Source: Undibacterium sp. KW1
GTDB lineage: Bacteria > Pseudomonadota > Gammaproteobacteria > Burkholderiales > Burkholderiaceae_D
Assembly: GCF_009937955.1 (NCBI RefSeq)
Contig: NZ_AP018439.1
Span: 3,472,001 to 3,536,000 of the forward strand
DNA: 64,000 nt
Reading direction: 5' to 3'
Shown: positions 1-64,000 of the stretch, piece by piece
How positions within the stretch are numbered: position 1 is the first letter of the stretch
Layout of the letters: every line of letters starts with the position of its first letter
Translations under genes and position numbers: made by a program
The notes under the pieces: generated by a model
What the model was told of the DNA's origin: nothing
Databases searched by the model: none
What the model saw: the letters and a program-made list of their open reading frames with translations, nothing else

Positions 1-3
1 CTG

Positions 4-30
4 GCCCGCTTTTACCAGCGGGCTTTTTTA
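4..30 (+). terminator. Rho-independent terminator of the gene upstream of rpoD
   Basis: A perfect 7-bp stem (GCCCGCT / AGCGGGC) with a 6-nt loop is followed directly by a run of six T. It closes a gene lying before the window; in many Betaproteobacteria that neighbour is dnaG, which is an inference here. Confidence 0.8.
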
Positions 31-143
31 TCCGCGCCACGCCTGCCGTTGATCCCGTAGATGATGATCGCCAGCAGCTTTTTCGCCCTTGCTATTGCCT
101 AACACCATTGACAAGCATTTGTTGTCGTATTCGAATTTGTTAC

Positions 144-2894
144 ATGAAAAACAGCTTAACTGACTCAAACACTTCTCCTACAACAAAAACAGGCTCAACG
201 CTGACATTAGGTAAAAAACCGCAACTGCAACTGAACCGTCAGCCGCTGAGCGTAGCGCGCACGGCCACGGTACAGACTGTGCAAGTGGTGGTTCCCGTAT
301 CGAACCCTGCTGATTCGGTAGAGGAAACACCGACACTGGTATCGACACCGGTAACAGTAATTACCAAACGCCGCTCCAGATTACAGACCGCGATGGCTGA
401 CGGCAGTAGTGCGCCTGAAGAGACGGTCGGCATGTCCACAGAGACGCAAGCAGCGGCAGTTGAAGGCAGCGAGAACAGCAGCACGGAACTGTCGGCAGCG
501 ACAGTTGATACCCATATCGAGACCGCTTCCAGCGATATCGCTGAAAGCACCGGCAAGGCAGAGGGTGCCGGAAATACTGCTGGCAATGTGGCCGATGCTG
601 AGGCGGCAAAGCCGCGTGTCGTCGTCATACGAAAAAGCGGCCCAAAACTGGCAAAGAAATTATTGCTGGCTGACCAGCCGGCAACACCCACTCCTGCCAT
701 CATCAAGCGTGAGGCACGCATAGGCTCGGGCAAGCTGGCACCACCCGCACCCGTTGTGACCATGAAGCCGGTGGCGGCGGCCTTGGCACCGGCCACTGCA
801 CCCACTGTGATGGCTACTGCCCCTGCGGCTGCAGCAAGCAGCGTTACCAGCATCAAGGATATAGATACTTCAGCTTATATCTTGCCAGCCATGCGCGAGC
901 CAGCCAAGCGTGGCCGCAAGTCTTCTGAATTTCAATTCGAGAATGATGAAATCCTGGCATTGAACGCAGCAGAATCAGCAGAGATGAAGCGTGCCGCACG
1001 TGTCAAGGCAAAGAAACCTGGTGCGGGCAATGCCGCCAGTCAGGAAGCACAACTGGAACAATACCGCAAGCAACTGACCAAGTTGATCAACCTGGGCAAG
1101 GACCGCAGTTACCTGACCCATGCCGAGATCAATGATCACCTGCCTGACGACGTTGCCGATGCTGAAATGATACAAGGCGTTATCAGCACCCTCAACGACA
1201 TGGGTATTGCCGTCTATGACGCCGCACCTGATGCTGCGATGATGCTGCTGACCGATAACGTCGCCAACAATGTCACTGAAGATGAAGCAGAAGCCGCAGC
1301 AGCTGCCGCACTGGCCACTGTGGATTCAGATTTTGGCCGCACCACTGACCCGGTACGCATGTATATGCGTGAAATGGGCGGCGTGGAATTGCTGACACGT
1401 TCAGGCGAAATCGAAATCGCCAAGCGCATAGAAGATGGCTTGAAAGACATGGTGCAGGCGATTTCTGCCTGCCCTGGCACGATACAGGAAATCCTGGCGA
1501 TTGCCGACAAAATCTCCAACGATGAAATCCGCGTGGACGACATCATCGATGGCTTGCTGGACCCGGACGCATCTGACGCACCCGCCATAGAACTCAGCGA
1601 CAACGATGATCTGGATGATCTGGATGATGACGATGACGCGGTGGCAGAAAACGCCAGCGGCATCAGCGACGAACAATTGCAGCAAATGAAGACTGTGGTA
1701 CTGCAAAAATTTGCTGTAGTCGGCATGCGCTTTGAGCAAATGCAGGCGGCCCGCGCGACGGATGGTTATAAATCACCGGCTTACCAGCAGGCACAGCTTG
1801 CCATCACACGCGAGTTGCAAGGCATGCGCTTCAGTGTCAAGACCGCAGAAAAACTGTGCGATTCTTTGCGCAAGCAAATGAAGACTTTGCGCCAGACTGA
1901 AAAACAGATGCTGGAACTGATGGTCAATAAATGCGGCATGCCACGTGCTTATTTTGTTGAACATTTCCGCCAGAATGCGACCAATTCAGAATGGCTGAAC
2001 AAGGAAATGAATGGCACATCCAGCTATGCTGCCATCCTCGGCCGCAATATTCATGCTGCGCGTGAATTGCAGCAAAAGCTGATCGACCTGGAACACAATG
2101 TCAGCCTGCCTTTGCATGACCTGCGTGAAATCAACAAGCAGATGGTCGCTGGTGAAAAACGTTCCAGCGAAGCCAAGGCCGCCATGACTGAGGCCAATTT
2201 GCGCCTGGTCATTTCCATCGCCAAGAAATATGTGAACCGTGGCCTGCAATTCCTGGACTTGATCCAGGAAGGCAATATCGGCTTGCTCAAGGCAGTGGAT
2301 AAATTTGAATACCGTCGCGGCTACAAATTCTCTACCTATGCAACATGGTGGATCAGGCAGGCGATTGCCCGGGCGATTGCCGATCAGGCACGTACTATCC
2401 GTGTGCCAGTGCACATGATAGAAACCATCAACAAGATGAACCGCGTACGTCGCCAGCTCTTGCAAACTACGGGACTGGAACCAGAGCCGGTAGCAATTGC
2501 TGAAAAAATGGGTCTGCCAGAAGGCAAGGTCAGGGAAATCCTGAAGATCGCCAAAGAACCAGTCTCGCTCGACGTACCTATTGGTGATGATGGTGACTCA
2601 CAACTTGGTGACTTCATTGAAGACAGCATGACCTTGTCGCCGATGGCAGCGGCGATGCAGGCATCCGTGCAAGAGAAACTGAAAGAAGCACTGGATTCTT
2701 TAAGCCCGCGTGAAGCCAAAGTCTTGCGCATGCGTTTTGGCCTGGAAACCAGTACTGAATTCACGTTGGAAGAAGTAGGTAAACAATTTGAAGTGACGCG
2801 CGAGCGCATACGTCAGATTGAATCCAAGGCCATGAAAAAACTGCGCCACCCTGCCCGCGCTGATCACCTGAAGAGCCTGATGGAAAGTAATTAA
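144..2894 (+). CDS. rpoD: RNA polymerase sigma factor RpoD (sigma-70) with long N-terminal extension
   Basis: Primary sigma factor that guides core RNA polymerase to housekeeping promoters. From the ATG at 144 the protein is 916 aa: region 1.1 at about residues 305-370, region 1.2 starting at [11 protein letters not shown] (about 402), an Asp-rich non-conserved insert near 480-500, region 2 with [16 protein letters not shown] and [15 protein letters not shown], and the region 4 helix-turn-helix [13 protein letters not shown] near the end. E. coli RpoD is 613 aa; most of the extra length is an Ala/Thr/Pro-rich N-terminal stretch of roughly 300 residues with low complexity. A TTG at 108 would add 12 residues (Cys/Ile/Arg-rich, not family-like), so I prefer ATG 144. 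The gene is flanked by terminators on both sides. Confidence 0.97.
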
Positions 2895-2925
2895 GCCTGG
2901 CCCGGGGGTTCAAACAAGCTCAAAT

Positions 2926-2963
2926 AAAAAGCACTGCATCTTCAGGATTGCAGTGCTTTTTTT
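2926..2963. terminator. Bidirectional Rho-independent terminator between rpoD and the NR kinase gene
   Basis: GCACTGCA / TGCAGTGC stem, 10-nt loop, A-run before and T-run after, so it can stop transcription from rpoD (+) and from the convergent kinase gene (-). Confidence 0.85.
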
Positions 2964-2970
2964 ATTGAAC

Positions 2971-3495
2971 TCAACTCAATAGAAAAGATAGAGCGAACTG
3001 TACTTGCTCAAGCCTGGACTGGGTATTTCCCTCGACCAGCAAGAACGGGATTTCCCTCTCATCCAGCACATCCAATACTTCCTGATGTACGCGGTCACGC
3101 ACATAGGCGGATTCACGCTGCAAGCCATCTGGCTGCCAGGGAAAGTCTGGTGCAGTGACTATGCAAAAATCATATTGATGCGACAGTTCCAGCTCGGTCA
3201 GTTCTGCATCAGGATCACCAAAATAATGGCGGCTATAAATAGCTGTCATGATGGGGCCAGTATCGCAGAACAGCCATTGCTTAGCCTTAGGCAGCAATTC
3301 AGCCTCCCTTTGCACCTGTGTCCTGGCGATAAGGATTTGCTCTTCTGCCCTTGGAACACGCTGATGCTGCTCAACGAACTCACGCAAATACTCTGGCACC
3401 CACAGGGTCTGGTAATGCGCAGCCAAAGCCTCGGCCAGTATGGATTTACCTGAGGACTCGGCCCCCAATATGACGACACGATTTACTGAGGACAT
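2971..3495 (-). CDS. NadR-like nicotinamide riboside kinase (AAA_28-type ATPase)
   Basis: A 174-aa P-loop protein with Walker A GAESSGKS at residues 11-18. It matches the C-terminal ribosylnicotinamide kinase domain of NadR without the N-terminal HTH and adenylyltransferase domains. Such stand-alone kinases phosphorylate nicotinamide riboside to NMN in the cytoplasm. The start overlaps the end of pnuC by 13 bp, so the two are translationally coupled: transporter first, then the kinase that traps the imported substrate. Function is inferred from motif and context; other small nucleoside kinases of this superfamily are possible but less likely beside pnuC. Confidence 0.82.
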   Translation of the reverse strand: MSSVNRVVILGAESSGKSILAEALAAHYQTLWVPEYLREFVEQHQRVPRAEEQILIARTQVQREAELLPKAKQWLFCDTGPIMTAIYSRHYFGDPDAELTELELSHQYDFCIVTAPDFPWQPDGLQRESAYVRDRVHQEVLDVLDEREIPFLLVEGNTQSRLEQVQFALSFLLS

Positions 3496-4072
3496 GTTTT
3501 ACTCCAGGCACGCAGACCCATGATGGCCATGATAACGAAAATTGCATACAGCAGCGCCGTCAGCATCAGGCCTTTATAGACATACAGGCCAACATACAAC
3601 ACATCAACGATGATCCAGACATGCCAGTTTTCCAGTTTTTTACGGCTGAGCAAAATCTGCCCCAGCAAGCTGCCTGCTGTCAGGAAGCCATCAGCATAAG
3701 GCACATCAGTATCGGTATAGCTCTTGAGGAACCAGGCCAGCAAGACAAAGGCCAGCACAGTCATCCCTAGAGAATTCCACCTGCCCAGCGCATTCAAACG
3801 CGTAACTTGCAAGCGCTCATGACTATCATCGCCACGCAGCCAGTTGAACCAGCCCCAGACCGATACCAGGATAAAGACAAACTGCAAACCCATGTCTCCG
3901 TACAATCTGGTGTTGAAAAACACGGCCGCATACATGCCAGAGGACAGGATGGAAAACAGCCAGGCCCAGTGTATCTGCCGTATATTCAGAGCGACCGTGA
4001 TGACAGACAAGGCAAAGGAAGCCAGCTCCAGCCAACTGGTACTGAAGCCGAACAGGGGATAGGATCATTCAT
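3483..4072 (-). CDS. pnuC: PnuC nicotinamide riboside transporter (start region apparently frameshifted)
   Basis: Integral inner-membrane facilitator for nicotinamide riboside. The protein has the PnuC pattern: several hydrophobic helices, NIRQIHWAWLF near the N-terminus, LYGDMGLQFVF, and the ENWHVWIIVDVLYVGLY segment that holds substrate-site residues in the family. In the main frame the first recognisable start is a TTG at 4010 (175 aa), but family-like sequence (LFGFSTSWLELASFA) continues upstream to a stop at 4065-4067 without an ATG. One extra G in the GGGG run at 4055-4058 would join this frame to ATG 4072 and give MNDPIPLFGFS. I therefore place the start at 4072 and suspect a one-base deletion or sequencing error; otherwise CTG 4055 or TTG 4010 is used. 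Confidence 0.85.
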
Positions 4073-4252
4073 GATGCAAAGGATAATTGGTTTGCCCGCA
4101 TTATCAACGATAGGGCTACTTGTGTCATAGCTTATTGCACCAACAGGCGTCGCCAGACGCTACACAAGTACATTCTCTTGATATTTAGATTGTGATAAGC
4201 AAGGCTTATCCGCTATATTCCTAAAAACTCACATTCAACAAAAATCAGCTTT

Positions 4253-4750
4253 ATGAAAAAACACTCAGGATTCACCTTACTGGAAATGATGATAGTCATC
4301 GGCGTCATTGCCATCCTGGCGGCCATGGCTGTTCCATCCTATATGTTCAAGGTCGTCAGGGAGCAGTTGGAAGTCGGCATACAGTTTGCCGATATCGCGA
4401 AAAAACCGGTCGCCGCTACCTGGCAAACTGAAAAGAAATTTCCGGCAGACAATATTGCAGCTGGCTTGCCGGTCGCCGACAAAATTGTCAGCAACCTCGT
4501 CAGCTCGGTGGCGGTGCAAGACGGCGTGGTCAATATCACTTTTGGCAATAATGCCCATGGTGCAATCAAAGGCAAGGTTCTGAGCTTGCGCCCGGCAGTG
4601 GTTGAAGATGCACCCATCGTACCAGTGGCATGGGTATGCGCCACAGGTACACCGCCAGAAAAAATGACAGTCAAAGGCATAGACAAGACCACAGTGCCGC
4701 CAGCCAACCTGCCTTCATACTGCAGACCAAAGCAAGAGAGCAAGAAATAA
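4253..4750 (+). CDS. Type IV pilin-like protein (prepilin N-terminus)
   Basis: A 165-aa secreted protein with a type IV prepilin leader: short basic leader MKKHSG, cleavage before FTLLEMM with Glu at mature position 5, then a hydrophobic helix (IVIGVIAILAAMAVPSY). The globular part (residues 40-165) has a Cys pair (WVCATG and YCRP) near the C-terminus, as in pilins with a D-loop disulfide. PilD-type peptidase would process it for assembly into a pilus or pseudopilus. No other pilus genes are adjacent, so it may be a minor or stand-alone pilin. A strong terminator follows. Confidence 0.85.
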   Translation: MKKHSGFTLLEMMIVIGVIAILAAMAVPSYMFKVVREQLEVGIQFADIAKKPVAATWQTEKKFPADNIAAGLPVADKIVSNLVSSVAVQDGVVNITFGNNAHGAIKGKVLSLRPAVVEDAPIVPVAWVCATGTPPEKMTVKGIDKTTVPPANLPSYCRPKQESKK

Positions 4751-4795
4751 GGCACTTCGCTAGCTAGCGCGAACTTGTAGCCTTCCTGTACGTAC

Positions 4796-4830
4796 AAAGG
4801 GCACTTCATCATGAAGTGCCCTTTGTTGTT
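4796..4830. terminator. Strong hairpin terminator between pilin and TonB receptor genes
   Basis: A 13-bp perfect stem (AAAGGGCACTTCA / TGAAGTGCCCTTT) with a 3-nt loop sits between convergent genes. The T-rich tail is interrupted (CTTTGTTGTTT). Likely works in both directions. Confidence 0.75.
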
Positions 4831-4856
4831 TCTGACCGGATTTAATCTCTGATATT

Positions 4857-7154
4857 TCAGAACTTGTGTTCAAACATGACGCGGGCAGTCACCGTGGTAG
4901 GGGTGACCGAAGTCTGGATTGTTGAACCCAAATCACTGTAGGTTGAGATATTCACATTATCCTGATGCAAAAGATTACCCAGGGAAACACGTAAATTGGT
5001 TTTGGGGTCAAATTTCCACAAGGCATATACATCCAGTACGCGCTTAGGTACAGAATAAGAACTCTGTACCGCAGAAATATTTACCGGACCACCGGTCTGG
5101 AAGCTGGCATTGCCACCCAGAGTCAATGGTATTTTATCCAGTTTGTAATCCAAGCCCAGATTGGCGCTGATAGGCGTTTGTGAATCCAGACGATTATTCG
5201 GCCCAGGCACACTGCTGATGCTGGACCAATTGAAAGAGAGATTTGCTCTGAAGTCGATGGCTGGTGCACCCTCCATCATCGCACGCAAGGGGAATTTCGC
5301 TTCCAGCTCTATACCTCTAGTCGTTGCCTGACCATCATTGACTGGCATGGTGACATAAACTTTGCCTTGGTCAGTCACCTCCTCGGTCAACTTTGTGCGA
5401 GTAAAATCATTGATCCTGCGGAAAAATACACTAGCGCTGAGCATGCCACCGCCAGGCAGGTAGTGCTCATAAGCCATATCCAGACCCCAGGCCAGTTCTG
5501 GCTTGAGATTAGGATTGCCCATACTGTCCGGACTATTCGGGTTCTTGTTATCGCTTGAGATAAAGCGGCGCGGTATCAAACGACTGGTATCCGGTGCCTT
5601 GTAAGTGCGGGTAATACCCAGCCTGATCTGGTCGTTCTTACTATCCGGCAGTTTGTACAAAGTCTGCAGTATCGGGCTCCAGACACTGAATTTGTTATGA
5701 ATACTGTAAAACGTATTGTCCTTGTCCAAGACCTTGCCTTTGAAGTCACCACTGCTGCTAGTATCAATGCCTTCCCAGCGTAAGCCACCGTATACAGACC
5801 ACAGCTTGGTGACATTCCATTCATCCTGGGCAAACACTGCCAGACGGGTAACATCGGCATTGAAGTTTTCGTCAAGATTAATCGGTTTTAAAATACTTGG
5901 ATTGCTAATATCAACTTGCGTACGTGTCTCACCACGCTTGCTATACGCACCGTCCCAACCAAATACAAATGAGTGATCCTGAACAAATGGCGCACTGTAT
6001 TTGCCACTCATGGTCAAACCCTTGTCAGTAGCTTCAGAAACACTCTTGCGATCCAGTATTTGCGCGTGAGTATCGTCATATCCCGCAAATCCAACCTCAG
6101 AATTGCGCTTGTTATAGTTCACACCCATTTTGACATCCAGCTTGGCGCTATCGGCCAGCTTATGTATCCAGTTCAAATTGGTGCGCAGCATCGCGAAATC
6201 AGAGTTTATTTTTTGAAAATCGCTTGCGTAAGTTGGTTGCAAGAATTGTTTGTCTTTGTCTGTTACTGCGCCAAATACAGGTGACCTGACATCACTGGAA
6301 TAGCCGTCAAAACGGCTAGCATTGACAAAGCTCTGGGTGGTAACAGTATCGCCATTTTCGAGATTCCAGTTTACCCTTGGCGAAAACCCCACGTTATTGA
6401 AAGTACCCCAACCAAGGTTGTAGGTATGCGTTTTGACCAATAAATTGCCATTCGCATCCGTGCGCACCTCATCGGAATATGAAGGCCTTTCATATTTTCC
6501 ATGGTTCATGTTGCCTGAGATGGAATAGGACATGCGCCCAGCCTTGTCAGACACCTGGTAATTGATATTCTCACCAAACTTGCCGCCATCTTCAAACAGG
6601 CCTAGCTTCAGTTCTTTTTGTGCTGTCTGCACGGTCTTTCTCAAGACGATATTGATGGTACCCGCAATAGATGCCGTACTCAGATCAGCCGTCGCTGCAC
6701 GTATGACTTCTATACGCTCTATGAGGTCAGGGGAAAGGGAGTCCAGCGAAAAACCTGGTGGGCTGGGTTCACCATTGAGCATGATCTGGGTATAACCTGC
6801 GCCGAGGCCACGCATGCGGATATCACCGCCACGGCCCTGTACACCACCAATAGTCACACCTGGCAAGCGTTTAAGTACTTCGCTGACAGTAGTGTCGCCA
6901 TAGCGCAAGATTTCTTCCTGGGTCACGACGATCTTGGACGCTGTGTCCTGACGGCGTTCGTCATAGACGCGGTTACCCTGTACTTCTACTTTTTGTATTT
7001 TGGGTTCAACGGCCTTGGAATCTGCTTTTTCAGCAGTTTCGGCTTTGGCAGGCGTCGCCGGCGCAGTAGTTTGCGCATAGGAAGACTGGCTGAAGGCGGC
7101 CATGATAGCCAGGGACAAGATAGTTGGGCGTAAGGCTAAACTGTGGGTTTGCAT
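4857..7154 (-). CDS. TonB-dependent outer-membrane receptor
   Basis: A 765-aa outer-membrane transporter that uses TonB energy to import a bound ligand such as a siderophore, heme or metal complex. From the ATG at 7154 there is a signal peptide (MQTHSLALRPTILSLAIMAA to SYAQ), a linker, a plug domain at about residues 45-160 with TVSEVLKRLPGVTIGG and RMRGLGAGYTQIMLNGEP, and a long beta-barrel ending in Phe (VMFEHKF), the usual outer-membrane insertion signal. An in-frame start 12 codons upstream would delay the signal peptide, so I chose the internal ATG. The substrate cannot be read from sequence; there is no siderophore gene beside it. Confidence 0.92.
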   Translation of the reverse strand: MQTHSLALRPTILSLAIMAAFSQSSYAQTTAPATPAKAETAEKADSKAVEPKIQKVEVQGNRVYDERRQDTASKIVVTQEEILRYGDTTVSEVLKRLPGVTIGGVQGRGGDIRMRGLGAGYTQIMLNGEPSPPGFSLDSLSPDLIERIEVIRAATADLSTASIAGTINIVLRKTVQTAQKELKLGLFEDGGKFGENINYQVSDKAGRMSYSISGNMNHGKYERPSYSDEVRTDANGNLLVKTHTYNLGWGTFNNVGFSPRVNWNLENGDTVTTQSFVNASRFDGYSSDVRSPVFGAVTDKDKQFLQPTYASDFQKINSDFAMLRTNLNWIHKLADSAKLDVKMGVNYNKRNSEVGFAGYDDTHAQILDRKSVSEATDKGLTMSGKYSAPFVQDHSFVFGWDGAYSKRGETRTQVDISNPSILKPINLDENFNADVTRLAVFAQDEWNVTKLWSVYGGLRWEGIDTSSSGDFKGKVLDKDNTFYSIHNKFSVWSPILQTLYKLPDSKNDQIRLGITRTYKAPDTSRLIPRRFISSDNKNPNSPDSMGNPNLKPELAWGLDMAYEHYLPGGGMLSASVFFRRINDFTRTKLTEEVTDQGKVYVTMPVNDGQATTRGIELEAKFPLRAMMEGAPAIDFRANLSFNWSSISSVPGPNNRLDSQTPISANLGLDYKLDKIPLTLGGNASFQTGGPVNISAVQSSYSVPKRVLDVYALWKFDPKTNLRVSLGNLLHQDNVNISTYSDLGSTIQTSVTPTTVTARVMFEHKF

Positions 7155-7397
7155 ATAGATATTATTGTGGCAATAGTCGTTAGAGAACAAACCTTAGACC
7201 ATACCATACGGCGTCAAGTTCCGCGACGCAACAAATGTTTGCTCAAGTTATTGCTCATTGCAGTTTTCAAATAAGCAACACTCTTATCAATTCTTACAAA
7301 TTATTTTTTGAAACATCAGCAACAGAGTCTTACACTTGAATTGTCAACGCAAACGCCCTGTCAAGCATTACAACTGGAGTACCAACAGGAGTACATC

Positions 7398-7591
7398 ATG
7401 CGAAGAAACATTATTGGTCTGGCTGCCATACTCATAGGCGCCCTGGGTTTGTCTGGCTGTGTCGTAGCTCCGGCACAACCCTATGGGTATGGATATGGTT
7501 ATGGGCCACGGGTGTATGTCAGTCCTCCCCCGTTATAATACAGAACCGCCCTTACTGGGGCGGTGGTGGCAGGCACTGGCGTCGCTGGTAG
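7398..7591 (+). pseudogene. Small Tyr/Gly-rich lipoprotein, frameshifted in a C-run
   Basis: RBS AGGAG precedes ATG 7398. The product starts with a lipoprotein signal (MRRNIIGLAAILIGALGLSGC, lipobox LSGC) followed by a YGYGYGYG repeat and VYVSPPP. The reading frame stops at 7538 (46 aa), but adding one C to the CCCCC run at 7527-7531 lets the frame continue as VIIQNRPYWGGGGRHWRRW to a TAG at 7589-7591. That tail is typical of small Gly/Trp/Arg-rich envelope lipoproteins. It is either a real frameshift (phase variation or pseudogene) or a homopolymer undercall. Function unknown; outer-membrane anchored if made. Confidence 0.7.
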
Positions 7592-7604
7592 GCCTGAGCC
7601 TGTC

Positions 7605-8360
7605 TCATTCGAAGACTGGTGCAATTGCCACAGGTGGCTGTTGCGCCAGTAACTGTCCTTTTTCCGGCGCATCGGTAAAGCGCAGGGTCACTGTTTTATA
7701 AGACTTATTGTTTTCATCAGGGAAGGCACTATTCTCTTGCCATGCCAGTGCGTGCGCAGACATGTCTATGTTCCTGAGCTTGATACCTGCCTGCGCTGCG
7801 CTCTTCAAATAGGAAAATCTTACGCCCACACAGGATTTGGCAGCAGTTTTGGCATCGCCCATATTTTTCAGATAAGTCAGTGCCTGCTCGCATGCCTGGC
7901 GTAATTCGGCAACTTCATAAATTCCATCGGCCCTGGCAATTATCGATATCCTGCTTTGAAAATTGACCTGACCAGAAGGCTGGTTCAATACCAGCTCAGC
8001 ATTTTCATCATAGGCAGACTTCAGCAAGGGAAAACTGGCGCGGCCAACTGCATCCAGTGGCAAATTCAAGCGCATGTTTTTGCTGACAAGATGCAATTGC
8101 AGATTGTCTGGCAAAGGATTACCATTTTTTGCGCTCACCTGGAAATGGCTTTGGATCAGGTTCTTGGGCTTGCCATACTTCTCAAACTGTATCATCAGGC
8201 GGTAAGCACTGCGATAGCTGATCCATTCAGTCTCGGCCTGGCTTTCTGCCACCTGTGCAGCCGCAGGCTTCGTAACAGGCGTTGCGCTATTCATTTGCGC
8301 AAAAGCCTGTACTGAAGCTAACTGCATCAGGACAAAAATGGAGGCGTACTTATTGAACAT
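7605..8360 (-). CDS. Secreted protein of unknown function
   Basis: A 251-aa protein with a signal peptide (MFNKYASIFVLMQLASVQAFAQ). The mature part has an early SYRSAYRLMIQFEKYGKP segment, a beta-rich middle, and one or two helices with AELRQACEQALTYL. Two cysteines (RQACEQ and KSCVGV) could pair. I do not recognise the family with certainty. It lies 23 bp downstream of the MipA/OmpV-like gene on the same strand, so the two are probably co-transcribed and both act in the envelope. Confidence 0.6.
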   Translation of the reverse strand: MFNKYASIFVLMQLASVQAFAQMNSATPVTKPAAAQVAESQAETEWISYRSAYRLMIQFEKYGKPKNLIQSHFQVSAKNGNPLPDNLQLHLVSKNMRLNLPLDAVGRASFPLLKSAYDENAELVLNQPSGQVNFQSRISIIARADGIYEVAELRQACEQALTYLKNMGDAKTAAKSCVGVRFSYLKSAAQAGIKLRNIDMSAHALAWQENSAFPDENNKSYKTVTLRFTDAPEKGQLLAQQPPVAIAPVFE

Positions 8361-8383
8361 GCTTTAGTAAAATTAAAATCGAA

Positions 8384-9223
8384 TTAAAATCGATATGCAA
8401 GGCCAGAATACACGGTGACGTAATTCTTCTTACCCAACCACAAACTGTCATTGTCGATATCAAACTGATGCACACCGGTCACATGCGAGGTGATTATCCA
8501 GGATGAACTCAACTCCCAGTTCCAATTCGCACCGAGATAAAAATTCCTGACATTGGCATTGGTATGCACCAAGTCCTTGCCCGACTTTGCGATCATTACA
8601 TGACTGCCAGAACCGACAAAATTGTTTCCATCGCCGTTGACAAAGACAGGATAGCCATCTGCGAAATTAGGATCAAACCTTGAGTTGGCTGAATCATAAT
8701 AACGTCTGCTCCAGGCCAGGCCAGAAGAGAAAGCCAGCCCATGATGGGATGCTATCTTGTAATAAGTGCGTGCTTCTACATTCAGGTACGTAGTCTTCTT
8801 GCCTGCGCCGGTGCCGAATAATAATTTGGACCCCAGACGCAAGTTGCTCATAGGACGGAAGTTAAAAAAACCACCGACTTGAAAACTGCCATCTACATCA
8901 CCAAACCCGGCCAGCTTGCGCGCAGCTGAGGCACTGCAACCTCGCTGATAAGACAACAAAGGACCATACTCATAGCCACTGGAGCGGCTCAAATGCATGC
9001 CGAGATTGGTGTTACGCAAGAACACGCCATTACTCCATTGCATTTGTACATTAGGCATGATGCGGGTAGTCTGCTCACCACCCACTTCACAACTTGGTTC
9101 TGAAACCACCCCCAGGCCGACATACATATCCGAACTACCGTCTGGCAACATGCTCGCTGCCGGCGTCTGAGCACTAGCAAGATTGGCGATGCAAAAAAGG
9201 GAGGCAAATAGTATAGATTTCAT
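8384..9223 (-). CDS. MipA/OmpV-family outer-membrane protein
   Basis: A 279-aa beta-barrel-type protein from ATG 9223 with signal peptide MKSILFASLFCIANLASA. It shows alternating hydrophobic strands, the family-like YVGLGVVSEP start, a YGPLLSYQRG motif, and a terminal aromatic (SGLAYRF), all typical of MipA/OmpV proteins, which act as outer-membrane scaffolds or porins. A start 20 codons upstream is open but would precede the signal peptide. The gene is followed closely by a secreted protein gene on the same strand. Confidence 0.75.
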   Translation of the reverse strand: MKSILFASLFCIANLASAQTPAASMLPDGSSDMYVGLGVVSEPSCEVGGEQTTRIMPNVQMQWSNGVFLRNTNLGMHLSRSSGYEYGPLLSYQRGCSASAARKLAGFGDVDGSFQVGGFFNFRPMSNLRLGSKLLFGTGAGKKTTYLNVEARTYYKIASHHGLAFSSGLAWSRRYYDSANSRFDPNFADGYPVFVNGDGNNFVGSGSHVMIAKSGKDLVHTNANVRNFYLGANWNWELSSSWIITSHVTGVHQFDIDNDSLWLGKKNYVTVYSGLAYRF

Positions 9224-9371
9224 GCTGATCAATTGTAGTCGTGTGTATACCCGGTTTATCGCCAATATCTTCAATATCATCAAAATAGCGAAGCTGCATT
9301 ACGGGCATAAGGGCGGAAGAAATCCGCATCATAGACACCTCTTTCCAATTTCGCAACATCAACGCCCATGC

Positions 9372-10499
9372 TCAAGGTACTCTCGTATTTCCTGATATGA
9401 CATCCACATACAGACGTACATAGTTTCTTGCCATCATTTCAGATGTGAATATGGTCTGATAACGTTTTTGTGCAAATTGCCCCATTTGCGCTGCCAGCGC
9501 GGGTTTATCCCACAAACGCACCATCGCTGCCCGCAGGGCCGGCACATCATCGGGAGGCACCACTACCCCGGTTTCATCTGCAACATTGACATAACTGGTC
9601 CCAGTTCCTATCTCGCTCGAAATCATGGGCTTGGCATACATCGCCCCCTCAAGCAGCGAAATACCAAAAGCTTCTGAGCGCAAATGCGAGGGAAACACCA
9701 CGCCATAGCAAAGACTGAGCAAGGCTACTTTATCTTCTTCCGGCAAGGCTCCGAGGAAATGCACATTGTCCAAATTCAAATCCCTGGCTTGCTGCTTCAG
9801 CGCAGCCTCCTCAGGCCCGTTGCCAACGATCAGCACAGGCATACCTGTACCGGCCACTGCCTCCAGCAAGATATGCAAGCCCTTGTAATAGCGCAGCACA
9901 CCGACGAACAGAAAGAAGCGGTCAGCAAAACGCTGCTGCCATTTGTTGATTAATTCTGGCGATGGCTGCGGATAGATATCCTTGTCCAGTCCATAAGTAA
10001 TCACCTCAGTCTTGTCGCGGTAGCGGTTCAACACCGGGCTGCTGGACAGGTAATTGGGCGAAGTGGCAACGATCCTGTCCACATCATTCAAAAACCAGTG
10101 GCGCAAAGGTTGATACACTTTTTCCAGGAATTTTTGTCTCACAATATCTGAATGATAGGTCACGATAGTTGGCTTTCTGATTCCGCAAAACAGATGCATC
10201 AAATCCATAAAAGGCCAGGGGAAGTGATAGTGAATAATGTCCGCACTATTCGCCAGCTCCCTGAATCGCGAAAGCGCCCGCCAGGAAAACCCGGTGGAAG
10301 CAATTTCAAAACTCTGTATTACCCTGTGTACTTTATGCCCTTCCAGCTCCAGTTCCAGATCTCCACGCTTGCGTGTCAGAGTCAGCACCTCGGCATCCAC
10401 ACCAAGGCGGGCTGTTCCCACCGCCAGTTGTCGTATTACTTGCTCTATTCCCCCAAACGTATCGGGATGATAAGTGCGGTAAAAATGCAATACTTTCAT
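9372..10499 (-). CDS. Glycosyltransferase family 4
   Basis: A 375-aa GT-B fold glycosyltransferase. The N-terminal Rossmann half has FGGIEQVIRQLA (glycine-rich loop), and the C-terminal half has VGVLRYYKGLHILLEA and SEAFGISLLEGAMYAKPMI, which carries the E-x7-E pair that binds the nucleotide-sugar donor in GT4 enzymes. It probably acts at the inner face of the membrane on a polysaccharide or lipid-linked sugar. It stands alone, with no adjacent polysaccharide cluster, so donor and acceptor are unknown. Confidence 0.88.
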   Translation of the reverse strand: MKVLHFYRTYHPDTFGGIEQVIRQLAVGTARLGVDAEVLTLTRKRGDLELELEGHKVHRVIQSFEIASTGFSWRALSRFRELANSADIIHYHFPWPFMDLMHLFCGIRKPTIVTYHSDIVRQKFLEKVYQPLRHWFLNDVDRIVATSPNYLSSSPVLNRYRDKTEVITYGLDKDIYPQPSPELINKWQQRFADRFFLFVGVLRYYKGLHILLEAVAGTGMPVLIVGNGPEEAALKQQARDLNLDNVHFLGALPEEDKVALLSLCYGVVFPSHLRSEAFGISLLEGAMYAKPMISSEIGTGTSYVNVADETGVVVPPDDVPALRAAMVRLWDKPALAAQMGQFAQKRYQTIFTSEMMARNYVRLYVDVISGNTRVP

Positions 10500-10606
10500 G
10501 GCGGGCCTTGATCAGGGCAAAACAGAACGCAAACAACACGGCGACATTGAATAATGATAGAGAGCGGCAAGGTGCAAGTCTTCCCCAACTTGTCTGGCAA
10601 ATGTCA

Positions 10607-11980
10607 TCAATTTGTAAGCCCGGAATTTGATGGATTTACTGGTGACAGATGCTGCAAAACAGATAAGGAAATAGCAGGCAAGGAAATAACAAACCTGGCG
10701 CCACCATATTGCCCTTCTTGCACCACTATTTCACCGCCATGGGCAGCGATGGCTTTTTTTGCAATAGCCAAGCCCAGGCCAAAACCGCCAGTGCTGCGGT
10801 CACGGCTGCGGTCCAGCCTGAAAAAGGCGTCAAAAATGCGCTCCCTTTCCTCGGCAGGTATGCCGGGGCCATCATCTTCAAGCATGATTTCAAGGCTGCC
10901 ATCCGCATTCCTGCTGGCATGCAGCCAGATGCATGCAGTGGCGTATTTGGCAGCATTACGCAAGAGATTGCTGATTGCCCGTTTCAACAAGCGCTGATCG
11001 CCGCAATAAGTCCCCAGATCGACGGAAAAATCTGTATTGACTACATGCACATCCAGCACATGCTGCAAGCTGGCGACACAACTGGAAAGACTATTGGCAA
11101 TATCGAATTCACTCCTGTTCAGGCTGGCATCCTGGTCCAGTTTGCCCAGGTCCAGTAACTCACTGACCAGCGCATTGAGCTCACTGATATCGGCTTCCAT
11201 GGCTTGCATCCGTGGTTCAAGCTGCGGATTTTTGGCGGCGTTTCTCAAGAGCTCCAGTGCAAATTCCAGCCTGGCGATGGGCGTGCGCAATTCATGCGAG
11301 ACTGAATGCAAGAGATTTTTTTGCGCATCCAGCAGGCTCTCTATACGGGCCGCCATCTGGTTCATGCGCTGTGCCAGCGGGTGTATGCTGTCACGTTCTT
11401 TGGTCTGTGCCCGGACCTTCAAATGACCCGCACCAAATTCATCGGCCACTTTTTCCAGCGCCTGCAAACCCCGCCAGTGCGAGCTGGACCAGACCGCAAT
11501 CGGGATCAGCAGGCAGAGTGCCACGATGATGTAGCGCAGCGCCTCGGTCTTGAGAACGGGCGCAACATCAATCGGTAAATTCTGCGCATGGATGACTTCT
11601 TCATCACTACCCACATAGCGCTCGCCTTTCAGATCAACGCGGCGGTAAAAGGATTTGCTGGCAACATCGATGACCACTTCACCACGCATCAGTTGCGCCC
11701 GCCTTGTCTGGTTCAACTTGGCCAGTACCGGCTGCATGGGTATCAAATCCATCCGCGCGCGAGTGATTTCCCTGATCTTGTTGAGGCGTGTCAGCCATTC
11801 ATTCTGACCTGCCTGATCGACGTACTCCGTCAATAATAAAATCTGCCCTGATGCCTGCTGCTGTGCGACTTCTTCCAGAGGATCACCAAAGAAAACGGTG
11901 ATGGACACATAGATGGCAATCGTAGCGACGCTGATGGACAGCATCACCAAAGCAAAAAAACGCAGGAACAGGCGATTCAT
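10607..11980 (-). CDS. Sensor histidine kinase (RstB-like)
   Basis: A 457-aa membrane kinase. Transmembrane helix 1 covers about residues 8-30 and helix 2 about 160-180, bounding a periplasmic sensor of about 130 residues. A HAMP linker follows, then the H-box SHELRTPIARLE with the phospho-accepting His, and an ATPase domain with LLRNAAKYA (N box), EDDGPGIP (G1) and GFGLGLAIAKK (G2). Located 3 bp after the stop of the response-regulator gene on the same strand, it forms a two-component system with it. RstA/RstB-type homology is from the overall architecture; the signal is unknown. Confidence 0.9.
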   Translation of the reverse strand: MNRLFLRFFALVMLSISVATIAIYVSITVFFGDPLEEVAQQQASGQILLLTEYVDQAGQNEWLTRLNKIREITRARMDLIPMQPVLAKLNQTRRAQLMRGEVVIDVASKSFYRRVDLKGERYVGSDEEVIHAQNLPIDVAPVLKTEALRYIIVALCLLIPIAVWSSSHWRGLQALEKVADEFGAGHLKVRAQTKERDSIHPLAQRMNQMAARIESLLDAQKNLLHSVSHELRTPIARLEFALELLRNAAKNPQLEPRMQAMEADISELNALVSELLDLGKLDQDASLNRSEFDIANSLSSCVASLQHVLDVHVVNTDFSVDLGTYCGDQRLLKRAISNLLRNAAKYATACIWLHASRNADGSLEIMLEDDGPGIPAEERERIFDAFFRLDRSRDRSTGGFGLGLAIAKKAIAAHGGEIVVQEGQYGGARFVISLPAISLSVLQHLSPVNPSNSGLTN

Positions 11981-11983
11981 CTG

Positions 11984-12670
11984 CTAGTCCCAGGCAGACG
12001 GGCTGAACAGATAGCCCTCTCCCCAGACTGTCTTGATCTTGTCGGCATGCGGATCATCAAACTTGCGCCGCAGACGGGAAATTTTATTATCGATACTGCG
12101 GTCCAGGCCATCAAACTCTATGCCACGCATCTGTATCAGTATATCGTTGCGTGACAAAACCTTGCCTGCAGCCTCGGCCAGCACCAGCAACAATTTATAT
12201 TCTGCGCTATTGAGTGTGACAGTTTCGTCGCGCCAAAATACCGTGCGGTCACTCCGGCAGACACGAAAGGCACCAAAAACCAGGTCAGCGTTTTCATCTT
12301 CAGGCTCATCCTTGACGCGCCTCAGCAAGGCACGCAGGCGGGCCAGCAATATCCTTGGTTGCACAGGTTTGTTGACATAGTCGTCAGCCCCCTGCTCCAG
12401 ACCCGAGACTTCATCAAAGGCATCTTCACGCGCTGTCAAAATCAGGATAGGCACGGCACTGATGGCACGCAACTGACGGCAAACTACCATGCCGTCGAGG
12501 CCAGGCAACATCAGGTCTAGCACCACAATATCCGGTGATGTTTGTTGAAAATGGCTGAGCGCAGCATCGCCACGGCTGACGATGTCTATTGTAAATTCGT
12601 ATTCTCTGAGATACTCGGCAACCAGCGCTGCCAGCTTGGCGTCATCTTCCACCAGCATTACACGAAACAT
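11984..12670 (-). CDS. OmpR-family response regulator (RstA-like)
   Basis: A 228-aa two-domain regulator from ATG 12670, preceded by AAAAGGAGAG. The receiver domain has acidic pair EDD, phospho-acceptor Asp in VVLDLMLPGLDG, and the Lys in VNKPVQP. The C-terminal winged helix has LNSAEYKLLLVLAEAAG and RSIDNKISRLRRKF. An in-frame start 16 codons upstream would add a Met/Arg/Gln repeat peptide that comes from a short tandem DNA repeat, so it is rejected. Partner of the kinase encoded immediately downstream. Confidence 0.92.
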   Translation of the reverse strand: MFRVMLVEDDAKLAALVAEYLREYEFTIDIVSRGDAALSHFQQTSPDIVVLDLMLPGLDGMVVCRQLRAISAVPILILTAREDAFDEVSGLEQGADDYVNKPVQPRILLARLRALLRRVKDEPEDENADLVFGAFRVCRSDRTVFWRDETVTLNSAEYKLLLVLAEAAGKVLSRNDILIQMRGIEFDGLDRSIDNKISRLRRKFDDPHADKIKTVWGEGYLFSPSAWD

Positions 12671-12919
12671 ATACTTCTCTCCTTTTTGCATTGCCCTCAT
12701 TTGCCGCATTTGCCGCATTGTAGAGCGGGCAGCGCGCGATTCTACGCAAATTGCTCATGCTTGCGACGCCACTTACAATTTTCAGACAATTTCAAGCCAG
12801 GCAAGATTTACAAATTAAAGACAATTATCTGACATTTTCAAGAACGACTTTATCCCTGCCGCCCGTTATTCTCTGTCGCCATACCATCCCCAACAGGCAA
12901 ATCTTTTTTAATCTTGATT

Positions 12920-13636
12920 ATGAAAACATTCACGCATTTTTTCGCAGCGACTGTCGTCACTACCCTGCTGGCTGCCTGTGGCGGCACTACCAATTATATT
13001 CCCAAGCCAGTACCAGTCCAGATCAACACTGATTTTGGCAGCGAGCCACCCGGCTGGGCCTTTGGCACTTCAGACTTCAGCAGCCAAACCAGACCAACTG
13101 ACGTCGTCACCGAATACCGCACCCTGCCTCTGCCTTTCAGCGGCAAGGGCTTGTATACCTATGGCACCAACCGCAGTGATGACCTGTTCATCTACATCAA
13201 AAAGAAATATTCTGGCTTTGCCCCGAATACAGAATACGTACTAAGCTTTCAGGCCACCATCGTCAGCAATGTCGCCACTGGCTGCTTTGGCGTAGGCGGT
13301 TCTCCAGGTGACAGCGTCTGGTTTTTTGGCGGCGCATCACCAACTGAACCTTTGACAGTACAAAAGGGCGATGAGTTCGTCATGAACATAGACCGTGGCG
13401 GCCAATCGGGCTCAGGCAAATTTGCCCAGGTGCTGGGTACTATAGGCAATGCCAGTACCGATTGTGGCAAAGCGCCGTACATGGAGAAAAAATTGAGCAA
13501 CATGACACCGTTGAACGTCAAGACAGAAGCCGATGGCAGCCTGTGGATCTTGTTCGGTCTTGATTCCGGCTTTGAATCGACCAGCCATATCTATTACAAG
13601 AGCATCATTGTGAATGCTACGCCAGTCGCAAAATAA
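12920..13636 (+). CDS. Lipoprotein of unknown function
   Basis: A 238-aa protein with a lipoprotein signal peptide MKTFTHFFAATVVTTLLAAC (lipobox LAAC). The mature part looks like an all-beta, carbohydrate-binding-like or jelly-roll domain (ELPFSGKG-like strands, NTEYVLSFQATI, YYKSIIVNAT at the end), with two further cysteines. I do not recognise the exact family. A TTG two codons upstream is also possible. A 12-bp stem-loop follows the stop codon. Confidence 0.65.
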   Translation: MKTFTHFFAATVVTTLLAACGGTTNYIPKPVPVQINTDFGSEPPGWAFGTSDFSSQTRPTDVVTEYRTLPLPFSGKGLYTYGTNRSDDLFIYIKKKYSGFAPNTEYVLSFQATIVSNVATGCFGVGGSPGDSVWFFGGASPTEPLTVQKGDEFVMNIDRGGQSGSGKFAQVLGTIGNASTDCGKAPYMEKKLSNMTPLNVKTEADGSLWILFGLDSGFESTSHIYYKSIIVNATPVAK

Positions 13637-13645
13637 ACGGCAAAC

Positions 13646-13678
13646 GTGCCGTTTGCCTGTACGCAGGGCAAACGGCAC
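13646..13678 (+). terminator. Perfect stem-loop after the lipoprotein gene
   Basis: GTGCCGTTTGCC and GGCAAACGGCAC form a perfect 12-bp stem with a 9-nt loop just after the stop codon. There is no T-run, so it may be a weak terminator, an mRNA 3' stabiliser or a repeat unit. Confidence 0.5.
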
Positions 13679-13718
13679 AGTAAAATCATCTCTCGTGAAA
13701 ACCTCAGATGAATCAGCC

Positions 13719-14396
13719 ATGTCACCATCGTCACCGTCATCCACCCCGGCAATATCCGCATCGTCCGGCATCGCCGCCCAGATACAGGCATGTGCCCAAC
13801 GGGCTGGCATTGCCCAGCGCCTTGCCGACCTCGGGCTGGCAGGCGGGCCTGCTTTTTTAAAACCGCAAAAAATCACCGGCCATAAACTGATCATGCGTAA
13901 TGCCACCGTGGCAGACGCCAGCTATATAGTCGCCTTACGTACGGATGAACAAAAATCACGCTTTATCTCCAGCACCTCAGCCGATATCAAACCGCAAGAG
14001 CAATGGCTGGAAAAATATGCGCTCGATGACAGGCAAATCTACTTCATCATACAAAACATGCAGGGTGAGAATATAGGTACGGTGCGCCTGTATGATCAGC
14101 AGGCAGATTCATTCTGCTGGGGTTCCTGGATCATACAGGCAGGCGCTGCCAGCAGCAGCTCGATAGAATCTGCCCTGATGGTATATCACTATGGACTGGC
14201 GCTGGGTTTCCAGAGTGCGCATTTTGATGTCAGAAAAGGCAATGAGTCAGTCTGGAAATTCCATGAACGCTTTGGTGCCATCAAGACAGGCGAAAGCACT
14301 GAGGATTTTTATTACCGCATTGCGGCCAGCGCTATCAGCAACTCCCTGAGCAGGTATGCCAAATTCCTGCCCACGGGAATACAGATAGCCTTCTGA
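13719..14396 (+). CDS. GNAT-family N-acetyltransferase (RimJ/RimL-like)
   Basis: A 225-aa protein (from ATG 13719) with a Ser/Ala-rich N-terminal segment and a GNAT acetyltransferase domain at about residues 65-210: LIMRNATVADASYIVALRTD, IQNMQGENIGTVRLYD (strand 4), and a C-terminal ANxxS-type region, here KGNESVWKFHERFGAIKTGE. It would transfer an acetyl group from acetyl-CoA to a small molecule or protein N-terminus. Starts further upstream (GTG about 13695, or within the preceding gene) are open, so the N-terminus is uncertain. Confidence 0.75.
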   Translation: MSPSSPSSTPAISASSGIAAQIQACAQRAGIAQRLADLGLAGGPAFLKPQKITGHKLIMRNATVADASYIVALRTDEQKSRFISSTSADIKPQEQWLEKYALDDRQIYFIIQNMQGENIGTVRLYDQQADSFCWGSWIIQAGAASSSSIESALMVYHYGLALGFQSAHFDVRKGNESVWKFHERFGAIKTGESTEDFYYRIAASAISNSLSRYAKFLPTGIQIAF

Positions 14397-14412
14397 AGCA
14401 AAAGTACTACTC

Positions 14413-15357
14413 TCAACCATCCTGATTGATACGGCTTATCAGGGTCGCCAATACCTGTTCAGCCTGTTCATTGGCTACCTGGCAGGTACCCGCATTTTCA
14501 TGACCACCGCCACCAAATTCCAGCATCAATGGCCCTATATTGGTCTTGGAACTACGGTTCAGGATAGACTTGCCGGTGGCAAACACGGTATTCTGGTTTT
14601 TCAAACCCCAGAGCACATGGATGGAAATATTGGTCTCAGGGAACAAAGCATAGATCAGGAAGCGGTTACCGGCGAAGATGGTTTCCTCATTGCGCAAATC
14701 AAGTATCACCAGGTTCTTATGCACAGTCGCGCAACGCAGGATTTGCTCCTTGCATTTCTCTTCATGCTCGAAATACAGATCCACCCTTTCCTTCACATCC
14801 GGGTCTTGCATGATCTCTGCGATACTCTGCGTCTTACACAGGTCTATCAACTTCATCATCAGATTGTAGTTCGATATCCTGAAGTCGCGAAAACGCCCGA
14901 GGCCAGTACGGGCATCCATGAGGAAATTGAGCAAATCCCAGTCTTGCGGGTGCAAGACTTCCTGGCGATTGAATTGTGCCGAGTCACCCTTATCGACAGC
15001 TGCCATCATGCTGTCCCAGGATGCCGGGAATGCATTGAGGCCGCCATAATAATCATACACAACCCTGGCTGCGGAAGGTGCATCAGGTGCAATCACATGA
15101 TTTTTTCTGCCGCCACCCTCCGCATTACGCAGGGTTTCGGACAAATGATGGTCGAAAGCCATATGTATGCCTTCGACATAGGGCAGATTGGTACTGATGT
15201 CAGCATCACTGACAGCGATCTTGCCGTCCTGCATGTCTTTGGGATGCACAAACAGGATGTCATCAATCAGATCAAGATGCTTGAGCAAGACAGCACAAAC
15301 CAGGCCATCAAAGTCGCTGCGCGTAATCAAACGAAATTTTTTGCTATCTGCAGACAT
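14413..15357 (-). CDS. DHH/DHHA1-family phosphoesterase
   Basis: A 314-aa cytoplasmic hydrolase from ATG 15357. N-terminal DHH domain motifs: RSDFDGLV (metal-binding Asp pair) and FDHHLSE (the DHH motif). The C-terminal DHHA1 substrate-binding motif is GGGGHENAGT. Family members include exopolyphosphatase-like and oligoribonuclease/NrnA-like enzymes; the substrate here cannot be told from sequence. An upstream in-frame extension of 57 codons lacks family features and runs into the intergenic space, so the internal ATG was chosen. Convergent with the GNAT gene. Confidence 0.85.
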   Translation of the reverse strand: MSADSKKFRLITRSDFDGLVCAVLLKHLDLIDDILFVHPKDMQDGKIAVSDADISTNLPYVEGIHMAFDHHLSETLRNAEGGGRKNHVIAPDAPSAARVVYDYYGGLNAFPASWDSMMAAVDKGDSAQFNRQEVLHPQDWDLLNFLMDARTGLGRFRDFRISNYNLMMKLIDLCKTQSIAEIMQDPDVKERVDLYFEHEEKCKEQILRCATVHKNLVILDLRNEETIFAGNRFLIYALFPETNISIHVLWGLKNQNTVFATGKSILNRSSKTNIGPLMLEFGGGGHENAGTCQVANEQAEQVLATLISRINQDG

Positions 15358-15704
15358 GAATACTCCCCATAAATGGTTTATAAGTGGTTTATTCCTGATA
15401 CAACAAGCACGGCAAGCGGAAAAAGCCGCTTTTCTGAAAACTATTGCCATCAATTGTTTAATGTAATCACTTTCACTGCGCTTGTCCATGAAATGAGTTC
15501 TGGTTTTACTGTCTGGGACACTCCCCATGCACTACATAGCGCTGTGATAAGGTAGTCTGGCTATTTCGTGACTAAGCCTCGTTTACCTGCTTTTCAGTCC
15601 ATCAACAAATCCAGGCAACGCCATGCTGCGCTTCCCCCCTTATTCTCCAGCAGTAGAAAAATACTTGCCAACGCAGTCAGGTAAAAAGTCACGCAGAATC
15701 CTCC
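15358..15704. other. Intergenic region without a recognisable gene
   Basis: About 350 bp between the DHH phosphoesterase gene (-) and the DUF4260 promoter (+). Short open frames exist on both strands but none has a clear RBS or family-like sequence. I see nothing convincing here apart from the divergent promoters it must contain. Confidence 0.5.
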
Positions 15705-15733
15705 TTGATTTATACAGTTAGACTGTATATAAT
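15705..15733 (+). promoter_or_regulatory. Sigma-70 promoter with palindromic operator in the spacer
   Basis: TTGATT (15705-15710), a 17-bp spacer, and a consensus TATAAT (15728-15733), 33 bp before the DUF4260 start. A perfect inverted repeat TATACAGT-TAG-ACTGTATA (15711-15729) fills the spacer and overlaps the -10 box, so a bound dimeric repressor would block RNA polymerase. The MarR-family protein encoded third in this operon is the obvious candidate regulator (inference). Confidence 0.8.
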
Positions 15734-15765
15734 TTTTTACCTCATGCCAAGTAACAGGAGAATTT

Positions 15766-16170
15766 ATGACAGGCACAGCATCCGGCGGTGTACGCACTGT
15801 CCTTCGCCTTGAAAGCGTCTGCATACTTTTGAGCGGTCTGATTGCTTACTCAAAATTTGGTGCAGGCTGGGGCGTGTTTGCCCTGTTCTTTCTGGCGCCC
15901 GACTTATCGCTACTTGCTTACCTGGCTGGCCCCAGAGCAGGCGCACTGATGTACAACACTGCACATTCATACGCTGGCGCCACGTTGATGCTGGCGTCCG
16001 GGATTTTGTTTTCTGCGCACCTGGCAATCACTGCCGGCATGATATGGATAGCACACATAGGTTTTGACAGGGCCCTGGGTTACGGCCTGAAGTATTCGTC
16101 CGGTTTCCGCTTTACCCATCTGGGAATCATTGGACGAGACCCGGACAGCTCTCAGATAATGACAAAATGA
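15766..16170 (+). CDS. DUF4260-family membrane protein
   Basis: A 134-aa protein with an RBS-like AGGAG before ATG 15766. Hydrophobic segments at about residues 15-60 and 70-105 and the motifs FFLAPDLSLLAYLAGPRAG, NTAHSY, and IWIAHIGFDRALGYGLKY identify it as DUF4260, a small integral membrane family of unknown function. It is first in an apparent operon with a SnoaL-like protein and a MarR regulator, under a promoter with an embedded operator. Confidence 0.85.
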   Translation: MTGTASGGVRTVLRLESVCILLSGLIAYSKFGAGWGVFALFFLAPDLSLLAYLAGPRAGALMYNTAHSYAGATLMLASGILFSAHLAITAGMIWIAHIGFDRALGYGLKYSSGFRFTHLGIIGRDPDSSQIMTK

Positions 16171-16228
16171 AGATTACTGACAATAGCAAACGGCTTTTTG
16201 CCAGACGTATTTCATGCAAGAGTAAATA

Positions 16229-16786
16229 ATGCAAAGACGTGCATTCATGGGGCACTTCACGACTTTTCTTGTTGTCCCGAATTGCTTAATGACGGGTAAG
16301 GCGGTCGCTGCCAGCAAGATATCACCTCCCAACACACAAAATATAAACATCAACTATTTACCATCAGATCACATGGATAATCATGCTCGCAAAGAAGTCG
16401 TAAAACGCTTCAACAAGGAAGTCATAGAAGAAGGAAACCGTGCGTCTTTCGAAGCGCTCATGGATACCCGTTTCATCAATCACTCAGCCCCACGCGGCAC
16501 CGCAAATGACGCCGAGGGCATGTGGAACACCTTCCAGCACATACTCAGACCTGCACTGAGCGACTTGCAGGTGCAGATACATGATCAATTGTGCGAAGGT
16601 GAAAAAGTCACCACGAGAAAAAGCATTACTGGAAAACACACTGGAAGCCTGCTGGGTATTGCTGCCACTGGCAAATCCATTTCCATAGACGTCATCGACA
16701 TCGTCCATGTCCAGAATGGCCGCTACCTTGAGCACTGGGGCATCAATACACTGAGCGCCGTACTTGCGCAATTACGCACAGACTAA
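16229..16786 (+). CDS. SnoaL-like (NTF2-fold) protein with possible signal peptide
   Basis: A 185-aa protein. The N-terminus MQRRAFMGHFTTFLVVPNCLMTGKAVA could be a signal peptide with an Arg pair. The rest has the SnoaL-like polyketide cyclase/ester cyclase pattern: VVKRFNKEVIEEGN, FINHSAP, GMWNTFQHILRPA, ISIDVIDIVHVQNGRY and EHWGI. Many such proteins in bacteria have no known substrate. It follows the DUF4260 gene by 58 bp and precedes the MarR gene by about 10 bp. Confidence 0.75.
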   Translation: MQRRAFMGHFTTFLVVPNCLMTGKAVAASKISPPNTQNININYLPSDHMDNHARKEVVKRFNKEVIEEGNRASFEALMDTRFINHSAPRGTANDAEGMWNTFQHILRPALSDLQVQIHDQLCEGEKVTTRKSITGKHTGSLLGIAATGKSISIDVIDIVHVQNGRYLEHWGINTLSAVLAQLRTD

Positions 16787-16796
16787 TCCACCCGAC

Positions 16797-17351
16797 ATGA
16801 GCAGCAATGATGCCGCTTGTCCTCACCCCATGAAACTTGGCGAAACCAGCAATATGCGCCATCATCGCACCGGGAGGAAACCAGCTTTGAAAAAACCAAC
16901 CGTCACTGACAGCGGCCATGAGAATGATCAAGAAAGCGTGCAAACCCTGGCAGAAAATTTGCGAGACACCATAGGCAAATTCGTCCGTGCCGTCCGTAGC
17001 CAGGCGGGAACGCCGACTACTGCCCAGGGAGAAACACTGGCCTTCCTGGAGCGCAATGGGCCTGCCAGCATTGCCACCCTGGCAGAGAACCGGGGTGTCA
17101 AACATCAAAGCATGCGCCTGGTCATTGCCAAACTCGAAGAAAACAGCCTGATCACCCAGACTCCCGATCCCAAAGATGGCCGCAGCCAACTCATCACCCT
17201 GACCAGAAAGGGCCAGGCAGAAAATGCCACTGCCCGCAAGGCCCGTACACTCTGGCTAAGCGAGGTATTATCTACACGCATGAGTGCCCGTGAACGGGCG
17301 ATTCTGGGCGAAGCAATACCCATACTGCAAAAGATCACCGGCCTCGATTAA
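16797..17351 (+). CDS. MarR-family transcriptional regulator
   Basis: A DNA-binding dimeric repressor, 184 aa from ATG 16797. The winged helix lies at about residues 75-140, with GPASIATLAENRGVKHQSM as recognition region and DPKDGRSQLITLT as the wing. The N-terminal 45 residues are poorly conserved, and ATG 16830 or 16854 are alternative starts; a TTG at 16764 would overlap the SnoaL gene. As last gene of the operon it probably autoregulates through the palindrome at 15711-15729. Confidence 0.85.
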   Translation: MSSNDAACPHPMKLGETSNMRHHRTGRKPALKKPTVTDSGHENDQESVQTLAENLRDTIGKFVRAVRSQAGTPTTAQGETLAFLERNGPASIATLAENRGVKHQSMRLVIAKLEENSLITQTPDPKDGRSQLITLTRKGQAENATARKARTLWLSEVLSTRMSARERAILGEAIPILQKITGLD

Positions 17352-17501
17352 GCTTTATTTCCATTGCCTGCGCCGGGGTGGTTTTGATGTTCAATCTTTA
17401 CTGGTAATACCCAAACTTTCCATGCGCCTTGCAATCGGCATCAACAGGTTTTGTATGAATCAGTTGGGTCAGCGATTGCAAATATCGGCATACACTGATG
17501 C

Positions 17502-18815
17502 TTACCAGCGACGCAGCACTTTGAATATGCCATGCTCCACATCCACGGTGAGTAATTGCCCGCCACGGCTGCCGTAGTGTTGGCCAGAATGAAAACTTAT
17601 TGTGCCAAATCCTGGCACAGTAAAATCTCTGAGCTGGTTCAGTTGTTGCAGCAGTTCTGCGCGGCCAAGCTGGCGGCCACTGCGTTTAAGTGTCTCTATC
17701 AATACCATACCTGCTGCGTAGGCGACGTCATTGTAGGCAGCAGGCAGGTCAAAGACCGGGCTGCTGGTACGCCATGGTAACAACAGACGCAGGCGGGCTG
17801 CTTGTGCGGGTGGTAGTTGCAGGCTGGCGGGACCTGTGTGAATGGCACTCGCATATACCAGGCCATCACCAGTGGCGGCAAGTACTTCACGCAAGTTGGC
17901 GGCGCTACCCAGATAAATCACTGCTTCGCCGGACTGGCTGACCTTGGCAGACCATATTTGTTCACGCAATGACTGGTGATTTGCCCGCGCCTGCTCGCGT
18001 AATTCCTTGAGCAATGCATGCAAGGCGGGATCATTGCTCTGATCATAGATCAGGGTCAGTTGTTGTGTCGCTCTATTGTTGCTAGCTACGCCATGAGCAT
18101 CCAGCGCAGCCCGTACCAGCAAAGCGCTGGCTTGTTCACGTACTGGCGGCAAGAGGTGGAAGCTGTCTTGTGCAAGCGCGTCAGAAAAACTGTCAAGACC
18201 TGGTGCAGGTAAGGGGCCGATGACTGCCAGCTGGTTCACTTCAATCCTTGAACTGGTCGTGGCCTGCGCGCCGCTTTGCAAGCTAGCGACCTCGACAAAT
18301 ACCTGGTCAGGTGCTGGATTGACAAGCAGTTCCAGTTTGCGCCCATATACGCCATTGGCGACCTGATCAAAAGCCTTGTTCAAACCTGCCTGTATGGCGG
18401 CACCATAGACGTTGTCAGGCAAAGAGACGCCCACACGTAGTACGGTGTCAGTAAGGCCGGGAGTGTCCTTGCCGATGACACTCAGGTAAGCGAGCAAATC
18501 ATCGAGGTCTGCGGCATCGATGTGATAACGGGGCATGAGTGGATGCAAGAACTGACCATTGCTGCCCACGCCGTCAAGCAAGGCGCGTTGCAGATGCTGA
18601 CGGTCTGGTTTACCTGCCAAAGGCGGGGCTTGCAAGCCGCCCTCTTCTTTGCCCTGCCCCAGGCTGCCATGACAGCGCACGCAGGCTGCCTGGCCGTTCC
18701 AGCCTTTGTAGTACGTGGCCTGGCCGCGTTGCCATGCCTGACCGTCAGCCCTGGCAAGGTCTGTGCAGAACAGGCAGAGCAAAGCAGCAAGTGCAACCCA
18801 AAGCCTTGCCATCAT
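17502..18815 (-). CDS. Cytochrome c fused to a periplasmic-binding-protein-like domain
   Basis: A 437-aa exported protein. After a signal peptide (MMARLWVALAALLCLFCTDLARA) comes a class I cytochrome c domain with heme motif CVRCH (residues 45-49) and a likely axial Met in HPLMPRY. From about residue 125 it resembles a type I periplasmic binding protein of the LivK/ABC-substrate class (TVLRVGVSLPDNVYGAAIQAG to LLQQLNQLRDF). The start overlaps the stop of the SCO gene by 4 bp (ATGA), so translation is coupled. It is the last gene of the multicopper oxidase operon and could accept or pass electrons from the oxidase (inference). The fusion is unusual. Confidence 0.82.
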   Translation of the reverse strand: MMARLWVALAALLCLFCTDLARADGQAWQRGQATYYKGWNGQAACVRCHGSLGQGKEEGGLQAPPLAGKPDRQHLQRALLDGVGSNGQFLHPLMPRYHIDAADLDDLLAYLSVIGKDTPGLTDTVLRVGVSLPDNVYGAAIQAGLNKAFDQVANGVYGRKLELLVNPAPDQVFVEVASLQSGAQATTSSRIEVNQLAVIGPLPAPGLDSFSDALAQDSFHLLPPVREQASALLVRAALDAHGVASNNRATQQLTLIYDQSNDPALHALLKELREQARANHQSLREQIWSAKVSQSGEAVIYLGSAANLREVLAATGDGLVYASAIHTGPASLQLPPAQAARLRLLLPWRTSSPVFDLPAAYNDVAYAAGMVLIETLKRSGRQLGRAELLQQLNQLRDFTVPGFGTISFHSGQHYGSRGGQLLTVDVEHGIFKVLRRW

Positions 18816-19870
18816 CTTGCGGGCAATAGCTTTCCTACAGCCAGGGCAATATCTTCTGGCTTTGCTGTCGCATAGATTTTTTTCCAGTCGCCGGTCTGTA
18901 CATTGCCTGCCAATAAAATACCGCTATGGGCATCTTTGTCTTCGCCACTGCCACCGAGTTTTTTAGCGACCGCGCTGATATTCTCTGCACTGCCTGTTAA
19001 AAACAGCCAGCCGGGGCGCACCTTGAACTTGCTGGCAAAGTCTTTCAATACCTGTGGGGTATCCGTGTCAGGATCGACTGTAATGCTGACCATTTGCACC
19101 CGTGGGTCCAGCAAGGGTTGTACCTTTGCCAGATTGGCGGTCATGGGTGAGCAGATGCCGGGGCAGGTCGTGAAGATGAAATTGATGAGGACGACTTTGT
19201 CTTTCATGACATCATCAAAAAAATGCACGGTCTTGCCATCTTGCGTTTGCAGAGGCAAATTGGGAAAGTAGCGGCTATTGGCTGACTGCATGGCAGGGTC
19301 AGGCCCGGCAACTTGCTCGATCGTACTCTGGATCAGTTTGGCCTCAGGCATGCTGGCGAGTTGTTGCCAGGCCTGTTTTTTTTCATTGATGACCAGTACC
19401 AGGCCGCTGTGATTGCTGATGTCGCCGACACCGGCATTGAGGGAGCGTAATAATTTATCGACGACGGATTTATTACCCGTCAAAAACTGCCAGCCCGGCC
19501 CAGCCTCAAATTGTTTGGCAAAGGCTTTGAGGCGTGGCGGCTGGTCGGTATTGGGGTCTATGCTGATGGAGATAAAAACCACGTCGCGCCCTACCCGCGC
19601 GCCCAGGTCACGCTGCACCTGGCGCAAGGTGGCGGTCTGGGTGGGGCAGATCATGGTGCAGGACGTGAAGATGAAATTGACGACCGCTGTCTTGCCTTGC
19701 ACAAGGTCACGGTAGAAGGCGACGTTCTTGCCATCCTGGTTGACCAGTTGAGCTTCTGGTATAGAGCGCATGGCTGCCTGTGCAGATGGCATTGCTACGA
19801 ACAAGACACTGCACACTATGAGTAGCATTTTGTTTATTACGCCTGTTATGTCATTCATCACTTGCCACAT
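18812..19870 (-). CDS. Tandem SCO1/SenC-type copper chaperone
   Basis: A 352-aa exported protein with two SCO domains. Domain 1 has CTMIC (Cys71, Cys75) with copper-binding His154 (NHSGLV); domain 2 has CPGIC (Cys236, Cys240) with His315 (AHSGIL). Each domain has the thioredoxin-like SISIDPNTD or SITVDPDTD strand and GWQFLTG or GWLFLTG. SCO proteins deliver copper to, or reduce the thiols of, copper sites such as CuA. Here it sits 22 bp after the propeller gene and overlaps the cytochrome gene, so metallation of the multicopper oxidase is a reasonable role. Internal Met5 or Met15 are alternative starts closer to the signal peptide. Confidence 0.9.
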   Translation of the reverse strand: MWQVMNDITGVINKMLLIVCSVLFVAMPSAQAAMRSIPEAQLVNQDGKNVAFYRDLVQGKTAVVNFIFTSCTMICPTQTATLRQVQRDLGARVGRDVVFISISIDPNTDQPPRLKAFAKQFEAGPGWQFLTGNKSVVDKLLRSLNAGVGDISNHSGLVLVINEKKQAWQQLASMPEAKLIQSTIEQVAGPDPAMQSANSRYFPNLPLQTQDGKTVHFFDDVMKDKVVLINFIFTTCPGICSPMTANLAKVQPLLDPRVQMVSITVDPDTDTPQVLKDFASKFKVRPGWLFLTGSAENISAVAKKLGGSGEDKDAHSGILLAGNVQTGDWKKIYATAKPEDIALAVGKLLPAR

Positions 19871-19892
19871 ATTGATACACTCCAGTCAGTCT

Positions 19893-21818
19893 TTATTTCA
19901 CCGTCAATACCAGTCGTGCCGATTGATTCCAGCTCATGCCCAGCGATGCTGACTGGAAGTAAACATAGTAATGCCCACTGACGGAAGGCGCAAAGTCGAT
20001 GCCATAGTCGCCGTTTTTTTGTTCCTGTGCATCCAGTTGTAATTGTTGATTACCCGTTGCATTAAACAGCAAGACCTGCAAATCAGGAATGCCGGTCTTT
20101 GGCTGGCCACTGAGCGCATCGCGGATAGCGAATTGCAGTTTCTGGCTTTCACCTTTGCTCAATGCTGGCGCAGTTCCAGCCAGTGTCACCGCATAACGTG
20201 TTGCAGGTGGTTTGGCCGGATCAGCCTGCACTGTGATCGGAAAACAATGCAGCATCCTGGGTGAGTCGAGATAAAACACTACCTGGTAATTGCCAGCCTT
20301 GGGCAAGCGTGCACTGGCCTGGTATAGACCGGGCTGGCGTTCTTGCAGGCTATGGTCCAGCACCAGTACGGCACGCGGCTCGTGGCCGTAATTGCGGAAG
20401 CTGCCTGCGGGTGCGCTCATGCCTTCCTGGTAGTAATAGATGGTACGGTCAGCGGGGTTGGCCAGCAAGGCGGCGGCACCATTGGGCACCATCACGGTGG
20501 TGTCTGCCAGGCTGCTTGCGCTGTGGCCCTGGTCAAAGGCTTTTTGACCATTACTGACTGATGCCAGCGCCAGTGGCTGTCCTGCCTGTATGTTATGTGC
20601 TATTGCATCGAGCGGCACCAGTTGCACGATTTCACTGTGGCGTCGCCGGATATAGGCCATGCGATCAGAAAACGTGACCTGGTCTGGCCCATGTGCAATG
20701 TCTGCGCCTTGCACGATCTGGTTGGTAGCAGCATCGAGCAAATCGAGTTTGTTTTTTTGTGGATTGAGGATAACGCCGTAGCGGCCATCGGGTGTAAAGC
20801 GGATGGTGGATATGCCGGGCAGCGCCTTGATACTTGCCGCCTGTTTGCCAGCCACATCAAAGGCGATAATCTGGCCATCGCCTTCGTGCGCGACGTACAG
20901 CAGTTGCGCCTTGGATGACCAAGCCATGGCGACAGGCCTCGTGCCAGCTGTAAGATCAGCAGTTTTCTTGAGGCTGCCCGCGTCGATGAGGCTGATGCTG
21001 TTGTCTTTGGCATTGCTGACAAATGCGCTCTTGCCGTCATCACTGAAGGCGATCGTGTGGTGGCCCAGTCCCGTCTTGATTGCTGCCAGCACCTGGCCAT
21101 TGGATGCTGACAATACTGTCACGCCATCGTCCGTCAATACCCATACTTGCTGTGCGCCAGGGCGCAAAGCCATTTTCCCCGGATGACCAGGTACGGGCAC
21201 GTGGGTTTTGACTTGCCAGTTGCGGGTATCAACCAGCGCCACTTCATCCACCTGTGGCTGGCTGACCAACAGGTTTTGCTCGGGTGTCAGCAACCAGTCT
21301 TGCCCTGGCCCATGCAGTATCACCATGGTCAGCAGTTTAGAACCACCAAAACCGGTTTGCGGATTGATGACGGAGATGGAATTGTCTTCATTCAGTGCCA
21401 GCACGTAATAGGCATTCAGGCTGAGTGCAGGTGCATGCAGTAAATCACCTCCTATGAAGGTGGCGACCTTGCGGCGGCAAGCCTGCTCGCTGCTTTCTTC
21501 CCCCTGGGTTTGTCCGCCGTGCCCATCGACCCAGGCGATAGGCCGTACATTTCGGATAGGCCTGGTGCTGGCGGCATCGCGCAGGCTCAGGGTGAAGCGT
21601 GCTTCTGCCCCTTCTTGCATGGACTGCGACATCTCCAGTTGTAAGGAAACGCCATCCTTGATCACCTGATTTGGTGTGATGCTACTCTCTGGTACAGATG
21701 CTGCGCTGACCTTGCCAGCAAAAATAACTGACAGGGCAGTCGCCAGCACCAAGCCCGCCAGGGCTTGATGCTGGCGACTGCGTACATAGGCGAATTTGCT
21801 CAGATTGGCATACCCCAT
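19893..21818 (-). CDS. Secreted YVTN-type beta-propeller protein
   Basis: A 641-aa exported protein. After a hydrophobic N-terminal segment there are repeated propeller blades (AFVSNAKDNSISLIDAGSL, LLYVAHEGDGQIIAFDV, YGVILNPQKNKLDLLDAA), as in YVTN/YncE proteins, and the C-terminal 200 residues contain two immunoglobulin-like beta domains. It shares one base with the end of the multicopper oxidase gene (21818), showing tight coupling. It could be a partner or docking protein for the oxidase. Its enzymatic role, if any, is unknown. Confidence 0.78.
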   Translation of the reverse strand: MGYANLSKFAYVRSRQHQALAGLVLATALSVIFAGKVSAASVPESSITPNQVIKDGVSLQLEMSQSMQEGAEARFTLSLRDAASTRPIRNVRPIAWVDGHGGQTQGEESSEQACRRKVATFIGGDLLHAPALSLNAYYVLALNEDNSISVINPQTGFGGSKLLTMVILHGPGQDWLLTPEQNLLVSQPQVDEVALVDTRNWQVKTHVPVPGHPGKMALRPGAQQVWVLTDDGVTVLSASNGQVLAAIKTGLGHHTIAFSDDGKSAFVSNAKDNSISLIDAGSLKKTADLTAGTRPVAMAWSSKAQLLYVAHEGDGQIIAFDVAGKQAASIKALPGISTIRFTPDGRYGVILNPQKNKLDLLDAATNQIVQGADIAHGPDQVTFSDRMAYIRRRHSEIVQLVPLDAIAHNIQAGQPLALASVSNGQKAFDQGHSASSLADTTVMVPNGAAALLANPADRTIYYYQEGMSAPAGSFRNYGHEPRAVLVLDHSLQERQPGLYQASARLPKAGNYQVVFYLDSPRMLHCFPITVQADPAKPPATRYAVTLAGTAPALSKGESQKLQFAIRDALSGQPKTGIPDLQVLLFNATGNQQLQLDAQEQKNGDYGIDFAPSVSGHYYVYFQSASLGMSWNQSARLVLTVK

Positions 21819-24800
21819 TAGCGTTTCCGACGTTCTATTTTTTGCAATGGCAACACTGGTGGTTCGGCCAACTTATCCACAGCCACTTTCGCGCTATTGG
21901 TCGCTGTCAGGATAGCCGCTGCAGGTTTGTGCTGCGCCAGTCCACCGAAAGAAGAGCGCACTTCGAGCATGCCGGGCGTTGCTACATTGGCCTTGAATTG
22001 CCAGCGCCCGGTCTGGTCAACTGCGACCTTGCCCAGCACTTTGCCGTCAGCCATGATGGTGACAGAGTCTGCCTGCTCCCATTGCACGCTGCCGGGGCGC
22101 ACCGTGACGCTACCGGTGACTTCAAGAATGCCCTCAACCGACACCACATTGTCAATCACGACGATATCGGCAAATACTTCCTGCACTGTTGCTGTGACAG
22201 ATCCGACAGTAATCTGTGGAGCAGGACTGACGCGGAATACGCCCCAGCCGCCGGTGCCATATTGGCCATTGGGCCAGCTGCGGTACAAATAGTCGCCTGG
22301 TACTGCGAATGTTCCACCTGCCTTATCCACTACCACATCAAAATGCGAGGTCGTGCCATAGCCGGACTGGGTACCCGTCGATAATGAGGCTGGGTTACTG
22401 GCTATCCTGGTGGAGTTACCGGCATAAGGTTCAAACTGCCAATGATGACCAGTCAGCTCAAATACATTCATGCTATCAGCCAGCCCTGGCGGGCCAAACA
22501 AGCGGAAGCGTACTGGCGTGCCTGCATTGGCACGGAAGACTGGTGTTTGCGGATCGCCATTGACCAGGGTATTTGATACCTCAGCCGTGGTGTCGATAGC
22601 CGGAAGATTCAGATTGACCTGGGTACCGTAGCGATAAAAGAAAGGTTCGGTACGGTAGTTCACCGCCATCATGGGCGCGCCCGCGCTGTACAGTGATTTG
22701 CCTTGATACTGCATGGCGATATCGGTTTGCATGAAGACCGCAAAATCACGGAAAGGCTTGCCTGCTGCAGGCGACACCGTGCTGGAGATATGCGTACCCG
22801 GATCGTCTTGCCATTTCGCACCGATAGGCTCGATGATCATGCCGCCAAACAAGCCATGGTAAGCCTGCATCAACGGGTCGGCCGGTGTCAGGTTGAGGGC
22901 ACCAAATTCTACTGGCGTGGCCTTGGTGACGCCGTTTTCGTTTTGCAGGGTACCGGCATACCACGTGTAAGTAATGGATGGCAGAGTACCTGTGCAAGGT
23001 AGAGGATTGCAAGCAAGGACAGTCTGTACAGGATTGAGCCCAACGTTCATACCATCTGAATGACTGACATCCATCGCCAGCAATTGTGGATGCAGACCTG
23101 CCTGGGTAGACGGCAGCAGATTGATATTGGCGTAGGCGCCTGTAAATCCAGGATTAGGCCTTGCCGCTGACTCAGGTGTGGAAAATACAGACGCCATGGC
23201 ATTGATGCGATTGGTCAGTTGCAGCTTGATGACATCGCCAGCAGCAGCACGCAAGGCAAGAGGTTCAATATTGAGCCCGGCTTTCAAGGTGCCGTTCGGG
23301 TTCAGGTCCTGGTCTTGCACATACACGATGGCATTGGGGTCGTTCAGGGTATCTTTCGAGAACTGGCCATTCGACAGTTTGGCACCGCGGCTGTTATACA
23401 GTAAGGGGCTATCGGAACCCAGCAGTTGTTGTATGGTCGTGGCCGATACCTTGAACTGACGCACACAAGGGCCGCGCGCAGTGCAATCAGTGGGCAGGTT
23501 GGGCATGGTGGTGGCAACCGGCCTGATGCTGGTATTGCCAGGCAAGGGCGAGAGCCATGACACCTGATTATTATGACTGCGCATCAGGCTCCAGGCACCA
23601 CTGACATTGCCATCATAGGCATTGCTGGCGTTGACCAGATAATCCAGCGACTGCGCCTTACCGGTTTGCGGGATGGTGAACAGGGTTTCAAAATGCTCGG
23701 ACAAGCCCATGGTCTGACTGCCGCGGTAGCCAGAGTTGGTATCGAAGGGTTCGAACAACCATTTGTTGCCATTGACAGTGACGGTATGGTTACCCACCAG
23801 TGCGCCATCGATGATGCGTAATTGCACAGGGTCGTTTTCATAGACATGCAAGATCGGCGTGAAAGGATCAGTGCCTCCCATCTGTGCACTGACTGGCTGT
23901 TTTGGGAAAGTAAAGCAATTATTCGTGGCAGTTTTTACGCAACCCGGATTGATGTTTGCACCAGCCGTTGGTTGCACATTCAGTTGTGCATCATTACGTA
24001 AAATGGAGCTGTAAGAGCCTGCCAGGTCCGTGCCTGAATTGACGGCACCATTGCTGGACGCCACCCGCAAGGCCAGGGATTCATTGCGGTAATTGAGTAC
24101 CGACACACCGATACCAAAACCACCAATGATACTTGGCGTGGTGTTTGGCGGAATCGGTGGATTGACCGGATTGCTGACTGCAAATGGCAAACAGCCGACG
24201 CAGTTGATACCATTGAGCGGATCAGCCCAGCCAGTGTAACTACCATTTGCGCTGCGCTTGCAACCGCTGTATATCGGGTCCTGGCCGGGATAGCAATCAA
24301 AGCTGGTACGGCTGGCTGGCAAATAGGCAAATTGTGAGTCTGCAACAGCCAGCGCAAATTCACGGTAGGCCTTGCCCTGGCGTGGCAAGATGTTGGCTGC
24401 ATAACTGGTGGGGCCACCATCGCTACGGCCACCCAGCCAGGTTTTACCATCGACCGAAGTCCAGCGTGAGTCTGTTGGCTCTACCACCAGCCCGGCATAC
24501 AGGCCCACCATCTGGTGGGTAGACGGACCAAAATGGTCATGGGTAAATACGGTCAGCAGGGTGCGGTCGGCTTTTTGCTTGTCCATTACCGGATCAACCC
24601 ACCAGCGCTGAACCGTCGCCTGTGCGCCCACCCACTGCTTGCTGCCGGGTGTAGGGCCATCGCCAAAGCTGGCTATGGGTTTGGCGGTCAGCTTGACTGA
24701 TTTGCCATTCACGGCAATGCCACCAGCCTGATTGATGCCGGTGATACGGGCGCGCACCTCGTCGGGGCTGAAGGTGCCGTCTTCATAATTGAAACCATTG

Positions 24801-27157
24801 GCTGCACCATCGGATGCAAGCACATCAAACTTCACCAGGTGGATATGCTGACCGATGATGTCCGTCGGTGTGCGTACCTGGAAATCATCGAGCTCATAAT
24901 AACTGGGAACGAGATTGGTGTGCCAGTACTCCACCACATCATTACTGTTGGCGCGGAAGAACAAGGGTTCTGGCGGTTTGTCACCGTTCAATATCGGTTT
25001 CACATCCTGCCACAAGGCCAGTATGCGTTGCTGCGGGAAGTGCCAGCCTTTTTTATTGAGCACAACGTCAGTCTGCATGGCAGCGCCCTTGTAGATGCGT
25101 ACTGGTGGTGTGACGGTAGCACCTCTGGCTGGGTTGGCAAACGGTGCACCAGGTGCACGCTGCAAACCATTCATGGCAAACTGCGCGGGGCTGCCATCTG
25201 GCAACCTGGTAGCAACTGATTTTTGTTCATGCATGGCCATTGCCGCCTGTTCTGTGACGGTGCCCTGCTCTGGCAATTCTATGGCATTGATACTGCTCAT
25301 TTCCTTGGTAAAGTCGGTCTGCGTGTATTGATCGACAGAAATTTTTCCGCCGGTGATCAGATGGCGTGGCAAGCCGCCATTCAGTGCGACGCCATTCTCG
25401 ACGGCAAAATCATTGGGCGGATGCGGCGCACGGTGGCCGGCGATGCCCGGTACAAAGAAGGGATAACCAGGGTTGCCTGCACCAGTCACTTTGACCTGGC
25501 CTTTATCGATATGCACTGCCGCCGGCAATGGTGCCATGGCACGGGTTGGCAGGGGCACTAAGCCGGGGATGGGTGTGCCAGCCAATATCTCGGCGTCAGG
25601 CAGCGCCCGCGACATTGGCACTGGCCTGCCATCACTGCCCAGGGGCGTGCCCAGTTCCAGCACGTCATGCACGCGGAACAAGGCCCACATGCCGCTGGCA
25701 AAATGCGGATAGAAATGGCAATGGAAGATAGAATCACCCGGCGTCAGGTTGCGGTTACCGCTGCCTTCATAGACCAGGTCCATTGTATAGGAAGTGCCTG
25801 GGCCTATGGTCTGACTGTCGAGGTAACTGCTGGCATCACTGTCCGGTGAATATAGCCATTGGTGAGCATGATGATGATGCACATGAAATACCCCCTGCCC
25901 CGCATGCAGGACACGGAAACGGGCGCGGTCACCCTGGTAAGTGTGATACACATTCGATGGATCATCCGGGTAGAGCGCCACCGTCGCTTTGGGTGGGGTG
26001 CAAGGCTGGGGCGAGCATGTCAGATTGGCGGGATTATCAACCACCATGGCTGGATCACCACCCGCCCACGAGCTCAGGAAAAATTCTTCAAACTTGCATT
26101 CAGGGCAATCAGCAGTCGGCCCGACCTTGAGACGGTTAGCGAGAATTTCAGCAGAAATACCTGCTGAACCATAATTGATGGAAAAAGCATCATTGGCACC
26201 GCTGAGCACATTATTTTGATCCGCCAATTGGGGAAATGCCTGAACAAGTGAGAAGGAGTCATGGTACATCACCGTCACTTCACGGTATGGCGATTCCGGG
26301 TTGAGATAGGAGGGATTGCGTGCACCAGTCACCGTGAAAGGGCCATGATTTGGTCCGGTGATGATGGCAGTCAGATCGCTGTGGACAATATTATTTTTAG
26401 CATCCAGCATTTTCAATACCGGCTTGCTGCTGCCAGGCACCAGCGCACCGTAATTGATCACTGGGTAACCCGCAGTACCGGTAACCGAAGCCTGTTGCAT
26501 TTCAGCCTGCGTGACCTGGCTGCGATACCATTCTGAGCCGCGTGGCTGCACATTCACAGAACCAAACAGGCCATAGGTCAATTGCTCCTGCCCGGCCAGG
26601 CTATACAGTAAAAAACTGCCCTCTTCTGCCGCGAACAGGCGATAAGTGATCGCTTTGCCAGGCTGGATAATACCGCTGGCATCTCCTGTCGCAGACACAG
26701 GATTATTACCTACAAAGGCGCCGTCATCGGTGATGGTTTGCACCAGCTCCATACCGGCCACATGCACCGATGCATTGCGCGTCGCAGGCGGGTTGGAATT
26801 GGAATGTGGCCGATTGAGCCAGTTCTGGAAATTGACCACCAGGCAGTCGCCCACATTCGCCCGCAAGACCATGGGCCGTGGGCGTTTGCCTGGCCGCAAT
26901 TGTGCATTGCCTGGCCCTGGCGTGCTGCCTCTGACAGCGACCACATCGCCACGCAGCGCATACACCATGCCGCCCGGTTGCGAAGTGCCGAGGCGGTTAA
27001 TCATCATGGCCTGGTCTATCGCCACCACGTCCGCCGTGACGATGCGTTCACAACGCGCAGCAGCCAGATTATCCGGCGCAGCCTGGGCGTGAGCCTGAGC
27101 GGCGAGCATGAGTAATATGGGGGCGAAACTACCGCCTATCATAGAAAGGAATTTCAT
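21818..27157 (-). CDS. Giant secreted multicopper oxidase (MofA/MnxG-like)
   Basis: A 1779-aa exported protein: signal peptide MKFLSMIGGSFAPILLMLAA to QAHAQA, then about six or more cupredoxin-like domains. Copper-ligand clusters visible: H425-V-HHHH-A-H432; H479-C-H with H485 and M490 (type 1 site: HCHFYPHFASGM); H771-I-H; and H873-D-H with H881. Later cupredoxin-like domains (from about residue 1000 on) have few conserved ligands. Total length is close to the 1.6-1.7 thousand residues of Leptothrix MofA as I remember it, and well above ordinary laccases (about 500-600). Such proteins are linked to Mn(II) oxidation, but substrate is an inference. A hairpin-like dyad TGGCAG-AG-CTGCCA lies in the leader at 27207-27220. 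Confidence 0.85.
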   Translation of the reverse strand: MKFLSMIGGSFAPILLMLAAQAHAQAAPDNLAAARCERIVTADVVAIDQAMMINRLGTSQPGGMVYALRGDVVAVRGSTPGPGNAQLRPGKRPRPMVLRANVGDCLVVNFQNWLNRPHSNSNPPATRNASVHVAGMELVQTITDDGAFVGNNPVSATGDASGIIQPGKAITYRLFAAEEGSFLLYSLAGQEQLTYGLFGSVNVQPRGSEWYRSQVTQAEMQQASVTGTAGYPVINYGALVPGSSKPVLKMLDAKNNIVHSDLTAIITGPNHGPFTVTGARNPSYLNPESPYREVTVMYHDSFSLVQAFPQLADQNNVLSGANDAFSINYGSAGISAEILANRLKVGPTADCPECKFEEFFLSSWAGGDPAMVVDNPANLTCSPQPCTPPKATVALYPDDPSNVYHTYQGDRARFRVLHAGQGVFHVHHHHAHQWLYSPDSDASSYLDSQTIGPGTSYTMDLVYEGSGNRNLTPGDSIFHCHFYPHFASGMWALFRVHDVLELGTPLGSDGRPVPMSRALPDAEILAGTPIPGLVPLPTRAMAPLPAAVHIDKGQVKVTGAGNPGYPFFVPGIAGHRAPHPPNDFAVENGVALNGGLPRHLITGGKISVDQYTQTDFTKEMSSINAIELPEQGTVTEQAAMAMHEQKSVATRLPDGSPAQFAMNGLQRAPGAPFANPARGATVTPPVRIYKGAAMQTDVVLNKKGWHFPQQRILALWQDVKPILNGDKPPEPLFFRANSNDVVEYWHTNLVPSYYELDDFQVRTPTDIIGQHIHLVKFDVLASDGAANGFNYEDGTFSPDEVRARITGINQAGGIAVNGKSVKLTAKPIASFGDGPTPGSKQWVGAQATVQRWWVDPVMDKQKADRTLLTVFTHDHFGPSTHQMVGLYAGLVVEPTDSRWTSVDGKTWLGGRSDGGPTSYAANILPRQGKAYREFALAVADSQFAYLPASRTSFDCYPGQDPIYSGCKRSANGSYTGWADPLNGINCVGCLPFAVSNPVNPPIPPNTTPSIIGGFGIGVSVLNYRNESLALRVASSNGAVNSGTDLAGSYSSILRNDAQLNVQPTAGANINPGCVKTATNNCFTFPKQPVSAQMGGTDPFTPILHVYENDPVQLRIIDGALVGNHTVTVNGNKWLFEPFDTNSGYRGSQTMGLSEHFETLFTIPQTGKAQSLDYLVNASNAYDGNVSGAWSLMRSHNNQVSWLSPLPGNTSIRPVATTMPNLPTDCTARGPCVRQFKVSATTIQQLLGSDSPLLYNSRGAKLSNGQFSKDTLNDPNAIVYVQDQDLNPNGTLKAGLNIEPLALRAAAGDVIKLQLTNRINAMASVFSTPESAARPNPGFTGAYANINLLPSTQAGLHPQLLAMDVSHSDGMNVGLNPVQTVLACNPLPCTGTLPSITYTWYAGTLQNENGVTKATPVEFGALNLTPADPLMQAYHGLFGGMIIEPIGAKWQDDPGTHISSTVSPAAGKPFRDFAVFMQTDIAMQYQGKSLYSAGAPMMAVNYRTEPFFYRYGTQVNLNLPAIDTTAEVSNTLVNGDPQTPVFRANAGTPVRFRLFGPPGLADSMNVFELTGHHWQFEPYAGNSTRIASNPASLSTGTQSGYGTTSHFDVVVDKAGGTFAVPGDYLYRSWPNGQYGTGGWGVFRVSPAPQITVGSVTATVQEVFADIVVIDNVVSVEGILEVTGSVTVRPGSVQWEQADSVTIMADGKVLGKVAVDQTGRWQFKANVATPGMLEVRSSFGGLAQHKPAAAILTATNSAKVAVDKLAEPPVLPLQKIERRKR

Positions 27158-27786
27158 CTCGGTTCCATTTCAAGAAAGTTGGGGTGCGATAAACCTGGGT
27201 GCAGTTTGGCAGAGCTGCCAGTTGTTTATATTTTTAATTGCTTTTTTTATAATTTCGACTTCACTATACTCCAATTTCTTAAGTTTTTAGCAATCAGTGG
27301 AAATATTTTAATTGCGGCTGGATTGTCGTTGTGTTTTTAATACAAACTTCAGCGCGAGATGTCAAACCAGCCGGAAAACTGGTCACGAATGTGTCGCCAC
27401 GGAATACCGTCTGGCAAAACCACGTCAACGAGTTCTACCCTTATTCATCAGGCGACGCAGGATTGCGCACTAAACAGGAGTCGCCATGGATATAAATAAT
27501 CTGGCATAGCGAAACAAACTTATGAACAAATCGATGATGTGTGTCCCATGGCAGGGAAAATACCCCGCGTGATTTCATTCCCTTTGAAGCCATTCGGATT
27601 CAAACGGGGAATACGCCTGCACTTTTCGTCCCTAAAAAGAAAAGCATCGAATGCAATAAACCAATCGAGGCCACATGGCATTTATTAAATAATTAACATT
27701 TTTTATAGTCTATTAGCCATATTAAAATGCTGACTTCTGCACAAATATGGTATTGTCAAAAAAGCACTTAAATTGACGAGGAATAA
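27158..27786. other. AT-rich region between oxidase operon and accessory gene
   Basis: It must contain the leader and promoter of the oxidase operon (right-to-left) and the RBS GAGG of the next gene. Between 27331 and 27495 a GTG-initiated frame on the + strand encodes 54 protein-like residues (NTVWQNHVNEFYPYSSG), and a second frame ending at 27696 has FIPFEAIRIQTGNTPALF. The two are in different frames and separated by stops. They could be relics of a decayed gene, but I recognise no family. Confidence 0.35.
27207..27220 (-). promoter_or_regulatory. Small inverted repeat in the multicopper oxidase leader
   Basis: TGGCAG-AG-CTGCCA, 50 bp before the oxidase start. It could be an operator or a leader hairpin; no function is proven. 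Confidence 0.3.
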
Positions 27787-28471
27787 ATGGACGACCAAGA
27801 AGAGATCAAACGCGATAAAAGAATAGTAGATGTACTGTTCATTATTTTTTTCCTTATAACAGGATTTTTCGCTTTCCTAATATATCTATATGCCAAAACA
27901 TTTACAGATTTAGGTAAGTCTTCTTTATCTGAAGCCAGTCAAAAGGCTCTACTTGATAAAGCCGCTACCTGGGGTCAACTTGGCGATTTTTTTGGAGGGC
28001 TTGCAAATCCAGTCATTGGATGGATAACGATATTTCTACTGATTCTAAATCTTGTATATCAAAGGAGGCAATTGAGTAACGCAAAAAAAGAAGCCGAAAA
28101 GGCGCATGAAATTAATCTAGAACAAGCACGCCATGCGATAGTACAAAGTTTTGAACAAACTTTTTTCTCATGGCTCAACAATCTTAGAGATGCGATTGAT
28201 TCTGTTACCTATACTCACATGGACGAAAACAATGACCGCTTAGATTGCAAAGGTGCGGAAGCATTGAAGTACATGATTAAAGACTCGCCATTATTTTCAC
28301 TCAATCTCATTAAGTCTAATTCCTTTCAAGAAAATCCGGCAATTGATGCGCACAAAAAATGGACGTCGTTCTATCACGAATACGAGCATATTCTTAGTAG
28401 AAAGTTTAATACCTTAGAACCTGTTCGAGATCTTATTGTAAACAAAAGGAATATTGCGTAAACTCGGTTAG

Positions 28472-28804
28472 ATGAGAAAAATCTACCCAAGCGACATAAG
28501 TCGAGAACAGTTTGCAAAGATAGAAGATATTCTGCTGAGCGCACGCAAGAAAACCAAGCCGCGCCAAGTGGATTTATATGATGTTTTTTGCGCGGTATTG
28601 TACGTGTTAAAAAGTGGCTGCCAGTGGGACATGATACCGAGCGACTTTCCTCCTAAAAGTACGGTGTACACGTACTTTAAGCAATGGAAAGAGAAGCCGT
28701 TGGGAAGTGAGTTAAGCCTGCTGGAGCAGGCTTTAAAAAAATCAGGTTGGCGCGGCCCGTACCAAACATGGTCGGAACGTACACAGCACCTTTTTGATTG
28801 TTGA
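28472..28804 (+). CDS. IS5-family transposase, N-terminal frame (orfA)
   Basis: A 110-aa protein with the DUF4096-like/IS5 N-terminal pattern (YPSDISREQFAKIEDIL, LKSGCQWDMIPSDFPP, VYTYFKQW), which contains the DNA-binding part of the transposase. It ends just inside orfB, whose frame is +1 relative to it; a T5 stretch (CTTTTTGA at 28789-28796) lies in the overlap and may be where the ribosome shifts to make the full transposase. Confidence 0.9.
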   Translation: MRKIYPSDISREQFAKIEDILLSARKKTKPRQVDLYDVFCAVLYVLKSGCQWDMIPSDFPPKSTVYTYFKQWKEKPLGSELSLLEQALKKSGWRGPYQTWSERTQHLFDC

Positions 28805-29264
28805 CGCCCAGAGTGTCAAAAACACGGATACGGCAAAACACAAAGGCTACGATGCAGGGAAGAAAATATCAGGAATCAAGCGCCATATTGCCGTTGACAC
28901 AGAGGGGCTACCTCATGCCATTGCCGTGACAACAGCCGACATCACGGATAGAAAGGGAGCACTGGAAGCGTTTGAGCAGCACAAGCATTCCTTGGGCAAG
29001 GTTGCCAGCGTGCTCGTCGATGGTGGTTATACGGGACGCCCTTTTGCTGAGGGTGTCCATCAAATTCTGGGGGCGTCCGTACAAGTTGCCAAGCGCAATG
29101 AACTCCACACCTTTAGTGTCATGCCTCAGCGGTGGGTGGTGGAACGCTCTTTTGCCTGGCTTGAGAAATGCCATCGCCTTTGGAAAAACTGTGAGCGACA
29201 ATTAAATACCAGCTTGCAATTCGTTAATTTGGCATTTCTCACTTTGCTCTTGCGGCGCGGGTGA
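28794..29264 (+). CDS. IS5-family transposase, catalytic frame (orfB)
   Basis: A 156-aa DDE domain: first Asp in IVDAQSVKNT, second Asp in VLVDGGYTG, and Glu in WVVERSFAWLEKCHRLWKN (with the R and K of the YREK-type signature). It is probably translated as a fusion with orfA by frameshifting, because it has no clear RBS and starts in the overlap. Confidence 0.9.
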   Translation: MIVDAQSVKNTDTAKHKGYDAGKKISGIKRHIAVDTEGLPHAIAVTTADITDRKGALEAFEQHKHSLGKVASVLVDGGYTGRPFAEGVHQILGASVQVAKRNELHTFSVMPQRWVVERSFAWLEKCHRLWKNCERQLNTSLQFVNLAFLTLLLRRG

Positions 29265-29709
29265 TCAAAAAAGATCTCGAACAGGTTCTTAGAACGATTT
29301 CTATATTGGATACATAAGAATCCGAATTTAGATATCTCTCAAAAAGATTTTTACTTTGGTATTTTGACTGACCAATTTTCAAAAACCGAATGGGACATAC
29401 TTTTTTATTACTGCTCAACTTCACAAGGTCGTCGCATTAGAAAAATAATTGAAACTTATGCCCTTATGGAAAAATACCATTTGGATTCCGTCATGATGAA
29501 AATTTATCAAAATGGGCTTCTAGAAGGCGAGAAATTTGCGCCATCCGCATTTGATAGCGCGATAGCGTTTACTTGAGAATCCTGGTGCCAGGGCACAAAA
29601 AAACCCAGATACATTTTAGCGATCAGGGCTTTGTCTATTAAACCCGCGTCTATTCTCTCAATCATGGGATTTCAGACGGAAAGCGCGGGATACCGGCAGA
29701 TAAGTTGTA

Positions 29710-29735
29710 AGACCAAATTGCGGTCTGTTTTTTTT
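29710..29735 (+). terminator. Possible terminator after the split gene
   Basis: A 5-bp stem AGACC / GGTCT with 7-nt loop is followed by G and nine T. The stem is weak. Confidence 0.35.
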
Positions 29736-29741
29736 AATTTA

Positions 29742-30204
29742 TCAAGTACTCGTTGTAAACTTGTTTGCACGTGCAAAGATTAGACCGACATGCTTGACAC
29801 GATGGATGCGCAATTTCTGCCTGATCTGCTCATTCATCTGACCAGTGCATCACATACTTCAACTGTAATGCCTGCTTATCCTCATGTCTACCTAACATCG
29901 TCCAAGCCGCCTCAATCAGCCAGTCATCCAATCGATCAGCCTAATTAAATGCTGCAATTCCAATCTCACCCAAGAGCGATTTACGGCTCACCATATGCCC
30001 TAGCAACATCAAGCCCGGCTTCGATATCCACTCTTCCATTCCCGCAATGTCTTTAAACAGCTTTGGCTTTTCGCTGACATCAATATAGGCGATGTGACGC
30101 CGCGCGCGGATTGAAGACAGTACCCTGATCAAATTACTCGCAGAATGCTCCAGATAAGCCAAGCCCATAGCCTAGTCCATAACCATCGTAACCCTGCCAG
30201 TCAT
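29742..30204 (-). pseudogene. Decayed gene with two in-frame TAG codons and a frameshift
   Basis: Reading from ATG 30204: MTGRVTMVMD, TAG (30172-30174), then AMGLAYLEHSASNLIRVLS and onward to LLGEIGIAAFN, a second TAG (29941-29943), and DRLDDWLIEAAWTMLGRHE up to a stop; a one-base shift near 29831-29838 continues as EQIRQKLRIHRVKHVGLIF to TGA 29742-29744. The protein-like sequence runs through all three lesions, so it was probably one gene of about 150 codons. I do not recognise the family; the C-terminal part (SDEQIRQKLRIH) looks like a helical, DNA-binding-like motif. Only a 75-aa intact frame remains. Confidence 0.6.
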
Positions 30205-30277
30205 GCCACCTACTTATCTTATTTTAAATAGATTATGCCAAAGTGCATAAACTGACTGTAAACGGTTAATTACAAAA

Positions 30278-30312
30278 GGAAAAAGGGGTTAAATCATACT
30301 TGATTTAACCCC
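30278..30312 (-). terminator. Terminator downstream of tRNA-Ser
   Basis: On the minus strand a 12-bp stem (GGGGTTAAATCA / TGATTTAACCCC) with a 4-nt loop is followed by TTTTTCCTTTT, just 3' of the tRNA. Confidence 0.8.
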
Positions 30313-30326
30313 TTCTTACGTGTTAC

Positions 30327-30418
30327 TGGCGGAGATGGTGAGATTCGAACTCACGATTCAGGTTACCCCAAATGCTTCCTTAGCAGGGAAGTGCCTTCGG
30401 CCACTCGGCCACATCTCC
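30327..30418 (-). tRNA. tRNA-Ser (anticodon GCT)
   Basis: A 92-nt class II tRNA on the minus strand. The acceptor arm GGAGATG pairs with CATCTCC, G is the discriminator base and CCA is encoded. Anticodon stem CTTCC/GGAAG presents CTGCTAA, anticodon GCT (reads AGC/AGT). There is a long variable arm, and GTTCGAATC forms the T loop. It lies downstream of lysC on the same strand and is followed by a terminator. Confidence 0.95.
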
Positions 30419-30510
30419 ACACTATTGCAGCCGCTAAAACTCAGCTGCAATTGAGACCGTGATAATAGCTGCTTGTATGACTTTGGTCAACAGTCAGGCC
30501 AGAAAATTTT

Positions 30511-31761
30511 TTAGGCGCTTTCCAGGCCAAATGCTTTGTGCAGGGAGCGGACTGCCAACTCCATGTATTTTTCATCAATCAGGACCGAAATCTTGATCTC
30601 GGAAGTGGAGATCATCTGGATATTGATGCCCTCTTCCGACAAGGTACGGAACATCTGGGAAGCGATACCAACATGGCTGCGCATGCCTACGCCAACCACG
30701 GAGACCTTGGATACCTTGGAGTCACCAACGATGCTGCCTGCGCCGATATGGGCCTTGACGCTGTTTTCAAGCACGTCCATGGCCTTGGTGTATTCACCGC
30801 GTGGTACCGTGAAGGTAAAGTCAGTCTTGCCTTCGACGGACTGGTTTTGGATGATCATATCGACTTCGATATTGGCATCAGCAACCGGGCCCAGGATTTG
30901 ATAGGCGATGCCTGGCTTGTCTGGCACACCCAGGACGGTGATTTTTGCTTCATCACGGTTAAACGCGATGCCGGTGATGGTAGCTTGTTCCATGTGTCTA
31001 TCTTCCTCAAACGAAATCAGGGTGCCGGAATTCGCTTCTTCTTCCAGCGGTATTAATGGGTCGGTCAGTGATGACAAAACGCGGGTAGGCATGCGGTAGT
31101 TACCGGCAAATTCGACGGAGCGGATTTGCAGAACTTTGGAACCCAGCGAAGCCATTTCCAGCATTTCTTCAAAGGTAACAGTATTCAGGCGGCGCGCATC
31201 AGATACCACGCGCGGATCGGTCGTGTAGACTCCGTCAACGTCAGTATAAATCAGGCATTCTTGTGCCTTGAGTGCGGCAGCAACAGCGACAGCCGAAGTG
31301 TCAGAACCACCACGACCCAAGGTCGTGATATTGCCCAGATCATCAACGCCCTGAAAGCCGGTAATGATGACGATCTTGCCTGCATCAAGGTCAGCCTTGA
31401 CCTTGGCTTCATCAATCGAGGCGATCCTGGCCTTGGTGTGGGCAGAATCCGTCTTGATGGCAACTTGCCAGCCTGCATAGGACACGGCTTGCTTGCCTAT
31501 CGCTTGCAGGGCAATGGCCAGCAAACCAACGGAGACCTGTTCGCCGGTAGAGGCGATCATGTCGAGTTCACGAGGATCTGGCTGTGCAGAAATTTCTTTT
31601 GCCAGGCCAATGATACGATTTGTTTCACCAGACATTGCTGAAGGCACCACGACTATCTGGTGACCGGCATCATGCCATTTGGCGACGCGCTTGGCGACGT
31701 TCTTGATGCGTTCTGTCGAACCCATCGAAGTACCGCCGTATTTGTGGACGATTAAAGCCAT
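30511..31761 (-). CDS. lysC: Aspartate kinase LysC
   Basis: Phosphorylates L-aspartate, the first step to lysine, threonine, methionine and diaminopimelate. 416 aa, the usual length for single-function aspartokinase of this class: KYGGTSMGS at the N-terminus, kinase motifs FQGVDDLGNITTLGRGGSDTS (split over residues about 150-175) and YTDVDGVYTTDPR, and two ACT domains in the last 150 residues (ITVLGVPDKPG and GINIQMISTSEIKISV) for feedback inhibition. The leader before the ATG contains a CTCAGTTTCTAT tandem repeat and no obvious Shine-Dalgarno sequence, which is odd. Confidence 0.97.
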   Translation of the reverse strand: MALIVHKYGGTSMGSTERIKNVAKRVAKWHDAGHQIVVVPSAMSGETNRIIGLAKEISAQPDPRELDMIASTGEQVSVGLLAIALQAIGKQAVSYAGWQVAIKTDSAHTKARIASIDEAKVKADLDAGKIVIITGFQGVDDLGNITTLGRGGSDTSAVAVAAALKAQECLIYTDVDGVYTTDPRVVSDARRLNTVTFEEMLEMASLGSKVLQIRSVEFAGNYRMPTRVLSSLTDPLIPLEEEANSGTLISFEEDRHMEQATITGIAFNRDEAKITVLGVPDKPGIAYQILGPVADANIEVDMIIQNQSVEGKTDFTFTVPRGEYTKAMDVLENSVKAHIGAGSIVGDSKVSKVSVVGVGMRSHVGIASQMFRTLSEEGINIQMISTSEIKISVLIDEKYMELAVRSLHKAFGLESA

Positions 31762-31765
31762 AGAT

Positions 31766-31796
31766 ATAGAAACTGAGATAGAAACTGAGATAGAAG
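31766..31796. repeat. 12-bp tandem repeat in the lysC leader
   Basis: ATAGAAACTGAG occurs twice in tandem followed by a partial third unit (ATAGAAG). It lies 4 bp upstream of the lysC start codon, where an RBS would be expected. Confidence 0.75.
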
Positions 31797-31804
31797 ACCA
31801 AAGG

Positions 31805-31999
31805 GTGAAAAATGCGGAAAATCAACCTCTTACTGTACATGCTGCCCTGCAAAATAACAAGGCACTTGCACGCAGAAAACCTGAAGAAATGCTGGCTCAA
31901 GGTTTAGCAAAAGCAAATTTTCTACAGAAGCATGGTTATTCAATCAAGGAATTTGCAAGAAAGCGGGCGTCTATGGAACTGCTGGAGAAAGAAAAATAA
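31805..31999 (+). CDS. Small hypothetical protein
   Basis: A short basic, helical protein of 64 aa, here started at GTG 31805: KNAENQPLTVHAALQ, KALARRKPEEMLAQGLAKA and HGYSIKEFARKRASMEL. The open frame extends upstream into lysC (106 aa) but the upstream part is antisense to lysC and looks non-coding. I do not recognise the family; it could be a small DNA-binding or regulatory protein. Lies divergent from lysC and converges on the DUF1415 gene. Confidence 0.45.
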   Translation: MKNAENQPLTVHAALQNNKALARRKPEEMLAQGLAKANFLQKHGYSIKEFARKRASMELLEKEK

Positions 32000-32161
32000 T
32001 TGATGGCATTCAGGAATAATGCCTATCGCAACAGACAGAGTGTGAAATACCTCTATTTTTATGTTTTAAATCAAGGAGTTGATAAAACATACTCCAGACC
32101 AGTATATTGGATTGACGGCACCATCAATCATTTCATCAAGACCCGGAATCGCAAATTACTT

Positions 32162-32200
32162 ATTTGCATATCAATATAAGAATTCAATTGATATGCAAAT
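32162..32200. repeat. 14-bp perfect inverted repeat
   Basis: ATTTGCATATCAAT and ATTGATATGCAAAT flank an 11-nt spacer, 20 bp after the DUF1415 stop. It could be a terminator-like hairpin (four T follow) or an operator-like dyad. Confidence 0.6.
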
Positions 32201-32220
32201 TTTGCGCGCACCTACCTAAT

Positions 32221-32787
32221 TTACTTTTTAGCGTATTTGGAAAACAGGCGACGCCAGCCTTCGTGGCCCAGCTCGCGCATGGTTGCCATATTCTTTTCAT
32301 AAATTTGCTCAGCCTCAGGGAAAGCCTCAACTGCCCTGTCTATGCTTTCTTCACGCAGCAGATGCAGAGTCGGATAGGGGGAGCGATTGGTGTAGTTTTC
32401 TATATCATCCGGCTCGGTACCGGCGAACTGGTAATCAGGATGGAAGCTGGCAATTTGCAAGATGCCGTCGAGCTCCATTTCCTCCAGCATGCCATCGGCG
32501 ACATCGAGGAAATCATTGAAGTCCAGGAAATCATGCAAGGCCAAGGGATGGATCAGCAAAGTGGTTTCTATCTTCTCGGGATTGGCCTCTGCCAGCAATT
32601 CGAGTTCGCGCTCCAGGTCTTCCAATAAGCTGTCTGGCGTTTTTGCTTCGCTGACGACATAGCGTACCTGCTGCTTGACTTGCACAGCCTTGGCAAAGGG
32701 GCAGAGGTTCAGACCGATGACGGCCTTGTCCAGCCAGGCTGCGGTTGCGGAAATGACGTCGTCGGTGTTAATGAGATTGCTGGGCAT
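32221..32787 (-). CDS. DUF1415-family protein
   Basis: A 188-aa protein from ATG 32787 with the DUF1415 pattern: AWLDKAVIGLNLCPFAKAV at the N-terminus, TTLLIHPLALHDFLDFNDFLDVA, QIASFHPDYQFAGTE and SPYPTLHLLREESIDRAV. It is a conserved proteobacterial family of unknown function, probably cytoplasmic. The Cys in NLCPFA is nearly invariant in the family. Confidence 0.88.
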   Translation of the reverse strand: MPSNLINTDDVISATAAWLDKAVIGLNLCPFAKAVQVKQQVRYVVSEAKTPDSLLEDLERELELLAEANPEKIETTLLIHPLALHDFLDFNDFLDVADGMLEEMELDGILQIASFHPDYQFAGTEPDDIENYTNRSPYPTLHLLREESIDRAVEAFPEAEQIYEKNMATMRELGHEGWRRLFSKYAKK

Positions 32788-32920
32788 GATGTACAAAAAA
32801 AGAGTGAAGGCCCGAGAATAACATGGCAAATTTGCTGATGCATGACATCCGACAATTTTGCATGATATCCACAGTATTTCAGAGCCTTCAACCCTTGCCC
32901 CCTGCCCTGCTGTTCAGTCT

Positions 32921-33610
32921 TTACTTCGCCTCACCAGCAATCGCCTTATAGCTGACCGCACCCAGCACAGCACCAACGACAGGTGCAAGCCAGAACAGCC
33001 ACAATTGCTGCAGAGCCCAGCCGCCCACATAGATGGCCACACCCGTGCTACGGGCAGGATTGACCGAGGTATTGGTGACAGGAATGCTGATCAAGTGTAT
33101 CAATGTCAGACCCAGGCCTATGGCGATAGGCGCAAAACCCTGTGGCGCGCGGCTATCGGTAGCACCAAGAATAATCACCAGAAACATCATCGTCATGACA
33201 ACCTCAGTCACCAGTGCCGCCACCATGGAATAACCGCCAGGCGAATGCTCACCGTAACCATTCGAAGCAAAGCCGCCAGACACGTCAAAACCGGCCTTGC
33301 CGCTGGCAATCAGGTACAAGACACCACCGGCAACAATACCGCCCAATACCTGGGCGACGATGTAAGGCAGTAATTGGTTAGCAGGAAAACGGCCACCTGC
33401 CCATAAGCCTATAGAGACCGCGGGATTAAGATGACAGCCAGAGATATGGCCTATCGCAAAAGCCATGGTCAGCACAGTCAGGCCAAAAGCCAGTGACACG
33501 CCATGCAAGCCTATGCCCACACCAGGGAAAGCGGCCGCCAGCACTGCACTGCCGCAGCCGCCAAGTACCAGCCAGAATGTTCCCAAAAATTCAGCACCAT
33601 ATTGTTTCAT
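32921..33610 (-). CDS. aqpZ: Aquaporin Z water channel
   Basis: A 229-aa inner-membrane channel for water. Six transmembrane helices, two half-helices with NPA motifs (HLNPAVS and VNPARS), and the AqpZ-specific stretches [19 protein letters not shown] and [19 protein letters not shown], closely like the E. coli protein. A GTG four codons upstream (33622) is an alternative start. Divergent and flanked by terminator-free gaps; no operon partner visible. Confidence 0.95.
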
Positions 33611-33824
33611 TTTTTCGCTCACTTTCTAAGGTATCGGTTGCCCGGTTTTGCTGCCTGGCAGATTCCAGATCGCGCCAGTACAGTGAGCAACAATATAACA
33701 AACTTATATTGCCTTATTGTTAAAATGTGTGATGTATTGCTATTTTTCGCCTCGCCAAACGTGTGAATTAAACATGTTTTTCAAATAGCTGAGCAAGACT
33801 CATTGAAAGAAACAAGAAGCTAAT

Positions 33825-33853
33825 AAAAAAGCGAACACAAGGTTCGCTTTTTT
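33825..33853. terminator. Bidirectional terminator after aceB
   Basis: GCGAAC / GTTCGC stem with A-run before and T-run after, 5-nt loop. It lies just past the aceB stop codon. Confidence 0.85.
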
Positions 33854-33884
33854 AACTGATTACAGCACTAATACTGTCAGAACA

Positions 33885-35471
33885 TCAAATTTCTTCGTAC
33901 AAAGGCAGGGTCAGGAATTCAGCAAAGTCTTCCGACGTTGACATCTCTTCAAAAATTTGTGCGGCACGGTCATAAGTAGGACCTGTACCAGCAACTTCTT
34001 TCACCTTGGCCAACTCTTCCGGGATCATGGCGCGGACCATGTCGGCGGTGACCTTGCGGCCATCTTCCAGGTTGCCCTTGGCAGAACGTATCCATTGCCA
34101 AACTTGTGAGCGGCTGATCTCTGCCGTTGCCGCATCTTCCATCAGGTTATGGATAGGTACGCAGCCATTGCCAGCCAGCCATGCACCGAGGTAATGAATG
34201 CCGACGTTGATGTTGTAACGCAGGCCCGCCTCAGTGATCGGTGTTTCTGGCTGGAAGTTCAGCAAATCCTTGGCGCTGACTTCGATATCAGGGCGTTGTT
34301 TGGAAATCTGGTTCGGTGCATCGCCCAATACTTTCTTGAACTCTGTCATCGCCAGTTCTACCAGGCCTGGATGAGCAACCCAGCCGCCATCGTAGCCATC
34401 AGTTGCATCGCGGGCTTTGTCATTGCGCACACCGCCCATGGCGATCTCGTTTTTCTCTGGATCGTTCTTGATAGGGATCAGTGCTGCCATGCCACCGATA
34501 GCTGGTGCATTACGCTTGTGGCAGGTTTTCAGCAACAGCAAAGCATAAGAACGCATGAAAGGCGCTGTCATGGTGACCTTGGCGCGGTCTGCCAGACAGA
34601 AATCTTTGTCGTTCTTGAACTTCTTGATGCAGGAGAAGATGTAATCCCAGCGACCTGCGTTCAGGCCTGAGCTATGCTCGCGCAGTTCATACAGAATCTC
34701 GTCCATCTCGAAAGCAGCAACGATGGTTTCGATCAGCACTGTGGCCTTGATCGTACCTTGTGCCAGACCAATTTCATTTTGTGCCATGACGAAGATGTCG
34801 TTCCACAGGCGCGCTTCCAGGTGGGATTCCATCTTGGGCAGATAGAAGTAAGGGCCAGCACCGCGTGCCAGTTGTTCTTTGGCGTTATGGAACAGGAACA
34901 GGGCGAAATCAAAAATGCCGCCAGAGATGCGCTTGCCATCGACCAGCACATGCTTTTCATCGAGGTGCCAGCCGCGTGGGCGTACGACCAGGGTGGCGAT
35001 CTTGTCGTTCAGTTTGTAAGACTTGCCATTTTGCTCCAGGCTGATAGTGCGGCGCACGGCGTCGCGCATATTGATCTGGCCTGTGATCTGATTGTCCCAG
35101 TTAGGCGTATTGGAATCTTCAAAGTCTGTCATGTAACTGTCAGCCCCTGAGTTGAAGGCGTTGATGACCATCTTGCGTTCTACCGGGCCGGTGATTTCTA
35201 CACGACGGCATTCCAGTGCTTTGGGGATAGGTGCGATCTTCCAGTCACCTTCGCGGATATGACGTGTTTCTGGCAGGAAGTCTGGCTGTTCACCGGCATC
35301 CAGGCGCTTCGCACGTTCTACGCGGGCAGCCAGCAATTCCTGACGGCGTGGCTCGAAAGCGCGGCTCAGTTTGGCAACCAGGGCCAGGGCATCTGGGGTC
35401 AAAATTTCGGCGAAGCCTGGCTTGATTTCGCCGCTGATTTGCATGCCTTCAGGTAAAGTCAGTTGTGTCAT
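33885..35471 (-). CDS. aceB: Malate synthase A
   Basis: Condenses glyoxylate with acetyl-CoA to malate in the glyoxylate shunt, needed for growth on fatty acids or acetate. 528 aa from ATG 35471 (GGAG eight bases upstream). Active-site sequences are visible: [17 protein letters not shown] (metal and catalytic acid), and [12 protein letters not shown]. Residue order and length match the AceB family. Lies downstream of a haloacid dehalogenase gene on the same strand, with a 30-bp gap, and is followed by a terminator. The beta-oxidation cluster is nearby at 40.5-45 kb. Confidence 0.97.
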
Positions 35472-35502
35472 TGTAGTCTCCAAAAAATGAATTAAAACGA
35501 AA

Positions 35503-36183
35503 TCAGTTGCGGTGTTTTGCGATAAAGGGAATCAGGTCTTTGAGCGTGTGCCCTACACCATGCGGCGTCACGCCCAGTTGTTCCAGAGGTGCGTTTTGCC
35601 GGTTGACCCAGAAGGTGGTGTAACCAAACCAGGTGGCACAACAGGCATCCCAGCAATTGCTGGATACAAACAAAATGTTTTTTGCTGGCACACCATATAC
35701 ATCGGGTGCCATTTGATAGGCTTCAGGTGCGGTCTTGAATTTCTTGACGACTTCGACGGACAGCAAATGGCTGAATATGCCCTGCATGCCTGCCGCATCC
35801 ACCGCTGACTGTAGCATGTGCAGGTTACCGTTCGATAAAACAGACATTTTCATGTCTTGTGCCTGCAAGGCTTGCAGGACAGGCAGGTTTTCAGGAAAAG
35901 CTTTCAGTCGCGCATACTGACCCATCAGGCTGTTTTGTGCATCCAGCGTCAAATCCAGATTCAGTTTCTGGCAGCAAAATATCAATGCATCCTGGGTGAC
36001 TTCCCAGAATGGTTTGTACATGCTGCACATGGTGCGCAGGCGGGTGTATTCAATCTGCTTGTCGCGCCACAGTTCTGCCAGTGCCCTGCCCTTGCCAGGG
36101 AACAGCTTGTCTGCCAGTTCGCTGATGGAATACACATCAAACAGAGTACCGTAGGCGTCAAAGGCGATGGCAGAGATGGTCAT
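35503..36183 (-). CDS. Type II haloacid dehalogenase (HAD superfamily)
   Basis: A 226-aa enzyme from ATG 36183. It has the nucleophile Asp in [15 protein letters not shown] (motif II), Lys in [12 protein letters not shown], and the family-specific [15 protein letters not shown] with FWVNR, all typical of L-2-haloacid dehalogenases, which remove halide from short 2-halo acids via an ester intermediate. The start at 36243 would add 20 residues not seen in the family. Divergent from a LysR gene and upstream of aceB. Confidence 0.85.
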
Positions 36184-36349
36184 GGTTTTATTGATTGCGC
36201 TGAATGTGTGAGACTGGCCTGGATGTGAAAGATTAAATGGCAAACATCATGAAAGCAGTATATTCAATATAAAATACTATAATCATCGAATTTCATCACT
36301 ACATCTTTTCATTTTAGTTGCAAATGGAGAGATAAGAAGCCAGGCTGCC

Positions 36350-37255
36350 ATGGATCAATTCAAACAAATCTCTACCTTTGCTGAAGTAGCAACACGTGGC
36401 AGCCTGTCTGCAGCCGCCCGTGCTGAAGGCGTGGCCCCGGCCATGATAGGCCGCCGTCTGGATGCGCTGGAAGAAAGACTGGGGGTCAAACTCTTGCAAC
36501 GAACCACCCGCAAGCTGGCGCTGACCAATGAGGGCGAAGCCTTTCTCGAAGATTGCCAGCGCATCCTCGCAGACCTGGAAGCAGCGGAAGGTGCGGTATC
36601 AGAACGCAGCGCCCGTGCCAGTGGCACCTTGACGATTTCAGCCCCCGCAGGTTTTGGCCGCCAGCATGTGGCCCCGCTGATGCCCTCTTTTTTAAGTGAG
36701 CACCGCGATGTGAAGCTGACGCTGAGCCTGAATGACCGGGTCGTTGATTTGATCGGCGAGGGTATAGACGTGGCGATACGCATTGCAGCTTTGACGGACT
36801 CCAACCTGATAGGCGTCAAGCTGGCAGACAACAAGCGTGTCGTGGTTGCCTCCCCTGTCTATATCAAACGCCATGGCACACCGCGCACCCTGGATGAGCT
36901 CAGCAGACACAATTGCCTGGCTTTCAGTGCTGATGGCAGCCAGCGTGGCTGGACCTTTCGCCAGAACGGCAAGAATGTTACGCTCAAGGTGGAAGGCAAT
37001 ATGGTCTGCAATGACGGCGAAGTGCTACACGACTGGGCATTGTCAGGCAAAGGCCTGGCCTGGCGCTCCATGTGGGAAGTGGGTGCAGAAATTGAATCAG
37101 GCAAGCTGGTCACGGTGCTAGATGAATTCAATGCACCGGGCAATGATATCTATGCGATCTTTGCCCAGCGCCGTCACCTGCCCTTGCGCATACGTGCCTT
37201 CATCGACTTTTTGCGTCATGCCTATAGCCAGCCGGATTACTGGCAAAAATCCTGA
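36350..37255 (+). CDS. LysR-family transcriptional regulator
   Basis: A 301-aa regulator: N-terminal winged HTH (STFAEVATRGSLSAAARAEGVAPAMIGRRLDALEE, residues about 8-45) and a C-terminal co-inducer-binding domain (LTISAPAGFGRQHVAPLMP, LTLSLNDRVVDLI). Sequence type is that of the CrgA-like LysR proteins. It is divergent from the haloacid dehalogenase and aceB genes, so those may be its targets (inference). Confidence 0.9.
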   Translation: MDQFKQISTFAEVATRGSLSAAARAEGVAPAMIGRRLDALEERLGVKLLQRTTRKLALTNEGEAFLEDCQRILADLEAAEGAVSERSARASGTLTISAPAGFGRQHVAPLMPSFLSEHRDVKLTLSLNDRVVDLIGEGIDVAIRIAALTDSNLIGVKLADNKRVVVASPVYIKRHGTPRTLDELSRHNCLAFSADGSQRGWTFRQNGKNVTLKVEGNMVCNDGEVLHDWALSGKGLAWRSMWEVGAEIESGKLVTVLDEFNAPGNDIYAIFAQRRHLPLRIRAFIDFLRHAYSQPDYWQKS

Positions 37256-37298
37256 GCATGATTTTTGCCATTCAGGTTTGACTCCTGAGTGTGGCGAA

Positions 37299-39023
37299 TT
37301 AAAACTCTTCCCAGTCATCCTGCGCTGCTGAAGCTGCCGGTTTGGCTGTCTTTTTCGGCGCAGCCGGAGTTGCCGCAGGCAGTGATTTGACTGCAGACCG
37401 CTTAGTCACAGGATTATCCCTGATGACAGCTTTTGCAGGTGAAACCACGGCAGGCTTGCTACTATTGTCACCCGCATCGTTTGCATCAATCTTGAAGATA
37501 CTTACGGCATGGTTCAGGTTATTGGCCTGGTCACGCATGCTGCTGGCTGCTGCCGCTGCCTGCTCTACCAGCGCGGCATTTTGTTGGGTAGCCTCATCCA
37601 TCTTGCCTATTGCAAGGCTGACCTGGTTGATACCATCTCTCTGTTCGGCGCTGGCAGAAGTGATTTCTGCCATGATATCGGCGACGTTCTTGATGGAGAC
37701 CACGATTTCGTCCATGGTCTTGCCCGCATCATCGACCAGGCGGGAACCTACTTCGACCTTATCGACAGAATCACTGATGAGTTCCTTGATTTCTTTGGCG
37801 GCATTGGCCGAGCGCTGCGCGAGATTACGCACTTCAGTCGCGACCACGGCAAAGCCACGGCCCTGCTCACCCGCACGGGCAGCCTCAACGGCAGCATTCA
37901 AGGCCAGGATATTGGTCTGGAAGGCGATGCCGTCAATGACACCAATAATATCGACAATCTTTTTGGAACTTTCCTTGATTGATGACATGGTGTGCACCAC
38001 ATCACCCACCACCTGGCCACCTTTGCTAGCGACCTCAGACGCATTCGATGCCAGGGTATTGGCCTGGCGTGCATTATCGGCATTCTGCTGCACTGTCGAT
38101 GTCAGCTCTTCCATGGACGAAGCGGTTTCTTCGAGGCTGGCAGCCTGTTGTTCGGTACGGCTGGACAAATCCATGTTGCCAGTCGCAATTTCTTCTGAAG
38201 ATACGGCGATAGAACCGCTTGATTGCCGCACCATGGTGACAGTTTGCATGAGGCTCTGACGCATGTTTTCCAGTGCAGTAACAAGTTGCCCCATTTCGTC
38301 GCGGGATGTTGGTTTCAGTTGCTGGGTCAGGTCACCATTGCCTATCGCCTCAAATTGGCTAATCGCCAGCTTCAGTGGATGAGAAATGGCAGCCAGCAAA
38401 AAGTAGGCAAAGATAATCACTGCAACCAGACCACCGATCACACCCAATACGTCAACCCATAAAAACGTTGTAAAAGCCCGCTCACTATCTTTAAGGGAGT
38501 TGGCAGCGCCAGCAAATTGATAATCACTGAGCTTAGCCATCTGATCAGAATAGGCGCTGTAGGCTGGCGGCACTATCTTCATATTGATGTTGTCCGCTTC
38601 TTCCTTATTACCTGCCTTGATGGCATTGAGCATGGGAAGATGCGCACTGTTGATGTACTTATCGCGCAAGGCTGTGACTTCATCGGAAATCTTTTTCTCT
38701 TCGACGTCTTGCGGCAAAGCCAGGTATTTTTTCCAGTAATCTTCAGATTGCTTTAAGAATTCTTCTGAGCGCTTGATCGTTTCCGCAGTGTCCGGGAATT
38801 CTGGATGGGCGATGGCCCTGTCCAGAGAAGTACGGGCACGAAGGATAAAGACGCGGGATTGCCCAAGTGCTTCGACCGAAGGCAACTGATTAGTGAAAAT
38901 TTCCTTGATGACGGCATTGCTGTTCCTGACGCCATATATCCCCATCAATCCGCCGATTACCAGCATGATTGCCATGAAAGCCATAGCACCTATCAGTCTT
39001 AATCTGATTGTCAGATTGAACAT
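37299..39023 (-). CDS. Methyl-accepting chemotaxis protein with WEEF tail
   Basis: A 574-aa chemoreceptor from ATG 39023 (AGGGGAAG upstream). It has a short N-terminal helix, a periplasmic 4-helix-bundle-type sensor domain (about residues 35-190), a second membrane helix (about 190-215), HAMP (LAISQFEAIGNGDLTQQL), and a signalling domain with the conserved hairpin tip [20 protein letters not shown]. The tail ends in DDWEEF, which resembles the NWETF pentapeptide that tethers CheR/CheB. The ligand is not identifiable. Confidence 0.93.
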   Translation of the reverse strand: MFNLTIRLRLIGAMAFMAIMLVIGGLMGIYGVRNSNAVIKEIFTNQLPSVEALGQSRVFILRARTSLDRAIAHPEFPDTAETIKRSEEFLKQSEDYWKKYLALPQDVEEKKISDEVTALRDKYINSAHLPMLNAIKAGNKEEADNINMKIVPPAYSAYSDQMAKLSDYQFAGAANSLKDSERAFTTFLWVDVLGVIGGLVAVIIFAYFLLAAISHPLKLAISQFEAIGNGDLTQQLKPTSRDEMGQLVTALENMRQSLMQTVTMVRQSSGSIAVSSEEIATGNMDLSSRTEQQAASLEETASSMEELTSTVQQNADNARQANTLASNASEVASKGGQVVGDVVHTMSSIKESSKKIVDIIGVIDGIAFQTNILALNAAVEAARAGEQGRGFAVVATEVRNLAQRSANAAKEIKELISDSVDKVEVGSRLVDDAGKTMDEIVVSIKNVADIMAEITSASAEQRDGINQVSLAIGKMDEATQQNAALVEQAAAAASSMRDQANNLNHAVSIFKIDANDAGDNSSKPAVVSPAKAVIRDNPVTKRSAVKSLPAATPAAPKKTAKPAASAAQDDWEEF

Positions 39024-39174
39024 CTTCACTTCCCCTTTTTATGTTCCAAATTCGGAACAAGAATACAAAAATTCTTGTTGAGAGTATTGATCCGAGACAA
39101 CTTTAGTGCGTCTGTGGGAAATTAAGTATAAATAAGTTTAGAAATATTAGGGAAAGAAAATTTTGTATTTTTGT

Positions 39175-39206
39175 AAAAAAAATCCCCGGAGAACCGGGGA
39201 TTTTTT
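39175..39206 (-). terminator. Terminator after the cold-shock gene
   Basis: ATCCCCGG / CCGGGGAT stem, 4-nt loop, A-rich on one side and T-rich on the other, so usable in both directions. It lies 40 bp after the csp stop. Confidence 0.85.
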
Positions 39207-39245
39207 GAGCAAATCTGACATAACGCCAGACTAACAAATCAGCAA

Positions 39246-39449
39246 TTAGATTGCTTGGATGTTAGAAGCTTGCTTGCCTTTAGGGCCTGTAGTTACTTCA
39301 AAAGAAACGCGTTGGTTTTCTTTCAAAGATTTGAAGCCGTTAGATTGGATAGCGGAGAAATGAGCAAACAGATCTTCACCGCCTTCATCTGGAGTGATGA
39401 AGCCGAAACCTTTTGAATCATTGAACCATTTAACAATACCTGTTGCCAT
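39246..39449 (-). CDS. Cold-shock protein, CspA family
   Basis: A 67-aa single OB-fold protein that binds single-stranded nucleic acid and melts mRNA structure. Both RNP motifs are visible: KGFGFI (RNP1) and DLFAHF (RNP2), with the usual GIVKWFND start and the ASNIQAI end. AGGAAA precedes the start. The 5' leader contains the palindrome GGGCAT-ATGCCC. A strong terminator follows. Confidence 0.96.
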
Positions 39450-39474
39450 TACAATTTCCTATTTCAGTTAATGT

Positions 39475-39486
39475 GGGCATATGCCC
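39475..39486 (-). promoter_or_regulatory. Palindrome in the csp leader
   Basis: GGGCATATGCCC, 25 bp upstream of the cold-shock gene start. It could be part of a temperature-sensitive leader structure or an operator; not proven. Confidence 0.35.
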
Positions 39487-39732
39487 GATAGATCGTTTCA
39501 ACCAAGTAAGAAATGACAGACTGATACTGCACTACCACTTTGAATCTCAACGACTGAACGATTATACGCAGAATTTCGGGAAAAAGTAAAATAAAACACC
39601 AGGTACTCGATTAATCTTGCATTTTCAGAGGGAAAACACGAGTTTCAAAGGAAAAAACGTCACGAAACTGTCACATTCCATCTAAACAGGAGCAATCAAT
39701 ACTGCTTAGAACCTGTTCGAGATCTTTTTTGA

Positions 39733-40203
39733 TCACCCGCGCCGCAAGAGCAAAGTGAGAAATGCCAAATTAACGAATTGCAAGCTGGTATTTAATTGTC
39801 GCTCACAGTTTTTCCAAAGGCGATGGCATTTCTCAAGCCAGGCAAAAGAGCGTTCCACCACCCACCGCTGAGGCATGACACTAAAGGTGTGGAGTTCATT
39901 GCGCTTGGCAACTTGTACGGACGCCCCCAGAATTTGATGGACACCCTCAGCAAAAGGGCGTCCCGTATAACCACCATCGACGAGCACGCTGGCAACCTTG
40001 CCCAAGGAATGCTTGTGCTGCTCAAACGCTTCCAGTGCTCCCTTTCTATCCGTGATGTCGGCTGTTGTCACGGCAATGGCATGAGGTAGCCCCTCTGTGT
40101 CAACGGCAATATGGCGCTTGATTCCTGATATTTTCTTCCCTGCATCGTAGCCTTTGTGTTTTGCCGTATCCGTGTTTTTGACACTCTGGGCGTCAACAAT
40201 CAA
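39733..40203 (-). CDS. IS5-family transposase, catalytic frame (orfB), copy 2
   Basis: Predicted protein is identical to orfB of copy 1 (156 aa), with the same DDE residues (IVDAQS, VLVDGGYTG, WVVERSFAWLEK). Confidence 0.9.
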   Translation of the reverse strand: MIVDAQSVKNTDTAKHKGYDAGKKISGIKRHIAVDTEGLPHAIAVTTADITDRKGALEAFEQHKHSLGKVASVLVDGGYTGRPFAEGVHQILGASVQVAKRNELHTFSVMPQRWVVERSFAWLEKCHRLWKNCERQLNTSLQFVNLAFLTLLLRRG

Positions 40204-40525
40204 AAAGGTGCTGTGTACGTTCCGACCATGTTTGGTACGGGCCGCGCCAACCTGATTTTTTTAAAGCCTGCTCCAGCAGGCTTAACTCACTTCCCAACGG
40301 CTTCTCTTTCCATTGCTTAAAGTACGTGTACACCGTACTTTTAGGAGGAAAGTCGCTCGGTATCATGTCCCACTGGCAGCCACTTTTTAACACGTACAAT
40401 ACCGCGCAAAAAACATCATATAAATCCACTTGGCGCGGCTTGGTTTTCTTGCGTGCGCTCAGCAGAATATCTTCTATCTTTGCAAACTGTTCTCGACTTA
40501 TGTCGCTTGGGTAGATTTTTCTCAT
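40193..40525 (-). CDS. IS5-family transposase, N-terminal frame (orfA), copy 2
   Basis: Predicted protein is identical to orfA of copy 1 (110 aa, DNA-binding N-terminal part of the transposase). It overlaps orfB in a +1 frame. Confidence 0.9.
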   Translation of the reverse strand: MRKIYPSDISREQFAKIEDILLSARKKTKPRQVDLYDVFCAVLYVLKSGCQWDMIPSDFPPKSTVYTYFKQWKEKPLGSELSLLEQALKKSGWRGPYQTWSERTQHLFDC

Positions 40526-40585
40526 CTAACCGAGTTTACGCAATATTCCTTTTGTTTACAATAAGATCTCGAACAGGTTCTTAGT

Positions 40586-41365
40586 TCAGCTTGCCGCCGA
40601 AGTGTGCGGTACGCTTGTCAAGAAAAGCCGAGACCCTTCAGCAAAGTCCGGGGTCATGGTGACTGAGGCAAAAGCCTCGATTTCATCACTAACCTGCTGC
40701 TCAAGCGAAGTCGCGTCAGACTGATATACGAGGCGTTTCATTCTGGCATAGGTTTCCTGCGGCCCGCGCAACAGGCGCATTGCTAGTTTTTCTGTGACAT
40801 CTTTTAATTGCTCAGGTGGTACCACGAGGTTAATCAGGCCAAACGCCAGGGCTTCATCAGCATCAAAATTTTCTGAAAACAACAACCATTCCAGTGCCTT
40901 GCGGTTACCAACCAGACGCGGCAAAAACCAGGTGTTGCCCACATCAGGGCTGGCACCTATCTTCGCATACGCCATATTAAATCGTGTGCCCTTGGCCGCA
41001 ATGACCAGGTCTGCCGCGTTCATGGTTCCCATGCTGCCACCAGCAACCGCACCATGCACAGAGGCAATCACGATCGCAGGCAATTTGTGCAGGCGCAATA
41101 TTGCCTGATTCAGCTCGGCACCAATTTCACGTATGGCCTCGGGAGATGCCGGGTCGCCGGGCTTGAAGCTGGCAATATCCCCGCCCGCTCCAAACACTTT
41201 GCCTTCGGCACGGATAATGACCACGCGTATGCTGCGGTCTTCTGCCAGCAACTCGGTTAACTGGTTCAGGGCACGTATCTCTGCTGCACCCATAACGTTC
41301 ATGCAGTTTGGATTATCAAAAATAATGGTAGCCAGTCCATTTGCTTTTTCCAGACGTATGCTCAT
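40586..41365 (-). CDS. Enoyl-CoA hydratase/isomerase (C-terminus frameshifted)
   Basis: A 259-aa crotonase-fold enzyme that hydrates or isomerises enoyl-CoA in fatty-acid beta-oxidation. The oxyanion-hole segments are FGAGGDIASF and VHGAVAGGSMGTMNAADLVIA. The last residues as encoded (GSRLFLTSVPHTSAAS) are not family-like. One more C in the CCC run at 40634-40636 gives EGVSAFLDKRTAHFGGKLN followed by TAA at 40581-40583, the canonical ending. So the gene is frameshifted by one base, or miscalled, and the IS inserted at its original stop codon. Enzyme probably still folds because only the tail is changed. Confidence 0.85.
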   Translation of the reverse strand: MSIRLEKANGLATIIFDNPNCMNVMGAAEIRALNQLTELLAEDRSIRVVIIRAEGKVFGAGGDIASFKPGDPASPEAIREIGAELNQAILRLHKLPAIVIASVHGAVAGGSMGTMNAADLVIAAKGTRFNMAYAKIGASPDVGNTWFLPRLVGNRKALEWLLFSENFDADEALAFGLINLVVPPEQLKDVTEKLAMRLLRGPQETYARMKRLVYQSDATSLEQQVSDEIEAFASVTMTPDFAEGSRLFLTSVPHTSAAS

Positions 41366-41438
41366 GCTGCTCCCCCTTGTTGTCGCTTGTATCTACACGT
41401 TTGTATCTACATCCTAGTACAAGTGGGCAGAAAGGCAA

Positions 41439-41918
41439 TCAGGCACGGCCATGCAACATAAAGGCGGCGGCTCCTGTCGCAATTCTGTCACCCTTCTCGT
41501 TACGCAAGTCCATCAAGACATTGGCGACACGCTTGCCCAGCCTCGTGACTTCGGCAGTAGCCACAAAGTGCTTGCCGCGCCCTGGTTGCAGATAATCGAT
41601 ACGCAAGTCTATGGTGCTCATCTTGCCAAATTCCTTGATCTGCGAGATCACATCGTCCTGTGGGTTGTGTTGCGCCATTTTCAGCAGGATGGCGAATCCC
41701 GCTACGCTATCGAGCACAGACGCGATGACGCCACCATGCAGCATGCCCTGGGCAAAGTTGCCGAGCAATTCGTCACGCATGCCTATGGACAGGCGTGGGG
41801 CATCCGGGTCAAAACTGTCGAGTTTCATGCCCAGCAAATGACAAAACGGGATTTTTTCCTCTATCACCATTTTAAGCATGCCCTGAAACTCTGGATTATT
41901 AATGATGTTTTGTGTCAT
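41439..41918 (-). CDS. Hotdog-fold thioesterase (PaaI/YigI-like)
   Basis: A 159-aa 4HBT-type acyl-CoA thioesterase from ATG 41918: LLGMKLDSFDPDAPRLSI, a helix with GMLHGGVIASVLDSVAGFAIL (the catalytic Asp/His region of hotdog enzymes) and TIDLRIDYLQPGRGKHF. It probably hydrolyses acyl-CoA thioesters. Located between the enoyl-CoA hydratase and the thiolase, and transcribed like the hydratase, so likely part of the fatty-acid degradation cluster. Confidence 0.8.
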   Translation of the reverse strand: MTQNIINNPEFQGMLKMVIEEKIPFCHLLGMKLDSFDPDAPRLSIGMRDELLGNFAQGMLHGGVIASVLDSVAGFAILLKMAQHNPQDDVISQIKEFGKMSTIDLRIDYLQPGRGKHFVATAEVTRLGKRVANVLMDLRNEKGDRIATGAAAFMLHGRA

Positions 41919-42060
41919 TGCCTTTTTCCTACTATCCTGTGAGTAAAATGGTAACAAAATAATTAATCAAGCATTTGCTTTATTAATTGTATCATCATAC
42001 ACTTGAGCAGCAATAAAGCCATCTAGCCCTCATATACAGACCAGCAAAAAGGAGAATGAA

Positions 42061-43118
42061 ATGACCGAAGCCTATCTTTTTGATGCGCCACGCACACCGC
42101 GTGGCAAAGGCAAGAAAGATGGTTCGCTGCATAGCGTCAAGCCCATCTCTTTATTGTCGGGCCTGATGCAGGATATGCAGCAACGCCTGTCGCTGGACAC
42201 TGCACTGATTGACGATGTCGTGCTGGGTTGCGTTACCCCCATAGGCGACCAGGGAGCAGACATCGCCAAGACGGCGGCCCTGGCAGCAGGCTGGGACTGG
42301 CAGGTCGCTGGCGTGCAACTGAACCGCAAACCAGTATGCAAACCGACTTTTTACCGCAAGGCATAGGGGCAGACCTGATCGCTACTCTGGAAGGCTTCAG
42401 CCGCGAAGATGTCGATGCCTTTGCCCTGCGCTCACAAGAAAAAGCCACGGCGGCACGGGCGGCGGGCCGCTTCAAATCCCTGCGCCCTGTGCGCGATATG
42501 AATGGCCTGGTAATACTGGCTGAAGATGAATTCATCAAACCACAATCCAGCATGGCAGCACTGGCTTCTCTCAAGACTTCATTTGAGATGCCGGGCAAGA
42601 TGGGTTTTGACAGTGTCGCCATACGCAAGTATCCGCACATAGCGAGTATCAACCATGTGCACACTGCTGGTAACTCGTCCGGCATTGTCGATGGTGCCGC
42701 CCTCGCCCTGATAGGTACAGAGGCCATGGGCAAGCGCCTGTGCCTGAACCCGCGTGCCCGCATCGTCGCCAGCGCAGTCACTGGAACAGACCCCACCATC
42801 ATGCTGACCGGCCCTGGCCCTGCGACGCTGAAAGCCTTGAACAAAGCAGGCCTGAGTATTGAAGACATAGACCTGTTTGAAGTCAACGAAGCTTTTTCTG
42901 CTGTCGTCATGAAGTTCATGAAAGACCTCAAGGTACCGGAAGAAAAAGTCAATGTGAATGGCGGCTCAATTGCCCTCGGCCACCCGCTGGGGGCAACTGG
43001 CTGCATGTTGCTGGGCAATCTGATTGATGAACTGGAAGCGCGTCAGTTAAAACGAGGCCTGATCACCCTTTGTGTGGGTGGCGGTATGGGAATCGCCACC
43101 ATCATAGAGCGCGTATAA
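42061..43118 (+). pseudogene. Acetyl-CoA acetyltransferase (thiolase) with internal deletion
   Basis: N-terminal frame 42061-42366 has EAYLFDAPRTPRGKGKKDG and GVQLNR; the next normal segment, FCASGLEAVN with the nucleophilic Cys, is missing. After codon CGC (42325-42327) the sequence jumps to the region near [19 protein letters not shown] in another frame (42228-43118), so about 55-60 codons plus a frame change are lost. The C-terminal His and Cys motifs ([24 protein letters not shown]) remain. Without the nucleophile the enzyme cannot work. It is upstream of the FadB/FadJ-like gene. Either a true deletion or an assembly artefact. Confidence 0.85.
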
Positions 43119-43146
43119 ACCAGAACATAAGAACGAGAAAAACATC

Positions 43147-45279
43147 ATGATCAATTACAGCAAAGACGAACATCAAATAGTCACTCTCAACATCGACATG
43201 CCGGACTTGTCAGTGAATACCATGAACGCGGCATTTCGCGATGCACTGGCATCTGCCGCAGCCAGGCTGGAAGAGGAAAAAGAGCAAGTCAGCGGCGTCA
43301 TTCTGACATCTGGCAAAGACAGTTTTTTCGCAGGAGGCGATTTGCGTGAACTCATCAGCATTCAAGATGCCAAAGCCTGCCTGGAGATGGTGGAGAAAAA
43401 CAAGGCAGTATTGCGTCGCCTGGAAAAACTGGGCAAACCGGTAGTTGCCGCCATCAATGGCAGTGCTCTTGGTGGTGGCCTGGAGTTGGCGCTGGCCTGT
43501 CATTACCGCGTCGCCCTGGAAAATGCCAAAGCAAAAATTGGTTTCCCTGAAGTGACGCTGGGATTATTGCCAGGCGCTGGCGGTGTCGTGCGTACTGTAC
43601 GCCTGCTGGGCTTGCAGGAGGCCATGCCTCATCTGCTGGAAGGCAAGCAAGTTTCTCCTGCAGCAGCCGTCAAGGCTGGCCTGGTACATGCCATCGCCAG
43701 CAGCCATGAAGATATGTTGCAGCAGGCTCGTGCCTGGATACTGGCAAACCCGCAGGCACAGCAGCCGTGGGATGATGCAGCCTATAAACTACCCGGTGGT
43801 GCAGCCAACTCTGCCAAGTTGCTGCCGATGATCATGGTAGCACCTGCCATGTTGCGCGAAAAAACCAGGGGCAATTATCCAGCGCCCGAAGCGATACTGG
43901 CAGCCATGGTAGAAGGTGCGCAAGTTGATTTTGATAACGCCCTGAAAATTGAAGGTCGTTACTTCACACATCTGGCAACTGGCCAGGTCGCCAAGAACAT
44001 GATAGGTACCCTGTTCTTCCAGATGCAGGAAATCAGTTCTGGCAAAAGCCGCCCGTCGAACATCTCCAAATCCAAAGTAAACAAACTCGGCGTCATTGGT
44101 GCTGGCATGATGGGCGCTGGCATAGCCGCTGTCAGTGCAGCGCGCGGCATACATACAATATTAAAAGAACAGACACAGCAAAAAGCTGAGCAGGGCAAGA
44201 CCGGCATTGCCAACAGCCTGCATAAAAAAGTCGGCCAGGGTCGCCTGTCTGCAGAAAACGCAGCGAATCAGCTGGAACTGATACAGCCTACTGCAAGCGC
44301 TACTGATTTTTCAGGATGCGACCTCATCATCGAAGCCGTGTTTGAAAACCGTGAGATCAAGGCCAGCGTCAGCAGCGAGGCGGAAAACATGCTGGCTACG
44401 GATGGCATCATGGCCAGTAATACCTCTACCCTGCCGATCAGCGGCCTGGCAAAAGCCGTCAAAAATCCTGAACGCTTCATAGGCATACACTTCTTTTCAC
44501 CCGTCGAGAAAATGCAGTTGGTGGAAATCATCAAGGGCAAGCAAACCAGTGAGACCACACTGGCACGCGCTTATGACTATGTACTGCAAATAGGCAAGAC
44601 ACCCATCGTCGTCAATGACTCACGCGGCTTTTTTACCAGCCGGGTGTTTGCCAGTTTTGTCAACGAGGGCCTGAGTATGCTGGCAGAAGGCTTGCCGGCT
44701 GCACTGATAGAAAATGCAGCACTCTCGGTTGGTATGCCGGTGGGGCCTCTGGCAGTGCAGGATGAAGTATCACTGAGCCTGTCACGCCATGTCGCAGCGC
44801 AAACCAGGGCTGATCTGGAAGCCGAAGGCAAAAACTGGCAGGCACCCGCATCTGCGGCCATCATCAATGCCATGCTTGATGAACATCAACGCGCAGGCAA
44901 GGCTGCTGGTGCGGGGTTTTATGAATATCCTGCAGATGGTGGCAAGAAGTATCTGTGGCCCGAGCTAAGCGCATTATTTGGTAAAGCAGGACACAGCCTG
45001 CCCTACACCGATTTGCAAGACAGGTTCCTCTACATACAGGCTATAGAAACCTTGCGTTGCCTTGATGAAGGTGTGCTGGAGTCAACTCGCGATGCCAATA
45101 TAGGTTCGATTTTTGGCATAGGTTTTCCGGCATGGACGGGGGGGTGCGTGCAATATGTGCATCATGTGGGCTCACAGGCATTTGCCAGGCGTGCAGCAGA
45201 ATTGTGGTCACTCTATGGAGAACGCTTCTCTCTGCCGGAAAATTATCTGAGACTGATACAAACTGGTGCTCATGATTGA
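43147..45279 (+). CDS. Bifunctional enoyl-CoA hydratase / 3-hydroxyacyl-CoA dehydrogenase (FadB/FadJ-like)
   Basis: A 710-aa beta-oxidation enzyme. The N-terminal crotonase half (about 1-190) has FAGGDLRELI and AINGSALGGGLELALACHYRVA; the central Rossmann half has the NAD site GVIGAGMMGAGIAAV (about 316-330) and IHFFSPVEKMQLVEIIKG; the C-terminal domain is LNEGL/ADPVGP-like (FVNEGLSMLAEG, MPVGPLAVQDEV). It catalyses hydration and NAD-dependent oxidation of acyl-CoA. Starts 29 bp after the thiolase remnant, consistent with one operon. Confidence 0.93.
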   Translation: MINYSKDEHQIVTLNIDMPDLSVNTMNAAFRDALASAAARLEEEKEQVSGVILTSGKDSFFAGGDLRELISIQDAKACLEMVEKNKAVLRRLEKLGKPVVAAINGSALGGGLELALACHYRVALENAKAKIGFPEVTLGLLPGAGGVVRTVRLLGLQEAMPHLLEGKQVSPAAAVKAGLVHAIASSHEDMLQQARAWILANPQAQQPWDDAAYKLPGGAANSAKLLPMIMVAPAMLREKTRGNYPAPEAILAAMVEGAQVDFDNALKIEGRYFTHLATGQVAKNMIGTLFFQMQEISSGKSRPSNISKSKVNKLGVIGAGMMGAGIAAVSAARGIHTILKEQTQQKAEQGKTGIANSLHKKVGQGRLSAENAANQLELIQPTASATDFSGCDLIIEAVFENREIKASVSSEAENMLATDGIMASNTSTLPISGLAKAVKNPERFIGIHFFSPVEKMQLVEIIKGKQTSETTLARAYDYVLQIGKTPIVVNDSRGFFTSRVFASFVNEGLSMLAEGLPAALIENAALSVGMPVGPLAVQDEVSLSLSRHVAAQTRADLEAEGKNWQAPASAAIINAMLDEHQRAGKAAGAGFYEYPADGGKKYLWPELSALFGKAGHSLPYTDLQDRFLYIQAIETLRCLDEGVLESTRDANIGSIFGIGFPAWTGGCVQYVHHVGSQAFARRAAELWSLYGERFSLPENYLRLIQTGAHD

Positions 45280-45427
45280 GTTAGCACAAACAAAGTAAAA
45301 CTAAGGCTGACCTGGAGTTGGCAGGTCATTGACTTGAATATGCCTGTACGTGTTCAATAGTGTTTGTGTTCTTGGTACTTGCCTGGCAACAGAGCAGGCA
45401 AACACTATCCCTGACTGGAGGTGTATT

Positions 45428-46825
45428 TTGATCAAACTGCATTTCTTGGGTGCCGCTGGCACTGTGACTGGCTCACGTTATCTGCTGGTGTCGGACCGCA
45501 GCCACATCATGGTGGATTGCGGCTTGTTCCAGGGTTACAAACAACTGCGTTTGCGTAACTGGGAAGATCCCCCTTTTGATCCATCGAAAGTCGATGCGAT
45601 TTTACTGACCCATGCCCATCTTGATCACTCTGGATATATCCCATTGATGGTCAAACTGGGGTTCAAAGGCAAGATTTACTGTAGCAAGGCCACATTCGCG
45701 CTCTGTAAATTATTATTGCGCGATTCTGCCCATCTGTTTGAAGAAGAAGCAGCCTACCTGAACCGTCACCACCTGTCCAAGCATGAGCAGGCCCTGCCTT
45801 TGTATGACAGTAATGACGTTGCCAAGGCACTCAAGCATTTCCATTACATTGACGAACATACCAGCATCAAGATAGCCGATGACGTTCAGGCAAAATGGAT
45901 ACCGAACGGGCACATCCTGGGCTCTTGCAGCATTTCTTTAAAAATGGAACAGACCAGCCTGTTATTTTCTGGCGATGTCGGGAGGCCGCGCGATTACATC
46001 ATGAAGGCGCCAGAATTCCCGGAAAGAACTGACTACCTCATCGTAGAATCAACTTACGGTGATCGACTGCACAGTAACAGTGTTCCCGAAAACGATTTGC
46101 GCGATGTCATCAATAGCACCGTACAACGTGGTGGCTCGGTGCTGATACCCTCGTTTGCCGTTGGGCGTGCACAAACATTGCTGTATCTGTTATACCAGCT
46201 GCGCAAGAACAAGCAGATACATGACTTTCCGATTTATCTGGACAGTCCCATGTCTGAAAGTGCGACGAGCATCTATAGTCACTATGCCGACTCACTGAAG
46301 CTCTCGGCTGAAGATATCGCTGGCATAACAGCCATGACCACCTATGTCAGGACGCCAGAAGAATCCCAGCGCCTGAACAATGAACGCTGGCCAAAAGTCA
46401 TCATCTCTGCCAGCGGCATGGCCACTGGTGGACGGGTGTTGCATCACATGAAATACATCGCGCCCGACGACAGGAACACCATCGTTTTTTGCGGCCATCA
46501 GGCTGGTGGCACAAGAGGCGAGAAATTGGTCAATGGAGCAAGCACGGTGCGTATTCACGGCCAGGATGTCAGGGTGCGCGCCAAGGTAGTGATGGTTGAC
46601 GGTTTATCGGCCCATGCTGACTATGAAGAAGTGCTGGGATGGCTGAAACACCTGAAGCAAGCACCTTTGCGCAGTTTTATCACCCATGGCGAGCCAGCAG
46701 CGGCTGACCATCTGCGCCAGCAAATAGAGCGTGAACTGGGTTGGCGCTGCGAAGTTCCTGAACATTTATCCTGCTACAGGATAGAAGGCAAAACTCTGAC
46801 TTCCCTGCGTCCACAAATACTGTGA
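45428..46825 (+). CDS. Beta-CASP metallo-beta-lactamase-fold RNA hydrolase
   Basis: A 465-aa metal-dependent hydrolase. I use the TTG start at 45428, with RBS GGAGG six bases before it (LIKLHFLGAAGTVTG); an upstream in-frame extension to 45350 lacks an RBS. Zinc-binding motifs: LTHAHLDHSG, ATLGLC-like NGHILGSCSIS, SGDVGRP, and a beta-CASP cap with IISASGMATGGRV and the C-terminal SAHAD. The family includes RNA-processing nucleases (CPSF73/RNase J-like), so RNA is the likely substrate. Confidence 0.9.
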   Translation: MIKLHFLGAAGTVTGSRYLLVSDRSHIMVDCGLFQGYKQLRLRNWEDPPFDPSKVDAILLTHAHLDHSGYIPLMVKLGFKGKIYCSKATFALCKLLLRDSAHLFEEEAAYLNRHHLSKHEQALPLYDSNDVAKALKHFHYIDEHTSIKIADDVQAKWIPNGHILGSCSISLKMEQTSLLFSGDVGRPRDYIMKAPEFPERTDYLIVESTYGDRLHSNSVPENDLRDVINSTVQRGGSVLIPSFAVGRAQTLLYLLYQLRKNKQIHDFPIYLDSPMSESATSIYSHYADSLKLSAEDIAGITAMTTYVRTPEESQRLNNERWPKVIISASGMATGGRVLHHMKYIAPDDRNTIVFCGHQAGGTRGEKLVNGASTVRIHGQDVRVRAKVVMVDGLSAHADYEEVLGWLKHLKQAPLRSFITHGEPAAADHLRQQIERELGWRCEVPEHLSCYRIEGKTLTSLRPQIL

Positions 46826-46832
46826 TAATCGC

Positions 46833-46850
46833 TGTTCGTATAAACGAACA
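46833..46850. repeat. Short inverted repeat between two genes
   Basis: TGTTCGT-ATAA-ACGAACA, a perfect 7-bp stem, between the beta-CASP gene and the next gene. No T-run follows; function unclear. Confidence 0.4.
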
Positions 46851-46861
46851 TCGGTGAATCT

Positions 46862-47299
46862 ATGCAGGCACTTGCGGGAACCAGGAAGAGGTATCGTGTA
46901 TCTTTACTAGCGGGCAGCGCTTTTTTAATGGCATGCCTCCTGAGTACAAACAGCCAGGCAAAGCCTTTGCTGCGTTGCTATGTCAGTTATGCTGGCAGCA
47001 TGCAGACCATAGAGAGCCAGATCGTGCCTGACCCGTATGATGTGAAGACTACCGATATAGGCGAGCGTTTTACTTTCAAGGCAGTCATGGTCGGCAAGGC
47101 GCAGCAGATAGACTATATCAAGCTGTACGCTTATTTCCAGACTCGTCGCAGCGATATCCCCGTCCATCAGGCGACTTACCGCCCTCCCTTCAAAGTCAGC
47201 AGCAAAGAGAGCCCACTGACGCCGCAAAATTCAGTCTATGCGGGTGATGTAGAACGTGAACTGCAGTACCGCTGCACTTTGCAGGAGGTGCAGCAATGA
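46862..47299 (+). CDS. Secreted protein of unknown function
   Basis: A 145-aa protein with an N-terminal hydrophobic segment (VSLLAGSAFLMACLLSTNSQA), probably a signal peptide. The mature part is beta-rich with conserved-looking Cys (LLRCYVSYAG, YRCTLQ), which could form a disulfide. I do not recognise it. Its last four bases overlap the start of the CapA-like gene (ATGA), so the two are co-translated. Confidence 0.65.
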   Translation: MQALAGTRKRYRVSLLAGSAFLMACLLSTNSQAKPLLRCYVSYAGSMQTIESQIVPDPYDVKTTDIGERFTFKAVMVGKAQQIDYIKLYAYFQTRRSDIPVHQATYRPPFKVSSKESPLTPQNSVYAGDVERELQYRCTLQEVQQ

Positions 47300-48291
47300 A
47301 ACTCAAGTCTTTAAGTCATCTTCTGGCAGCATTTATTCTGACTGGCACGCTCGCACAAACAGCCCAGGCTCAGGAACAAGACGACAGTGTCAGCATATTG
47401 TTTGCAGGCGATGTCGTCCTTGATGGCAAGCCAGGCAAAATGATCGCCGAGGGCAAAGACCCGTTTTTTGCCTTTGCCAAATTATTCAAAAGTGCAGACA
47501 TTCGCGTGGTCAACCTCGAATGTGTAGTGGCCACGACGGGTGATGCTGCCGACAAGAACTTCACCTTCCGTGCCCATCCCCGTACCCTTGCTACGCTGAA
47601 GCAGCATGTTGATGCAGTGTCGATTGCCAATAATCATTCCGGTGATTTTGGCCGTGGGGCTTTCCAGGAAATGCTGACCTTACTCGATCAGCAGCAAATC
47701 AAACGCTTTGGCGGTGGCAATAATTTGCGTGAAGCGCATACACCACTGATCATAGAAAAGAAAGGCTTGCGCATTGCCCTGCTGGGTTACAACGAATACA
47801 TGCCGCGCAGCTTTGAAGCGGAAGCGCAGGCAGCCGGTGTAGCCTGGAGTGAAGATGAACAGGTAGTACTTGACATACGTAAGGCACGTCAGCAATACCA
47901 TGCCGATCTGGTCATACCCTTCATGCACTGGGGCTGGGAAAATGACAAAGTCGCCGTTGACAGGCAACGCCAACTGGCCAGGCTGATGTTAGATGCAGGT
48001 GCAGATGCCATCATCGGTGGCCATCCCCATGTGATACAGGATGTTGAGCATTACAAGGGCAAGCCCATCATTTACAGCCTCGGTAATTTCGTCATGGATG
48101 AGCTCGACAATGAACCGCAAACCCGTGGCTGGGTCATCCGCCTGCAACTAGACAAGAAAGGTGTCAAAGCCTGGGATACACGTTTGGCCAAGATAAATGA
48201 TGATGGCGTGCCCCACCCTGTACCCGAAGCCAGCACGGCGTGCTGGAACCGCAAGGATGGGCAGCTCAGGCAATGCAGCAACGCTGAATGA
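47296..48291 (+). CDS. CapA-family protein (poly-gamma-glutamate capsule-type metallophosphatase fold)
   Basis: A 331-aa exported protein: signal peptide MKLKSLSHLLAAFILTGTLAQTAQA, then the CapA/PgsA pattern with LFAGDVVLDG, VNLECVVATTG, SIANNHSGDFG, VIPFMHWGWEND, and GGHPHVIQDVE, the metal-binding Asp/Asn/His residues of the calcineurin-like fold. Family members act in capsule or peptidoglycan-linked polyglutamate export, but many have unknown substrates, and no other capsule genes are here. Confidence 0.85.
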   Translation: MKLKSLSHLLAAFILTGTLAQTAQAQEQDDSVSILFAGDVVLDGKPGKMIAEGKDPFFAFAKLFKSADIRVVNLECVVATTGDAADKNFTFRAHPRTLATLKQHVDAVSIANNHSGDFGRGAFQEMLTLLDQQQIKRFGGGNNLREAHTPLIIEKKGLRIALLGYNEYMPRSFEAEAQAAGVAWSEDEQVVLDIRKARQQYHADLVIPFMHWGWENDKVAVDRQRQLARLMLDAGADAIIGGHPHVIQDVEHYKGKPIIYSLGNFVMDELDNEPQTRGWVIRLQLDKKGVKAWDTRLAKINDDGVPHPVPEASTACWNRKDGQLRQCSNAE

Positions 48292-48302
48292 ATTTTCTGC
48301 CT

Positions 48303-48614
48303 CTACACTTTGACTGCTGCGGGCACATCCAGTACAACATCCGAGCAAGCCTGGGCGACACAGGGCAATATCCAGCCCTCCTGCTTTTCTTCCAGGCTCA
48401 GTCCCGGCCAGTCTATCTGGTAGCGTATCTCCCCGGCCCGCATCTGGCACATGCAGGTGCGGCAGGTACCGTTGCGGCATGAATTGGGAATGCGTATGCC
48501 TTCCAGCAAGGCAGCTTCCAGCAGGCTGAGTTCATCTATGGCTTGGCAAGTCCAGCCCTGGGGTTGTATGGTCACAGTCCATACCTTATTCCCTAACACA
48601 TCCTGCTTACTCAT
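48303..48614 (-). CDS. 2Fe-2S ferredoxin
   Basis: A 103-aa plant-type ferredoxin: CRNGTCRTC gives three cluster cysteines (C-x4-C-x2-C) and LPCVAQ the fourth, at the usual spacing. Start ATG at 48614 (MSKQDVL); four upstream codons are also open. It is probably an electron donor for an oxygenase or reductase, but no partner gene is adjacent. Confidence 0.9.
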   Translation of the reverse strand: MSKQDVLGNKVWTVTIQPQGWTCQAIDELSLLEAALLEGIRIPNSCRNGTCRTCMCQMRAGEIRYQIDWPGLSLEEKQEGWILPCVAQACSDVVLDVPAAVKV

Positions 48615-48719
48615 TTTTTCTCGCAATCAACCTTGTCTTCATGCCTGAATTTTACTAGATTGAAAGCCTGCCCTCCTGTTGACTACCAGCAGTGGCAGAA
48701 GTCTTTCCAGGAGCTCAAC

Positions 48720-49058
48720 ATGATGACAGCCAGTGCACATCTACTTTCCCAACAGCAAGACACTTATTCAGAAAGGCGCAATGCCCGCGCACCAGACTTT
48801 ATACTGATGCAGCTTGATCCCCGCGATGTCATAGAAGGAGTAATGTTAGAAGAAGGTTTTCAATCCGAGGATGCGCCCTCGGCAGGTTATATGCGTGAGC
48901 ATTGCCCCCACTGCAGTGGAGTACAGTTACAGCTCATACTGCGCTATAAATTCGTCAAGCGCTCCCACCTTTTTTGCAGCAGTTGCACACGCTGCTATGA
49001 TGCCTTATATCCAGACGGCACGTCGGCACTGGCATTGAGTGCCATGTCACTGGTTTGA
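48720..49058 (+). CDS. Small zinc-ribbon-like protein
   Basis: A 112-aa protein from ATG 48720 (AGGAGC upstream). The C-terminal half holds two Cys pairs (CPHC and CSSC plus one more C in TRCYDALYPDG), a treble-clef or zinc-ribbon pattern. The N-terminal half is unremarkable. An upstream TTG (48633) would extend it by 29 residues. I do not recognise the family; a regulatory or nucleic-acid-binding role is possible. Confidence 0.6.
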   Translation: MMTASAHLLSQQQDTYSERRNARAPDFILMQLDPRDVIEGVMLEEGFQSEDAPSAGYMREHCPHCSGVQLQLILRYKFVKRSHLFCSSCTRCYDALYPDGTSALALSAMSLV

Positions 49059-49106
49059 CAACAGCAATATCGGCAACGTCAGCAATATCGCAAGTCCAAA
49101 ATAAAA

Positions 49107-49139
49107 CGGCATTTCCTCGCTATCGCCAAGGAAATGCCG
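49107..49139 (-). terminator. Terminator of the SCP2-like gene
   Basis: Stem CGGCATTTCCT / AGGAAATGCCG with an 11-nt loop, followed on the minus strand by TTTTATTTT. Confidence 0.75.
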
Positions 49140-49169
49140 CTCTGTAAAGCTTGCCTGTAAGACTGGTTC

Positions 49170-49466
49170 TTACACCACAGTCTGCAAGCGCATGGCCACG
49201 CCCATGTCGCCGGACACTTTGAGTTTGCCCATCATGAAACCGTTCATAGGATTCAATTGACCCGTCAGCAAGGCTGCCAGGTTTTCCAAAGAAATTGTGA
49301 TGGTGCAGCCTGCTTCCTTGTTTTCATTGCTGACCGTATTTGGTGTCACCAATGCATCAACAAATACCACGCCATCATCTCCGCAATCAAATTTCAGGGT
49401 AGCGTTCAAACCACTATCATCACCAACTTTAGCGCGTATCGCTTCTGTGCAAGCTTGCAGATCCAT
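49170..49466 (-). CDS. SCP2 sterol-binding-domain protein
   Basis: A 98-aa protein with the SCP2 pattern: ATLKFDCGDDGVVFVDA, ITISLENLAALLTGQLNPMNGFMMGKLKVSGDM. The family binds lipids or acts as a carrier of hydrophobic molecules. Single-domain and cytoplasmic. Has its own terminator; neighbours give no specific clue. Confidence 0.88.
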   Translation of the reverse strand: MDLQACTEAIRAKVGDDSGLNATLKFDCGDDGVVFVDALVTPNTVSNENKEAGCTITISLENLAALLTGQLNPMNGFMMGKLKVSGDMGVAMRLQTVV

Positions 49467-49560
49467 GAATTACTCCAGAAAAAATTTAAACGACTTGCAA
49501 TGTATCACGGCAGGCTTTCGAGGGACAATACTAGAAGAGTATGGAACTCAATCCCTATAC

Positions 49561-50214
49561 TTACTTCAATATGCAAGTCAGCATCCAGTAGTAAGTGTTC
49601 CTGAAAATGCGGATGTCGCGCACCGCAGGACCAAATTTTTTGCGCAGTGCACTATCAGTAGGGAAATTTTTGAGTATTTCTACCCTGCTGCCATCTTCCT
49701 GCTTGCGTAACTGAAAGGTATTGCCTTCCAGATCAGTGCGGGCAATCACTGTGCTGCTGCCTTCGACATAGTTATTGTCGATCAACACCAGTGTCGTGCC
49801 TTTACCCGTTACCTTGCTCAGATGACCCAGCAGGCTGGTCTGATCATCACGCATCACATGTGACCAGAAAAAACCGGCAAAACATGCAGAGTATTGACCT
49901 GCCGCCGCAGCAGGCAAGTCATGCAGGTCCGCCAGAGCAAATTGCACTTTGCCTTCAGGGTAAGCTTTGGCCTGGGCCACATCGAGCATGGACTGGTTAT
50001 AATCAGTCGCCACGACGCTTGCTGCCACCGGGGCAAAACGCTCAGTCCAGTAGCCTGTGCCACAGGCCACTTCCAGCACGCGCTGATCTTTCAATACGTC
50101 CAGGACTTTGCCCTGGATTTCACGCAAGTCTTGCTGGCGCTCAGGTTTTTGGTAAACCTTTTCCAGCGTTTGTGCACGTTGCGCATAGTATTCGCGCATT
50201 TTATTTTCACTCAT
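49561..50214 (-). CDS. SAM-dependent methyltransferase, class I
   Basis: A 217-aa methyltransferase with motif I VLEVACGTGYW, motif II VVATDYN, and LADLHDLP (post-II). The substrate is unknown. Its start overlaps the end of the HAD phosphatase gene by 8 bp, so it is the third gene of an overlapping operon cysB - HAD - methyltransferase. Confidence 0.9.
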   Translation of the reverse strand: MSENKMREYYAQRAQTLEKVYQKPERQQDLREIQGKVLDVLKDQRVLEVACGTGYWTERFAPVAASVVATDYNQSMLDVAQAKAYPEGKVQFALADLHDLPAAAAGQYSACFAGFFWSHVMRDDQTSLLGHLSKVTGKGTTLVLIDNNYVEGSSTVIARTDLEGNTFQLRKQEDGSRVEILKNFPTDSALRKKFGPAVRDIRIFRNTYYWMLTCILK

Positions 50215-51010
50215 TTTTATCTTTCAACAGAAAATCTACCAGCTCTACAAATCCCGCGCCATATTCGGCATGACAGACATAGGCTGGATGGGCCTCAAAC
50301 CTGTCAAGGTAATTGCGTATGTTTGCCACTCCGACCGAGAGCGGGTAATGGGCAAACATGCTGGCATCATTGGCAGAATCACCAATAAATACATAAGTCT
50401 TTTTTGCAGCTTCATCGCTGACGCCAAATACTTCATGCAACACCCGCTGGCTCATGCTTTGTTTGCTGAAGGGCGCAACCGAGGCATGGGCGTGGATGCT
50501 GCTGGTAGTCGCATGAAAACCATGTTCACGGATCAGGGCGACAACTTCATTCAATTGCGTCAGCGGTATCGCAGGAATATCTTCAGCAATATCAAATGCC
50601 AGGTCACCGATGCGTTGCGCAGCATCTGCAGCAGGCAATACATCCGGGAAATGCTGGCGCATGGTGTCAGCAAAATCCAGCAGGCGCTGCCTGTGTTGCA
50701 GACGGGTTTGTGCATCGGCATAATACATCGCCTGCTGCTTGCCATTTTTATCGAGCCAAAAAGCACTCGCGCCATTCTCGGCAATGACTGCATCAAAATC
50801 ACATAGCCTTAATAGAGGCAAGGTCCAGTAAGTAGGTCGGCCAGTCACGGCTATGCGCCGCAAACCCGCATTTTTTGCACGGTCCAGCGCGGTCAGCGCA
50901 GCCACGGTCAGCTTGCCATGGCTGCTGAAGGTGTCATCAATGTCCGTCAGTATACCGCGCACCTGCCTGCGTTGTTCTGCAGGCCAGCTACTCAGTGCCT
51001 GCATGCTCAT
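50207..51010 (-). CDS. HAD-superfamily (Cof-like, type IIB) phosphatase
   Basis: A 267-aa phosphohydrolase: nucleophile motif I GILTDIDDTFSSHGKL, motif II AVTGRP, Lys in FSKQSMSQRVL, and motif IV FIGDSANDASMFAHYPLSVGVAN. Type IIB HAD phosphatases act on sugar phosphates or similar metabolites. Its start overlaps the cysB stop by 4 bp (ATGA). The substrate is unknown. Confidence 0.85.
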   Translation of the reverse strand: MSMQALSSWPAEQRRQVRGILTDIDDTFSSHGKLTVAALTALDRAKNAGLRRIAVTGRPTYWTLPLLRLCDFDAVIAENGASAFWLDKNGKQQAMYYADAQTRLQHRQRLLDFADTMRQHFPDVLPAADAAQRIGDLAFDIAEDIPAIPLTQLNEVVALIREHGFHATTSSIHAHASVAPFSKQSMSQRVLHEVFGVSDEAAKKTYVFIGDSANDASMFAHYPLSVGVANIRNYLDRFEAHPAYVCHAEYGAGFVELVDFLLKDKNE

Positions 51011-51948
51011 AAATCGTAAGTATCCTTATTGCCCTGCATGACATTGTCTATCATTTTACGGTTCAGGGTAGGATTCAGTAATTCTATAAAGGTATAAATA
51101 TAGCTGCGCAGATAAGCACCCTGCTTGATCGCCACCCGCGAAATATTCATGCCAAACAATTGGCCGACTGGTATGGCGCGCAAATTCTTGTCGCGCTCGG
51201 CATCAAAGGCCATGCCTGCTATGATGCCTATGCCCATGCCCAGTTCTACATAGGTCTTGATGACGTCAGCATCAATGGCTTCGAGCAGGATATCCGGTTT
51301 CAGGTTACGTATCTGGAAGGCATGGTCTATCTTGCTACGGCCAGCAAAGGCAGCATCGTAGGTAATCAGGGAATAATTGGCGATTTCTTCCAGACTGACA
51401 TTCTTCAATTTCAGCAAGGGATGTTCGGCTGGCACGACCACAACATGCTCCCATTGATAACATGGCAAGGAGATCAGTCCATCAAAACCGGCAATGGCCT
51501 CAGTTGCTATCGCAATATCTGCCTGGTCACGCATGACCATCTCGGCAATTTGCTTGGGGTTACCCTGCAATAAAGATAATCTTACCTTGGGGTATTTTTG
51601 CATGAAGGCCTGCACCACCTTGGGCAATGCATAGCGTGCCTGGGTGTGGGTGGTGGCGATGGTAAAACTGCCGCTGTCCTGCGCCGCAAACTCCTTGCCT
51701 ATGCGTTTAAGCCCATCAATTTCCTGCATGATGAGCTCAACTGACTTCAACACTGCCCTGCCCGGCTCGGTCAGGCCGCGTATGCGCTTGCCATGACGGG
51801 TGAAAATATCAACGCCCAACTCCTCTTCAAGCTCAATAATTGCCTTGGAAACACCTGGTTGCGATGTAAATAAGGCCTTGGCAGCCTCAGTCAGATTAAA
51901 ATTCTGTCTTACAGCTTCGCGTACAAAACGCAATTGATGTAGGTTCAT
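51007..51948 (-). CDS. cysB: CysB/Cbl-type LysR regulator
   Basis: A 313-aa LysR protein with the CysB signature: N-terminal HTH MNLHQLRFVREAVRQNFNLTEAAKALFTSQPGVSKAI, then a sensor domain with TTHTQARYALPKVV and QGNPKQIAEMVMRDQADIAIATEA, as in CysB and Cbl, which bind N-acetylserine or sulfur signals and control sulfate assimilation. The gene heads an operon with a HAD phosphatase and a methyltransferase. Cbl rather than CysB cannot be excluded. Confidence 0.87.
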   Translation of the reverse strand: MNLHQLRFVREAVRQNFNLTEAAKALFTSQPGVSKAIIELEEELGVDIFTRHGKRIRGLTEPGRAVLKSVELIMQEIDGLKRIGKEFAAQDSGSFTIATTHTQARYALPKVVQAFMQKYPKVRLSLLQGNPKQIAEMVMRDQADIAIATEAIAGFDGLISLPCYQWEHVVVVPAEHPLLKLKNVSLEEIANYSLITYDAAFAGRSKIDHAFQIRNLKPDILLEAIDADVIKTYVELGMGIGIIAGMAFDAERDKNLRAIPVGQLFGMNISRVAIKQGAYLRSYIYTFIELLNPTLNRKMIDNVMQGNKDTYDL

Positions 51949-51997
51949 GGGTAGTTTTTTTTGTAAAGGCGAGGATAATCTCGTAGAACCTATCTAC

Positions 51998-52124
51998 GAT
52001 CTTACTGCGCGAGTGTGATCGGGGCTCATGCGCTGCTCAAAATGCTCATGTACTAGAGTACATTCCGCTTTTTGCGCTGCGTTTTTGTTACCGTGACCCC
52101 GCTGACACTCGCTCGCTACAGATC
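51998..52124. repeat. Large imperfect inverted-repeat element (REP/BIME-like)
   Basis: Arms about GATCTTACTGCGCGAGTGTG and CCCCGCTGACACTCGCTCGC are imperfect complements, with an inner palindrome ATGTACT-AG-AGTACAT and pairing AAAATGC/GCTTTT around it. It looks like a dispersed cruciform repeat of the kind seen in Betaproteobacteria, between cysB and the patatin gene. Not transcribed-gene-like. Confidence 0.6.
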
Positions 52125-52229
52125 GTAAATACGTTCTTATGCAATTAGACCTAGGTTAGCATCGTTTTATATGCATGCGCTAGTATATAGACCCTGAGCC
52201 AAGAATTCCATGTTTCCACCAATTACAAC

Positions 52230-54491
52230 ATGCACAAATCATTATTAGTAACAGTTTTGAGCCTTTTCGTTTATTTAACGACAGCACCTCTTGCCTTGGC
52301 AGAAAGTATTACCGTACCGGGGCCAGAACTTAAAAGACCGAAAATTTGCCTGGCCCTGTCTGGTGGTGGTGCGCGTGGCTTTGCTCATGTTGGCGTGCTG
52401 AAGGTACTGGAAGAATTGCATGTCCCCATCGATTGTATTGCCGGCACCAGCATGGGTGCAGTGGTCGGTGGCTTGTATGCGGCGGGTTTTTCTGCCAGCG
52501 AAATTGAAAAGCGTCTGGATGCCTTGAAGCTCAACGATATCGCGTTAGACAGGGTAGAAAGACGCTATCTGCCGCAAAGCGTCAGGGAAGAAGATGAGCA
52601 ATACCCTCTTGGTGCCACTCTGGGCCTGAGCGCCAATGGCGTGCGCCTGCCTGCAGGCGTCGTGCAGGCCAGCCAGTTCCTGGAAATTTTGCAGAACTGG
52701 ACTGCGCACCTGCAACCTGACATCGATTTTGACCGCCTGCCCATCCCCTTTCGCACCGTAGCGACCGATATGGAAACCGGCAAGATGGTGCTTTTTACGA
52801 AAGGCCCCTTGCATAAAGCCATACGTGCCAGCATGGCAGCACCTGGCGTATTTGCGCCAGTAGAAATAGATGGCAAATTATTGTCTGATGGCGGCCTGGT
52901 CAGGAACCTGCCCGTCGATATCGCCCGGCAAATGGGGGCAGATATAGTCATCGCGGTTAACATAGGCACACCGCTGATGCCACGCGACCAGTTACTCACC
53001 CTGTTCAATGTCAGCCAGCAGATGGTGAATATTCTGACTGAGCAAAATGTGGAAGCACAAAAAGCCATGCTGAATTCAAAAGATATTTTGATAGAACCAG
53101 GCCTGGGCAATATCACTTTTATGGATTTCGCCAGATCCAAGGAAGCGGTGAAGATAGGTGAAAAAGCCACACATGAACTGGATGCCCGCTTGCTGACTCT
53201 GAGCCTGCCGCCAGACATGTATACCGTCAAGCATGAGATACGCCTGAACCCGCAATTACCGCCGATCAAAATCCAGTTTGTCGATATCAGTACCAATGGT
53301 GCTGTGCCCGAGAGTGACATACGCCGCCAGTTGAATATCAGCCTGGGCACAGAATACAAGGCGGAAGAGATCAACCGCAAATTGGCCATACTGAATAATG
53401 CCCGCGAGTTTGACAGCGTCAGCCATGAGTTGCTTGAACGTGACGGTGAGTATGGCATACGGGTAAACGCCCATGGCCGCAACTGGGGCCCGCATTTCCT
53501 GCGTTTTGGTCTGGCTTTATCCAGCGGTTTTGAAGGTGCTGGCGGCTTCAAGCTGCAAGTCGGTCACCGTCGCCCCTGGCTGACCGATGGCGGGCTGGAA
53601 TGGCGCAATGACCTGGAATTTGGTAACAGTATCAAATATCACACTGAAATGCGCCAGCCCCTGTTTGAACGTGAAGGCATGTACCTCGCACCATTTGCAG
53701 AGATAGGCCAGAACACCCGCAACCTGTATAGCGGCAATACCCGTATTGCCGAATACAATTTCCGCAGCGATAAACTGGGGCTGGACCTTGGTTTCCGCAT
53801 AGGGGAACAAAGCACACTGGGTGAGGCCAAGCTGGGCCTTAATTTCAATCACTACCGCGTGCGCCCCAAGATAGGTGGTTTCCTGCTATTGAATGAAGAT
53901 GGCAGCACGAAAGTCGAATCCCTGCCCAGCGCAGACTTGCAACAATTTGGTCTGAAGTCGGCAATCGTCATCGACCAGCTCAGCGATGCCAGCTTCCCGC
54001 GCTATGGCTACAAGGTAGATGCCAGCGCTTTTCTTGGCACCAGTGATACCCGGAAAAACTTCCAGGAAGTGGCGATCAATACGACCTGGGCCAATAGCAT
54101 AGAAAATCACAGCATCAATCTGAAACTGAATGCGGCAGGCCTGTTCCAGAAAGGCACAGATGTGCGCGGTATAGGCTATACCCTGGGCGGTTTCCAGCAA
54201 TTATCCGCCTACCAGCCTGACCAGTTCACGGGGGACTTCATGGTTTATGGCAGCGTGACTTATTTGCTGCGGGCGGTGAAGTTTGATCTGGCGGGACAAA
54301 GCCTGTTCCTAGGCACGTCACTGGAAGCAGGCAGTGTCTGGAACAGGGGTGAAGATATGTCATTCAAGTCATTACGCAAGAGTGCCAGCCTGTTCGCCGG
54401 CTTCAACAGTTTTATCGGCCCTATTTACCTGGGTTTTGCAGTGGGGCAAAGTGGCGCAAAAAATGTCTTCTTCCAGTTGGGCAGGCAATAA
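52230..54491 (+). CDS. Patatin-like phospholipase with outer-membrane barrel (type Vd-like)
   Basis: A 753-aa protein with signal peptide (MHKSLLVTVLSLFVYLTTAPLALA), a patatin domain at about 35-310 (oxyanion loop SGGGARGFAHVG, nucleophile serine GTSMG, catalytic Asp in DGGLVRNLPV), a POTRA-like linker, and a C-terminal BamA/TpsB-type beta-barrel (about 410-753) ending in FFQLGRQ. This is the PlpD-like layout, a secreted phospholipase held in the outer membrane by its own barrel. Activity is inferred from the intact Ser-Asp dyad. Confidence 0.9.
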   Translation: MHKSLLVTVLSLFVYLTTAPLALAESITVPGPELKRPKICLALSGGGARGFAHVGVLKVLEELHVPIDCIAGTSMGAVVGGLYAAGFSASEIEKRLDALKLNDIALDRVERRYLPQSVREEDEQYPLGATLGLSANGVRLPAGVVQASQFLEILQNWTAHLQPDIDFDRLPIPFRTVATDMETGKMVLFTKGPLHKAIRASMAAPGVFAPVEIDGKLLSDGGLVRNLPVDIARQMGADIVIAVNIGTPLMPRDQLLTLFNVSQQMVNILTEQNVEAQKAMLNSKDILIEPGLGNITFMDFARSKEAVKIGEKATHELDARLLTLSLPPDMYTVKHEIRLNPQLPPIKIQFVDISTNGAVPESDIRRQLNISLGTEYKAEEINRKLAILNNAREFDSVSHELLERDGEYGIRVNAHGRNWGPHFLRFGLALSSGFEGAGGFKLQVGHRRPWLTDGGLEWRNDLEFGNSIKYHTEMRQPLFEREGMYLAPFAEIGQNTRNLYSGNTRIAEYNFRSDKLGLDLGFRIGEQSTLGEAKLGLNFNHYRVRPKIGGFLLLNEDGSTKVESLPSADLQQFGLKSAIVIDQLSDASFPRYGYKVDASAFLGTSDTRKNFQEVAINTTWANSIENHSINLKLNAAGLFQKGTDVRGIGYTLGGFQQLSAYQPDQFTGDFMVYGSVTYLLRAVKFDLAGQSLFLGTSLEAGSVWNRGEDMSFKSLRKSASLFAGFNSFIGPIYLGFAVGQSGAKNVFFQLGRQ

Positions 54492-54497
54492 TTTTTT

Positions 54498-55664
54498 TCA
54501 ACCGCCGTAGGCATACACAAATTTACCGCCCTGAATTTTGCCCATGACGCGTGAACGCTGGTCCAGGCCCACATGGTCACCAGCATTCATATTGATGACG
54601 CCCTGGGGAACGATCAGATCCCTGGTGTTTTCCAGCGCAGTGCGCAAAGCTTGCCGGAAAGCCTTGCTGCCAGGCTGGCTGGTTTTCAGGGCAACCGGAA
54701 TCGCATTTGCCAGCAACATATACGCTCCCCAGGCGTCACCAGCAAACTGGGTTGTCGTGCCTGCGCCATAAGCAGCTTCATACTTGCGCACAAACTCGGT
54801 AGTGACCTTTTTGACCGCATGCTTTTCCGGCAATTGCAATGCCACCACTGCCGGGCCGGTAGGGAATAAAGTGCCTTCCACATCCTTGCCGCCCAGCTTT
54901 AAAAATTCCTGGCTAGCGATACCATGGGTCTGGTAAATCTGCGCTTTATAGCCACGTTCTATCAGCGTCTTTTGTGGCAAGACTGCGGGTGTACCAGAAC
55001 CGGCGATCAGTACTGCGTCTGGCTTGGCAGCCATCATTTTCAAGACCTGCCCTGTGACGCTGGTATCGGTGCGGGCAAAACGTTCATTCGCAACGATCTT
55101 GATATGGCGCAGCTCAGCCAGCTTGGAAAACTCACGCCACCAGCCTTCACCATACGCGTCAGCAAAGCCAATGAAGGCCACGGTCTTCACGCCGTGATCA
55201 GCCATGTGTTGTGTCAGTATGGTGGTCATGTGGGTATCATTCTGCGGCATCTTGAAAGCCCAGGCACGCCTGGCATCCATGGGTTCGACGATACTGGCAG
55301 ATGCGGCCAGGGTGATCATCGGCGTTTCATTCTCTGCCACCGTTTCCAGCATTGCCAGCGCGCTCGGCGTGGTATTCGGGCCGACGATGACATCGACCTT
55401 TTCTTCGGTGATCAGTTTGCGCGCATTCTTGACGGCATTGCCGGGGTCGCTGGCATCATCAAGCAGGATGTACTCGATTTTCTTACCTGCGATTTCCTTG
55501 GGCCACAGCATGATGGCATTTTTGGATGAGGCACCGATGGCCGCTGCCGGCCCAGTGGTAGATAAATTGATACCCACCCTGATCTGCGCCTGCGCCACGA
55601 CACTACCCAAGCTCAAAGCTGCGACGACTGCACCACGCAGGGAATAAGAAAAGATCAGGGACAT
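54498..55664 (-). CDS. ABC-type branched-chain-amino-acid-like substrate-binding protein
   Basis: A 388-aa exported protein from ATG 55664 (SP MSLIFSYSLRGAVVAALSLGSVVAQA), LivK/type I periplasmic binding fold: QIRVGINLSTTGPAAAIG, DVIVGPNTTPSALAMLETVAE, VAFIGFADAYGEGWW, TQFAGDAWGAYMLL. No permease or ATPase genes are beside it, so it may serve a distant transporter or a sensor. It lies after the FAH-like gene on the same strand. Confidence 0.87.
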   Translation of the reverse strand: MSLIFSYSLRGAVVAALSLGSVVAQAQIRVGINLSTTGPAAAIGASSKNAIMLWPKEIAGKKIEYILLDDASDPGNAVKNARKLITEEKVDVIVGPNTTPSALAMLETVAENETPMITLAASASIVEPMDARRAWAFKMPQNDTHMTTILTQHMADHGVKTVAFIGFADAYGEGWWREFSKLAELRHIKIVANERFARTDTSVTGQVLKMMAAKPDAVLIAGSGTPAVLPQKTLIERGYKAQIYQTHGIASQEFLKLGGKDVEGTLFPTGPAVVALQLPEKHAVKKVTTEFVRKYEAAYGAGTTTQFAGDAWGAYMLLANAIPVALKTSQPGSKAFRQALRTALENTRDLIVPQGVINMNAGDHVGLDQRSRVMGKIQGGKFVYAYGG

Positions 55665-55752
55665 GCGGTGACTCCAAAAAAATAGACGATGAAAGCAGCT
55701 AATAAAATCAGGTAGCAAAAGCTAGCAACAAAAACAGGTAAAAAATGGCAAC

Positions 55753-56739
55753 TTAAAGATGAGACTCAACTACGCTTTGATCAATCGCCCCAAAAATGGA
55801 TTTGCCGTTTTTATCCAGCATTTCTATCTTGATGCTGTCACCAAATTTCATATACGGTGTGACTGGTTCACCCAGCGCTATCATCTCCAGCGCGCGTTTC
55901 TCAGCGATGCAGCTATAACCCTTGCTGGCATCCTTGTTTGATACCGTGCCGGAGCCAATGATAGTGCCCGCCTTGGCATTTCTGGTTTTGCACAGATGCG
56001 TGATCAGTTGCGGGAAAGAGAACACCATATCGACACCCGCATTGGGCTGCCCTACCAGCATGCCGTTCATGCTGGAGCGCAGGGGCAGATGAACTTTGCC
56101 TTCCTTCCAGAATTCCCCGAGTTCATCCGGCGTGACCGCGACCGGTGAAAAACTCGATGCAGGTTTGGACTGGAAGAAACCAAAGCCTTTTGCCAGCTCA
56201 GCCGGGATCAGGTTACGCAGGGATACATCATTTACCAGCATGAGCAATAGTATGTGGTCGCGTGCGTGCTGCACCTTGACACCCATGGGTACATCGCCGG
56301 TCACAACGGCGATTTCACTTTCAAAGTCTATACCCCATTCTTCCGACGTCATGACGATATCATCGCAAGGGCCGATGAAGTCATCGCTGCCGCCCTGATA
56401 CATCAAAGGGTCATGCCAAAAGCTGTCTGGCATCTCGGCGCTCCTGGCCTTGCGTACCAGTTCCACGTGATTGACATAGGATGAACCGTCCGCCCATTGA
56501 AATGCGCGTGGCAGAGGTGACATACAGTTTTTTGCTTCAAACTCAAAACTATAGGCTGCCCTGCCAGAATTCAGGCGGTTATACAGCTCTTCGAGCTGGG
56601 GCTGGATAAAATTCCAGTCATCCAGGGCACGCTGCAAGGTCGGGGCGATGCCGTCAGCAATGGCTGCTGTCTTCAAGTCACGGGAAACAACCAGTAATTG
56701 CCCGTCCCGGGAACCATCCTTCAGTGTTGCAAGCTTCAT
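55753..56739 (-). CDS. Fumarylacetoacetate hydrolase-family protein
   Basis: A 328-aa FAH-fold enzyme: EWGIDFESEIAVVTGDVP contributes metal-binding acidic residues, plus HARDHILLLMLVNDVSLRNL and NAKAGTIIGSGTVSN, GDSIKIEMLDKNG near the end. Members cleave beta-diketo acids (fumarylacetoacetate, acylpyruvates) in aromatic amino acid or catechol breakdown. Only this gene of such a pathway is present, with a periplasmic binding protein gene downstream. Confidence 0.9.
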   Translation of the reverse strand: MKLATLKDGSRDGQLLVVSRDLKTAAIADGIAPTLQRALDDWNFIQPQLEELYNRLNSGRAAYSFEFEAKNCMSPLPRAFQWADGSSYVNHVELVRKARSAEMPDSFWHDPLMYQGGSDDFIGPCDDIVMTSEEWGIDFESEIAVVTGDVPMGVKVQHARDHILLLMLVNDVSLRNLIPAELAKGFGFFQSKPASSFSPVAVTPDELGEFWKEGKVHLPLRSSMNGMLVGQPNAGVDMVFSFPQLITHLCKTRNAKAGTIIGSGTVSNKDASKGYSCIAEKRALEMIALGEPVTPYMKFGDSIKIEMLDKNGKSIFGAIDQSVVESHL

Positions 56740-56929
56740 AATTCCTCTGTTTTTATCAAGTATTCTGCGATTTTACCCGAAGGGTTTGATGAAATTGTCA
56801 GGAAACTGACAGGTGCCGCGACTAATGACCAATTTACTTAGCAGAACAGCGCAATTTTAGGTATGCTAAAACCTCAAACTACCGTTGCCTGCCCCCCCCT
56901 CAAAACTGATCTGCACAGGAATAATTACC

Positions 56930-58654
56930 ATGAACTTCAGTAATTTAAAAATCAGGGTACGTCTCAGCTTTGGCTTCGGCCTGACCTTGTTGACCATGCT
57001 GCTCATGGTCGTCATCAGCGTTGTGAGGCTTAATGAGATCGCGGACCGGAACAGGGAAATACTCGAAGATGATGCAGTCGGCGTCATCAGCGCCCTGGAA
57101 ATTTCTGCCCTGATACAGGAAAACGGCAGCCGTACACTGGAGTTGTTCATTACATCAGACCAGAAAGCCCGCACGGCACAGTATGCTTCCATTGATGCAA
57201 ACAAGAAAAAAATCAACGCCCTGCTTGAGATTTCCAAGAAACTGGCGATACCTCAGAAGGAAAAAGACGCTGTAGAAAAACTCATCGCCTCCAATGCTGC
57301 ATTCGTCGCGGCTTTCAGCAAGACTGGCGACCTGATAGAGCTGGATCAAAAGGATGAAGCCACCGCCATGATGGGAAAATCCACCTTCCCTGCGCTGAAA
57401 CAATCCCTGATTGATATACAGAATCTGAGCGCCATACAAAGAAATGATATGGAAACTAATGGTGAGGCGATCAAAAGCATCATCATGTTTTCGCGTAACC
57501 TCATGATAGTGCTGGGTATTATTGCCTTCGTCATCAGTGCTGCATTTGCAGCCTGGATCTCGCGTTCAATTACCATTCCACTGGATGAGGCCGTTCAGGT
57601 TGCCACCAAGGTCGCCAATGGCGACCTGACTGGTCGCATAGAAGTACGCTCAAGGGATGAAACCGGCCAATTGCTGAGTGCACTGGCAGATATGAACAAC
57701 AGCCTGGTCATGACCATCAGCCAGGTGCACAACAGCACGGAGATGATCTCGACTGCATCCAGTGAAATCGCTTCTGGTAATGCCGACCTTTCAAGCAGGA
57801 CGGAGTCGCAGGCCAGCTCCCTCGAAGAAACCGCGTCTTCCATGGAAGAACTGACATCTACCGTCAAGCAAAATGCTGATAATGCCCGCCAGGCCAATCA
57901 ACTGGCAATCTCGGCGACTGAAGTTGCTACCAAGGGCGGCAATATCGTTGGTCAGGTTGTCAATACCATGGGCTCCATCAAGGACAGCTCGGGCAAGATC
58001 GTTGATATCATCGGCGTCATTGACGGTATTGCCTTTCAGACCAATATCCTGGCTTTGAATGCCGCAGTCGAAGCTGCCCGTGCTGGCGAACAAGGCCGGG
58101 GGTTTGCCGTGGTAGCCGCCGAAGTCAGGAACCTGGCGCAACGCAGCGCCAGCGCCGCCAAGGAAATCAAGACCCTGATTGATGACTCTGTAGAGAAAGT
58201 CAATCTCGGTAACAAGCTCGTCGATGAAGCTGGCCTGACCATGGATGAAATTGTCACTTCCATCAAGCATGTAGCTGACATCATGAGTGAGATCACTGCC
58301 GCCAGTCAGGAACAGAGTGCTGGCATAGAACAAGTCAATCTCGCCATCACGCAGATGGATGAAATGACGCAGCAAAACTCAGCCCTGGTCGAACAGGCAG
58401 CAGCGGCCGCCGAGAGCATGCAGGAACAGGCTGGTGCTTTAACACAGGCAGTCAGCGTTTTCAAACTGGATGCAGTAGTGAAAAAGCCAGCTGTTCCCGC
58501 AGCGAGCAAAGCTGTCAGTCCAGCCCCCAGAGCTGCGGCAGCACCGTTAAGAATCAGCAAGGCACCGGCAAAAGCAGCAACGAAACCAGCGATGAAAACA
58601 TCCAGCATGGAAAAACCGACTGCTGTGACAAATAATGACTGGGAAGAGTTCTAA
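56930..58654 (+). CDS. Methyl-accepting chemotaxis protein with WEEF tail
   Basis: A 574-aa chemoreceptor from ATG 56930 (AGGA upstream). Sensor: N-terminal helix, periplasmic four-helix-type domain (about 30-190), second membrane helix (about 195-215), then HAMP and the coiled-coil signalling hairpin with [20 protein letters not shown]. Ends in NDWEEF, a CheR/CheB-tether-like pentapeptide. Domain structure is parallel to the receptor at 37-39 kb. Ligand unknown. Confidence 0.93.
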
Positions 58655-58683
58655 GTTTTAGATAAAAATAGATGAACTCACAC

Positions 58684-58714
58684 AAAAACAGCTCCACAAA
58701 GGGAGCTGTTTTTG
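58684..58714. terminator. Terminator after the chemoreceptor gene
   Basis: AAAAACAGCTCC / GGAGCTGTTTTT stem with a 6-nt loop (A-run before, T-run after), usable from both sides (chemoreceptor + and calcium-binding-like protein -). Confidence 0.85.
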
Positions 58715-58757
58715 CAGGTGCTGACATCTGTGCTAACAGATAGACAGCTCAGGTCAT

Positions 58758-59858
58758 CTATACCGACAAATCCACCTGCTGCAAACTATGTGCCTTGCCG
58801 TCTTCGCTTAACCATACGCCGGACGAGCGTATCTGTCCGTTAGACTGATTTTGCGCATTCTTCAAATCGAATTCAGTGCTGACATTGCCAAGATACAGTG
58901 CACCAACATTCGCCTGTTTCAAGGTTTGCAATTGATCATGACCTGCGCCATCCTTGGTCCATACTTTGAGTTTTTGGTATATCGCATCGTTTTCATCTAT
59001 CCAGTGATTGCCATCACTGTCATAGGCTCCCAGTTCAGAAAAGCCATTACCTGTGCCCGGACCAAACAATTCACCGCCATTATTGATCTTGCCATCATTG
59101 TTCTTGTCGAGCGCCAGAAAACCCGCGCCCTGAACGAAAGAGATATTATCTTTCTTGCCATCGGCATCCAGATCAAAAGCAAATTTTTGCGATGTCAGTT
59201 GGGCAGAATTACCAGAGAAATTAATAACCAGAGGATCGACTTTTTTGGCATCGCCAAGGCGAACACTGCTGCTACTTTCTTCGTGGTAGCTGCGGTTTAA
59301 TTCAAACGACAGATCAAAGCTGATTTCCTTATTATCAGCGGTCACTATTTTGCCAGTCGAATGGAAAGAAGTCTGTTCAGTCTCGGTATAGGATTGATGC
59401 GTGTCTATCTCAACACCCCAGCCTTTTTGCGCTGGCTGGGCATTTTGTGCTGCGTCAGCAGGCGCCTGGGATGCTGGTGCTGCCGGCGCACTGGTATCCG
59501 CCTGTATATCTGCACTGCTCAGGGTGTTGATCTGTTTGCCAGTCATGAGTTCTATAATGTACCTGATCAGGCGTATGCGCGGGTCATTGTCAGCCTCATC
59601 GCTGGCTTGCTGGACGGCGTCAGTCTGTGCAGCCGCATTGTCGGCTGGCACTGCTGGCGCAAGCTGGGCGGCCCTGGCAGCGTCTGAAATTTGCACATTG
59701 CTTGACGCGTTTCTCAAGTTCGCCGGGAGACTGGCATTCCTGCCTTCAAAATCAGGGCGTTCCTTGCCTATCCAGGCGCGCAGTTTTTCCTGCGTTTCCA
59801 GCGTTGTAGTGGCAGTATGTTGTGAAGAAAAGGAAATATCCGAGGAAGCAATTTTCAT
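58758..59858 (-). CDS. EF-hand-like/VCBS-type calcium-binding-like protein
   Basis: A 366-aa protein from ATG 59858 (GGAGCAC upstream). The N-terminal half is Ala/Gln-rich and unstructured-looking; the middle has a FSFELNRSYHEESSSS strand region; the C-terminal part has Asp/Asn-rich calcium-binding-like loops (DLDADGKKDNISF, DKNNDGKINNGGELFG, DSDGNHWIDENDAIYQKL). No clear signal peptide. It might be secreted by a type I route, but no exporter is adjacent. Function unknown. Confidence 0.7.
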   Translation of the reverse strand: MKIASSDISFSSQHTATTTLETQEKLRAWIGKERPDFEGRNASLPANLRNASSNVQISDAARAAQLAPAVPADNAAAQTDAVQQASDEADNDPRIRLIRYIIELMTGKQINTLSSADIQADTSAPAAPASQAPADAAQNAQPAQKGWGVEIDTHQSYTETEQTSFHSTGKIVTADNKEISFDLSFELNRSYHEESSSSVRLGDAKKVDPLVINFSGNSAQLTSQKFAFDLDADGKKDNISFVQGAGFLALDKNNDGKINNGGELFGPGTGNGFSELGAYDSDGNHWIDENDAIYQKLKVWTKDGAGHDQLQTLKQANVGALYLGNVSTEFDLKNAQNQSNGQIRSSGVWLSEDGKAHSLQQVDLSV

Positions 59859-60289
59859 GATGTGCTCCAGCCATGAGCTGATGATGAAGTAAACCTGGAA
59901 CACATACCGGGGGCTTATATTTTTACATACAACAGCTCCCCCTCGCCCTCCTGCGCTCAACACACAGGACACGACTACACGAAGCTTGTCAGCCCGATAT
60001 ACCTTCCGTCCGCACGCACTTCAGTATTGCTCATTCGTCAAATGGAATGTGCGTGATCTAACTGGATAACGGTCAAAGTTCAAAAAGCTTTATGACAAAG
60101 AGGCAGACAAGCCCATTTTTTTTCAGCCAGCTTTAGTGGCAGGGGAACTGCCAATATCAAACCAGGTCTTAGCAAGGTCTGAGCTGGGCTATGGCAAGGC
60201 CATAGCAAGTTCAGAACAAGCTCATAACAAGTCTGCGTACACACAGTGGTATGCTTGCAAACTATTTTTATCTTCTCCGGAAAATTACT
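59859..60289. other. Intergenic region with short repeats
   Basis: A 430-bp gap between the calcium-binding-like gene (-) and the DUF885 gene (+). It contains the inverted repeat GCTATGGC-AAG-GCCATAGC (60188-60206) and several AGCAAG/AACAAG-type direct repeats nearby. A short open frame at 60136-60369 has no family-like sequence and is probably spurious. Confidence 0.5.
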
Positions 60290-62122
60290 ATGCTCAAGTT
60301 GCGTTTACTATCCAGTGTCCTTATTTCTGTCGGTGTCCTAAGTTGCGTCAACGCGCTGGCTGCAAATGACAAAGGCAACGCAACTGGCAAGCAGGCGGCA
60401 GTCGCGCAAGCCGGGCAGCAGCAAGGGCAGCAACTGAACAAGCTGGCTGACGAATACTATGAAAAACAAACCGCTTTCGACCCCATAGGTGCCACTTATA
60501 ATGGCGACACCCGCTATGACGACAGGCTGCCAATGACACTGTCAGCACCTGTCAGGGCGAGGCAGATTGCCGTATTGAAGGATGTTTCCAGCAGACTGGC
60601 GCGCATACAGCGCGAACAATTATCAGCAAGCGATGCCGTCACCTATGACTGCCTGGACTATGAACTCAAGGCCAGCCTGGAAATGTCCAAATTTGACGGG
60701 CATCTGCTACCGGTCAATCAGATGGACAGTCTGCCCGTGACCCTGGCCCACTTTGCCTCCGGCCAAAGCGCACAACCCCTGAAGACGGTCAAACAATACG
60801 AAATCTTCTTGCGTCGCCTGGCGCAATTGCCTGTGTGGATAAACCAGGCCACAGCTAATATGCGTGAAGGCATGAAACGCGGCATCGTACTGCCCAAAGC
60901 CCTCGTGAATTCTGCCCTGCCGCAGTTTGCACAACTGGTGACAGACAAAGTGGAAGATCATGCCTACTTTGCCTCTGTCAAAAACTTCCCCGAAGGTTTT
61001 AGTGAAGCAGACAAGCAACGCCTGAGCAAAGAATACAAGCAGGTATTAACCGCAAAAGTCTTGCCCGCCTTGCGTCAGTTTAATCAATTCCTGTCACAGG
61101 ATTATCTGGCCGCCAGCCGCAGCAGCAGTGGTTTTGGCGCATTGCCAGGTGGTGACGCCTGGTACCGCGCCCTGGTACGCGACCAGACCACGACTACCCT
61201 GGACCCTGAAACCATACATGCGATAGGCTTGAAGGAAGTTGCGCGCATACAAAGCGAATTTGTCGCCTTAGGCCCAAAACTGAGTTATAGCGGCGACCCG
61301 GTGGGCCTGCCAGCCTGGATAGATACGCAAAACCAGTATCGCCCGTATAAAACAGAGGCCGAGGTGCTGGACGGCTATCGTCAGATAGAAAAAATGGTCA
61401 AGGCCAAACTGCCAGAACTGTTCAACAAAATGCCGAAGGCTGCGCTGGATATCCGGGCCGAACCTGAAATCAGCCGCCAGACCGCGTCTGACCATTACAC
61501 CCAGCCAGCCTTTGATGGTTCACGCCCCGGTGTATTCTGGGCCGTCATCAACAACCCCGCGGACTACAGCACGACAGGCATGAAAACCCTGTACCTGCAC
61601 GAAGGCCAGCCAGGACATCATTTCCATTTAGCAACATCACAGGAACTGGACATACCCAAGTTCCGTAAATTCGGCGGCAATAATGCTTATACCGAGGGCT
61701 GGGCCTTGTATGCCGAAACACTGGGCAAGGAAATGGGCTTGTTTGAAAATGACCCAAGTGCCTATCTCGGCCACCTGACAGATGAACTCTTGCGTGCAAC
61801 CCGCCTGGTCGTCGATACCGGCCTGCACTCAAAAGGCTGGACACGTGAACAAGCCATCCAATACCAGCAAGCCACTCTAGGGTACAGTGAGGCTGCCTCA
61901 CGCCAGGCAACAGAGCGCTATATGGCTTGGCCAGGTCAGGCTCTTGGCTATAAGATAGGTTCACTGAAAATTGTCGAGCTGAGGCAAAAAGCCAGCGCAG
62001 CTCTGGGCAAGCGCTTTGACCTGCGCCAGTTCCATGATGTGATACTCAGTGACGGCACCCTGCCATTGGCCTTATTGGAAGCAAAAGTCAACAAGTGGAT
62101 AGACAGCCAAAAGACAAATTGA
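60290..62122 (+). CDS. DUF885-family predicted metallohydrolase
   Basis: A 610-aa exported protein from ATG 60290 (SP about MLKLRLLSSVLISVGVLSCVNALA). It has the DUF885 zinc-binding motif HEGQPGHHFH and a following Glu in AYTEGWALYAETLG, so a metal-dependent peptidase-like activity is likely; the real substrate is not known for the family. The gene stands alone; a start 13 codons upstream is open but would precede the signal peptide. Confidence 0.88.
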   Translation: MLKLRLLSSVLISVGVLSCVNALAANDKGNATGKQAAVAQAGQQQGQQLNKLADEYYEKQTAFDPIGATYNGDTRYDDRLPMTLSAPVRARQIAVLKDVSSRLARIQREQLSASDAVTYDCLDYELKASLEMSKFDGHLLPVNQMDSLPVTLAHFASGQSAQPLKTVKQYEIFLRRLAQLPVWINQATANMREGMKRGIVLPKALVNSALPQFAQLVTDKVEDHAYFASVKNFPEGFSEADKQRLSKEYKQVLTAKVLPALRQFNQFLSQDYLAASRSSSGFGALPGGDAWYRALVRDQTTTTLDPETIHAIGLKEVARIQSEFVALGPKLSYSGDPVGLPAWIDTQNQYRPYKTEAEVLDGYRQIEKMVKAKLPELFNKMPKAALDIRAEPEISRQTASDHYTQPAFDGSRPGVFWAVINNPADYSTTGMKTLYLHEGQPGHHFHLATSQELDIPKFRKFGGNNAYTEGWALYAETLGKEMGLFENDPSAYLGHLTDELLRATRLVVDTGLHSKGWTREQAIQYQQATLGYSEAASRQATERYMAWPGQALGYKIGSLKIVELRQKASAALGKRFDLRQFHDVILSDGTLPLALLEAKVNKWIDSQKTN

Positions 62123-62250
62123 GCAAGTTTGGATTTATTTTCTATCGCTTGATTGACCTGTAACACTATCTGAAGCAGAATGAAACATAAGACTCATTCT
62201 GCAAACTCATTTTCAAACTTATTTTCCAGCATAAGCAATATATCGAATAT

Positions 62251-62287
62251 AGCACCGGGCTTGTTGATCAATAAACAAGCCCGGTGC
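62251..62287. repeat. 15-bp perfect inverted repeat upstream of the HDOD gene
   Basis: AGCACCGGGCTTGTT and AACAAGCCCGGTGCT with an 8-nt loop. No T-run follows. It could be a terminator of the DUF885 gene, an operator, or a hairpin in the HDOD leader. Confidence 0.55.
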
Positions 62288-62350
62288 TGACCGGCCGGGT
62301 GTAGCTTGCACCTGTCATATGTTTGTTTAACTTGTGCAAAAGACATAGCG

Positions 62351-63235
62351 ATGAATAAAATCGATGCGCTCAACAGCATAGCTGAACAAGCCAAACGGGG
62401 AGAGCTGGTTTTCCCCACGAATGTGGCGGCTTCCATTAAATTGCAGCAGACCCTGGATGACCCGGATTGCAGTATTGAAACGGCAACCAAACTGGTCTTG
62501 AACGAACCCTTCCTGGCGGCCCGCATGGTCGCCATTGCCAATTCTGCCGCCTACAACCGCGGCAATGATGTCACCAATGTCAAGGCGGCCATCAGCCGTC
62601 TGGGCTTCCGCACCCTGCGTGCGGTGGTTGCTTCGCTGGTGGTGCGACAACTCGCTGGCACCAGCAAGAACAAACAATTGCAGGCCATGACGAATAAGCT
62701 GTGGGAGCATACGGCCCAGGTAGCAGCGCTGTCACGCGTCATTGCCAGGCGTATCACCAAGCTGGACCCGGACACAGCGATGTTTGCCGGTATCGTGCAT
62801 GAAGTGGGAAATTTTTACCTGCTGTCCCGTGTCGATGAGTACCCTTCTCTCATAGAAAGGGATGAACCTGCACCAGATTCCAGCGCAGATGATCTGCCCT
62901 CTTTCCTCGACACCATCATAGACCGCGAATCATCTGAATCACAAATCGGTGCCGCTGTGATCAAGAGCCTGATGCTGCCTAAGCAAGTGGTAGAAGCAGT
63001 AGAAGCCCTGTGGTTCGGGCTGCGTGCCATGCCGCCAGAAACCCTGGGGGATACGCTGTTACTGGCGAACGAACTGGCAACCACGCATTCACCCATGGAT
63101 ATCCATTCCTATGCCGAGGTGTCTGAACAGTATTCTTCAGAAATTGACTTTGTCGTCGGTGATGGTACTCTCAACAGCATACTGGAAGAATCAGAAGAAG
63201 AAGTCCAAACCCTGGCTGCGGCGTTGCAACTCTGA
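62351..63235 (+). CDS. HDOD-domain signal-transduction protein
   Basis: A 294-aa protein (ATG 62351) with an HDOD domain at about residues 10-210: FPTNVAASIKLQQTLDDPDC, AARMVAIANSAAYNRG, ISRLGFRTLRAVVASLVV and GIVHEVGNFYLLSR. HDOD domains lack metal-dependent phosphohydrolase activity in many members and act in signalling or regulation, often near chemotaxis or c-di-GMP genes. A TTG/ATG further upstream (62306) is open. It is followed by a terminator. Confidence 0.87.
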   Translation: MNKIDALNSIAEQAKRGELVFPTNVAASIKLQQTLDDPDCSIETATKLVLNEPFLAARMVAIANSAAYNRGNDVTNVKAAISRLGFRTLRAVVASLVVRQLAGTSKNKQLQAMTNKLWEHTAQVAALSRVIARRITKLDPDTAMFAGIVHEVGNFYLLSRVDEYPSLIERDEPAPDSSADDLPSFLDTIIDRESSESQIGAAVIKSLMLPKQVVEAVEALWFGLRAMPPETLGDTLLLANELATTHSPMDIHSYAEVSEQYSSEIDFVVGDGTLNSILEESEEEVQTLAAALQL

Positions 63236-63264
63236 GTTTTTTTTAATTTCGCCTGCAACAAGAC

Positions 63265-63293
63265 CAAGGGAGCTTATGCTCCCTTGTTTTTTT
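63265..63293 (+). terminator. Terminator after the HDOD gene
   Basis: CAAGGGAGC / GCTCCCTTG stem, 4-nt loop, then seven T. It lies between convergent genes. Confidence 0.85.
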
Positions 63294-63338
63294 CAAAACA
63301 CGGTTTTCAATGCGTGGTTCTCAACCGTTCAGGCCCTT

Positions 63339-64000
63339 TCAGGCCTTCAGGGCCGCCCGGATTTGCTGCAAGGAAGAAGGGTCTTCTATCGTAGTCAAGT
63401 CACCGGCTTCACGCCCTTCACAGATCGCCTGTATGGAGCGGCGCAGCAATTTACCAGAACGTGTCTTTGGCAACACGTTGACGAAATGCACGCGTGATGG
63501 CCTGGCAACAGCGCCCAGTTGCTTATCCACCACGGCCATGACCTCGGCTTCCAGGCTGCGTTTTTGCTCTGGAGTCCCGGCAAGAGCGGGGTTTTTAAGT
63601 ATCGCAAAAGCAACCGCTACCTGCCCTTTGAGTTTGTCTTCAACACCTACCACCGCCACTTCAGAAATCTGAGCATGACTGGAAATACTTTCTTCTATTT
63701 CGCGTGTACCCAGACGATGTCCCGCTACGTTGATGACATCATCGGTACGGCCCAGGATGAAATAATAGCCGTCAGCATCCCTGATGCCCCAGTCGAAAGT
63801 GGAATATAACTGTTCATGCGAGAAATTGGACCAGTAAGTATTGACGAAGCGCTGGTCATCGCCATACACGGTTTGCATGCAGCCTGGTGGTAATGGGCCT
63901 TTGATGGCAACCACACCCTTTTCATTTGCCGCGCACTCAGCACCGGTGTTTTCATTGATGATGCGCACGTCATAGCCATACATGGCTACACCCGGACTAC
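63339..64000 (-). CDS. prpE: Propionyl-CoA synthetase PrpE, C-terminal part (truncated by window end)
   Basis: The C-terminal 220 residues of an ANL-family acyl-CoA synthetase, running off the window edge. PPGCMQTVYGDDQRFVNTYW and the swivel region GRTDDVINVAGHRLGTREIEE, with catalytic Lys in KTRSGKLLRRSIQ, match propionate-CoA ligase (PrpE), which converts propionate, ATP and CoA to propionyl-CoA in the methylcitrate pathway. The PGCMQT motif distinguishes it from acetyl-CoA synthetase. Confidence 0.85.
   Translation of the reverse strand, partial: SPGVAMYGYDVRIINENTGAECAANEKGVVAIKGPLPPGCMQTVYGDDQRFVNTYWSNFSHEQLYSTFDWGIRDADGYYFILGRTDDVINVAGHRLGTREIEESISSHAQISEVAVVGVEDKLKGQVAVAFAILKNPALAGTPEQKRSLEAEVMAVVDKQLGAVARPSRVHFVNVLPKTRSGKLLRRSIQAICEGREAGDLTTIEDPSSLQQIRAALKA

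Follow-up and report, generated by a model that had tools for sequence, protein, structure and literature searches.

The window analyzed here is a stretch of 64,000 nt from Undibacterium sp. KW1 (NZ_AP018439.1, positions 3,472,001-3,536,000; assembly GCF_009937955.1, 6.69 Mb in two contigs). At positions 17502-27157 its minus strand contains four genes, each beginning with an ATG codon. The first encodes a giant multicopper oxidase (MCO) of 1779 aa (21818..27157), and is followed by the genes for a YVTN-type beta-propeller protein of 641 aa (19893..21818), a tandem SCO protein of 352 aa that comprises two SCO1/SenC domains (18812..19870), and a 437-aa fusion of a mono-haem cytochrome c with a type I periplasmic binding protein (17502..18815). 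Base 21818 is common to the MCO stop and the propeller gene, a gap of 22 bp separates the propeller gene from the SCO gene, and the SCO and cytochrome genes overlap by 4 bp. The translations of all four products, inspected by eye, display an N-terminal segment that resembles a signal peptide. The four same-strand genes and the junctions described in the original prediction were confirmed, and its domain calls hold for every product, on the basis of profile searches, motif comparisons and, for the propeller and the binding-protein domain, AlphaFold models.

The only strong relative of the window MCO in the PDB, by sequence, is MnxG (9bxa; 280 bits). The protein scores 1074.6 bits against the NCBIfam MnxG model NF041487, for which the cut-off is 3100, and gives a sub-threshold match to Pfam Cu-oxidase_3 (18.1 bits, cut-off 21). 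It is 36-37% identical to Pseudomonas-type MnxG, and among named proteins it is 92% identical to that of U. umbellatum and 79% to that of U. hunanense, with further Undibacterium entries also matching. An alignment of 75 proteins, the window MCO among them, plus one Priestia outgroup reveals that residues H425, H428, H430, H479, C480, H481, H485 and M490 are invariant in the 74 rows that cover them, and that H771, H773, H873 and H875 are invariant in all 75 covering rows; the outgroup keeps every one of these copper ligands. The individual roles of the ligands are presumed from the general MCO motif. In the bacterial six-domain scheme, as outlined in a passage of PMC3600357, the type 1 copper resides in domain 2 and the trinuclear centre lies between domains 2 and 3. 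The ligand motifs of the window MCO and their order fit this scheme in the sequence alignment. By kinship, the enzyme is predicted to be of the six-domain bacterial type, and copper-oxidase catalysis with O2 as the acceptor is a well-supported prediction from the ligands.

In a tree of 76 sequences and 1582 columns, the window MCO groups with proteins of Undibacterium, Massilia, Bradyrhizobium and Tahibacter and with several from acidobacteria and myxobacteria. It lies outside the clade of the MnxG proteins, which is separate and has a support of 1.0; support for two nodes deep in the backbone is low (0.24 and 0.62), which makes the exact branching tentative. On the grounds of the separate clade and the score below NCBI's cut-off, we reject MnxG orthology for the window MCO. 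The protein also runs on beyond residue 1648 with a C-terminal extension of 131 residues. Past the same point, 20 other rows of the window clade have 112-183 residues, most of them with a basic tail, the exceptions being P0119 with 2 residues, G145 with 42 and L020 with none, the last of which is cut by a contig end. The corresponding values in five MnxG rows are 0, 0, 4, 0 and 13. A weak NCBIfam match to an Ig-like domain (20.7 bits, cut-off 45) is located inside the extension.

The propeller domain is recognized by YVTN/PQQ-repeat models of Pfam and NCBIfam, and further beta domains are found both before and after it. A Foldseek search with the AlphaFold model of the protein (26 input sequences, mean pLDDT of 82.8) returned an archaeal YVTN surface-layer propeller as the top match, and the propellers of hydrazine synthase beta, AztD, NirF and nitrous oxide reductase as lower matches. 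The two SCO domains, which are 39% identical over 140 residues, each contain a CxxxC motif and a histidine (71-75 and H154 in the first, 236-240 and H315 in the second). From the family it follows that the protein should act as a copper-loading or thiol-disulphide partner of the MCO. The cytochrome has a single CxxCH haem site, and C45, C48, H49 and M94 are invariant in the 28 aligned sequences. Pfam did not reach the binding-protein domain in the window protein; it reached this domain in all three of the MnxG-operon cytochrome fusions scanned. The family profile of the fusion matches 3lop with a value of 4.3e-32, and the model of the binding-protein domain (mean pLDDT of 85.4) has leucine-binding-kind substrate-binding proteins as top Foldseek matches, with TM-scores of approximately 0.5 to 0.65. 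Turnover of an MCO needs no cytochrome, as the oxidase itself hands electrons to O2. Because of this, the labels of electron carrier and of docking or sensor protein that the original prediction gave to the cytochrome and the propeller, respectively, are guesses. The cytochrome fusion might serve in electron draw-off, maturation or sensing.

The layout of the window operon is a known operon type, here in a new host and with a diverged enzyme. The mnxG operon of Pseudomonas putida GB-1 is listed in Table 4 of PMC11409713 as mnxG, a YVTN propeller, two SCO1/SenC genes, an ABC substrate-binding protein/cytochrome c and SurA, and a similar six-gene operon is given in the text and a figure legend of PMC8218464. 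The window shows the same order of MCO, propeller, two SCO domains and cytochrome/binding-protein fusion. By contrast with the mnxG operon, its two SCO domains share a single gene, its last gene is not followed directly by SurA (a MarR-like and a SnoaL-like gene come next, both on the other strand), no MnxR-type regulator was found among the 18 flanking ORFs scanned, and its MCO, at the identity to MnxG given above, is below the cut-off and carries the C-terminal extension. The original prediction had named MofA/MnxG as the closest parallel; MnxG is the nearest characterised oxidase, but the truer match is the operon of P. putida published in the table mentioned above, with its identical order.

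The same order was found in genomes sampled from the family of one genome, G278. We infer this family to be Pseudomonadaceae from the match of G278 to the RsmY RNA family, which 47 of 369 genomes of the class match at E 0.001 and for which only G278 passes the curated score; two of 14 control genomes match below that score, and PF11839, tried as a Pseudomonas-control probe, had no match anywhere. An MCO above the MnxG cut-off is present in 31 of the 248 genomes sampled, and all five loci fetched from these 31 display the order MCO-propeller-SCO-SCO-cytochrome/binding-protein. The MCO of a sixth fetched locus (G931) is below the cut-off, and one SCO is present. Tandem MnxG-type genes also occur, three in a row in G892 (C22:376995-394951) and two each in G955 and G974.

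The relationship between the fused and the separate SCO genes was read from a tree of 84 SCO domains, using the separating edge because midpoint rooting was uninformative. This edge, with a support of 0.993, has on one side the first fused halves and, from five MnxG loci and G579, the first SCO gene; on its other side are the second halves and the second SCO gene of these loci. Each SCO half therefore groups with its respective Pseudomonas-type SCO gene, implying that the fused gene equals the Pseudomonas SCO pair. The fusion is found in other loci as well, for example L022, L032 and L039.

Comparison with other giant MCO systems was based, for MofA and McoA, on published descriptions. The mofABC cluster of Leptothrix discophora, in the passages devoted to it in PMC8218464 and PMC5566968, likewise has genes for a giant MCO and a cytochrome c, whereas its MofB is a peptidyl-prolyl isomerase and neither a propeller nor an SCO is described in these passages. 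A related cluster in Rubrivivax is described as having an extra copper metallochaperone. No MofB-type isomerase family was found among the flanking ORFs scanned in the window, where the cytochrome is present, and none of the MCO matches in a Burkholderiales sample of 399 genomes was identified as MofA. The Pseudomonas mcoA operon, as listed in Table 4 of PMC11409713, has a giant MCO followed by an SCO gene, but the table gives no propeller or cytochrome fusion for it; a search with P0001 at E 0.01 found no McoA-like second locus in eight genomes of the G278 family. Bacillus-type MnxG (PDB 9bxa) is homologous to the window MCO, but its chain has 1227 aa. The Priestia plasmid relative shares the copper ligands of the window MCO but lies in a different neighbourhood, which includes a CopC gene.

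Geobacter OmpB is homologous to MofA, and a passage of PMC5566968 describes its cluster as containing genes for an SCO and for a cytochrome like MofC. This raises the prospect that the window MCO and cytochrome move electrons out of the cell, the function suggested for OmpB and for Leptothrix MofC in extracellular electron transfer, and do not form an O2-linked oxidase. The haem site kept in 28 of 28 aligned cytochromes would suit such a function, yet the trinuclear O2 site of the window MCO is complete, the window cytochrome has one haem motif only, and the 18 flanking ORFs scanned include no cytochrome or porin-cytochrome family; a TonB-dependent receptor is encoded at 4857-7190. We consider this function quite improbable.

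The region upstream of the operon (27158..27786, minus strand) is partly conserved. Approximately its last 190 bases align, as judged by eye, with the copies of U. umbellatum and G027, and the leader CTTTCTTGAAATGGAAC is identical in the three. A sigma-54 promoter, as in the Pseudomonas mnx genes, was sought with a consensus pattern in the 620 bases upstream of four Undibacterium copies, gave no match and was rejected, and no NtrC/sigma-54-type regulator was found among the 18 flanking ORFs scanned, which are distinct and represent a subset of the flanking ORFs in the window. Scans for sigma-70 sites (15, against a shuffle mean of 9.8, sd 3.2) and terminators (16, against 11.0, sd 3.3) were too weak to use. 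Further upstream lie a divergent gene for a 224-aa protein with no Pfam or NCBIfam match (27787-28461), a DDE transposase fragment (28794-29264) and, among others, genes for an amino-acid kinase, an aquaporin-type channel and malate synthase. Downstream, past the MarR-like and SnoaL-like genes, are found a two-component pair at 10607-12718, roughly 4.8 kb from the operon, and genes for a glycosyltransferase, a MipA-like protein and the TonB-dependent receptor.

The two-component pair, an OmpR-type regulator and a histidine kinase, is a neighbour that could hint at a broad phenol or copper oxidase, laccase-like and serving copper defence, for which metal oxidation would be incidental; its best models, below cut-off, are nevertheless RstA and RstB and not heavy-metal ones. 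Such an enzyme would also accord with the fact that sequence cannot tell the substrate, and our searches of the open-licence literature showed no tested substrate for any member of the window clade. The closest characterised relatives, however, are Mn oxidases, and no copper-resistance family is present among the 18 flanking ORFs scanned, which makes a phenol or copper oxidase very improbable.

Among 118 relatives, the MCO has matches in six genomes: four of the same genus (its own included), G083, a genome of the same taxonomic order, and G077, whose doubtful short match (108 residues, E 2.7e-4, internal stops) was not counted. The propeller matches in five of the 118 (E up to 1e-20), namely the same four and G083, and the cytochrome fusion, at the same threshold, in the four same-genus genomes that have the MCO; the cytochrome of G083 is visible only in a looser local comparison. 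The occurrence of the propeller and the cytochrome fusion in the same four same-genus genomes as the MCO indicates that the cluster is not accidental, and this co-occurrence, together with 64 fetched loci, rules out a chance grouping of the four genes. In the order, 8 of 399 genomes have MCO matches (own included). In the class, 7 of 369 genomes match the NCBIfam MnxG model at E 1e-50 or better, again with its own among them, and none exceeds the cut-off. The original prediction had named conservation of the neighbourhood across the Oxalobacteraceae as a check. This conservation proved patchy: of the family's genomes in the 118- and 399-genome samples only the four of the own genus matched, although two Massilia records matched in the comparison with named proteins.

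The 64 MCO loci, each fetched with up to about 10 kb on either side, had been picked up through their similarity to the query or to MnxG. Partners were counted in the 44 with at least 5.5 kb downstream, the other 20 being left out for short flanks. A propeller is present in 41 of the 44, an SCO in 37, a cytochrome in 35 and all three in 34 (on the MCO strand in 30); the short-flank loci have all three in 6 of 20. Many fetched loci are closely related, and the counts are not those of independent events. Giant MCOs accompanied by all three partners occur in records that bear the names Acidobacteria, Myxococcota, Planctomycetota and Alphaproteobacteria. The ten counted loci that lack at least one partner comprise L043, L045 and L159 with none of the three, L026 and L027 with a propeller fragment only, on the other strand, L034 with the propeller as the sole partner, L035 without SCO, and L030, L031 and L164 without cytochrome. 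The self-contained module postulated at the outset, an enzyme with a copper-chaperone-type partner, is thus conserved together far beyond the genus. The grounds that had been named for abandoning it, a separation of the genes in relatives or a family with no metal link, did not refute it. In the G027 oxidase copy (L058 14531-14902), the reading frame is broken near codon 71, reflecting either a pseudogene or an assembly error. A Paracoccus yeei plasmid (L166, NZ_CP044079.1) encodes a giant MCO (about 2380 aa), after which come a protein of about 600 aa that matches the propeller profile, an SCO and a c-type cytochrome.

Five of the window's six flanking proteins have a match beside the G027 copy, and none of the six has one in the flanks that were fetched for the U. 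umbellatum and U. hunanense copies, a difference that fits a cassette moving as a unit. On a broader and tentative interpretation, which we consider rather unlikely, the cassette would be an ancient redox module, mobile and distributed across several phyla, of which Mn oxidation in Pseudomonas is one specialisation; the window clade, with its own C-terminal extension and with a LodA-type amino-acid oxidase within the cassette in Massilia, Bradyrhizobium and an acidobacterium, might then perform another oxidation or peroxide-linked chemistry, with the cytochrome fusion as a ligand-gated electron partner.

We favour, with a probability of roughly 0.6, an MnxG-type oxidase operon that encodes an exported, SCO-assisted copper oxidase with Mn(II) as the likeliest substrate. 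The shared gene order, the grouping of the SCO halves, the invariant ligands, 9bxa as the best PDB match and the co-inheritance of the partners argue for it; the missed MnxG cut-off, the separate clade, the 10 of 44 loci that lack at least one partner, the missing SurA gene directly after the operon and the absence of an NtrC/sigma-54-type regulator from the flanking ORFs scanned argue against it. The giant MCO would be exported and would fold and acquire its copper outside the cytoplasm with the help of the two-domain SCO protein, which has one domain for each ancestral SCO gene. The type 1 copper of domain 2 is anticipated to take electrons one at a time from a metal ion in its reduced state, and the trinuclear centre, between domains 2 and 3, to deliver them to O2. 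By analogy with the kin enzymes and their shared operon, Mn(II) is the likeliest substrate, and its oxidation would deposit Mn(III/IV) oxide on the cell surface. For the propeller, binding or stabilisation of the oxidase is the most likely role; the cytochrome-binding-protein fusion, in turn, most likely links maturation to a redox signal or a ligand, or serves to draw electrons off. Geobacter and Pelobacter are metal reducers, and since members of the family occur in metagenome-assembled genomes bearing these names (L026 and L027), the family need not oxidise Mn. A passage search of PMC5622069 gave nothing on the Mn site, and titles and abstract beginnings in the open-licence literature on Undibacterium with manganese or multicopper oxidase held no report of the operon.

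The same machine could instead have Fe(II) as its physiological substrate and serve as a surface ferroxidase. This is a serious rival, and the main one, because Undibacterium phylotypes, which need not carry the operon, grew in an Fe(II)-dependent manner in enrichments from groundwater sand filters, according to a passage of PMC6287000. Six-domain multicopper proteins include the ferroxidases ceruloplasmin and hephaestin, as stated in PMC3600357. We nonetheless regard Fe(II) as an unlikely substrate: only four own-genus genomes matched the MCO among the 118 relatives, and the gene order is that of a manganese oxidase operon.

The mnxG operon architecture is now placed in a freshwater member of the betaproteobacteria. 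Should Mn(II) be the substrate, potential Mn oxidisers extend well beyond the proteins above the MnxG cut-off; if it is not, naming such MCOs manganese oxidases by homology is unsafe. Whichever the substrate, the conserved partners offer a handle on the need of the oxidase for the propeller and the cytochrome-binding-protein fusion.

An additional gene is inserted between the propeller and SCO genes in three of the 64 loci. It encodes a LodA-like protein of 1230-1308 aa (L017:17291-21010, L019:17472-21164 and L024:17205-21131), the hosts being Massilia frigida, Bradyrhizobium SRS-191 and an acidobacterium. The L017 and L019 proteins match Pfam LodA_N and LodA_C and an iron-containing redox-enzyme domain, the L024 protein is assigned by resemblance, and in L024 the gene is followed by one for an FAD protein. 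LodA is also encoded elsewhere in the window genome (C1:1137285) and likewise in G019 and G027, that is, in three of 12 genomes.
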